Origin: a virus
Direction: 5' to 3' (one strand)
DNA: 35,724 bases
IMG/VR virus record: IMGVR_UViG_3300009180_000113
Coordinates: 1 to 35,724 of that record
Below, piece by piece: positions 1-35,724 of this stretch. The notes below the pieces were generated by a model, which saw only the letters and a list, made by a program, of their open reading frames with translations, was not told where the DNA came from and did not search any database. How positions within the stretch are numbered: position 1 is the first letter of the stretch; each line of letters starts with the position of its first letter. The translations under genes were made by a program, and so were the position numbers.

Positions 1-25
1 AGTAATAGGAAAATACACATAAGAA

Positions 26-3000
26 ATGGCATTAATAAAAATACATCAAATAGATTTTAGTGGTTCGGCATCATACACTGGTTCTTTACAAGGAACAAGT
101 TCATATGCTCTTACTTCTTCAATAACTCAACAAGTATCAACTAGTATATCAACACAAAACTTACAACACAATGTATTATTCACCGATACATCAGGACCTG
201 GTTATGTTCAAGTAGATGGTGGTTTAAGATATAACCCAAATCAAGATTTACTAACTACTACTTCTTCTTATGCGTTACAAGCATTAACAGCAAGTTTTGC
301 TTTAAATGGAGGAGGAACAACAATTAACACAGGATCTTTTGTAACAACATCTTCATTTAATACTTTTACTTCCTCTTATAGTACAGGATCATTTACAGGT
401 TCATTTACAGGAAGTAGTAACTTAACATCTTTAACAGCTGCTTCAGCAGTTATAACCGGGAACGTTACTGTTTTAGGTACTGCTTCTATCAATACATTAA
501 TTGTAAATCAGACTCAGTTATCTACCGGATCAAATCAATTAGGGGATAATGTTGATGATTTTCAGACTCTATATGGTACTGTAAGGATACCAACAGGAAG
601 TTTGACTGTGACTGGATCTACAAATATAACAGGATCTTTAACAGTCATTGGAGGAATAACAGGTTCATTATTTGGAACTGCTTCTTATACTCCAACACTT
701 AATCAAGTTACAACAGCCGGGAATATAACAACAAATAGTATTATTTACAGTGGTTCAGCTGAAGCAATCAAACCAAGTGTTGATTCTGTTAGTACATTAG
801 GAGCTTCAAATTTAAGATTTGGAACTGTATATGGAAGAGCAGTTAGTTCTGTTAATAACAGTTTAGATCTTATAGGTTCAAATATAAATTTAAATGATAG
901 TTCGGGTAATATAAAATTAAAAGTATTCGGCAGTACTGGCAATGTTACAATACAAAACGGCGGAACATTCACAGATAATGGATTCCGTTTAGATATTTCA
1001 GGTTCAGCAAGAATTACAACCGGACTTACTGTAACTGGTTCAATTTTAATTGAACAAAATAATCCTATTAACTTTGGAAACCAAATTAATATCCAAAGAA
1101 CAGGAACTAATATACTCTATGCTTCTTCTATAGAGACAATTGTTAACACTATTGGTACTTCCCCTATTAGATTTCAAATAGGATCATCTGAGGTAGCTAG
1201 AATAACAGGTAGTTTTGTTGGTATAGGAACAACTACACCAACAGCTTCCTTACACATCTCAGGTTCATCAGGTTCAGCTTTATTAAAAGTAGATTCTGAT
1301 TCTAATTCTAATATTTTATTTGTTAGTGGTAGTGGTAGAGTAGGTATTGGAACAAATAACCCTGCTGTTCAATTAGATTTAGTTGGACAATACAAACAAA
1401 CTTCTGTTAGTGGTGTTACAGGTCTATATTATATATCAACTGCTAATGCTAACCAAGTAAGAGGTGTTTGGGATTTTTATACAAATACATCAGTATCCCC
1501 AGACTTTTTTGGTAGGTTTGGTTTTAAATTTGAAGGAGGTACAGCTGATTCTTTTAAACAGTATCAAATTCATGTAGCTAATTCAACCACTCCAAAAATG
1601 GTTGTAGATGGAGCAGGTAATGTAGGTATTGGAACAACAACTCCTATTTCTAGGTTAGATATACTAGACACAACAATAGCTTCAGGCTCTGCTAATTCAG
1701 GATCAGTAGTAAATATAGCTCAAACTTGGAATACTACGGGTAACGCAACTGCTATTAAATTAAATGTAACAGATACTGCGAGTGGTGGAGCAAGCCAGTT
1801 ATTAGATTTACAATTAAGTAGTACATCTCAATTTAAAGTAAGTAAATTTGGTGTTGTTACTGCAGCTGGAAGTATAAATGGACAATCATTCGGTGGAACT
1901 GTAGGACCATTCCAATCATCTGGAACATACAACATTTATAGTTATGCACCATCTTTAACTTTAACAACGGGAACCGCTACTATTAATGGTTTTTATTTTG
2001 CACCAACGATTAACCAAACAGGTGGAGCTAATGGAATCATTCGCGGTTTATACATAACACCAACAATAGTATCTGCCTCCGACTATAGGGCAATTGAAAC
2101 AACAACAGGAAGTGTTATTCTTAACGGAGGAAATGTAGGTATTGGAACAATTACACCAACATCACTCCTTCAAGTCAAAGGTTCAGGAACAACTTCTGCT
2201 ACCACAGCATTATTAGTTCAAAATAGTGTAGCAACTGAAAGATTCAGAATATATGATGATGGTACATCAGCATTTAATACATCTCAGCTTTATATTTCTA
2301 GCTCAGGTAAAATATCAGTAGGATCTACAATAAACGCCGGCTATGCTTTAGAGGTATATGATACCGGGATATACTATGCCGGAGCAAGCTCAGCTGCTCA
2401 ATTATTAATTACTACGTCAGGTAGTCTTGGTTCTAAAGAAGGAGCATTTATTACAGCCGGAACAAGCAGAACTATACAGATGGGCATCACCGACAACTCT
2501 GTTATACCTGTTGGTATTGATATGTTCGCAGCAAACAACGCTTTCCCTTCATCATACATTAACTTTAGAGTAAATAATACTGACTTGGTTCGAATGACTG
2601 GTAGTTTTGTTGGTATAGGAACAACCACCCCTACAGCTTCCTTACATATCTCAGGTTCATCATCACAAACACTACTAAAAGTAGACTCAGATGTTTCATC
2701 TAGTATTTTACTTATAAGTGGATCAGGTAATGTAGGAATAGGAATTCCAACACCAAATTACAAACTAGATATTTCAGGATCTACTTTTACAAGAAAACTG
2801 CTAGTAGGTAGTGATGCTGGATTTACAGGAAATGTAACATCATCTGATTACTACCAACGGTCTACAACATCTGGAACTGTATTTATTGTTCGAGATGTTA
2901 ATAATAACACCCTGTTTGCTGCTGCTGGAGGAAGCAGTACTGGATTATTTTATAGTCAAGCTCAAAATATAGGTTTAGGATTATCAGCTCCAACTGCTAA

Positions 3001-3646
3001 AGTACAGATACTAGGAAACGGAGCAACATCCGCTACTACTACTTTTTTAATACAAAATTCAACTCCTACAACATTAATGACTGTTTTAGACAATGGTCAA
3101 TTTACATACACAACACCAACAATGACATTGGCTGCCTCACAGTCAGCATATGTTATTTCACCAATTATAACAGCATCAAATGCTGTAGGAGGTAATTATT
3201 ACGGAGTAAACATTACTCCAACATTTTATCAAACAACAGGATCACAAACACAAACAGCATTTAGAGTAGCTAGTACATTCTCTCAATCATCAGCTGCTGC
3301 TACTTTAGGAACAAACGTGATTGCTGACTTTGGAGCTACTTCAGTTGGTTCACAATTAACAGTGACTGATATTACATCAGGGTCAATTTATATGGTGAAT
3401 GATGTATCTGGACTTCCAATCATAGAAGCAACTTCAGATTGGAATGTTAACATATATAACTTTCCAAATATTATTTTACAAAAAACAGGATCACAAGTTA
3501 ATATAAACGGAACTTTAAAAGTAAGTGGAAGTTTTATTTTACCTTTATCTCAATCAGTTTCACCTCAAACAGGATCAGCTTACTGGTCAGGTTCATTATT
3601 ATTTGTATATGATGGTACACGTTATAGAAGTTCAAGTTTTGCATAA
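26..3646 (+). CDS. Large repeat-containing tail fibre/adhesin-like protein
   Basis: A 1206-aa Ser/Thr/Gly-rich protein, probably a virion surface fibre. What is seen: an N-terminal stretch of short SSYAL and TGSFTGSF repeats (to about residue 135), then at least seven copies of a repeat of the form VGIGTTTPxxxLxIxG (DNA near 1216, 1339, 1621, 2134, 2608, 2731 and 2971), and a C-terminal end with WSGSLLFVYDGTRYRSS. GIGTTTP repeats are known from phage tail fibres and bacterial surface proteins, often ahead of an S74 chaperone domain, but no such domain is visible here. Residues 29-85 share a gapless DNA block with the 860-aa gene at 11293. The ATG lacks a Shine-Dalgarno sequence. It is the first gene of a tight adhesin operon; the next gene starts 2 bases after its stop. 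Receptor target unknown. Confidence 0.7.
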   Translation: MALIKIHQIDFSGSASYTGSLQGTSSYALTSSITQQVSTSISTQNLQHNVLFTDTSGPGYVQVDGGLRYNPNQDLLTTTSSYALQALTASFALNGGGTTINTGSFVTTSSFNTFTSSYSTGSFTGSFTGSSNLTSLTAASAVITGNVTVLGTASINTLIVNQTQLSTGSNQLGDNVDDFQTLYGTVRIPTGSLTVTGSTNITGSLTVIGGITGSLFGTASYTPTLNQVTTAGNITTNSIIYSGSAEAIKPSVDSVSTLGASNLRFGTVYGRAVSSVNNSLDLIGSNINLNDSSGNIKLKVFGSTGNVTIQNGGTFTDNGFRLDISGSARITTGLTVTGSILIEQNNPINFGNQINIQRTGTNILYASSIETIVNTIGTSPIRFQIGSSEVARITGSFVGIGTTTPTASLHISGSSGSALLKVDSDSNSNILFVSGSGRVGIGTNNPAVQLDLVGQYKQTSVSGVTGLYYISTANANQVRGVWDFYTNTSVSPDFFGRFGFKFEGGTADSFKQYQIHVANSTTPKMVVDGAGNVGIGTTTPISRLDILDTTIASGSANSGSVVNIAQTWNTTGNATAIKLNVTDTASGGASQLLDLQLSSTSQFKVSKFGVVTAAGSINGQSFGGTVGPFQSSGTYNIYSYAPSLTLTTGTATINGFYFAPTINQTGGANGIIRGLYITPTIVSASDYRAIETTTGSVILNGGNVGIGTITPTSLLQVKGSGTTSATTALLVQNSVATERFRIYDDGTSAFNTSQLYISSSGKISVGSTINAGYALEVYDTGIYYAGASSAAQLLITTSGSLGSKEGAFITAGTSRTIQMGITDNSVIPVGIDMFAANNAFPSSYINFRVNNTDLVRMTGSFVGIGTTTPTASLHISGSSSQTLLKVDSDVSSSILLISGSGNVGIGIPTPNYKLDISGSTFTRKLLVGSDAGFTGNVTSSDYYQRSTTSGTVFIVRDVNNNTLFAAAGGSSTGLFYSQAQNIGLGLSAPTAKVQILGNGATSATTTFLIQNSTPTTLMTVLDNGQFTYTTPTMTLAASQSAYVISPIITASNAVGGNYYGVNITPTFYQTTGSQTQTAFRVASTFSQSSAAATLGTNVIADFGATSVGSQLTVTDITSGSIYMVNDVSGLPIIEATSDWNVNIYNFPNIILQKTGSQVNINGTLKVSGSFILPLSQSVSPQTGSAYWSGSLLFVYDGTRYRSSSFA
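110..280 (+). repeat. 171-bp coding block shared with 11677-11847
   Basis: The block aligns without gaps to 11677-11847 in a different fibre gene. Its first 50 bases (110-159) are identical to the partner; the rest differs mostly at synonymous positions. It encodes the segment from LTSSITQQVSTSIST to DLLTTTSSYALQ. It points to recent duplication or recombination between fibre genes. Confidence 0.85.
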
Positions 3647-3648
3647 TT

Positions 3649-4392
3649 ATGGCGATTTATAAAAACACACCCCCAGTAGTTACTAGTGGATTGATAATAT
3701 ACTTAGATGCTGCTAATATGCAATCATATACAAGCGGCAGTACTATATTTCGAAATTTAAACTCAGGTTATACCAACATAACATCTTCTATTTTACAAAA
3801 CCAAAATAGCACAGTCACACTCCCTCAATACACATCAGACGGCGGTGGGAGTTTTCTATTTAACGGTACAGGAAGTGCTATATTAGTATCTAACAATCCT
3901 CAAACAGCAGGTTTTTGGCCTATACCACAAATAACTTTAGAAACATGGTTTAAAACCCCAGGAACCGGGTCTGGACAAGCAGGTGGAGGAGGTATATTTG
4001 GGTTTACATATGGGATTGTATGTACTATAAATCCTGCAGGTAAAATAAGGATAGGATATAATTCAAGTACCACAGGATCTAATATATTTACCTTTGAAGA
4101 TACAAATTATTATGATAATAAGTGGCATCATATTGTTTCACAAACTAATGGTACTACTGTGTTTTTATATATAGATGGAGTATTAAAAAACCAAGCAACC
4201 AATGTAGTTCAACCATGGACAGGAACTTCTCCATGGCCTACAAATCAATTAAATATAGGCAGGGATAATAATAATAATAATTATTTCTTTTCAGGATCAA
4301 TAGGGCCTGTCAGGGTTTACAACCGAGCATTATCACAAGCAGAAGTCCTACAAAACTACAACGCAACTAAAACAAGATTTAATTTAACATAA
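3649..4392 (+). CDS. LamG/concanavalin-fold tail protein (first of tandem trio)
   Basis: A 247-aa protein with the layout of LamG/laminin-G-like jelly-roll domains common in phage tail adhesins. Visible landmarks: VTSGLIIYLDAANMQSY near residues 11-27, a SFLFNGTGSA strand near 65-75, an LETWFKT strand, WHHIVSQTNGTTVFLYIDG in the middle, and the ending GPVRVYNRALSQAEVLQNYN followed by KTRFNLT. Such domains usually bind glycans, so a role in attachment to host or surface polysaccharide is inferred. It begins 2 bases after the preceding stop and ends 3 bases before the next start, so it is probably translated with its neighbours. It is a paralogue of the genes at 4396, 5690 and 14619. No signal peptide or membrane segment is seen. 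Confidence 0.75.
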   Translation: MAIYKNTPPVVTSGLIIYLDAANMQSYTSGSTIFRNLNSGYTNITSSILQNQNSTVTLPQYTSDGGGSFLFNGTGSAILVSNNPQTAGFWPIPQITLETWFKTPGTGSGQAGGGGIFGFTYGIVCTINPAGKIRIGYNSSTTGSNIFTFEDTNYYDNKWHHIVSQTNGTTVFLYIDGVLKNQATNVVQPWTGTSPWPTNQLNIGRDNNNNNYFFSGSIGPVRVYNRALSQAEVLQNYNATKTRFNLT

Positions 4393-4395
4393 GTT

Positions 4396-5688
4396 ATGTA
4401 TTACGGAACACCTCCAATAGTTACTAGCGGATTAGTATTTAATTTAGATCCGTCTAATTTAGCATTACAAACATCCCGTAATTTATATAATTATACAACA
4501 GATTTAACTAATGCTTATTGGAGTAAAACAAGATGTCAAATAACAGCAAGTGCCGGGATTGCTCCTGACGGAACCAATACTGCTTTTGCTATGACTATAA
4601 CTGATTCTTCTAGTTTAGTAAGATTAACAGCAGGTGTTTTTACAGCTTCTGTTGCTGGTGGACCTTACACTTTTTCTTGTTATGTGAGTAAAAGCAGTAA
4701 TTGTAGTGCTGGAATTTTACAATTAGGGATTGCTAATGGAGGTCAAACAACAGGGGTAGAACCAGAGTTTGCTATACAAGCTAATTTTATCCCCTCAGGA
4801 TCGGCATATGCAAACACTACAAACACATCCACCCCTGTAGGAAATGGATGGTATAGAATATCAACAACTGCTACTTTAACTTCTTCTGTTCATACTTTTT
4901 CAAATTTTATTGATATAGAAAACGGATTTGGTGGTAATAAAGCAAATGGAGATGTTGTTTATTTATGGAAACCTCAATTTGAAGCAGGTGCTAAAGCAAC
5001 TCCACCTAATGATATACCCACTACAGTTAGATTTTCAACCGACTTATCAGGTAATGGAAATACAGGATCTTTTTCAACTAATAGACCAACATGGACCCCA
5101 AACAATGGAGGAACACTAGCTTTTCTAGGACCACCTTCAGGCAACCCGACCCTAACATACGGATCCTCCGCTACTCTAAATATCAGCGGAAGTAGCATGT
5201 CCGGAGAAGTATGGGTTAAATTTAATAAATTAGATTATACAACCAACTCAGGAAGTTTAACATACTTTTTCAACAAAGGCACTCCAGATAGTCTTTCCGC
5301 TAATAACGGTATTTGGTTTTCATATGATAATAGATCAAATAATTCAAGTTTTACATATACTTGTTTTGGAAATTCTGCAGGTGGTTATAGTGGCGGCAAT
5401 AATAATTTTTCTGAAACAGCATATAAGACAGTATTCACCACAGGATCTTGGAATCACATAGCATTTTCTATCAACAATAGCACTGGATCTTTTTATATAA
5501 ATGGAGTACAGAAAGGACCTAGTAAAAATTTTACTAATTTGAATCTTTATCATACCGAATCTTCAACTACCGGTGTTGCTACATCTCCTTTTGAAATTGG
5601 AACTTTAAGATTATATAATAGAGCTTTATCACAACAAGAAATTTCACAAAATTATAACTCATTTAAAACAAGATTTGGATTAACATAA
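4396..5688 (+). CDS. Two-domain adhesin: CBM-like jelly roll plus LamG
   Basis: A 430-aa protein. The start resembles the preceding gene (PPIVTSGLVFNLDPSNL), but an extra domain of about 170 residues follows, opening with NLYNYTTDLTNAYWSK and APDGTNTAFAMTITDSSS and ending near LWKPQFEAGA. That pattern is typical of the carbohydrate-binding jelly-roll modules (CBM4/9-like) of phage tail proteins. The C-terminal half is LamG-like (WNHIAFSINNSTGSFYING, then LRLYNRALSQQEISQNYN and KTRFGLT). A polysaccharide-binding role is inferred from the folds. The gene sits in a tandem trio of paralogues with 1-3 base gaps. Exact receptor is unknown. Confidence 0.7.
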   Translation: MYYGTPPIVTSGLVFNLDPSNLALQTSRNLYNYTTDLTNAYWSKTRCQITASAGIAPDGTNTAFAMTITDSSSLVRLTAGVFTASVAGGPYTFSCYVSKSSNCSAGILQLGIANGGQTTGVEPEFAIQANFIPSGSAYANTTNTSTPVGNGWYRISTTATLTSSVHTFSNFIDIENGFGGNKANGDVVYLWKPQFEAGAKATPPNDIPTTVRFSTDLSGNGNTGSFSTNRPTWTPNNGGTLAFLGPPSGNPTLTYGSSATLNISGSSMSGEVWVKFNKLDYTTNSGSLTYFFNKGTPDSLSANNGIWFSYDNRSNNSSFTYTCFGNSAGGYSGGNNNFSETAYKTVFTTGSWNHIAFSINNSTGSFYINGVQKGPSKNFTNLNLYHTESSTTGVATSPFEIGTLRLYNRALSQQEISQNYNSFKTRFGLT

Positions 5689-5689
5689 T

Positions 5690-7012
5690 ATGTCAGTAAA
5701 TACAAGAAATAGTATAGTAACAAATGGATTAGTGTTAGCATTAGATTCTTTAAATCCACAATCAATACCTTTAGATCCAACAATAAATTTAATACCATAT
5801 TCCCAAAATTTTTTAACACCTGGTACAGCTAGTAATTATGTAAACAATGCTGCTGATTTAACAACTGGTTCATTTCTAGCGCCTGACGGAACCAATACAG
5901 CCACATTACTAACTGAAGATACTTCTGCTACAGCTATTCATAGAATATATTTAAATAACGCTGGTAATTTTTTAAAATCAACAGGTTCTTATTATACTAT
6001 TAGTTTTTATATAAAACCAAATGGAAGAACTAAAGGAGCTAGTTTTTGGGAATGGACAAGTGGTAGAGTAGGTGTACAATATGACTTATCAACAGGGACA
6101 GTATCACCCTATCTTACAGCAGCTGGTACATTATATGCTTCTTCTATAACACCAGCACCTAATGGATTTTATAGAATATCATACACAGCTAGAGATACTG
6201 CTTCGTATGTAGGAGGAATCAATACTTTTGTAAGATTAGCTGATGATGCTGGGAATTTAACATACACAGGAAACGGATTATCTGGTTCTTATATATGGGG
6301 CCTTCAAGTAGAAAAAAATACATATGCTACTCCATATTTTCCTACTACTACTACACCAGGAGGAAGAACAAGGTGGAATGATATGTCTGGAAATAATAAT
6401 GTAGTTAATCTTATAACTGGTTCAGCTCTAGCACCATCTTCAAGTAATGCATCAATTCCACAGTATACTTACTTGAACGAGCGAGTATTAAATTTTGATG
6501 GAACTGGTAGTTATGCTTTCATACCATCAATTACAACAACACCTTCACCGTCTACAGTTTCAATAACATTTAAAAGATCTAGTGTTACATTAAATAGGTT
6601 ATTTATGTGGGATCATAACAATGGAAATGGTTTTGGTAGATCTCAAAGAATTTTCGAAACATCTTTATTACTTGTACCTACAAATAATACTAATACTACC
6701 ATAAGTTCAACAGCTATGACCAACGCATTGAGTGTACCTAATCAATGGACTAATTTAACTTATACAATATCTGGATCAATAGTAAATGTTTATGTAAATG
6801 GAATTTCTGTAGTTACAGATTTTACAATGGCTGCACCTTTTACATCTGCGTCTACAACATCACCCATATACATAGGAAGATTAGATTCTGGTACTGACTC
6901 CTTCTTTACAACAGGATCAATAGGATCATTTTATATTTACAACCGAGTACTTACCCAGGCAGAAGTATTACAAAACTACAATACTGTAAAAACACGTTTT
7001 GGTCTTACTTAA
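5690..7012 (+). CDS. Two-domain adhesin: CBM-like jelly roll plus LamG (paralogue)
   Basis: A 440-aa protein with the same two-domain layout as the 430-aa gene before it. Residues near 33-41 read NLIPYSQNF, then LAPDGTNTATLLTEDTSA, and the first domain closes near LQVEKNTYATPYFPT. The LamG-like part follows (ERVLNFDGTGSYAFIPS, a WTNLTYTISGSIVNVYVNG strand, and the end GSFYIYNRVLTQAEVLQNYN with KTRFGLT). The first domains of this and the previous protein both carry APDGTNTA, so they are probable duplicates that have diverged. The start lies 1 base after the previous stop. A role in glycan binding at the tail is inferred. Confidence 0.7.
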   Translation: MSVNTRNSIVTNGLVLALDSLNPQSIPLDPTINLIPYSQNFLTPGTASNYVNNAADLTTGSFLAPDGTNTATLLTEDTSATAIHRIYLNNAGNFLKSTGSYYTISFYIKPNGRTKGASFWEWTSGRVGVQYDLSTGTVSPYLTAAGTLYASSITPAPNGFYRISYTARDTASYVGGINTFVRLADDAGNLTYTGNGLSGSYIWGLQVEKNTYATPYFPTTTTPGGRTRWNDMSGNNNVVNLITGSALAPSSSNASIPQYTYLNERVLNFDGTGSYAFIPSITTTPSPSTVSITFKRSSVTLNRLFMWDHNNGNGFGRSQRIFETSLLLVPTNNTNTTISSTAMTNALSVPNQWTNLTYTISGSIVNVYVNGISVVTDFTMAAPFTSASTTSPIYIGRLDSGTDSFFTTGSIGSFYIYNRVLTQAEVLQNYNTVKTRFGLT

Positions 7013-7021
7013 TATTTATAT
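7012..7021 (+). promoter_or_regulatory. Late-type leader box ATATTTATAT
   Basis: One of ten copies of an ATATTTAT box found just before late genes. Here it ends 6 bases before the ATG at 7028 and overlaps the preceding stop codon region. Function inferred only from recurrence. Confidence 0.5.
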
Positions 7022-7027
7022 TAAACC

Positions 7028-9037
7028 ATGTCTTCAATTAAAGTAACCCAAACTCCTAATTTTACACCTACAATAGAACAACTTAATGTAGGAGATTTAC
7101 TTATTAATTCATATGATGGTAATATTTTTATTAAACAACAACAAAATAAAAATCAAAGTATAATAAATTTAAGATCTACAGGAAGTAGTGTAAATACAGG
7201 ATCATTTGTTGTTGATTTAAATTTTTCAAATCCATTTTTAACAGCTACTAGAGGAGATAATAGTACTTTTGAAAGAAATTTAAGTACATTAGTACCAATA
7301 TCTTCTTCTTATGCTAGTACCGCGTCTTATGCTTTATCAAGTTCTTATGCATTAAATGGTGGAGTTACTCAAATTATAGCGGGTACTAATGTTATTTTAT
7401 CTCCTGTGGGAGGTACAGGAATAGTAACAGTGAATGCTATGTTAGCAAGTACTGGTAGTGGAGTTCCAAATGGTCCTCTATTTTCACTACAGTATAATAA
7501 CGGAGGTTTATTTAGTGGTAGTAGTAATTTTACATTACTTAATAACAATGCGTTATATCTTACAGGTTCTTTAAATGTAAGTGGATCTATTATAGGTAAT
7601 TTAACAGGAACTTCCTCTCAAGCTACCACAGCAAGTTATGCTTTGAACGGTGGAGTGACCCAGTTACTTGCAGGAGCAAATATTAGTTTATCACCTAGTA
7701 ATGGATTAGGACAAGTCACAATTACATCAACCGGTGGATCAGGTGGAAGTGGAAATACAGCAACTGGTTCATACGGTAGTTTTTATTCTACACAAACACA
7801 AACCAATGTAGCAAGTACTGCTAGATCAATGTCTTTGAATGTAACTGACATTACTAATGGAGTGTCTATTTCAGGATCAACAAACCCTTTCAATACCTAT
7901 ATTAAGGTACAAAACCCTGGAGTTTATGATATACAATTCTCAGCACAAGTAGATAAAACAGACAGTGGAACAGATGAGATATGGATATGGATTAGAAAAA
8001 ATGGAACCGACATAAGTGATTCTGCTACATCTATACAATTAGTTGGTAATGGTGCTCACTATGTTGCAGCATGGAATTTCTTTGTTAATGCTGCTGCAAA
8101 TGATTACTTTCAATTAATGTGGTATTCAACTGATGCTAATGTACGATTACACGCAGAATCAGCATTTGGAGTAGTACCAGGCATACCTTCACTTATTGTA
8201 ACAGCAAATAGGGTAGATCAATTTCTAAGTAATACAGGTTCATTTTCCGGATCATTTACAGGTTTATTATTTGGAACATCAAGCTGGTCATCAAATGCAG
8301 TAACAGCATCATATATTGTAACAGCACAAACAGCAAGTTATGTATTAAATGCCGTAAGTAGTTCATTTGCTGTAAGTTCATCTTATGCTCTAAGTAGTTC
8401 ATTTGCTTCAACAGCATCATTAGCACCACTCTATGTATTAACAAGTGCTACATCTTCGATGTTAGCTCCTTACTTGTTAACAAATTTAACAAGTTCTTTT
8501 GTAACTAACACTCAAACAAGTTCTTTTGTACAAAACAGCCAAACATCATCAATGTTGGCTCCATATTTGTTAATTACAAATACAAGTTCAATGTTGTCTC
8601 CTTATTTACTTACATCTAGAACAAGTTCTTTTGCAACAACAGGATCTAATACATTTAAAGATAACCAAATAGTAACAGGTTCAATTACTTCAACATCTGA
8701 GATTATAGCAGCAGGTAATGTATCTGCTCAAATTAATTTAAAATCAATGTTTCAAGCTGGAGATGAAGGAGGAGAAATATTCCTTAATGTTCCTGCTACT
8801 AATACAAGTATAGGTATAGGTGTAACAATTGATGTTAACCAAGATAAACTTCGATTTTTTGAACAAGGTGGTGCGAATCGTGGATACTACTTAGATATAA
8901 CTTCAGGTTCTGCGAGTGCAGGAACAAATCTAAGTCCAGTAGGATACAATGGTCCTCCTGTTGTAATCCAACAGCCTTTTCCAAATCCTCCAATTACCTT
9001 TAATATACAAAATGGAATTATAATTAGTGTGACTTAA
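7028..9037 (+). CDS. Fibre-like structural protein with a C1q/TNF-like jelly-roll segment
   Basis: A 669-aa protein. Residues 1-60 (SIKVTQTPNFTPTIEQLNVG) look like an attachment head. Short ASYALSSSYALNGG repeats and two GGVTQ(I/L)(I/L)AG modules follow. A stretch around residues 255-395 (VYDIQFSAQVDKTDSGTDEI, then WIRKNGTDIS, VAAWNFFVNAAANDYFQLMW, PGIPSLIVTANRV) has the strand pattern of C1q/TNF-like trimeric jelly rolls. After that comes a tract of TSSMLAPYLLT and TSSFVTNTQ repeats (DNA about 8440-8640). The C-terminus is rich in Pro (VVIQQPFPNPP). A trimeric virion fibre is likely; the receptor is unknown. It shares SSYAL-type repeats with the genes at 26, 10023 and 11293. Confidence 0.65.
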   Translation: MSSIKVTQTPNFTPTIEQLNVGDLLINSYDGNIFIKQQQNKNQSIINLRSTGSSVNTGSFVVDLNFSNPFLTATRGDNSTFERNLSTLVPISSSYASTASYALSSSYALNGGVTQIIAGTNVILSPVGGTGIVTVNAMLASTGSGVPNGPLFSLQYNNGGLFSGSSNFTLLNNNALYLTGSLNVSGSIIGNLTGTSSQATTASYALNGGVTQLLAGANISLSPSNGLGQVTITSTGGSGGSGNTATGSYGSFYSTQTQTNVASTARSMSLNVTDITNGVSISGSTNPFNTYIKVQNPGVYDIQFSAQVDKTDSGTDEIWIWIRKNGTDISDSATSIQLVGNGAHYVAAWNFFVNAAANDYFQLMWYSTDANVRLHAESAFGVVPGIPSLIVTANRVDQFLSNTGSFSGSFTGLLFGTSSWSSNAVTASYIVTAQTASYVLNAVSSSFAVSSSYALSSSFASTASLAPLYVLTSATSSMLAPYLLTNLTSSFVTNTQTSSFVQNSQTSSMLAPYLLITNTSSMLSPYLLTSRTSSFATTGSNTFKDNQIVTGSITSTSEIIAAGNVSAQINLKSMFQAGDEGGEIFLNVPATNTSIGIGVTIDVNQDKLRFFEQGGANRGYYLDITSGSASAGTNLSPVGYNGPPVVIQQPFPNPPITFNIQNGIIISVT

Positions 9038-9055
9038 TTTTTAATATAAACATAT

Positions 9056-9065
9056 ATATTTATTA
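9056..9065 (+). promoter_or_regulatory. Late-type leader box ATATTTATTA
   Basis: Copy of the late box ending 3 bases before the ATG at 9069. The T4-late-like string TATAAACA also lies upstream at 9045-9052. Confidence 0.5.
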
Positions 9066-9068
9066 TTG

Positions 9069-9464
9069 ATGGAATATATAGTTAATAACATAACTTGGGA
9101 TCAAGCACATCAAAATTGGGATACTTTTTATGCTAACTCAGACTATGCTCAATATATTTTAGAAACATATGGTATAACAGTTCCTCCACCTTATGGTGTA
9201 CTATGGGATCATGCTGTTGAAGTAACAGTAGTTTTTACAGGTTTAGGTGCATCCGCAGATCCAACAGAATTTCAAAATATTAATAAAAAATCTGAAAAAA
9301 GAAAAATAAAATTAATATTTATGATAGACGATATTGAAAAAGTTTTTGAAAAAACAAAAAACAATACTGTCAAAGTAGAATTTAAAGACCACGTAGAAAA
9401 TTTATTAACTGAAAAATTCAATCAAAAAATACTATTAGAAGATGTTCAAATTATACACAGATAA
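9069..9464 (+). CDS. Hypothetical structural-region protein, 131 aa
   Basis: Not recognised. An open frame extends to a TTG at 9066, but the ATG at 9069 (MEYIVNNITWDQ) is the more likely start. The N-terminal half is aromatic-rich (NWDTFYANSDYAQYILETYG, then VPPPYGVLWDHAVEVTVVF). The C-terminal half is charged and likely helical (KKSEKRKIKLIF and a segment with many Lys and Glu). No signal peptide or membrane segment. Its last 23 bases overlap the next gene in another frame, which suggests translational coupling. Placed inside the adhesin operon, so a virion or fibre-assembly role is possible but unproven. Confidence 0.6.
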   Translation: MEYIVNNITWDQAHQNWDTFYANSDYAQYILETYGITVPPPYGVLWDHAVEVTVVFTGLGASADPTEFQNINKKSEKRKIKLIFMIDDIEKVFEKTKNNTVKVEFKDHVENLLTEKFNQKILLEDVQIIHR

Positions 9465-10008
9465 AAACAATACTTTCAAATGTAAAGTACTAGTTGAAGG
9501 AGCAAATGGCTCTACAGCATTAGCTAGACTAGTAGTTGAAGGTGAAACCCATAATTTAATGTTTGATGGGCATATTAAAGAAGGCCTTTGTGAAGTTACA
9601 ATAGGTAAATTTAAAAATTTTGATAATTTCAAAAGTAAAGGAAATATTAAATTAGAAGTTATAGCAGACGATACATATTTTATTCCATGGAAATCTGAAT
9701 ATAAATTAGAACAATCAAAGGTTGTGACTGTTGAAATGATTGAAGAGAAGTCTTCAAAACCGTTGGTAGAAGTGACAGAAATTTCGTACACTAATAGTGT
9801 TCCTAAAGTTAGTTCTAATAGTAACGGAGAAAAACTTTATAATTTATTAGTAAAAGAAAATATTGACATTAGTAGATACGGCAATATTAGTAATTTACTA
9901 AGATACAATGATAAAGCTAAAAAAATAATTAAAGGTTATTTAAATAAAAACAAAATCTCCGGACCATTATTAGAATCAACTTTAAAATATCTATCAGATA
10001 AAGTTTAA
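9442..10008 (+). CDS. Conserved-looking phage protein, 188 aa, unknown function
   Basis: The first 110 residues look like a compact beta-rich domain (MFKLYTDKNNTFKCKVLVEG, then ARLVVEGETHNLMFDG, IKLEVIADDTYFIPWKSEY). Similar proteins are, to my recollection, common in T4-like phages of aquatic bacteria, with no firm function. The last 60 residues (EKLYNLLVKENIDISRYGN and KKIIKGYLNKNKISG) are probably helical. It starts inside the end of the preceding gene (23-base overlap) and ends 14 bases before a fibre gene. A structural or assembly role is inferred from context only. Confidence 0.6.
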   Translation: MFKLYTDKNNTFKCKVLVEGANGSTALARLVVEGETHNLMFDGHIKEGLCEVTIGKFKNFDNFKSKGNIKLEVIADDTYFIPWKSEYKLEQSKVVTVEMIEEKSSKPLVEVTEISYTNSVPKVSSNSNGEKLYNLLVKENIDISRYGNISNLLRYNDKAKKIIKGYLNKNKISGPLLESTLKYLSDKV

Positions 10009-10022
10009 AAAGTTGAAATAAA

Positions 10023-11291
10023 ATGCCAATAGCTAGTTTTTCAGGATCTGCCATAAGCAGTACCTATCAAAGGATAGTACAAACAGATGGTACATATCTT
10101 GCTGATGGTACTGGAAGTATTTTAAATATACTAAATACCACAGCATCTTATGCTTTAACAGCATCATATGCAATGAATGGAGGAGGTGGAAGTACAAACA
10201 CTGGATCTCTATTAACCACAGCATCTGTTAATTTAAATACAATTACTTTTACTAAAGGAGATGGAACTACATTTCCAATCACAGTAAATACAGGTTCAGG
10301 TGGAGGGGGTGGTTCAGCTTTTCCATATACAGGAAGTGCTATAATAACAGGTAGTTTAATTGTTACAGGATCTATAGTATCAACTCAAGGATTTACAGGT
10401 AGTCTATTAGGAACATCATCTTACTCAAACCAATCTTTAAGTTCAAGCTACGCTATAACAGCTTCAAATACTGTATTACAAAGTATAATACTGACTAACC
10501 AAACAGTTGGTGGTCTAATTTCAGGTACAACATTAGCTATAGGAACAAGTTTAGAAAGTATTTTAAGAACAATGCTTGTCACTTATATTCCACCAACACT
10601 ATCTTCCTTAGTAATGAGACTAGGAGGATCTAGTATTTCAACAGCAGCAAGAGATGTAGGTAATTCTTTTACAACAAATACAGCTTCATTTTCTGCTACA
10701 GCGGATAATCCTAATGGAATATTCCCTATTAGTTCTTCATTTACAGCATCTGGTGCTGATATAGGAACTCAAACTTTTTACTTTGGTGATAATGTACTAA
10801 CAACAACCAATACTTTAGGTATAGGTAGTACTTATACTATTAACAGAGCAACAATAAATGGTACTGTTACTTTTACAGTAAATGGTAGAAGATCAGACAC
10901 AGGAGCTGCTATTACAGCTACAACAACTTCAGTTTCATTCCAGTGGAGAAACTACTTAGCCGCTTCCTCAACAACACCTGTAGACAACGCTACAGCACAG
11001 ACAGTAGTAAATGCATCAGTAACTTCTGCTTTAGATACTGATAGAGTATGGACAGCAACTTGTACAGCAGCTAATGATACAGTTGGTAATTTTACATATA
11101 TAATATACCCTGCATCCTATGGAGATCTTTCAAACATAATTCAAAACGGAGCCTTATCTGTATTATCAGCATTTACAAAATTAGGAGACTTCACTGTTAC
11201 AAATGCTTACGCAGCATCAATATCAGTAAGAATATATAAATCAAACTCAGACAAAGCTTTCGCAAGCGGAACAACATTAGCAATATCATAA
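10023..11291 (+). CDS. Fibre-like structural protein, 422 aa
   Basis: Opens with PIASFSGSAISSTYQRIVQT and TASYALTASYAMNGGGG, then a TKGDGTTFPITVNTGSGGGG module that recurs in the next gene, then a GTSSYSNQSLSSSYAITAS repeat (residues about 125-145). From residue about 190 to the end lies a different, non-repetitive beta-rich domain of about 230 residues (PPTLSSLVMRLGGSS, VSFQWRNYLAAS, WTATCTAANDTVGNFTYIIY, ISVRIYKSNSDKAFASG). This could be a receptor-binding tip on a shared shaft. It starts 14 bases after the upstream stop and ends 1 base before the next ATG. Virion location is inferred from the repeats and the neighbours. Confidence 0.6.
   Translation: MPIASFSGSAISSTYQRIVQTDGTYLADGTGSILNILNTTASYALTASYAMNGGGGSTNTGSLLTTASVNLNTITFTKGDGTTFPITVNTGSGGGGGSAFPYTGSAIITGSLIVTGSIVSTQGFTGSLLGTSSYSNQSLSSSYAITASNTVLQSIILTNQTVGGLISGTTLAIGTSLESILRTMLVTYIPPTLSSLVMRLGGSSISTAARDVGNSFTTNTASFSATADNPNGIFPISSSFTASGADIGTQTFYFGDNVLTTTNTLGIGSTYTINRATINGTVTFTVNGRRSDTGAAITATTTSVSFQWRNYLAASSTTPVDNATAQTVVNASVTSALDTDRVWTATCTAANDTVGNFTYIIYPASYGDLSNIIQNGALSVLSAFTKLGDFTVTNAYAASISVRIYKSNSDKAFASGTTLAIS
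10211..10310 (+). repeat. About 100-bp coding block shared with 12210-12309
   Basis: Aligns without gaps to 12210-12309 in the neighbouring 860-aa fibre gene and encodes the LTTASVNLNTITFTKGDG to VNTGSGGGG module, ending in a glycine linker. A second shared cassette in the adhesin operon. Confidence 0.75.
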
Positions 11292-11292
11292 T

Positions 11293-13875
11293 ATGCCAAT
11301 TTTATATCCAGACATACTAGAACACAATAACTCAGCTAAAGCATTAGTTGATATTACCCAACTAAGAGGTAGTAGTTATCCTGTAGGAAATTTAAATGAA
11401 ACAGGTTCAATTCCGACTGATAAACGAAAATTAGGAGCTATTATATTTACTAGTTCTTCACAACAATTTTATGGATTTTACGGACAAACAACATCATCAG
11501 TAGACTGGGGTTTATTATCAAATTGGAGAATACTAGCTACATACTCAGGATCTTATACAGGATCATTTACTGGTTCATTCACAGGAAGTCTATTAGGAAC
11601 CTCTTCTTATTCAAACCAAGCATTAAGTTCAAGTTACGCTCTAACAGCTTCAGTAGCTATTAGTGCATCATACACACTTACTTCTTCAATAACTCAACAA
11701 GTATCAACTAGTATATCAACACAAAATCTACAACATAATGTGTTATTTGTTGACACATCAGGACCAGGCTACATCCAAGTAGATGGTGGTTTAAGATATA
11801 ACCCAAATCAAGACTTACTAACTACTACTTCATCTTACGCATTACAAACTTTAAGTAGTTCATATGCTTTAACAGCAAGTTATGCTTTAAATTCTGGTAC
11901 TACTGTTGATACTGGTTCATTTGTGACTACAAGTAGTTTCAATAGTTTTACAAGTTCAATAAATACCGCAACAAGTTCCTTTGTAACCAACTCACAAACT
12001 AGTTCTTTTATAACTACTAGTTCATTCAATAGTTTTACAGCATCTGTTAATACATTCACATCATCATATAACACAGGATCATTTACTGGTTCATTCACAG
12101 GAAGTTTACAAGGTACATCATCTTATTCAAACCAATCTTTAAGTTCAAGTTATGCTTTAACAGCATCTTATGCTTTAAATTCTGGTATTACTGTTGATAC
12201 AGGTTCATTATTAACAACAGCATCTGTTAATTTAAATACTATTACTTTTACTAAGGGTGACGGCTCAACATTCCCAATCACAGTAAATACAGGCTCAGGA
12301 GGAGGTGGTGGTGTAGGTATTTTTCCTCTTAGTGGAAGTGTTGTTGTAACAGGTTCTCTTGAAATACTTTCATCAGGCTCAAACAACATATTTACAGTAA
12401 CTTCAGCATCAAATACAATATTACAAATCACAAATGATAATACTGGTAATCTTTTTGAAGTTAATTCTCCTGTTGGGCCATCATATAGTCAATTTTTTTA
12501 TATTAGTTCTAGTGGTAAATCTGAATTTTTAGGACTAATAACATGTTCAGGTTCATTTTCTGGATCTTTTAATGGAAGTGGTTTAGGACTAACTGATATT
12601 CCTGCTTCTTCAATCATAGGATTAAATCTTTCTCGAATAGCTTCAGGATCTGCTACAGCTTCTATTTCACCAACAACAGGATTTGTGACATCCACCGGGG
12701 AAATTAATGGAGTTTTTATAAATAGAGGAACAGGTAGTAGAACAACCAATTTAGTAATAGGAGATTCAAGAGCATTATCATTACTTACTGGTGTAGGCGC
12801 TGTAAATAGTCAAAATAATATCGCTATTGGATCTGGTTCATTATTAGCCACAACTACTACTTATAGAAATCTAGCTTTAGGTAATAATATAATGCCTTTA
12901 GTTACTACAAATGGTTCAAACAATAATATAGGTATTGGTTTTGATGTATTTACAGCGAGTACTAACTCATTAACTAATAATATAGCAATAGGAAATTCAG
13001 CATCTTATGCAACCACATCAGGTGATAATAATATTGCTATAGGAACTGAGGCTTTATTTTCAAATACCTCACAACTTAACAACATAGCGATAGGATTAAG
13101 AGCTGGTAAATTAGCTACAGGTGCTGCTGCTTCTATTTTTATAGGAACCGATGCTGGAGCAAACGTTACATCAGGTGATAATAATATCGCTATTGGATTT
13201 GAAGCCTTAAAATTCTTAACCACAGTAAATAACAATATCGCTATTGGATACCAGGCAATGGTATCTGGTTCAGGTGCTCAAGACAGTATTGCTATAGGAG
13301 CGAATACCTTAGGTAGAATTACAACAGGTGACTTTAATTTAGCAATTGGTGCTAATGCTTTAGGAACTATAACTACAGCTAATGGTAATTTAGCAATAGG
13401 TACTTCTGCTATGATATCAAGTTCCGCGACCTTAGCATCAAATAACACTAGTATTGGTTATCAATCATTACAACAAATTACAGGATCAAATAATGTTGTT
13501 GTTGGATATAATACAATGCAAGGTTTTAGATCTGGTTCAAATAACACAGTTATTGGTTACAGTAATATATCAGGTTCTGGTATTTCAGGTTCAAATAATA
13601 CTATAATAGGAGGTAACGTTATTTTACCGGATGGAATTTACAATAATAGAATCATAATTGCTGATGGGCAAGGTAATCAAATAATATCAGTTAGTGGATC
13701 AACTACAACAATTTCAGGAAGTTTAAATGTAACTGGATCAGGTGCTATTTTTACATTACAACCACAGTCTCCACTACCAACAGTAGGTATACCAACAGGA
13801 TCTTTTGCAGTATCTTCATCAATACCTGCTAAACCTTTCTTCTGGGATGGATCTGTATGGAATGCTTTATACTAA
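11293..13875 (+). CDS. Large modular fibre/adhesin with YadA-like AIG repeats
   Basis: An 860-aa protein, probably a trimeric surface fibre. Order of parts: an N-terminal head of about 85 residues (ILYPDILEHNNSAKALVDIT, SSVDWGLLSNWRILATYSG), SYALTASYA and TGSFTGSFTGSL repeats, a block shared with the gene at 26, TSSFVTNSQ-type repeats, a block shared with the gene at 10023, a GGGGG linker, then from residue about 495 to 785 roughly 16 repeats centred on NNIAIG or variants (LALG, IGIG, SIGYQS, VVVGYN). AIG repeats resemble the left-handed beta-roll heads of YadA-type trimeric adhesins. The C-terminus (PAKPFFWDGSVWNALY) resembles a fibre tip ending. Host surface binding is inferred. It starts 1 base after the previous stop. 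Confidence 0.7.
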   Translation: MPILYPDILEHNNSAKALVDITQLRGSSYPVGNLNETGSIPTDKRKLGAIIFTSSSQQFYGFYGQTTSSVDWGLLSNWRILATYSGSYTGSFTGSFTGSLLGTSSYSNQALSSSYALTASVAISASYTLTSSITQQVSTSISTQNLQHNVLFVDTSGPGYIQVDGGLRYNPNQDLLTTTSSYALQTLSSSYALTASYALNSGTTVDTGSFVTTSSFNSFTSSINTATSSFVTNSQTSSFITTSSFNSFTASVNTFTSSYNTGSFTGSFTGSLQGTSSYSNQSLSSSYALTASYALNSGITVDTGSLLTTASVNLNTITFTKGDGSTFPITVNTGSGGGGGVGIFPLSGSVVVTGSLEILSSGSNNIFTVTSASNTILQITNDNTGNLFEVNSPVGPSYSQFFYISSSGKSEFLGLITCSGSFSGSFNGSGLGLTDIPASSIIGLNLSRIASGSATASISPTTGFVTSTGEINGVFINRGTGSRTTNLVIGDSRALSLLTGVGAVNSQNNIAIGSGSLLATTTTYRNLALGNNIMPLVTTNGSNNNIGIGFDVFTASTNSLTNNIAIGNSASYATTSGDNNIAIGTEALFSNTSQLNNIAIGLRAGKLATGAAASIFIGTDAGANVTSGDNNIAIGFEALKFLTTVNNNIAIGYQAMVSGSGAQDSIAIGANTLGRITTGDFNLAIGANALGTITTANGNLAIGTSAMISSSATLASNNTSIGYQSLQQITGSNNVVVGYNTMQGFRSGSNNTVIGYSNISGSGISGSNNTIIGGNVILPDGIYNNRIIIADGQGNQIISVSGSTTTISGSLNVTGSGAIFTLQPQSPLPTVGIPTGSFAVSSSIPAKPFFWDGSVWNALY
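11677..11847 (+). repeat. Partner of the shared block at 110-280
   Basis: Gapless match to 110-280, with identity over the first 50 bases (11677-11726). It lies between short SSYALTASYA repeats, which could serve as recombination flanks. Confidence 0.85.
12210..12309 (+). repeat. Partner of the shared block at 10211-10310
   Basis: Second copy of the TKGDG-SGGGG module. Differences from the partner are mostly synonymous, plus Thr to Ser in TKGDG(T/S)TFP. Confidence 0.75.
12805..13655 (+). repeat. YadA-like AIG repeat array (protein level)
   Basis: About 16 imperfect repeats of 16-23 residues with core NNIAIG. At the DNA level the core appears as variants of aataatatcgctattgga. The irregular period and in-frame conservation show a protein repeat rather than a DNA element. 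Confidence 0.7.
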
Positions 13876-13881
13876 TTTTAT

Positions 13882-13891
13882 ATATTTATTA
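13882..13891 (+). promoter_or_regulatory. Late-type leader box ATATTTATTA
   Basis: Copy of the late box in the 20-base gap between the 860-aa and 123-aa genes. It ends 4 bases before the ATG at 13896. Confidence 0.5.
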
Positions 13892-13895
13892 ATAT

Positions 13896-14267
13896 ATGGC
13901 AATACAAGTTACAAATACATTAGATTACAACTACGGAACATACACACAACCGTACTTCCGTTTAACTTTACACTACCCAGTAGCAGGAACTCAAGTACCT
14001 GTAGACTGTTTTATGTATTCTTCTAAACAAGCATTTTTAGACGGTGCTAACTCAATTACTTGTTGGCCGTTTTATGTAGACACAGCTGAGGCTCCTGAAA
14101 TAGAAACAGGATATACTGTGGTTGACAAGTATCTTTATTATATTACTATAAAAGTAAAAGAAAGCTTGGAAGCTTCATATCCTTCTAGTACATTCGAAAT
14201 AACAGGTATTCCAACAGAAGCTCCTGTGATAGTAGAACCTACTCCAATAGAAGAAACACTAATTTAA
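13896..14267 (+). CDS. Hypothetical protein, 123 aa
   Basis: Not recognised. The sequence is beta-rich and aromatic (TLDYNYGTYTQPYFRLTLHY, QVPVDCFMYSSKQAFLDG, CWPFYVDTAEAPEIETGY, KYLYYITIKVKESLEASYPS) and ends in a Pro/Glu-rich tail (EAPVIVEPTPIEETLI). No membrane segment. Position immediately after the largest fibre gene and before a small coiled-coil protein suggests a minor virion component or fibre-assembly helper; this is inference only. Confidence 0.6.
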   Translation: MAIQVTNTLDYNYGTYTQPYFRLTLHYPVAGTQVPVDCFMYSSKQAFLDGANSITCWPFYVDTAEAPEIETGYTVVDKYLYYITIKVKESLEASYPSSTFEITGIPTEAPVIVEPTPIEETLI

Positions 14268-14290
14268 ACAAATAAAAAAAATAACGTTAT

Positions 14291-14545
14291 ATGGAAAACA
14301 CAAAACTTACAATCGAAGAAATCGAACAATTGCAAGAGTTGCAAAAAGAAAATCAAGCAGTAGCACAAGAATTAGGTAGTTTAGAAATTACTAAATTACA
14401 AATTGAAGCTAGAAGAGAAGAAGTAGTAAAATACTTTAATGAATTAAAAACTAAAGAACAAGAAACTGGTAAATTTTTCCAAGAAAAATATGGTGTAGGA
14501 ACTATTGATCTTGATAAAGGGGAATTTATACCTACATCAATTTAA
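14291..14545 (+). CDS. Small coiled-coil protein, 84 aa
   Basis: Residues 5-65 form an evident coiled coil (TIEEIEQLQELQKENQ, ELGSLEITKLQIEARREEVV, FNELKTKEQETG), followed by KYGVGTIDLDKGEFIPTS. Similar short coiled-coil proteins with a GTIDLDKGEFIP-like ending occur, to my recollection, in many T4-like phages of aquatic bacteria without known function. The leader is A-rich and carries the palindrome ataacgttat (14281-14290) directly before the ATG. Last gene before a terminator, hence the end of the adhesin operon. Confidence 0.65.
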   Translation: MENTKLTIEEIEQLQELQKENQAVAQELGSLEITKLQIEARREEVVKYFNELKTKEQETGKFFQEKYGVGTIDLDKGEFIPTSI

Positions 14546-14566
14546 TAAATTTTGATAATTATTTTT

Positions 14567-14600
14567 AAAGGGTCTGGACAGTCAGACCTTTCTTTATTTT
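14567..14600 (+). terminator. Rho-independent terminator after adhesin operon
   Basis: Stem GGTCTG (14571-14576) pairs with CAGACC (14583-14588) around the loop gacagt. Flanking A and T bases extend the stem, and a T-rich tract follows. Confidence 0.85.
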
Positions 14601-14618
14601 TAAATATTATAAAAAAAT

Positions 14619-15350
14619 ATGTCAATAGTTATAAATACTAATACTAGTATAAAAACACAAACAATATTATATCCACAACCTGCTGTTCCTGGTTTTATTT
14701 TAGATTTAGATGCTGGTAATCGAGCTTCATATCCTGCAAGTGGTTCTATATGGTATGATTTAAGTGGAGGTAGTAATTACGCAACATTAACTAATGGTCC
14801 AACATTTAATTCTGATAATGGTGGTTCAATTGTATTTGATGGAACAAACGATTATTGTCAACTTTCTCAAAGTATTTTTAACACTCCATTCACAGGAGTA
14901 ACTTTTAGTGCTTGGGTTTATCTTAATAGTAGTATTGGTCAAGCATTAATTACTGGTGTTTGGAACAACACAGTCGAAGGGGACGTAGCAGCTCTTTTTA
15001 TTTTTGATAATGGGCCTTTTGTAGCTGTTGCTGATGGGTCAACATCAGAAAACGGTGCAGGAGTTGGCAGTGTATTAAACGTAGGTCAATGGTATAACAT
15101 CGCAGCTTCTTGGAATTCTAATAGAACCTATAAACTTTATCGAAACGGTTCTTTATTGGGAACATCAACCCAAACAGGTAATGGTTGGAACTCAACTTCA
15201 ACTGTTAACTTTGATATTGGTGCTCAATCTGATAATGACTTTAGATATTTTAATGGTCGAATAGCCCGTACTCAAGTTTATAATAGAACCCTATTAGACT
15301 CAGAGGTTCTACGAATCTACAATAAACAAAAATCAAGATTTGGATTATAA
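14619..15350 (+). CDS. LamG-like tail adhesin (fourth paralogue)
   Basis: A 243-aa LamG/concanavalin-fold protein. Landmarks: PGFILDLDAGNRASYPASGS (from residue about 25), IWYDLSGGSNYATLTNGP, SIVFDGTNDYCQLSQS, FSAWVYLNSSIGQA, WYNIAASWNSNRTYKLYRNG and the ending RTQVYNRTLLDSEVLRIYN with KSRFGL. It is closer to the classic LamG pattern of phage tail proteins than the trio at 3649-7012. It lies alone with the 90-aa gene between two terminators, so it can be expressed separately from the main adhesin operon. Glycan binding is inferred. The leader has a variant box (aaatattat) but no full copy. Confidence 0.75.
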   Translation: MSIVINTNTSIKTQTILYPQPAVPGFILDLDAGNRASYPASGSIWYDLSGGSNYATLTNGPTFNSDNGGSIVFDGTNDYCQLSQSIFNTPFTGVTFSAWVYLNSSIGQALITGVWNNTVEGDVAALFIFDNGPFVAVADGSTSENGAGVGSVLNVGQWYNIAASWNSNRTYKLYRNGSLLGTSTQTGNGWNSTSTVNFDIGAQSDNDFRYFNGRIARTQVYNRTLLDSEVLRIYNKQKSRFGL

Positions 15351-15352
15351 AG

Positions 15353-15362
15353 ATATTTATTA
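15353..15362 (+). promoter_or_regulatory. Late-type leader box ATATTTATTA
   Basis: Copy of the late box ending 2 bases before the ATG at 15365, which is too close for a normal -10 element serving that start. Confidence 0.5.
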
Positions 15363-15364
15363 AT

Positions 15365-15637
15365 ATGTCAGACCCACACATAAATAGAGAATTTATGATA
15401 TTCAATATTTCAGAGTTGAATAAGATTAACTTTAATGAAGTTTTAGAAACTTCAATAGATACTGTAAGAAAATCAGTTGATTTAACAAAAACATTTGTTA
15501 AATGGAATGGTTTAACACCACCATCAATTCAAAGTTTAACAACAAGTGAAGGACCTTATACTCATAATGAAATGTTAGACATTTTATCAACACCTGAGTG
15601 GACAGATCCAGATCTACTACTTTACGGATTAATTTAG
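15365..15637 (+). CDS. Hypothetical protein, 90 aa
   Basis: Not recognised. Sequence features: EFMIFNISELNKINFNEVLE, then TVRKSVDLTKTFVKWNG, TPPSIQSLTTSEGPYTHNEM and a C-terminus ending TDPDLLLYGLI. Probably soluble, mixed alpha/beta, with no cysteines or membrane segment. It is co-transcribed with the LamG gene before it and is followed by a terminator. A later in-frame Met (residue 11) exists. It may be an adhesin partner; no evidence beyond position. Confidence 0.6.
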   Translation: MSDPHINREFMIFNISELNKINFNEVLETSIDTVRKSVDLTKTFVKWNGLTPPSIQSLTTSEGPYTHNEMLDILSTPEWTDPDLLLYGLI

Positions 15638-15669
15638 TTTACTTAATTAATTAAAAATCTTCATCAACT

Positions 15670-15700
15670 AGAGGACCCTTATGGGTCCTTTGGTGTTTTT
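15670..15700 (+). terminator. Rho-independent terminator before sheath gene
   Basis: AGAGGACCC (15670-15678) pairs with GGGTCCTTT (15683-15691, including one G-T pair) around the loop ttat. The T tract of ggtgttttt follows. Strong hairpin. Confidence 0.9.
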
Positions 15701-15713
15701 AATATTTTAGTCC

Positions 15714-15723
15714 ATATTTATTA
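15714..15723 (+). promoter_or_regulatory. Late-type leader box ATATTTATTA (sheath gene)
   Basis: Copy of the late box between the terminator and the sheath ATG, ending 20 bases before 15744. This spacing would fit a -10 element with a short leader. Confidence 0.55.
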
Positions 15724-15743
15724 CTAGAAACAACCTAATAAAA

Positions 15744-17471
15744 ATGGCAAACGAAATATTATTATCACCAGGCATTGTATTAAACGAAAATGATACATCA
15801 CAAATCGTTCAGGGAACGATTACAGCCGGTTTAGCTTTAGTTGGACCTACAGTTAAAGGCCAACCAAATATCCCTACACTTGTTACTTCATATTCTGATT
15901 TTAAAGGAAGATATGGAGATGTATTCACTAGTGCATCTGTAAATTATGAGTTTTTAACTTCAATAGCTGCTTATAATTATTTTCAACAAGGTGGAAGTAC
16001 AATTTTAGTTACTCGTGTAACATCAGGAACATATACGTCTGCTACTAGTTCAATAGCTAACTATCTTACTTCAGCTTCTAATAATTCAGCTTCATTTACA
16101 TTAAGTACACTTGGTCAAGGTGTTATTATGAATAGTTTTAGTTCTGGATCTCAATTATCTAATGGAGCTTTACCAAGCGGTTCAATGGATAATGTAAGAT
16201 GGGAAGTAATTACTTCTGACACAGGATCTGGTTTATTCTCATTGTTGGTTCGTCAAGGTGATGATACTAATTCAAATAAAACTGTTCTTGAAACTTTTAC
16301 TAATTTAAGTTTAGATCCAAATAATTCTAATTATATTTCAAGAGTAATTGGAGACAGAAATGTAAGTGTTGCTTATGATTCTACTACAGGTCAATTTTAC
16401 TTAAATCAAACTGGTAACTATCCTAATAGTTCAAGATACATAAGAGTAAACAGTGTAATAACTCCAACTCCAAATTATTTCTTAAATAATGGTGCTGTTA
16501 ATAGTATTTATACTGCTTCTATTCCAGTATTAGGTTCAGGAAGTTTTGGTGGAGCTACAGGAAATGATATAGCTACTGTTACAAACTTATTTGATAACAT
16601 TAGTACTACTACACAAGGACTTACAGTAGGTAATTATATTACTGCTTCTAACTTATTAAACAACCCAGAAGAATACGATTATCAATTACTAGCTACTCCT
16701 GGTTTAACTCAAAATTTACACAGTTCTGCTGTTTCAAGTTTTGTTAATGTGGCTGAAGATAGAGGTGATTGTTTTTATATTACTGATCTTTATGCTTATG
16801 GTGCTACAGTAGGTGCTGTTGCTAACCAAGCTGCTGCTATGAATACTAACTATGCTGCTGCTTACTGGCCTTGGGTTCAAGTATTGAGTCAAGCTTCAGG
16901 TAAATTAGTATGGGTTCCAGCTTCAACAGTAATGCCTGGTGTTTACAGTTTTAATGATAGAGTTAGTGCAGAATGGTTTGCTCCAGCAGGTTTAAACAGA
17001 GGTGGAATTGGTGGTGCTTTACAAGCAGAAAGAAAACTACAAACAACTGACAGAGACAAATTATATCAAGGTAAAGTTAATCCAATTGCTAGTTTTCCTG
17101 GTGTTGGTTTAGTAGCTTATGGACAAAAAACACTACAAACTCAAGCTAGTGCTTTAGATCGAGTAAATGTTCGTAGATTATTAATTGCTCTTAAACGTTA
17201 TATTGGAAATATTGCTGAAAGTTTATTGTTTGAACAAAACACTATTTCTACAAGAAACAATTTCTTAAGTCAAGTTAATCCATATTTGGAAAGTGTACAA
17301 CAAAGACAAGGTTTGTATGCTTACAAAGTAGTAATGGATGACACTAATAATACAGCAGATGTAATCGATAGAAATCAACTAGTTGGACAAATTTACATTC
17401 AACCTACTAAAACTATTGAATTTATTTATTTAACATTCAATATTACTCCAACAGGTGTAACATTTTCTTAA
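15744..17471 (+). CDS. 18: Contractile tail sheath protein (T4 gp18-like)
   Basis: A 575-aa protein that polymerises around the tail tube and contracts to drive it into the host. The N-terminus (LLSPGIVLNENDTSQIVQG and LALVGPTVKGQPNIPTLVTS) and the C-terminus (RRLLIALKRYIGNIAESLLF, FLSQVNPYLESVQQRQGLYA, DRNQLVGQIYIQPTKTIEF) match the conserved sheath core. A variable domain lies between, at roughly residues 90-340. The length is close to the 659 aa of T4 gp18 but shorter. The tail tube gene follows directly, as in T4. A terminator sits upstream and another after the tube gene, so sheath and tube form their own transcription unit. The leader is A-rich (aaacaacctaataaaa) without Shine-Dalgarno. 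Confidence 0.93.
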   Translation: MANEILLSPGIVLNENDTSQIVQGTITAGLALVGPTVKGQPNIPTLVTSYSDFKGRYGDVFTSASVNYEFLTSIAAYNYFQQGGSTILVTRVTSGTYTSATSSIANYLTSASNNSASFTLSTLGQGVIMNSFSSGSQLSNGALPSGSMDNVRWEVITSDTGSGLFSLLVRQGDDTNSNKTVLETFTNLSLDPNNSNYISRVIGDRNVSVAYDSTTGQFYLNQTGNYPNSSRYIRVNSVITPTPNYFLNNGAVNSIYTASIPVLGSGSFGGATGNDIATVTNLFDNISTTTQGLTVGNYITASNLLNNPEEYDYQLLATPGLTQNLHSSAVSSFVNVAEDRGDCFYITDLYAYGATVGAVANQAAAMNTNYAAAYWPWVQVLSQASGKLVWVPASTVMPGVYSFNDRVSAEWFAPAGLNRGGIGGALQAERKLQTTDRDKLYQGKVNPIASFPGVGLVAYGQKTLQTQASALDRVNVRRLLIALKRYIGNIAESLLFEQNTISTRNNFLSQVNPYLESVQQRQGLYAYKVVMDDTNNTADVIDRNQLVGQIYIQPTKTIEFIYLTFNITPTGVTFS

Positions 17472-17477
17472 TATAAC

Positions 17478-17487
17478 ATATTTATTA
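17478..17487 (+). promoter_or_regulatory. Late-type leader box ATATTTATTA (tube gene)
   Basis: Copy of the late box between sheath and tube genes, ending 25 bases before the ATG at 17513. Confidence 0.55.
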
Positions 17488-17512
17488 TAGAACAAGATAA
17501 AAACTAAATAAG

Positions 17513-18001
17513 ATGCCAGTATTAAATTCAAACGAAATATTTTTCACAGCGTTCGAACCTAAAGTTCAAAATCGCTGGTTAATGACTATTCAGGGTGTTC
17601 CTGCGTATTTGATTCATAAAGTAAAATTTCCTGAAGTAAACTTAAAGGAAATTAAATTAGACCATATTAATGTTTATCGTAAAATCAAAGGAAAAGCTGA
17701 TTGGTCTGATATGACTATGACACTTTGGGATCCAGTTACTCCTTCAGGTGAACAAGTAACAATGGAATGGATTCGTTTATCACATGAATCAGTGACAGGT
17801 AGAGATGGTTACAGTGATTTCTATAAAAAAGACATTACTTTATCAGAACTAGGTCCAGTTGGTGATGTAGTTGGTGAATGGATTATCAAAGGTGCTTTTA
17901 TTAAACAAGCAAATTTTGGAAATGGTGATTATGCATCAGGTGAAGCTACAAAAGACATTGAGTTGACACTTGCTATGGATTATTGCATTCTCAATTATTG
18001 A
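17513..18001 (+). CDS. 19: Tail tube protein (T4 gp19-like)
   Basis: A 162-aa protein, the size of T4 gp19 (163 aa), forming the inner tube of the tail. It shows the tube-fold pattern: EPKVQNRWLMTIQGVPAYLI near residues 14-33, a central DHINVYRKIKGKADWSDMTM segment, LWDPVTPSGEQVTMEWI, and an ending KDIELTLAMDYCILNY. It directly follows the sheath gene and precedes a strong terminator, which fits high, separate expression of these two major tail proteins. Its stop is TGA. Confidence 0.92.
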   Translation: MPVLNSNEIFFTAFEPKVQNRWLMTIQGVPAYLIHKVKFPEVNLKEIKLDHINVYRKIKGKADWSDMTMTLWDPVTPSGEQVTMEWIRLSHESVTGRDGYSDFYKKDITLSELGPVGDVVGEWIIKGAFIKQANFGNGDYASGEATKDIELTLAMDYCILNY

Positions 18002-18037
18002 AATATTATATACCAATCAATTACAAATTTTACAAAG

Positions 18038-18067
18038 AAGCTTGGCAGAAATGTCAAGCTTTTTTTT
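18038..18067 (+). terminator. Rho-independent terminator after tail tube gene
   Basis: AAGCTTGGCA (18038-18047) pairs with TGTCAAGCTT (18052-18061) around a GAAA tetraloop, with one G-T pair, then a run of seven Ts. A textbook intrinsic terminator. Confidence 0.93.
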
Positions 18068-18075
18068 GTATCTAC

Positions 18076-18085
18076 ATATTTATCA
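18076..18085 (+). promoter_or_regulatory. Late-type leader box ATATTTATCA
   Basis: Copy of the late box ending 12 bases before the ATG at 18098. A forward ATAAATA string (18085-18091) follows at once. Confidence 0.5.
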
Positions 18086-18097
18086 TAAATAAAGTAT

Positions 18098-18856
18098 ATG
18101 TCAGAATTTCGTTTTCCATCAGAAGTTATAGATTTACCAAGTAAAGGTTTAGTCTATCCAGAATCAAGTCCACTATCATCAGGTACAATTGAATTAAAAT
18201 ACATGTCAGCTCGTGAAGAAGACATTTTAACAAATTCAAATTTTATTGAAAAAGGTATTGTAATTGATAAATTACTACAGTCTTTAATAGTTACTAAAAT
18301 TGACTATGATGAATTAATTACAGGAGATAAAAATGCTATTTTATACGCCGCTCGTATTTTAGGATACGGAGCTAATTATGATATAGAAGTAACAGATAAA
18401 TATGGTAAAAAAATTCCTATAACTATTGATTTAAGTAAATTAGAAAATAAAAAAATTAATGAGTCTTTATTTGAAAGAGGAAAAAATGAATTTAATTTTA
18501 TTTTACCACAAAGTAAATTAACAGTATCTTTTAAACTATTAACATCAGAAGATGAAAAAAATATCCAACAAGAACTTAAAGGATTAAAAAAAGCATTTCC
18601 AAATGATAGTTTTGAAATTACAACTAGACTAAAACATACTATTATAGCTGTAAATAATGACAGAGACGCGGGAAAAATACGTGAAATAGTGGATAATTTA
18701 ATGATTACAGATACTCGTGCGCTTCGTAAATACATTAACGAAATCACACCGGATATTGAATCAACTTTTGATTATACTGATTCTAAAGGTGACGTTGTGG
18801 AGGGCGCCACAATTCCATTAAATATCAACTTTCTTTACCCTGACGCCGGAATATAG
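18098..18856 (+). CDS. gp26-like baseplate/tail assembly protein
   Basis: A 252-aa protein resembling the T4 gp26-type baseplate family. Visible conserved parts: FRFPSEVIDLPSKGLVYPES at the N-terminus, LKYMSAREEDILTNSNFI (residues about 33-50), then AILYAARILGYGANYDIEV, a Lys-rich middle, and NLMITDTRALRKYINEITPD followed by INFLYPDAGI. The order tube, gp26-like, short ORF, tape measure recalls both T4 (26-51) and the tail-assembly chaperone pairs placed before tape measures in other phages. A chaperone role is therefore plausible. The stop is TAG at 18854-18856, followed 10 bases later by a small ORF in another frame. Confidence 0.75.
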   Translation: MSEFRFPSEVIDLPSKGLVYPESSPLSSGTIELKYMSAREEDILTNSNFIEKGIVIDKLLQSLIVTKIDYDELITGDKNAILYAARILGYGANYDIEVTDKYGKKIPITIDLSKLENKKINESLFERGKNEFNFILPQSKLTVSFKLLTSEDEKNIQQELKGLKKAFPNDSFEITTRLKHTIIAVNNDRDAGKIREIVDNLMITDTRALRKYINEITPDIESTFDYTDSKGDVVEGATIPLNINFLYPDAGI

Positions 18857-18866
18857 ACTAATATTC

Positions 18867-19091
18867 ATGGAAGAGGTACATGATTTAGTGTACCATGGTA
18901 AAGGAGGATTTACTTATTATGAGGTATATGATATGCCTGTAACAACCAGACGTTATCATATACAAAAAATTGTAGAATATCTTAAGAAAAAACAAGAAGC
19001 TGAAGAAAAAGCATCTAAAGGAAATTCTCAACCTACTAAATCTACTAAAGTAAATGTTCCTGATTTTATATCTAATGTAAAAAGAAAATAA
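18867..19091 (+). CDS. Short protein between gp26-like and tape measure genes (gp51 position)
   Basis: A 74-aa protein. The N-terminal half (EEVHDLVYHGKGGFTYYEVY, then DMPVTTRRYHIQKIVEYLKK) has the look of a conserved family I associate with T4-like phages. The C-terminal half is low-complexity (QEAEEKASKGNSQPTKSTK) and ends in PDFISNVKRK. The frame is open upstream to 18822, so it overlaps the end of the gp26-like frame by 35 bases, as with frameshifted chaperone extensions such as lambda gpG/gpGT. No obvious slippery site is seen, and the ATG at 18867 is usable. It occupies the place of gene 51 in T4. Function is inferred from position. Confidence 0.65.
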   Translation: MEEVHDLVYHGKGGFTYYEVYDMPVTTRRYHIQKIVEYLKKKQEAEEKASKGNSQPTKSTKVNVPDFISNVKRK

Positions 19092-19095
19092 ATAA

Positions 19096-19105
19096 ATATT
19101 TATTA
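19096..19105 (+). promoter_or_regulatory. Late-type leader box ATATTTATTA inside a 14-bp palindrome
   Basis: The box ends 2 bases before the tape measure ATG. Here it is part of the perfect palindrome aataaatatttatt (19091-19104), so it reads as a box on both strands. Confidence 0.5.
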
Positions 19106-19107
19106 AT

Positions 19108-21369
19108 ATGGCAACACAAGATGAAATTAATGACATAACCAGTGCGGCTGAACGATTAACTAGTGCTTTAAAAGGAGTTGTTGATAGTTTAAAAGATGTA
19201 GTTGGTAATGATTTATTAAAAGTTGGTGATTTTCTTGCAACCTGGACTAAAAAAACTAATGAACTTATAAATTTAAATGATAAAATTACAGATCAATATG
19301 CTGATTTTAATAATCAAGGTGGCGATATTTTAGATTTATCAACTAAAATTAATAATGGAATTATAGCTAGAAGAAAATTAATTGAAGAAACTAATAAATT
19401 AAATAAACTTCAAAACGAGTTTGCTAAGGGTCTTAATGGTATAACCCAACAACAAGTTGATACTCAATATGCCCAAGTAGACATAGAGAAAGATAAAGTT
19501 CAAATATTAGAGGATATAATCAAACAAAACAATGGTGTTTATCAATCATTAAATGGTCAAGAAAAAAAACAACTTGATCTTTATCTTCTTGATAAATTAA
19601 GAAAAGAACAATTAGAAGATTTTGTAGACAATAATAAAGTTTTAAATAATTATTATGAAGCTTATTATGAAAAAGAAACACGAGATGCTTTAGAAAAAAT
19701 ATCATTAGCAAAAGAAAAATTAAATCAATTAAAACAACAAAAAGATCAATTACTTAATAATAATAGTGCTCTTAAACAAACTTTAGGAATATGGGGTGAT
19801 ATTACAGGAGTACTAAAGAAATTTTCATTATCTGCTATTATTGAACAAGCATTTAGTTTAAATAAAGCATTAGTAGAAACAGGAAAACAATTAGGAGTAG
19901 GAAGCAGAGAAGCTAAAGAACTCTCAACATCATATGCATTTTCAGCTGCGTCTGCTGGAACTTTAGCTAGTACAGGTACTACTTTAGTACAAACTCAAAA
20001 GAATATATTACAAGCATCTAATGAATTAAATAAATCTTTAGGAACATCAGCAGTATTTAGTGATAATCAATTAAAAAGTCAAGTTTCTTTAACAAAAGAA
20101 ATGGGCTTTACTGTTGAAGAAGCAACTGATATTTCAAAACTTAGTATTTTAAATGGTATTCAAGCTAAAAGTATTTTAGATACTGTAAATAATCAAACAA
20201 TTTCTTTAGGAAAACAACAAGGAATTTATTTAGACAATAGAAAAATAACAGCAGATGTTGCTAAAGTATCAGGTCAATTAGCTGCCCAATATAAAAATAA
20301 TCCAGAATTACTAGCTAAAGCAGTAATAGAAACTGCTAAAATTGGTACTAATTTACAAGACGCTGCAAGTGCTGCTAATAATTTATTAAAATTTGAATCA
20401 AGTATTGAAAATGAATTAAAAGCAGAACTATTAACTGGTAAAGCAATAAACTTAGAAAAAGCTCGTGAATTAGCTTTACGTGGTGATGCAGCGGGAGCAG
20501 CTAAAGAATTAAGAGATCAAGTAGGAAGTTTAAGTGAGTTTCAAAATCTTAATGTAATTCAACAAGAAGCTTTAGCATCAGCTATAGGAACTTCAGCTGA
20601 TAAATTAGCAGATCAGTTAAAAATGGAAGAACTTTTAGTCCAAACTGGTGATAAAAGTGTAGCATCTTTAAATGAGCGTAGAAAATCTATGATTGCTAAT
20701 GGACAAGAACAAGAATTTTACGCTGAATTACAACGAGCTAATACATCTGAAGAACTAATCCAAAAACAGCAAGAATTAGGAACACAAGACAAAATGAATT
20801 TACTTGTTGAAAAATTATTAGAAACATTTGGTAGCTTAGCTGAAGGTCCATTAACTTGGATAATAAATAAGATGGCACTTATTGTTAAACATGCTACTAT
20901 GTTTAAATTCATAGCATTAGGAATAGTAGGAGTAATGGCAGGAAAATTTGTTACTAGTTTAATTATGGGAGTAGCACAATACGCAGCTATTAATGCCCAA
21001 ATAGCTTTTCAAAATGCTCAATTAGCTGCTCAAGTTCCAATTCTTCGAACCTTAAAAACAATAGAAGCTGAAAAAGCAATAGCATCTATTGTTGGTGCTG
21101 AAGCATCCACATTAGGTGCAGCTACACCGTTTATTATTGGTGGAATAGCCGCGGTAGTCGCAGCTGCTGGATTAGGTGCTTTTACAGGTGGAGGGGGTGG
21201 AGGAGGAATAGGAGAATATAATGTTAACACTGCTGCTAATGAAAACAATGAAGGTCGTACATCAAGACCAATTATTGTACAAAATAATGTTCAAGTTGAT
21301 TCTAAAATGAATGGCCAAACTGTAGCTTCGTCAATGCATAAATCACAAAATACTATACTGGAAACATAA
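19108..21369 (+). CDS. Tail tape measure protein
   Basis: A 753-aa, mostly helical protein. Long charged coiled-coil regions occupy residues about 1-230 and 400-580. Two hydrophobic segments lie near the C-terminus: FIALGIVGVMAGKFVTSLIM at about 600-620 and FIIGGIAAVVAAAGLGAFTG at about 674-694, followed by a glycine run. This pattern, and the position after tube, gp26-like and short ORFs, fit a tape measure that sets tail length and helps DNA entry. At about 1.5 angstrom per residue the protein would span roughly 110 nm, similar to a T4-sized tail. T4 gp29 is 590 aa. The start must be the ATG at 19108, because no nearby alternative Met exists. Confidence 0.8.
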   Translation: MATQDEINDITSAAERLTSALKGVVDSLKDVVGNDLLKVGDFLATWTKKTNELINLNDKITDQYADFNNQGGDILDLSTKINNGIIARRKLIEETNKLNKLQNEFAKGLNGITQQQVDTQYAQVDIEKDKVQILEDIIKQNNGVYQSLNGQEKKQLDLYLLDKLRKEQLEDFVDNNKVLNNYYEAYYEKETRDALEKISLAKEKLNQLKQQKDQLLNNNSALKQTLGIWGDITGVLKKFSLSAIIEQAFSLNKALVETGKQLGVGSREAKELSTSYAFSAASAGTLASTGTTLVQTQKNILQASNELNKSLGTSAVFSDNQLKSQVSLTKEMGFTVEEATDISKLSILNGIQAKSILDTVNNQTISLGKQQGIYLDNRKITADVAKVSGQLAAQYKNNPELLAKAVIETAKIGTNLQDAASAANNLLKFESSIENELKAELLTGKAINLEKARELALRGDAAGAAKELRDQVGSLSEFQNLNVIQQEALASAIGTSADKLADQLKMEELLVQTGDKSVASLNERRKSMIANGQEQEFYAELQRANTSEELIQKQQELGTQDKMNLLVEKLLETFGSLAEGPLTWIINKMALIVKHATMFKFIALGIVGVMAGKFVTSLIMGVAQYAAINAQIAFQNAQLAAQVPILRTLKTIEAEKAIASIVGAEASTLGAATPFIIGGIAAVVAAAGLGAFTGGGGGGGIGEYNVNTAANENNEGRTSRPIIVQNNVQVDSKMNGQTVASSMHKSQNTILET

Positions 21370-21386
21370 AATTCAATTATTATTTA

Positions 21387-21396
21387 ATATTTATCA
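21387..21396 (+). promoter_or_regulatory. Late-type leader box ATATTTATCA
   Basis: Copy of the late box in the 40-base gap after the tape measure gene, ending 13 bases before the ATG at 21410. Confidence 0.5.
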
Positions 21397-21409
21397 ATAA
21401 ACAACAACT

Positions 21410-21724
21410 ATGGCATATTCATTAAGAGACAGATTATTAGATCCACTTAACACAAGTAGATATGGACTATCAGGTATTCCAGGACCTGATTTTGAAAATT
21501 TAGGTCAAAAATACACATCTGAAATTCAAGCAAGAACTACTTTACCAATTTCAAACACTTTATCTAAATCTCAAGATTTGATTACCGGTAGGGTTTCAAC
21601 ACAAATTCCTGGTTATGCTTATTTCACTAGAAGTACTCAATTAGCTTTTGGTTCAGGTGGTGCTGGTAAACCTGCTCCTTGGGGACCATACAGTTCTAAA
21701 GGTCCAGCTGAAGGTAAATATTAA
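21410..21724 (+). CDS. Hypothetical small baseplate-region protein, 104 aa
   Basis: Not recognised. It opens with AYSLRDRLLDPLNTSRYGLS and IPGPDFENLGQKYTSEIQAR, and the C-terminus is Gly/Pro-rich (FGSGGAGKPAPWGPYSSKGP). No hydrophobic segment or cysteine. Its stop overlaps the next start in the string TAATG, so the two genes are probably translationally coupled, and a role as a partner of the tube-initiator-like protein is possible. The composition suggests an extended protein wrapped on the baseplate, but this is conjecture. Confidence 0.6.
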   Translation: MAYSLRDRLLDPLNTSRYGLSGIPGPDFENLGQKYTSEIQARTTLPISNTLSKSQDLITGRVSTQIPGYAYFTRSTQLAFGSGGAGKPAPWGPYSSKGPAEGKY

Positions 21725-23598
21725 TGGCTAAAAGCTTAAGGGAACTATATGAGGAATCACTGTCAGGTAAATTCACTAGAGTTTATGATGTCTTTGGCTC
21801 TGGTCCTTCACAAGAAACAATTACCTTAGCTGGTCAAACACACATTCCTGCTCCTGTTGAAGGAGATGGTCCTTTTGAGAAAGATGCAGGTAATGATGCT
21901 CTTTTACTATTAAGAGGAGGAATAAATGCTCCTATTGCTGCTGGATTAGATGAAATAAGAATAGGAAAATTTTTACTAAGTACTAATGGAGCGTTAAGTT
22001 TAGTTAAACAATCAGTTTTACAACTTCAAAATCCTAATACATCTTACAGAACTATTGCATTTCCTAAAAATGAAAATTTAACAGACAATCAACTTTTTGA
22101 TTATACTGGTGTTTTAGCATCAGTAGCTGGTACTGCTTTTGGATTACATTTTGATAGACATGGTTTAATTCCATCTACTAATAATGATCCTTACAGTACT
22201 CCTGGAGGTTATTTAAGTTTAAATACTACACCTGATGTTTATGAACCATTTCAATCTAGATTATTAATTTATACACAACCTAATTCAAAATTTAGATCAA
22301 ACACAAATGAAATTGTTGAATTAAATTCTTATTGGGGTGGGTCAAATCCCCTAAGTAAAGATTTTGGTCAAACAAAAATAACAACTGTTCAAAATACTTT
22401 TGGAAGAAACGATGCTATAACCAATAAAGCGGGAAAATGGGCTTATAATGAAATACTCAAATATGGTAGTGAATATTCTAAATTAAGTGGTAGTAATCAA
22501 TTAGTACCTGCAGATTTTAGTAAATATCCAAAAGATTTTAGAAACAAAATTACTTATCAAGAATTTAATATACATAATAGAGTAGGTGTAACTTCAAATC
22601 GTTCAAGTATAGGTAACCCTAACACTACTGTAGACAGTATTAATATTCTTACAATTACTCCAAGAGCTACATTTTATGATAAATCAGATGGAGCTTTAAA
22701 TGATATAAATAGTGGAGCCATTAGTAGTGATCTTATTTACTCAGGTTTATACAATCAAAACAACACTAAAGAAAAAGCTAGAGGAAAATACGGTAGAGAT
22801 ATTATTAAATTTAGAATAGAAATTGTAAATAATGATGCTCCTTTAGCTGTTGGTAAAACAGGCACAGCTTTAAACACAGATGTATTAGCTTTTAGAGCAT
22901 ACTTAGAAAATATGTCAGATAATTTTTCACCCCAATGGAAAGAATTTAATTATATGGGACGAGGTGAATCATTTTTTACATATGAAGGTTTTAAAAGAGA
23001 CATTCAATTTAGTTTTATATTATTTGCCCATTCTGAAGAAGAAATGCCGGCTATATATACTAAATTAAATTATTTAATGTCTAGTATGGCTCCTGATTAT
23101 AATGATAGATATCAAATGAGAGGCAATTATGCTTTACTAACAATAGGAGATTATATTTACCAACAGCCTGGTGTATTTACTAGTATGGTTATAACAGATC
23201 ATTTAACAGCACCTTGGGAAATAGCAGTTGATGAACCTGAATTAAGAGCAAATTTAAATGGATCTAAAGATATTATATCAACTACGAAACAACATGAAGT
23301 TCCAAAATACATGAAAGTAGCTATGACATTTAAACCTATTCATAATTTCTTACCTAAAAGAAATCATAGAAATGATCCACATACTTCAACATTTATTACA
23401 CCTAACTTCAAAATTGGACATCCAAATCATTATTTACCACAAGGTGTACTACCTACAGCAAAAGATAAAGAAGGAAATCCAATTCTTCCAATAAATAATT
23501 TAATTAATCTTCCTAATAATAATGATTTACCATTACCATCATTACCATTAGTACTTTCACAACCACCAGCATTCATAGGACCTAAAAATAATGTCTAG
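21724..23598 (+). CDS. Probable baseplate tube-initiator-like protein (gp48/gp54 type)
   Basis: A 624-aa protein. The N-terminal half is unrecognised (SLRELYEESLSGKFTRVYDV). The region around residues 395-545 has the pattern of tube-like baseplate proteins: RAYLENMSDNFSPQWKEFNY, MGRGESFFTYEGFKRDIQFS, EMPAIYTKLNYLMSSMAPDY, LLTIGDYIYQQPGVFTSMVI and YMKVAMTFKPIHNFLPK. T4 gp48 and gp54, which cap the hub and start tube growth, share this fold with the tube. The N-terminal extension makes this protein about twice as long as they are. The C-terminal tail is Pro/Leu/Asn-rich. It overlaps the next gene by 8 bases and stops with TAG. The assignment rests on pattern and position. Confidence 0.5.
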   Translation: MAKSLRELYEESLSGKFTRVYDVFGSGPSQETITLAGQTHIPAPVEGDGPFEKDAGNDALLLLRGGINAPIAAGLDEIRIGKFLLSTNGALSLVKQSVLQLQNPNTSYRTIAFPKNENLTDNQLFDYTGVLASVAGTAFGLHFDRHGLIPSTNNDPYSTPGGYLSLNTTPDVYEPFQSRLLIYTQPNSKFRSNTNEIVELNSYWGGSNPLSKDFGQTKITTVQNTFGRNDAITNKAGKWAYNEILKYGSEYSKLSGSNQLVPADFSKYPKDFRNKITYQEFNIHNRVGVTSNRSSIGNPNTTVDSINILTITPRATFYDKSDGALNDINSGAISSDLIYSGLYNQNNTKEKARGKYGRDIIKFRIEIVNNDAPLAVGKTGTALNTDVLAFRAYLENMSDNFSPQWKEFNYMGRGESFFTYEGFKRDIQFSFILFAHSEEEMPAIYTKLNYLMSSMAPDYNDRYQMRGNYALLTIGDYIYQQPGVFTSMVITDHLTAPWEIAVDEPELRANLNGSKDIISTTKQHEVPKYMKVAMTFKPIHNFLPKRNHRNDPHTSTFITPNFKIGHPNHYLPQGVLPTAKDKEGNPILPINNLINLPNNNDLPLPSLPLVLSQPPAFIGPKNNV

Positions 23599-23887
23599 AT
23601 ACTCAGATATACCAATACTAAAAACAACAAAAGGTCCTAGATACTATAGTAGTACTAAGTATCCTATGGTAACTGAGTCTACAAATGATTTATATATTAT
23701 AACTCAACAAGGTGATCGTTTAGATAATTTAGCAGCTCAATTTTACAATGATCCTTCATTGTATTGGATTTTTCAAATATCAAATAATTTAAATAGAGAT
23801 TCATTGTTTCCTCCAATAGGACTACAAATGAGAATTCCTCAAAATTTAACACAAATCTTACAAGATTTTTACAATATAAACCAATAA
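23591..23887 (+). CDS. LysM-like baseplate wedge protein (T4 gp53-like)
   Basis: A 98-aa protein whose middle is a LysM-like/tail protein X-like domain: DLYIITQQGDRLDNLAAQFY (from residue about 34), then NDPSLYWIFQISNNLNRDS and PIGLQMRIPQN. Phage proteins of this kind, such as gp53 of T4 and gpX of P2, clamp baseplate parts together around the hub. Position between the tube-initiator-like gene (8-base overlap) and the hub-like gene (5-base gap) agrees. The N-terminus (SRYSDIPILKTTKGPRYYSS) probably inserts into the baseplate. It is shorter than T4 gp53 (196 aa). Confidence 0.75.
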   Translation: MSRYSDIPILKTTKGPRYYSSTKYPMVTESTNDLYIITQQGDRLDNLAAQFYNDPSLYWIFQISNNLNRDSLFPPIGLQMRIPQNLTQILQDFYNINQ

Positions 23888-23892
23888 ATGTT

Positions 23893-26800
23893 ATGAGTAT
23901 ATTTAAAGAAACACTAGCTAGATCTATTCAGGTCCAACTGCAGGCCCGAACTCAAGTAGTTAAAGGTAATGAAACTAATAATTATAGAAATCAATTACTA
24001 CCATGGTATTTAAGTAAAAATTCATGGGTAAGAATGACATCTTTCACTAACTACACATCAGGTAAAGTTGATCTTCCAGGAAAAGGAAATATTAAAACAA
24101 TACCAGATGGACATTATACTGGTGATAATCTTTCTAAAAAATACATTTTAGAAGGAGGAACATTATACACTAAAGCCAATCCTAATACTGATTTATTTGC
24201 TGGTTTAAGATATGGAATGGGAGAACAAAAAAGTGCCTATGCTTCAAATATTGATGTAAGACCAGATGGAACAAAAGATCCACAGTATTTTAGAACATAT
24301 GGTATTAGACCTATGCCTGGAATTACAGGTGTAAATCTTCATACTATTGGAGCTTATGGTTCATTATTTGAAACAACTGTAAAATACTATGCTTGGGACA
24401 TTCATCAATTAAATGAATTAGAACTTTTATTTATGAGACCAGGATACTCAGTATTACTTGAATGGGGATGGTCTCAGTATTTAGACTATGATGAAAAATA
24501 CAATAGAGGAGAAGAAAATGAATCTCTTCCTTCTGATATATCTTTAAATCCTCAAGTGTTTAATGGTGTTACAATAAATCCTTTTGATGAAACATTAAAT
24601 CAAGATAAAATTTATAAACAATTAGACAATTTACGAAAAAAATACAAACACAACTATGACGGGATGTTAGGTTATGTTAAAAACTTTAGTTGGAAAATGA
24701 TGAAAAATGGTGGCTATGAATGTAGTACTACATTAATTTCTATGGGTGAAGTAATTAATACTTTAAAAGTATCAACAAATTTTACTAATTTTAACAAACC
24801 TACTAGTAATACAGCTGATTTTACTAAAATAGATAAAGCAGTTTATAAATTTGATGATTATGAAAACATATTATTATCATTAAAATCATCTGCTGAGGGT
24901 AAGAGAACATATAGTTTTTTAAGTGGTTCACGTATTCTTGAAGAAAAAGAATACAATGGTACTTGGGACATAGACAGAGAAGAGGTAAAAATTTCTCAAA
25001 TATGGGATAGATTAGAAAAAAAAGGATACAGTAGTGTAGTAGAACGACTAAAAACAGAACCTGTAATAAAAGAAATAGACAATGATAGAACCACTAATAA
25101 TTTTTCAACACACGGTGATTATTTTGAATACATTTCTTTTCCATCATGGATGGCTATTATGGGATCATATTTTAATTTTGAGTCATCTAAAACACAAGAA
25201 GGAACTAATCCAGAAAATATAGTAAAAATACTAACTCCATCACTTGATGATTATTGTTTAGCTAGTAAAGACAGTATTTCTACTGATTTAAGTGTTTGTT
25301 TAATAAATAGTTCTCAAGCATTTGTAAAAGAATTTCAACCTTTTAAACCACCACTTTATAAAGAATATAAGGGAACTGGAATTGCACCTATTATAAAAGC
25401 AGCTAAATACAATGAAGAAGGCAATTCAGTTTGGGTTGATGATCAACACTACAGTCAAGTAGATGACTTCTATGAAGGAGAAGGACTAGGCCGAATGGCT
25501 AATATATATTTAAATTTAGATCTTTTACTAAAAGAATACAAAGGAATTAAAGAATCATCAGATGATGAAGGTGTTAATTTAACTACATACATAAATAATA
25601 TATTAAAAAAAGTATCAAATTCTCTTGGTGGTTTAAATAACTTTACATTAAGTACAGCTGGAGTTACTCAAAATGAATTAAAAGTTATTGATCTTTATTA
25701 TTTAGAAAAAAACAGTAAAACAAAATCATCTGGAAAATACTCGTTTGATTTAATGGGCTTAGGCAGTATTTGTAGAGATGTACAAGTAGAATCACAAATA
25801 TTTCAAGAACAATCAACTATAGTTGCTATAGCTGCGCAAAGTCGTGCAAACTTAGGTAGTATCTACAACTCTACACAGGTTTATTTGAATGCTGGACTTG
25901 AAGACAGATTAGCAATAAACAAACAACAAGGAGATGAAAAAAATGATTTATTAAATGCTGGAAATCCTCAAAATTATTTTTATCAAAAATTATTTGAATT
26001 TTTAATTTATGTTAGAAACTGTGTTGTAGGAACAGCTATTGATGAAATTGATCCATCTGTTACTAGTATTAATTCATCTGGTAGAATCACACATACTTCT
26101 AGAAAACTTTTTGCTATTGCTCCTAATGATGGAAATGTTCCATATACTTTTCTAAAACAATTCATGTTAAAATACAGTGGTGAATTAAACTTTAAAGCAC
26201 TTATTCCTTTTAAATTAAAAATAACATTAGATGGAATTGGAGGAATTGTAGTAGGTCAAGTATTTAAAGTTAATCCTAATGTTTTACCAAAAAATTACAT
26301 TGATAAAAATTTAGGATTTGTTGTTACTAAAATTTCACATGATTTAGAAAGAAATGATTGGTCTACAACCTTAGAAACTCAAATTTGTATTTTAGATCAA
26401 GATCAATTTTTTAAAAATGGAAATCCAAAATTAACTGAAGGTTTTTCAAGACAAGGATTTTTAGAATTTGTATCACAAACTGCTAAAGAAGCTATTATTT
26501 GGCCTGTATTAGTAGAGTTTATGGAATATCAAGCATTAAGAAGTATTTGTACTTATTTATTAGTAAATGGAGAAAATAATACTTTTAATTATTTAATAAA
26601 TAAATTAGTTAATAAAAATTTTACTCTAGAAGAATTAAAAAAATGGCAAGATAGAATTACAAATTTTACTGGAGGTCGAGGTTCAACACCTGGTGGTTCA
26701 TCTTCAAGTATTTTAATTTCACCAAATTTATCGACTGGTGGTGTAGGGAATGATAATGATAATGATCTTGTAAAAAACTATTATATAAATCAATTTACTG

Positions 26801-27537
26801 GTTATTTTGAAAAATGGGCTAAAAGATTTAAAACATTATATCCTGAAAAATGGAGTGCTAAATTTTCTGAAAGTCAAACATTAGGTCAAGTTATTGAAGA
26901 AATTATTAAGAATACTAATGAAGGAACTAGTATTAATCCAGTAAATATAGGAGGAACACAAAATTTTGAAAATACAAATTTAACTGTGATTACTAATTTA
27001 TTAGCATCAGACGAATTTATAAAATACTTAGCACCAATAGATGGTTACAATATTTTTGAAGGAGTATTTTTAAAATCAAAACCATCAGGAAAAGATGGAA
27101 TAAAAAATTCAACAGAAAATCTTAATAATAAACCTATTGATTTTAATAGATTAAGAACTAATGTTAGTACTTTATTAATTCAAAACAGTAAAATTCCAAA
27201 TATTCAAAATATGCAAGCAACATATGAAACTATTAGTGTAGCAAATGATGACACACTTACAATATTACTACCTCTTCCTGATAATACAATTCAACGAACT
27301 TCTAAAAATACTAAAACAACAATGTTTATTGAATTTCCATTAGATGAAGTTGAAACCGCAGATACTTCAGTTATATTTACATCAAATAAAAAAGATATTT
27401 GGAGACGTTGGTTAACAATGACTGCTGGTCCTAATAATTATGACAATTCTATAAAAAATATTATTAATGGTTTAGAGTATAATATTTCTACAGCTGGAGT
27501 ACAACCTGCTGCGGCCCAACCATTTGTAGGTAGATAA
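23893..27537 (+). CDS. Very large baseplate hub-like protein
   Basis: A 1214-aa protein. Segments with hub character (gp27/gpD-like): residues about 155-196 (VKYYAWDIHQLNELELLFMR, GYSVLLEWGWSQYL), about 257-294 (GYVKNFSWKMMKNGGYECST) and about 750-836 (GELNFKALIPFKLKITLDGI, GFVVTKISHDLERNDWSTTL). The last resembles the conserved end of hub domains. T4 gp27 has 391 residues, so long insertions are present here, plus a C-terminal region of some 370 residues beyond a Gly/Ser linker (GGRGSTPGGSSSS at about 929). Neither a lysozyme motif nor an OB-fold needle can be recognised by eye. It follows the gp53-like gene by 5 bases. Function is inferred from pattern and context. Confidence 0.6.
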   Translation: MSIFKETLARSIQVQLQARTQVVKGNETNNYRNQLLPWYLSKNSWVRMTSFTNYTSGKVDLPGKGNIKTIPDGHYTGDNLSKKYILEGGTLYTKANPNTDLFAGLRYGMGEQKSAYASNIDVRPDGTKDPQYFRTYGIRPMPGITGVNLHTIGAYGSLFETTVKYYAWDIHQLNELELLFMRPGYSVLLEWGWSQYLDYDEKYNRGEENESLPSDISLNPQVFNGVTINPFDETLNQDKIYKQLDNLRKKYKHNYDGMLGYVKNFSWKMMKNGGYECSTTLISMGEVINTLKVSTNFTNFNKPTSNTADFTKIDKAVYKFDDYENILLSLKSSAEGKRTYSFLSGSRILEEKEYNGTWDIDREEVKISQIWDRLEKKGYSSVVERLKTEPVIKEIDNDRTTNNFSTHGDYFEYISFPSWMAIMGSYFNFESSKTQEGTNPENIVKILTPSLDDYCLASKDSISTDLSVCLINSSQAFVKEFQPFKPPLYKEYKGTGIAPIIKAAKYNEEGNSVWVDDQHYSQVDDFYEGEGLGRMANIYLNLDLLLKEYKGIKESSDDEGVNLTTYINNILKKVSNSLGGLNNFTLSTAGVTQNELKVIDLYYLEKNSKTKSSGKYSFDLMGLGSICRDVQVESQIFQEQSTIVAIAAQSRANLGSIYNSTQVYLNAGLEDRLAINKQQGDEKNDLLNAGNPQNYFYQKLFEFLIYVRNCVVGTAIDEIDPSVTSINSSGRITHTSRKLFAIAPNDGNVPYTFLKQFMLKYSGELNFKALIPFKLKITLDGIGGIVVGQVFKVNPNVLPKNYIDKNLGFVVTKISHDLERNDWSTTLETQICILDQDQFFKNGNPKLTEGFSRQGFLEFVSQTAKEAIIWPVLVEFMEYQALRSICTYLLVNGENNTFNYLINKLVNKNFTLEELKKWQDRITNFTGGRGSTPGGSSSSILISPNLSTGGVGNDNDNDLVKNYYINQFTGYFEKWAKRFKTLYPEKWSAKFSESQTLGQVIEEIIKNTNEGTSINPVNIGGTQNFENTNLTVITNLLASDEFIKYLAPIDGYNIFEGVFLKSKPSGKDGIKNSTENLNNKPIDFNRLRTNVSTLLIQNSKIPNIQNMQATYETISVANDDTLTILLPLPDNTIQRTSKNTKTTMFIEFPLDEVETADTSVIFTSNKKDIWRRWLTMTAGPNNYDNSIKNIINGLEYNISTAGVQPAAAQPFVGR

Positions 27538-27539
27538 TT

Positions 27540-28157
27540 ATGTATATTCCATTAGGTAAATTAAATCCAACAGTATTCTACACAAGTGGTAATGAATACG
27601 CGTTAGCCACTACAGGAATAAGTTATGTAGGTTATTATCATAAAGACACATTAGGTGGAGTATGGACAGACAAAGAACATACTTTAAATTCTATTAGTTT
27701 AATAAGTTACACTGAACGTAATAATAGACCAGAGTATATTAATATTCAAGGAGAAGTATCTGCTGAGTACTATAAAATATCTAAATCAAATAAAGATAAT
27801 CCACTGTCTTCAAATTTACCAGTAAGTGATACTCTTCCTCCTACACAAGAAGACTATGATAAAACATACACAACACGATATATTTTAAGTTATAAATTAA
27901 CTTCCCAACCTGTTTACATTGAAGTTAATAAAAACACATACAATAATACAATGAATTCATCTGATAAAATGTATTTTGAAGGAGTAGAAGTACTATGGAA
28001 AATATCAGGTCCTCTTTATGATATTAAACAAAACAATATACTAATACAAGGAGGAATTATAGATTCAAATACAAGAAGTATACAACAAGCTGAACAAACT
28101 ATGTCTGGTGTGTCAAATTATTTAAACAATTTACTTTTATACGCGAAACCTGACTAA
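27540..28157 (+). CDS. Hypothetical baseplate-region protein, 205 aa
   Basis: Not recognised. The protein is beta-rich and starts YIPLGKLNPTVFYTSGNEYA, then ISYVGYYHKDTLGGVWTDKE; the middle has TRYILSYKLTSQPVYIEVNK, and the end is helical (QQAEQTMSGVSNYLNNLLLY). No membrane segment or cysteine. It starts 2 bases after the hub-like gene, so it is probably coupled to it, and may be a hub or wedge partner. The GYYH-x-GVWTDKEHT segment near residues 31-44 may serve to recognise homologues. Confidence 0.6.
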   Translation: MYIPLGKLNPTVFYTSGNEYALATTGISYVGYYHKDTLGGVWTDKEHTLNSISLISYTERNNRPEYINIQGEVSAEYYKISKSNKDNPLSSNLPVSDTLPPTQEDYDKTYTTRYILSYKLTSQPVYIEVNKNTYNNTMNSSDKMYFEGVEVLWKISGPLYDIKQNNILIQGGIIDSNTRSIQQAEQTMSGVSNYLNNLLLYAKPD

Positions 28158-28163
28158 TTTTAC

Positions 28164-28173
28164 ATATTTATTA
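28164..28173 (+). promoter_or_regulatory. Late-type leader box ATATTTATTA
   Basis: Copy of the late box in the 24-base gap before the 843-aa gene, ending 8 bases before the ATG at 28182. Confidence 0.5.
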
Positions 28174-28181
28174 TTATAACT

Positions 28182-30713
28182 ATGAAATACTTATTAAATG
28201 AGAATTTATCTATTTTAAGAATCGCTAATATTAATAGTGATAAAAGAGAATATGAAGAATTTCTTCAATCAATGTTTGAATTGAAATTAATTGAATTTTC
28301 AAATGAACAATTGTTAACTGAAGGATTTTTAGATAAAGTAAAAGAAACTTTCAAAAAAGCTACTGACAGTTCTAAAAAATATTTACAATACAGTTTTAAT
28401 CAATTTAAAAAAAACGGTGAAAAACCATCAGAATTTGTTAAAGACATAGGAGATGTTTTTCAAGATGTTAAAATTAAAGATCCTAATGATTTAAATACAA
28501 TAATAAAACTAGCTAAAATCCAGTCTATAAACAAAAATAAACTAAGTGAAGCAGACATTCCAGCAGAAAAAATTGGTAAAATTGAAGACTTAGAAAAATT
28601 AAAAGACGGTCAAAATTTTATCTGGACAGGACCTATCAATAAAGATATGGACTTAAAACCAGGAGAAGAATACTTAAATGCCTATGATGAAGACAATAAT
28701 ACATGGATAACAGTAAATGTAAAAGATAAAGTAAAAATTGAAAACAGTGAAGAATATGCGAGTGGTGGAGTTATTCAAAAAATAGGAGATTTTTTTAGAA
28801 GACATAAATGGTTAACAGCTTTAATGATAGCCCCTGTAATACTTTCAACTACAGTAGGAGGAAATGCAAATGCTTTTGGACAAGCAATAAAAGCTATTTT
28901 TGGTAATGATGTAAATATTGACAACTCAGGTGTTCTTCAAACAGGCAGCAGTCCAGATTCAATGGGTGATAGTGATGGAGACAACCTAACTAATGCTAGT
29001 GGAGGAGATGATGTTCAAGATAAAGTACCAGTACAAAAAATTGATTTAGGTGGAAAAGGAAGTGTAGATGATCAAGATATTCAAAAATTCCAAGACCAAG
29101 CTAAAAAATTAATGCCTGATGAAGATACTAATAAAATTTCAACAGCAGCTACATATAAAAAAGGTGAATATAAATTAAGTCAAGAAGAATTTGATGCGGC
29201 TGTTAATTATGGTGCAAAAAATCTTTTAAAACAAACACAAAACCAAATAGCAGAAAAAGGTGTTACAAAAACAATAACAATAAAAGGTGAAATAAAAGGA
29301 CACATTTCTTCAAATGCTGGTGATAAAGATAATGTAGCTAATGATGGTTCAGATTTAGCAAAAGGAAGAGCAGCAACTGGTGAAAATTTAAATAAAGCAA
29401 TACAAGATAAATATACTAAAATAGTAAAAGAAAAACTTGGAGTAGATGTAAAATTTGATACAAAATCTACAGCGGATTCAGATGTAGAAGGACAAGTTCA
29501 ACACAAAGCTGTAGATAACACCGCAGACCAAAGTACTACTATTAAATATAAAGTAGAAACTGATGGTGGTAAAAAGATTATTAACATCAAAAACTGGCAA
29601 CCAGTTGTAGCAGTTACAGGTAAAGGTGGAAGTGACATGGGTCAAAGAGTAGATATCCCAGGTGGTCAAGGCGGTGGAGTAGGAAAAAATAGTGAAAAAG
29701 GTAGTGAAGAAACTGGTAAAGGTAATGTACCAACAGGTGGAATACCAAATATTGATGATTCAAATGTTAAATTTTTAAAAAAACAAAATCTCAATAGAAA
29801 TCAAGAAATATTTAGTGTTTTAAAAGTAGCTAATTCTAATATTAAAGGAGATCCATTAGACAAATCATACAAATCTTGGGATGATAATACTAAAAAAATA
29901 GTTATCAACTTAAGAAAAAGTCCAGATGTGCTTTTAAATAAATTTAAATCAGTGACTGGTATTGATCTTTCTCAAAGACAAAAATCAACAGGACCATTTA
30001 AACGTTCAGGAGTAGCTGAGGGTATTTTATTTGAAAATTTGATGAATGAAGCTGCTATTGATAATGCTTTAAGTAGTATTGGTGTCACTGATGAAGCTAT
30101 TAGAAAAAATAAAGTAGCAGTCATGGTTATGTTGGCTAAGATGTATAATTTAACATCAGCTGATATTCCTGATTTTAAGAAATTAACTCCAGATGAACAA
30201 AAACAATTTAAAACTATTGCTGGTGAGTTAGATGATACTATAAATAAACAAAAATCAACTGATGTAAAACAAATTGATAAAGATATTGAAAGTAATACTA
30301 GTTTAAAAACAGCTTTAAGTAGAATTAATAATTATGATGAATTTGAAGCTTTAATTTTAGGTATGGCTGCTTTAGTAAATCCAAACCTAGCTAAAGCTAA
30401 ACAAGACATTAGATCAGCGTTGTTTACTTTATCTAATAAAATTAAATCAATGAAAGAAGAAAGTGAAACACCTACAGATACTCAAGGTGTTTACAAAATT
30501 ATTGATACTTTAAAAATCCTAAAAACTCACCTTCAAAATATTAATAATAGAGATGAATTTGCTGAATTAATATTTTCTTTATTGCCATATATTGATTCTT
30601 CAGGAGTTATAACAAAAGACAAAAAGAAATTAGCAAATTCTATAATTGCTGCTTCAAATAGGAATAGTTTAAAAGATTCTAATCCTATTGATTTAGATAA
30701 ATTAGGTAGATAA
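28182..30713 (+). CDS. Large protein with internal hydrophobic segment and OmpA-like region
   Basis: An 843-aa protein of unknown function. Residues 1-200 are charged and helical and contain LLTEGF at 44-49, a match to the LxE-before-Gly site cut by T4-type prohead proteases. Residues about 205-225 (RRHKWLTALMIAPVILSTTV, then GGNANA) look like a membrane segment or an internal signal-peptide-like stretch. An acidic Asp/Gly/Ser-rich linker follows. Residues about 323-465 (TKTITIKGEIKGHIS, DLAKGRAATGENLNKAIQ) recall the OmpA-like peptidoglycan-binding fold, weakly. The C-terminal 300 residues are helical. It closes the baseplate operon just before a terminator. It could act on the host envelope or be packaged with DNA. 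It has no cysteine motif. Confidence 0.55.
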   Translation: MKYLLNENLSILRIANINSDKREYEEFLQSMFELKLIEFSNEQLLTEGFLDKVKETFKKATDSSKKYLQYSFNQFKKNGEKPSEFVKDIGDVFQDVKIKDPNDLNTIIKLAKIQSINKNKLSEADIPAEKIGKIEDLEKLKDGQNFIWTGPINKDMDLKPGEEYLNAYDEDNNTWITVNVKDKVKIENSEEYASGGVIQKIGDFFRRHKWLTALMIAPVILSTTVGGNANAFGQAIKAIFGNDVNIDNSGVLQTGSSPDSMGDSDGDNLTNASGGDDVQDKVPVQKIDLGGKGSVDDQDIQKFQDQAKKLMPDEDTNKISTAATYKKGEYKLSQEEFDAAVNYGAKNLLKQTQNQIAEKGVTKTITIKGEIKGHISSNAGDKDNVANDGSDLAKGRAATGENLNKAIQDKYTKIVKEKLGVDVKFDTKSTADSDVEGQVQHKAVDNTADQSTTIKYKVETDGGKKIINIKNWQPVVAVTGKGGSDMGQRVDIPGGQGGGVGKNSEKGSEETGKGNVPTGGIPNIDDSNVKFLKKQNLNRNQEIFSVLKVANSNIKGDPLDKSYKSWDDNTKKIVINLRKSPDVLLNKFKSVTGIDLSQRQKSTGPFKRSGVAEGILFENLMNEAAIDNALSSIGVTDEAIRKNKVAVMVMLAKMYNLTSADIPDFKKLTPDEQKQFKTIAGELDDTINKQKSTDVKQIDKDIESNTSLKTALSRINNYDEFEALILGMAALVNPNLAKAKQDIRSALFTLSNKIKSMKEESETPTDTQGVYKIIDTLKILKTHLQNINNRDEFAELIFSLLPYIDSSGVITKDKKKLANSIIAASNRNSLKDSNPIDLDKLGR

Positions 30714-30716
30714 ATT

Positions 30717-30745
30717 AAAGAGGCTTGGTTTTCCAAGCCTTTTTT
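30717..30745 (+). terminator. Rho-independent terminator ending the tail operon
   Basis: AGGCTTGG (30721-30728) pairs with CCAAGCCT (30733-30740) around the loop tttt, extended by AAAG on the 5' side and followed by a T run to 30745. The stem also contains the TTGG of the next promoter. Confidence 0.93.
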
Positions 30746-30753
30746 ATTATATT
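30725..30753 (+). promoter_or_regulatory. Bacteroidota-type promoter for polymerase gene
   Basis: TTGG at 30725-30728 and TATATT at 30748-30753, with exactly 20 bases between TTG and TATATT. The same arrangement occurs at 32486 and 35496. It matches the -33 TTG/-7 TAnnTT pattern known for Bacteroidota and lies 16 bases before the ATG at 30770. Confidence 0.7.
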
Positions 30754-30769
30754 GGTATTATAAAAGGTT

Positions 30770-32056
30770 ATGCACGCAATTATTGAAACATCTCAACAAC
30801 TTAGTAGACTAAATGAACATTGTAAAGACTCGTGTTTTATTCAAATAATTTCTGGAAATGACAATTTTCATCCTAAATTAAACAACATAAGTTGTATTTA
30901 CTATAGATGTCTTAATTCAAAAGGATATATTTTTCCTATTAACCATTCAGAAACATTTAATTTAAACATTGAAGAAGTTTGGGAATTTTTAAATAAACAT
31001 AATATAATTTATGTAATAGACAAAAAATTTCATGATTATTTTTTACCTTCTTCATTAACTGTAAGTGACATTCAATTTAAATCTTTAAATAAAACAAATA
31101 AAATACTAAATCCATCAGAATATGATACACCTGCTCATACCCATTTTTACAGAGAACATTATTTTAGAAACAACATTAACAATATTATCCCAGTGGTTAA
31201 ACATCTTGAAAAATGGGAAAACGTTTTTGAAAACATAAAAGTTTACTTAGACGGAAAAGTAAATACTTGGTTTGATTATGATTACACTGGGGTATTTAGA
31301 CAAATTGAACAAATTGGAATAAAATTAACACCTACTAAATTTAATAATCATTTTGAACCACAATTTGAAGATTATTCTATCAGTAAAAATAAAATACATA
31401 CTTCATATAATCTTTATAATTTAACAACTCGTCCTAGTAATACATTTAATAATGTTAATTTCGCCGCTTTACCAAAAGATTCTGGTGCTAGAACAGCTTT
31501 AATTCCATCAAATGATTATTTTATAGAATATGATTTTACTGCTTATCATCCTTCTCTTATTGCTTCAATTATTGATTTTCATTGGACTTCTGCTCCTTAT
31601 GATCATTTATCACAACTACTTGGTGTATCAATTGAAGAAGCAAAAGAAATTACATTTAAAAATATCTATGGGGGAGTTAAACAAGAAAATAGAGACAAAC
31701 CATTCTTTAAAGAAATTAATGAATTAATTAAAAAATTATGGAATGTTTACCAACAAGAAGGACAAATTAAACTTGCTACTGGAAGAATACTACATAAACA
31801 AGATGATCTTTCTCCTACAAAAATATTTAATTATTATATTCAGTCTTTAGAAACTAAATCAAATGTAGAAATCTTAAAAAAAGTTTTAAAGTATTTGGAA
31901 AATAAACAATCAAATATTATATTATACACATACGACAGTATTCTTCTTGATTTTAATAAAGAAGATGGAATAGAAACAGTTATGGATATTAAAAAATTAC
32001 TAGAATCAACAGGTTTTACAACTAAAATGAAGAAAGGCACAACATATGGTTTTTGA
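30770..32056 (+). CDS. Compact divergent DNA polymerase, family A layout
   Basis: A 428-aa protein, much shorter than the roughly 600 residues of a Klenow-type polymerase. Residues about 25-95 resemble a degenerate 3'-5' exonuclease fold (SCIYYRCLNSKGYIFPINHS, IIYVIDKKFHDYFL), with no visible DED catalytic set. Residues 218-252 recall the family A TGRLSS-PNLQNIP-RxAF region. Motif A is EYDFTAYHPSLIA with D255; motif B is AKEITFKNIYGG with K292, F296 and Y300; then GQIKLATGRIL and NYYIQSLETKSNVEIL match the family A helix order; motif C is LYTYDSILLDF with D389. Motifs A and C also look like family B (DFxSLYPS, TDSI). The family A arginine before motif B and the motif C His-Asp-Glu are not kept. 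Probably replicates or repairs phage DNA. T4 itself uses a family B enzyme. Alternatively it could be a TV-Pol-like relative. Confidence 0.75.
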   Translation: MHAIIETSQQLSRLNEHCKDSCFIQIISGNDNFHPKLNNISCIYYRCLNSKGYIFPINHSETFNLNIEEVWEFLNKHNIIYVIDKKFHDYFLPSSLTVSDIQFKSLNKTNKILNPSEYDTPAHTHFYREHYFRNNINNIIPVVKHLEKWENVFENIKVYLDGKVNTWFDYDYTGVFRQIEQIGIKLTPTKFNNHFEPQFEDYSISKNKIHTSYNLYNLTTRPSNTFNNVNFAALPKDSGARTALIPSNDYFIEYDFTAYHPSLIASIIDFHWTSAPYDHLSQLLGVSIEEAKEITFKNIYGGVKQENRDKPFFKEINELIKKLWNVYQQEGQIKLATGRILHKQDDLSPTKIFNYYIQSLETKSNVEILKKVLKYLENKQSNIILYTYDSILLDFNKEDGIETVMDIKKLLESTGFTTKMKKGTTYGF

Positions 32057-32483
32057 TTTACCTTCTATATTTATGGGTAATACCGAGATTGATATGAAGA
32101 ACAAGCTATTTTGCTCATTTACAGCACATGAATTTTTACCTGAAGCAATAGCTACAATAACTTCACGCTATGTTATATTATATAATAAATTATTTGTATT
32201 AGAAAGTTCTCAAACTAATGAGTACTTAATAACATATAATATAGACATGGAAAAACCATTAACAGAAATTCCAGAAAATACAATCTTATTACATAGAAAA
32301 AAAGAAAGTAATACTTTGTATACAATAAATGCTTTAAATACTTTAATTAAGTCTTTAAATAATGGTGTAGCCGACCCAAATTATAAAATTACTTGGCCAG
32401 ATTATCAAAACAGTGTATTATTAACTCAAGGTGAAGATTTGAGAATAATCAATACAAAAATATTTAAAATAATTTATTTGTAA
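32046..32483 (+). CDS. Hypothetical replication-module protein, 145 aa
   Basis: Not recognised. It overlaps the end of the polymerase gene by 11 bases (ATG at 32046). In-frame ATGs at 32073 and 32094 are alternatives; the first of these lies within an ATATTTAT box (32067-32076). The sequence is mixed alpha/beta: FCSFTAHEFLPEAIATITSR, YVILYNKLFVLESSQTNEYL, NTLYTINALNTLIKSLNNG, ITWPDYQNSVLLTQGEDLRI. One cysteine, no membrane segment. A polymerase accessory role is possible from position only. Its stop lies within the left arm of an inverted repeat. Confidence 0.6.
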   Translation: MVFDLPSIFMGNTEIDMKNKLFCSFTAHEFLPEAIATITSRYVILYNKLFVLESSQTNEYLITYNIDMEKPLTEIPENTILLHRKKESNTLYTINALNTLIKSLNNGVADPNYKITWPDYQNSVLLTQGEDLRIINTKIFKIIYL

Positions 32484-32500
32484 GTTTGGTCTTACAAATA
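32475..32500 (+). promoter_or_regulatory. Perfect 10-bp inverted repeat before the SSB gene
   Basis: TATTTGTAAG (32475-32484) and CTTACAAATA (32491-32500) are exact reverse complements around the loop TTTGGT, which holds the TTGG of the next promoter. No good T run follows, so it may be an operator or weak terminator. Confidence 0.65.
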
Positions 32501-32514
32501 GGTTTTGTTATATT
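32486..32514 (+). promoter_or_regulatory. Bacteroidota-type promoter for SSB-recombination genes
   Basis: TTGG at 32486-32489 and TATATT at 32509-32514, with the same 20-base spacing as the promoters at 30725 and 35496. The ATG follows at 32533. The decamer tgttatatta (32506-32515) is identical to that at 35516-35525. Confidence 0.75.
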
Positions 32515-32532
32515 AAAATAGTAAATAAAGTT

Positions 32533-33396
32533 ATGGATATTAATGCAATAAAAAATCGCTTGAACACTTTACAAAACAAAGGTAAAGGTGGTTCACAAAG
32601 CAAAGAAGAAAGAGCTAAGAACTTTTGGAAACCAACAATTGGTAAACAATTGATTCGTATTGTTCCTTCCAAGTTTGACAAATCAAACCCATTTAAAGAG
32701 GTGTATTTTCACTACAATGTAGCTAATCGTAGTATGATTAGTTTAACTAATTGGGGTGAAAAAGATCCAATTGTTGAGTTTGCTTCTCAACTTCGTAAGT
32801 CTTCAGACAAAGAAAATTGGCAGTTAGCTAAAAAAATCGAACCAAGTATGCGTGTATTTTTACCTGTTATTGTAAGAGGTGAAGAAGAAAAAGGCGTTCG
32901 TTTGTGGGAATTTGGAAAAGCTATGTACCAAGAATTGTTAAGTATGGCTGCTGATGAAGACATTGGGGATTTTTCTGACATCTATGAAGGTCGTGATTTG
33001 ACAATTGAAACAGTAGGCCCAGATGTTACTGGAACTAAATTTAACAAATCAACAGTTCGTCCAAGAACAAAACAAACTCAATTGTCTGATGATTCTACTA
33101 AAGCTAAATTATGGTTAAATGAACAACCTGACATTTTAAGTCTTTACAAGAAAATGGACTATGAAGAAATGAAAACAATTTTGTTGAATTGGATGAATCC
33201 AGAATCAGAAGAAGTAAGTAATGACACTACTGAAGAAATAGTAGAAACATCTAAACCTACTACTACTTATTCTACTCCAATTAAGAAAAAATCAAGTTTT
33301 GATGAAGATGAATTTGATGCTCTTTTTACAGAATCAACTCCAAAATCACCATTTAAAGAAGACGAAGACGACAATGATCTTCCTTGGGAAAAGTAA
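32533..33396 (+). CDS. 32: Single-stranded DNA-binding protein (T4 gp32-like)
   Basis: A 287-aa protein that would coat single-stranded DNA during replication and recombination. The gp32-like pattern includes FWKPTIGKQLIRIVPSKFDK (residues 31-50), PFKEVYFHYNVANRSM, VRLWEFGKAMYQELLSMAAD and GRDLTIETVG, then a linker and a strongly acidic C-terminal tail ending DEDDNDLPWEK, typical of SSB tails that recruit partners. Unlike T4 gp32 (301 aa), it contains no cysteine at all, so the gp32 zinc site is absent. UvsX follows 7 bases downstream, a functional pair in T4. An inverted repeat and a promoter lie upstream; T4 gp32 is autoregulated at the leader, but here that is only possible. Confidence 0.88.
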   Translation: MDINAIKNRLNTLQNKGKGGSQSKEERAKNFWKPTIGKQLIRIVPSKFDKSNPFKEVYFHYNVANRSMISLTNWGEKDPIVEFASQLRKSSDKENWQLAKKIEPSMRVFLPVIVRGEEEKGVRLWEFGKAMYQELLSMAADEDIGDFSDIYEGRDLTIETVGPDVTGTKFNKSTVRPRTKQTQLSDDSTKAKLWLNEQPDILSLYKKMDYEEMKTILLNWMNPESEEVSNDTTEEIVETSKPTTTYSTPIKKKSSFDEDEFDALFTESTPKSPFKEDEDDNDLPWEK

Positions 33397-33403
33397 TTAA
33401 ATT

Positions 33404-34492
33404 ATGGCTAAAACAAAATTAACAGAATCTGTATCTAAGGCAGTAAAGGGAAACTTTGACTTAGAATCATTTAAAAAATCAAAGTATTTAAGTAACACAT
33501 CTGTTACTTTTAAAGAACAAAAATGGATTCCGCTTAGTACAGCATTTCAAGATGTTTTGTCTTTGCCTGGTATTCCCATGGGACATATCACTGTTCTTCG
33601 AGGCCATTCAGACACAGGAAAAACAACAGCAATGATTGAAGCTGCTGTGTCTGCTCAAAAGATGGGCATTTTACCAGTATTCATTATTACAGAAATGAAA
33701 TGGAACTGGGATCATGCTCGTCAAATGGGCTTTCAAATGGAAGAAGTAGTAGATCAAGACACTGGAGAAGTTATTGATTACCGTGGTGATTTTGTTTACA
33801 TCGACAGAGGAGCATTGACTACTATTGAAGATGTAGCTAGTTTTATTGCTGATATGTTAGATGAACAAGCTAAAGGAAGACTACCAGTAGATTTATTATT
33901 CTTATGGGACTCAGTAGGTAGTATTCCATGTAGAATGTCAGTTGAAAAAAATTCAAATAATCCACAATGGAACGCTGGAGCAATTTCACAACAATTTGGA
34001 AACTTTATTAATCAAAAGATTGTATTGTCTCGTAAAGCTAATTTACCTTACACTAATACATTTGTAGTAGTAAATAAAGTTTGGGTTAGCCCAGCTGAAA
34101 CACCAATGTCTCAACCTAAAATGAGAAATAAAGGAGGAGATACTATGTTTTTTGATGCTAGTTTAGTAGTTACATTTGGTAATATTACTAATAGTGGAAC
34201 AACAAAAATTAAAGCAACTAAAAACGGTAAAGATGTTGAGTTTGCTAAACGTACTCGTATTATGTGTGATAAAAATCACGTAACAGGAGTTACAACTAGA
34301 GGAACAGTTACAGTAACAGTACATGGTTTTATTAATGATGATCCAAAAGCAGTAGAAAAATACAAGAAAGATCACAAAGATGAATGGTTAAATGTATTAG
34401 GATCAGGTGATTTCATTGTAGTAGAAGACACATCAGATTGGAATGAATCAAACAATAACATTCCTATGATTGGAGAAGACGAAAATGGATAA
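33404..34492 (+). CDS. uvsX: RecA-like recombinase (UvsX)
   Basis: A 362-aa RecA-fold strand-exchange ATPase. Walker A is GHSDTGKT at residues 67-74; the likely catalytic Glu is E97 in ITEMKWNWDHARQMGF; Walker B is LLFLWD at 164-169, followed by SVGSIPC; the loop region RNKGGDTMFFDAS (241-253) corresponds to the GGGTG-like loop of UvsX. T4 UvsX has 391 residues, so the length agrees. It works with the gp32-like SSB, encoded 7 bases upstream, in recombination-dependent replication and repair. Its end overlaps the next gene by 8 bases. A second Walker motif is absent, which argues against a DnaB-type helicase. Confidence 0.88.
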   Translation: MAKTKLTESVSKAVKGNFDLESFKKSKYLSNTSVTFKEQKWIPLSTAFQDVLSLPGIPMGHITVLRGHSDTGKTTAMIEAAVSAQKMGILPVFIITEMKWNWDHARQMGFQMEEVVDQDTGEVIDYRGDFVYIDRGALTTIEDVASFIADMLDEQAKGRLPVDLLFLWDSVGSIPCRMSVEKNSNNPQWNAGAISQQFGNFINQKIVLSRKANLPYTNTFVVVNKVWVSPAETPMSQPKMRNKGGDTMFFDASLVVTFGNITNSGTTKIKATKNGKDVEFAKRTRIMCDKNHVTGVTTRGTVTVTVHGFINDDPKAVEKYKKDHKDEWLNVLGSGDFIVVEDTSDWNESNNNIPMIGEDENG

Positions 34493-35513
34493 TGAATTTC
34501 AATCAATTATTGATAAACTTTCAAAAGCAAGACAGGCTAATCAGCCTGTTTTGCAACCGAAAGTATTGATAGTTGACGCAATGAATACTTTTCTACGGAG
34601 TTTTGCAATTATAAACCACATAAATCCCAAAGGAAATCACATTGGAGGACTCACAGGATTTTTAAAATCACTTGGATTTGCAATTAAACATATTAACCCG
34701 ACAAGGGTTATTATTGTCTTTGAGGGGACTGGTTCAACTCAAAATAAGAAAAACTTATATCCTGATTATAAAGGTAATCGTAAATTAAAACGGATTACTA
34801 ATTTTGATGGATTTAGTAATCAAGCAGAAGAATCAGAATCAATAGAAAATCAACTGTTGAGACTCGTTGAGTATTTACAATGTCTTCCACTAGACATAAC
34901 TTCCATCGATAGAACAGAGGCTGACGATACTATGGCGTACCTTGCAACGAAATTAGCAGATAAAAATGATGTGGTGATTATGTCTTCAGATCAAGACTTT
35001 CTTCAATTAGTAAATGACAAAATTACAGTTTATAGTCCAACTAAGAAAAAATTCTACAATCCAGAACGTATAAAAGTAGAATATGGATTACCTCCTCAAA
35101 ATTATTTACAAATGAAAATTTTATTGGGAGACAGTTCAGACAACGTTCCTGGTGTGCCTAAATTAGGACCTAAAAAATTAATTAAAAACTTTCCAGAATT
35201 AGTTGAAGAAGAAATAGTTACATTAAGTGAAATTTTAACTAAATCAGCTAAAGAAAACACAGGAATGTATTGTGCTGTTAATAATTTTAAACATCAACTA
35301 TTAATTAATGAACAATTAATGGATTTACATAATCCAAATTTATCATCAATGATGAAAGTAGAAGCAGATGATGTTATTGAACAACCTAAATCTACAATGG
35401 ACAAGTCTAAATTTTTAAGTATGTACCAAAGTGATTTATTAGGTAATGCTATTCCTAATGTAGAAAATTGGTTAATTAATGTTTTTACAAATTTATTGGC
35501 CTCTAAAAAATAA
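34485..35513 (+). CDS. FEN/RNase H-type 5'-3' nuclease
   Basis: A 342-aa protein from the ATG at 34485 (MDNEFQSIID). The frame opens at a TTG at 34470, but the ATG is preferred; it overlaps the uvsX stop by 8 bases. The metal-binding acids of the FEN/5'-exonuclease family are in place: D31 in LIVDAMNTFLRSF, E145-D147-D148 in RTEADDTMAYL, D169 and D171 in IMSSDQDFLQL, D216 and D219 in LLGDSSDNVPG, followed by the helix-hairpin GVPKLGPKKLI (223-233). Such enzymes remove RNA primers or flaps from Okazaki fragments. T4 rnh (305 aa) is the counterpart. An arch-region YKGNRKLKR (95-103) contributes positive charge. Confidence 0.88.
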   Translation: MDNEFQSIIDKLSKARQANQPVLQPKVLIVDAMNTFLRSFAIINHINPKGNHIGGLTGFLKSLGFAIKHINPTRVIIVFEGTGSTQNKKNLYPDYKGNRKLKRITNFDGFSNQAEESESIENQLLRLVEYLQCLPLDITSIDRTEADDTMAYLATKLADKNDVVIMSSDQDFLQLVNDKITVYSPTKKKFYNPERIKVEYGLPPQNYLQMKILLGDSSDNVPGVPKLGPKKLIKNFPELVEEEIVTLSEILTKSAKENTGMYCAVNNFKHQLLINEQLMDLHNPNLSSMMKVEADDVIEQPKSTMDKSKFLSMYQSDLLGNAIPNVENWLINVFTNLLASKK

Positions 35514-35524
35514 AGTGTTATATT
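35496..35524 (+). promoter_or_regulatory. Bacteroidota-type promoter for GIY-YIG gene
   Basis: TTGG at 35496-35499, inside the end of the nuclease gene, and TATATT at 35519-35524, with the same 20-base spacing as at 30725 and 32486. The ATG at 35532 lies only 7 bases beyond, so the mRNA would be almost leaderless. Confidence 0.6.
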
Positions 35525-35531
35525 ATATAAG

Positions 35532-35724
35532 ATGAAAGTTTACATTTATTTTCTTCATAAAGATGATAATATCCCATTTTATGTTGGTAAAACAATCAAT
35601 CCATCAGAAAGATTGTTAGAACATAAAAGTAAAAAATATTTACATTCTATATTAGAAATAATAGATGAAGTTAATGAAGAAGATTATATTTTTTGGGAAA
35701 GTCATTATATTAGTTTATTTAAAA
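35532..35724 (+). CDS. GIY-YIG nuclease-like protein, 3' end outside window
   Basis: A partial gene of 64 codons. The translation begins MKVYIYFLHKDDNIPFYVGK (residues 1-20), which contains the paired motifs YIY and YVG of the GIY-YIG fold, then T-INPSERLLEHK with the conserved Arg (R27), and later IFWESHYISLF with the candidate catalytic Glu. These point to a GIY-YIG endonuclease; in T4-like phages such genes are often free-standing homing endonucleases (Seg type), though repair nucleases also use the fold. It has its own promoter. The C-terminal DNA-binding part, if any, lies outside the window, so the type cannot be decided. Confidence 0.75.
   Translation, partial: MKVYIYFLHKDDNIPFYVGKTINPSERLLEHKSKKYLHSILEIIDEVNEEDYIFWESHYISLFK

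Follow-up and report, generated by a model that had tools for sequence, protein, structure and literature searches.

A diverged divPolA1-type mini-polymerase, predicted from sequence, and its partner gene in a viral replication and recombination gene cluster

The window analysed here is a stretch of 35,724 nucleotides of viral DNA (positions 1 to 35,724 of the IMG/VR record IMGVR_UViG_3300009180_000113). Near its 3′ end lies a compact series of genes and signals:

30717..30744, plus strand: intrinsic terminator just 5′ of the polymerase gene (z -5.45)
30770..32056, plus strand: divPolA1-type mini family A DNA polymerase, 428 aa, ATG to TGA (assigned from the ORF, profiles and model)
32046..32483, plus strand: 145-aa partner protein, whose gene overlaps the polymerase stop by 11 nt (assigned from linkage counts)
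32471..32504, plus strand: strong hairpin, from the end of the partner gene to the gap before the SSB gene (z -5.53; no clear T-run)
32533..33396, plus strand: gp32-type ssDNA-binding protein, SSB (Pfam PF08804, 8.9e-15)
33404..34492, plus strand: UvsX/RecA-type recombinase (phrog_97, 4.9e-19; present in 109/110 loci)
34470..35513, plus strand: 5′-3′ exonuclease of the FEN or Pol I N-domain type (PF02739, 2e-33; present in 103/110 loci)

An intrinsic terminator also precedes the polymerase gene in several close relatives, and the hairpin downstream, since it is followed by no clear T-run, is perhaps regulatory rather than a terminator. Elsewhere, between positions 26 and 15350, the window encodes very large tail-fibre-like proteins with SGTSSYALTAS-type repeats, together with several smaller related ORFs.

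The product of 30770..32056 had been described in the original prediction as a compact polymerase of unusual lineage, with a family A layout and with motifs A and C resembling those of family B. The reading frame and its letters stand as described: the named motifs sit at their residues, including motif A DFTAYHPSLIA (D255, H260), I288 before motif B and motif C YTYDSI (Y388-D389-S390), and 134 residues separate the two catalytic aspartates D255 and D389, against 177 in regular PolAs. As a single sequence, the window protein retrieves nothing convincing from Pfam, PHROG or PDB, so that the family is recognised only through profiles and relatives. Indeed, a profile built from 50 mini-polymerase sequences matches regular PolAs with an hhalign probability of 96.1% (E 2.8e-9), an 11-homologue profile aligns with Klenow across motifs A, B and C (E 0.0016), and PF00476 (Pfam DNA_pol_A) is matched by 19 of the 50 family members, at best with 7e-13. 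Moreover, the AlphaFold2 model (pLDDT 93.5, pTM 0.90; the input included 50 related viral sequences) superposes on the Bst Pol I large fragment (4dqp; Z 26.0, rmsd 4.1, 398 residues) and on Klenow (1kfd; Z 24.2, rmsd 3.5, 414 residues), with Foldseek E values of about 1e-17 and leading fold matches that are all family A. The family A layout and the polymerase palm are thereby borne out, as is the unusual lineage.

The resemblance to family B, in contrast, did not survive. A family B enzyme or an A/B hybrid, as hinted by the motif letters, can be regarded as refuted, with practically no probability left to it: the likeness between DFTAYHPSLI and DFxSLYPSII is merely local and is lost in the homologues, which read DFDGYHLRLL or DYDAFHIKLL, the leading folds belong without exception to family A, and the hhalign probability for T4 gp43 and phage PolBs is 0.1% (E 0.46), as against 96% for PolA.

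Sequence comparison identifies the window protein as a new and diverged member of divPolA1, a family already described. It shares 36% identity over 96% with gp001 of Flavobacterium phage immuto, a founding member (E 2e-68), and in the tree a split with a support of 100/100 places it in the immuto clade, apart from the Mel-JY01 clade. The reservation that this might be an ordinary, already described small PolA family proved apt in its second half, the family having been described (PMC11348598), but not in its first, as divPolA1 is not ordinary. Two fecal contigs (H24 and H26) that match immuto gp001 weakly turned out to be ordinary PolAs carrying the usual glutamate.

With the homologues assembled here, divPolA1 grows from a computational family of 14 phages to several hundred viral contigs. 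Among them, Microcystis phage Mel-JY01 encodes a mini-polymerase annotated as "hypothetical protein" (PP395634.1, 50397-51623; locus L034, 9536-10762), which extends the family to a cyanobacterial phage; in the same phage the 5′ nuclease is annotated as "DNA polymerase I". A 484-kb huge phage carries another copy (LR756508.1, 240919-242235; locus L292), with the partner gene about 1.5 kb downstream. Cellular homologues amount to two MAG contigs, assigned to Rickettsiaceae (L293, 7902-9164) and to an uncultured bacterium (L294, 8001-9314), which are probably misbinned phage sequence. A podovirus record (L035, 2846-6104; MW202795.1) contains two adjacent, overlapping DNA polymerase ORFs (1659 and 1662 bases) that may represent a split PolA.

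The protein is divided into a degenerate exonuclease fold (residues ~1-135), a cut-down thumb (~187-208) and the palm and fingers (~209-428), the last of which hold the following elements in the ORF frame:

31430..31432, plus strand: R221, equivalent of Klenow R668, in the TTRPSN motif (220/220)
31532..31549, plus strand: motif A, D255-F-T-A-Y-H260, with H260 at the sugar-gate Glu position (His in 220/220)
31631..31672, plus strand: motif B region, I288-EEAK292EITF296KNIY300G301 (R754 equivalent lost; K758, F762, Y766 and G767 equivalents kept)
31928..31939, plus strand: motif C, T387-Y388-D389-S390, where regular PolAs read HDE or HDQ (Y388 and D389 in 220/220)

Profile alignments place these residues on their Klenow equivalents (R221=R668, D255=D705, H260=E710, I288=R754, K292=K758, F296=F762, Y300=Y766, Q358=Q849, Y388=H881, D389=D882 and S390=E883). 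Across 220 full-length homologues, with identity down to ~24%, R221, D255, K292, F296, Y300, G301, Q358 and D389 are invariant, and an independent scan yielded 70 further copies that agree, the exceptions being a single alignment gap at 255/260 and a single Leu at 296. Since only 27 of the 428 columns are invariant, the chance that all seven Klenow-equivalent sites (R221, D255, K292, F296, Y300, Q358 and D389) fall among them is about 2e-9, and the match is thus not fortuitous. The same invariance bears on whether the gene product is an inactive polymerase fold retained as a scaffold or loader; several pocket residues do depart from those of regular PolAs, but a dead scaffold would have no need of the metal-binding Asp pair, the Lys, Arg, Gln and Tyr, all kept in 220/220, and we consider this explanation very improbable.

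The departures themselves were compared with a non-redundant set of 53 regular PolAs, made up of viral enzymes together with Klenow and T7. At the sugar-gate site (Klenow E710), divPolA1 has His in 220/220 homologues, and in every further copy covering the site, whereas regular PolAs have Glu in 53/53. The H881 site is Tyr in 220/220 as against His in 52/53, and the R754 site, Arg in 52/53 regular PolAs, is not Arg in divPolA1. Position 390, the third residue of motif C, is Ala or Ser among the 220 homologues, an unremarkable change given that this residue already varies among regular phage PolAs (Q 28, E 21, S 2, A 1). With replacements at three sites, those of the sugar-gate Glu, the O-helix Arg and the motif C His, the enzyme may differ in substrate and fidelity from a DNA gap filler.

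It is conceivable, then, though rather doubtful, that the gate histidine relaxes or reverses sugar selection, so that the enzyme would incorporate ribonucleotides or make a short RNA, be it a primer, a mixed strand or a transcript. Family A has given rise to RNA polymerases before, those of the T7 type. Apart from the strict His-for-Glu exchange, it speaks for this possibility that the Glu position governs sugar choice, as Taq E615G, together with other changes, accepts rNTPs (PMC4215692). However, a histidine takes up much space and could still keep out the 2′-OH, and a DnaG-type primase exists in relatives. The pocket residues F296 and Y300, which also shape sugar selection, are kept as well. 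As for a role as sole primase, it was judged unlikely, since immuto encodes a DnaG-type primase, as does the closest complete relative.

The original prediction had also noted an exonuclease-like segment, of which the fold is real and the DxE carboxylates are absent. The structural alignments cover residues 1 to 428, from which it follows that the N-terminal part retains an exonuclease-like fold; nevertheless, beta-1 (residues 22-29) has no conserved D/E and the conserved N-terminal acids are limited to D100, D/E61 and E147, whereas D355/E357/D424/D501 are kept in 51/51 regular viral PolAs covering those sites. On these residues, the mini-polymerase is predicted to be exonuclease-dead, with proofreading lost. 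A second exonuclease encoded beside the primase was considered as a proofreader in trans and set aside; it looks PD-(D/E)XK/Cas4-like, with matches below curated cut-offs. Furthermore, the IEQIGIKL and IHTSY motifs are only 22 residues apart, against ~110 residues of thumb in Klenow, and the model shows a single short helix between residues 181 and 239, so that the thumb, judging from its length and the predicted secondary structure, is apparently truncated. The forced global profile alignment is unreliable in the exonuclease-thumb part and was excluded from the claims on both. Lacking the sugar-gate Glu, the O-helix Arg, the motif C His, a full thumb and an active exonuclease, the window protein is not a regular PolA replicase.

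A loose active site is suggested by the missing proofreading, the reduced thumb and fingers and the lost O-helix Arg, as would suit a translesion or mutagenic repair polymerase. To this idea we give little credence, because nothing tested indicates lesion bypass and because the fixed position of the gene in a replication and recombination operon is unlike that of a dispensable repair gene.

That position is indeed highly regular. The gene directly 3′ of the polymerase is homologous to the 145-aa protein in 183/190 polymerase loci; conversely, in an IMG/VR search that started from the partner, the polymerase lay upstream in 76/76 loci with upstream sequence. Homologues of both occur in the identical 6 of 50,697 phage records (four immuto records, LR756508 and Mel-JY01), and the partner outdoes the polymerase in conservation, at 56% versus 36% identity to immuto. 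The 145-aa gene is thus a strict partner of the mini-polymerase. Searches with the partner yielded neither a convincing family in Pfam, PHROG or PDB nor a significant Foldseek match, and a fold search (VIA) reached no Z above 6.1, where ACT-like folds and T-antigen origin-binding folds came out level; identity with T4 RegA was rejected (hhalign 0.8%). Further downstream, of 193 loci with sufficient sequence, 187 have the SSB gene after the polymerase, and SSB, recombinase and 5′ nuclease are all present there in 103/110. In the phage collection, the FEN subfamily of the window (at least 36% identity) leads the matches only in the 6 records that contain the polymerase. Both the neighbourhood and the co-occurrence may in part reflect the common descent of these phages.

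A further replicative polymerase had been anticipated for this genome, and, as the window is a 35.7-kb fragment, its presence is deduced from relatives, the close ones indeed having a full PolB. In the closest relative (L002/G001, 88% identity), a contig of 179,715 bp, PolB lies at ~66-68.6 kb, and a DnaG-type primase, a DnaB helicase and a clamp loader homologue are also encoded, so that replication and priming would be covered there without the mini-polymerase. A search of 15 long contigs carrying the mini-polymerase gene revealed a full-size second polymerase in 14: a regular PolB in seven (frames of 838-897 aa, one split over two frames) and a regular PolA in seven others (778-796 aa), while in one 114-kb fragment neither PolB nor PolA was seen. 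The split PolB (G014, the contig of L238, 53555-55532) consists of two frames, 610 and 306 aa long and separated by a gap, perhaps due to an inserted element, an intein or a frameshift. In the mini-polymerase tree, which has three well-supported clades, PolA was found with one clade only and PolB only with the other two. Both the second full-size polymerase and the persistence of the mini-polymerase gene across this change of replicase point to an accessory enzyme and not to the replicase.

These same data can be read as the mark of a second replisome polymerase, charged with a defined share of bulk replication such as the extension of lagging-strand primers. The conserved place in the SSB-recombinase-FEN-helicase operon and the presence of the gene whichever regular polymerase family accompanies it would fit such a role, and Yutin et al. 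suggested from its neighbours that the family is "involved in replication" (PMC11348598). The small size, the reduced thumb and the absence of proofreading argue against it, however, as does the full replicase that relatives retain with homologues of primase, helicase and clamp loader, and we hold a bulk share to be unlikely.

On balance, we favour the view that this divPolA1 member is a competent gap-filling polymerase, accessory to the full-size replicase. The mini-polymerase would be a catalytically competent, two-metal family A enzyme without proofreading and with most of the thumb gone, which would hold DNA weakly and carry out distributive short-patch synthesis at gaps left by lagging-strand maturation and by recombination-dependent replication. 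The SSB and the recombinase would present the template to it, the separate 5′ nuclease would remove primers or flaps, playing the part of the N-terminal domain of Pol I, and the 145-aa partner would provide a primer-template grip or a recruitment beyond the reach of the reduced thumb. Taken together, the set could be seen as a split phage version of the polymerase-plus-5′-nuclease activity of Pol I. In this gap-filling account, it is the activity, the filling of gaps and the function of the partner that we infer.

A bolder combination, speculative and rather doubtful, would unite divPolA1 and the 145-aa protein as the two obligate subunits of one polymerase whose sugar pocket is rebuilt (His gate, motif C Tyr). 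Such an enzyme would make RNA or ribonucleotide-containing strands at intermediates of lagging-strand synthesis or of recombination, with the partner standing in for the lost thumb. If true, it would give family A a function that phage polymerases are not known to have. The extra polymerase persists regardless of the regular replicase of the phage, and the invariant sugar-gate change and the obligate partner gene offer two handles at the bench. Both bear on what makes a second polymerase worth keeping for a large phage and on whether a separate subunit can supply a thumb.

Among known systems, T4 gp43, the family B enzyme that is replicative in T4-like phages, has gp43-like counterparts in the closest relatives of the window and no profile-level similarity to the window protein. 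The barbavirus-type divPolA2 (AUR84708) is likewise an extra, small and exo-less family A polymerase beside PolB, although with another N-terminal domain and a variable neighbourhood (PMC11348598). Its motif A stretch resembles that of divPolA1 but retains the gate Glu (VYDFKAFE), and its match to the family profile is weak (6% probability over 51 columns around motif A). With the PolAs of Klenow, Bst and T7 gp5, the window protein shares the fold (Z 24-26), the Asp pair and the Lys, Arg, Gln and Tyr, and it differs from regular PolAs in lacking the exonuclease carboxylates and in having a thumb of ~22 residues instead of ~110, to which divPolA1 as a whole adds the changes E710 to H, R754 lost, H881 to Y and E883 to S/A.

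The closest comparison is with divPolA1 itself, described in 2024 from sequence in 14 phages, immuto among them (Yutin et al., Virol J 21:200, PMC11348598). The description reports palm residues retained, a truncated thumb, a lost exonuclease Asp, and a gene that is extra to a regular family A, B or C polymerase with replication genes downstream, the role in replication being proposed from these neighbours (PMC11348598). A literature search found no measured activity of, and no later experimental work on, any divPolA1. The window protein shares with the family the palm catalytic residues D255, D389, K292, R221, Y300 and Q358 (220/220), the truncated thumb, the lost exonuclease carboxylates and the downstream SSB, UvsX and FEN genes. 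The main text of that description nowhere mentions a gate residue, a histidine, ribonucleotides or a partner (PMC11348598), and what the present analysis adds beyond it is the invariant gate His, the motif C Tyr and the obligate 145-aa partner.
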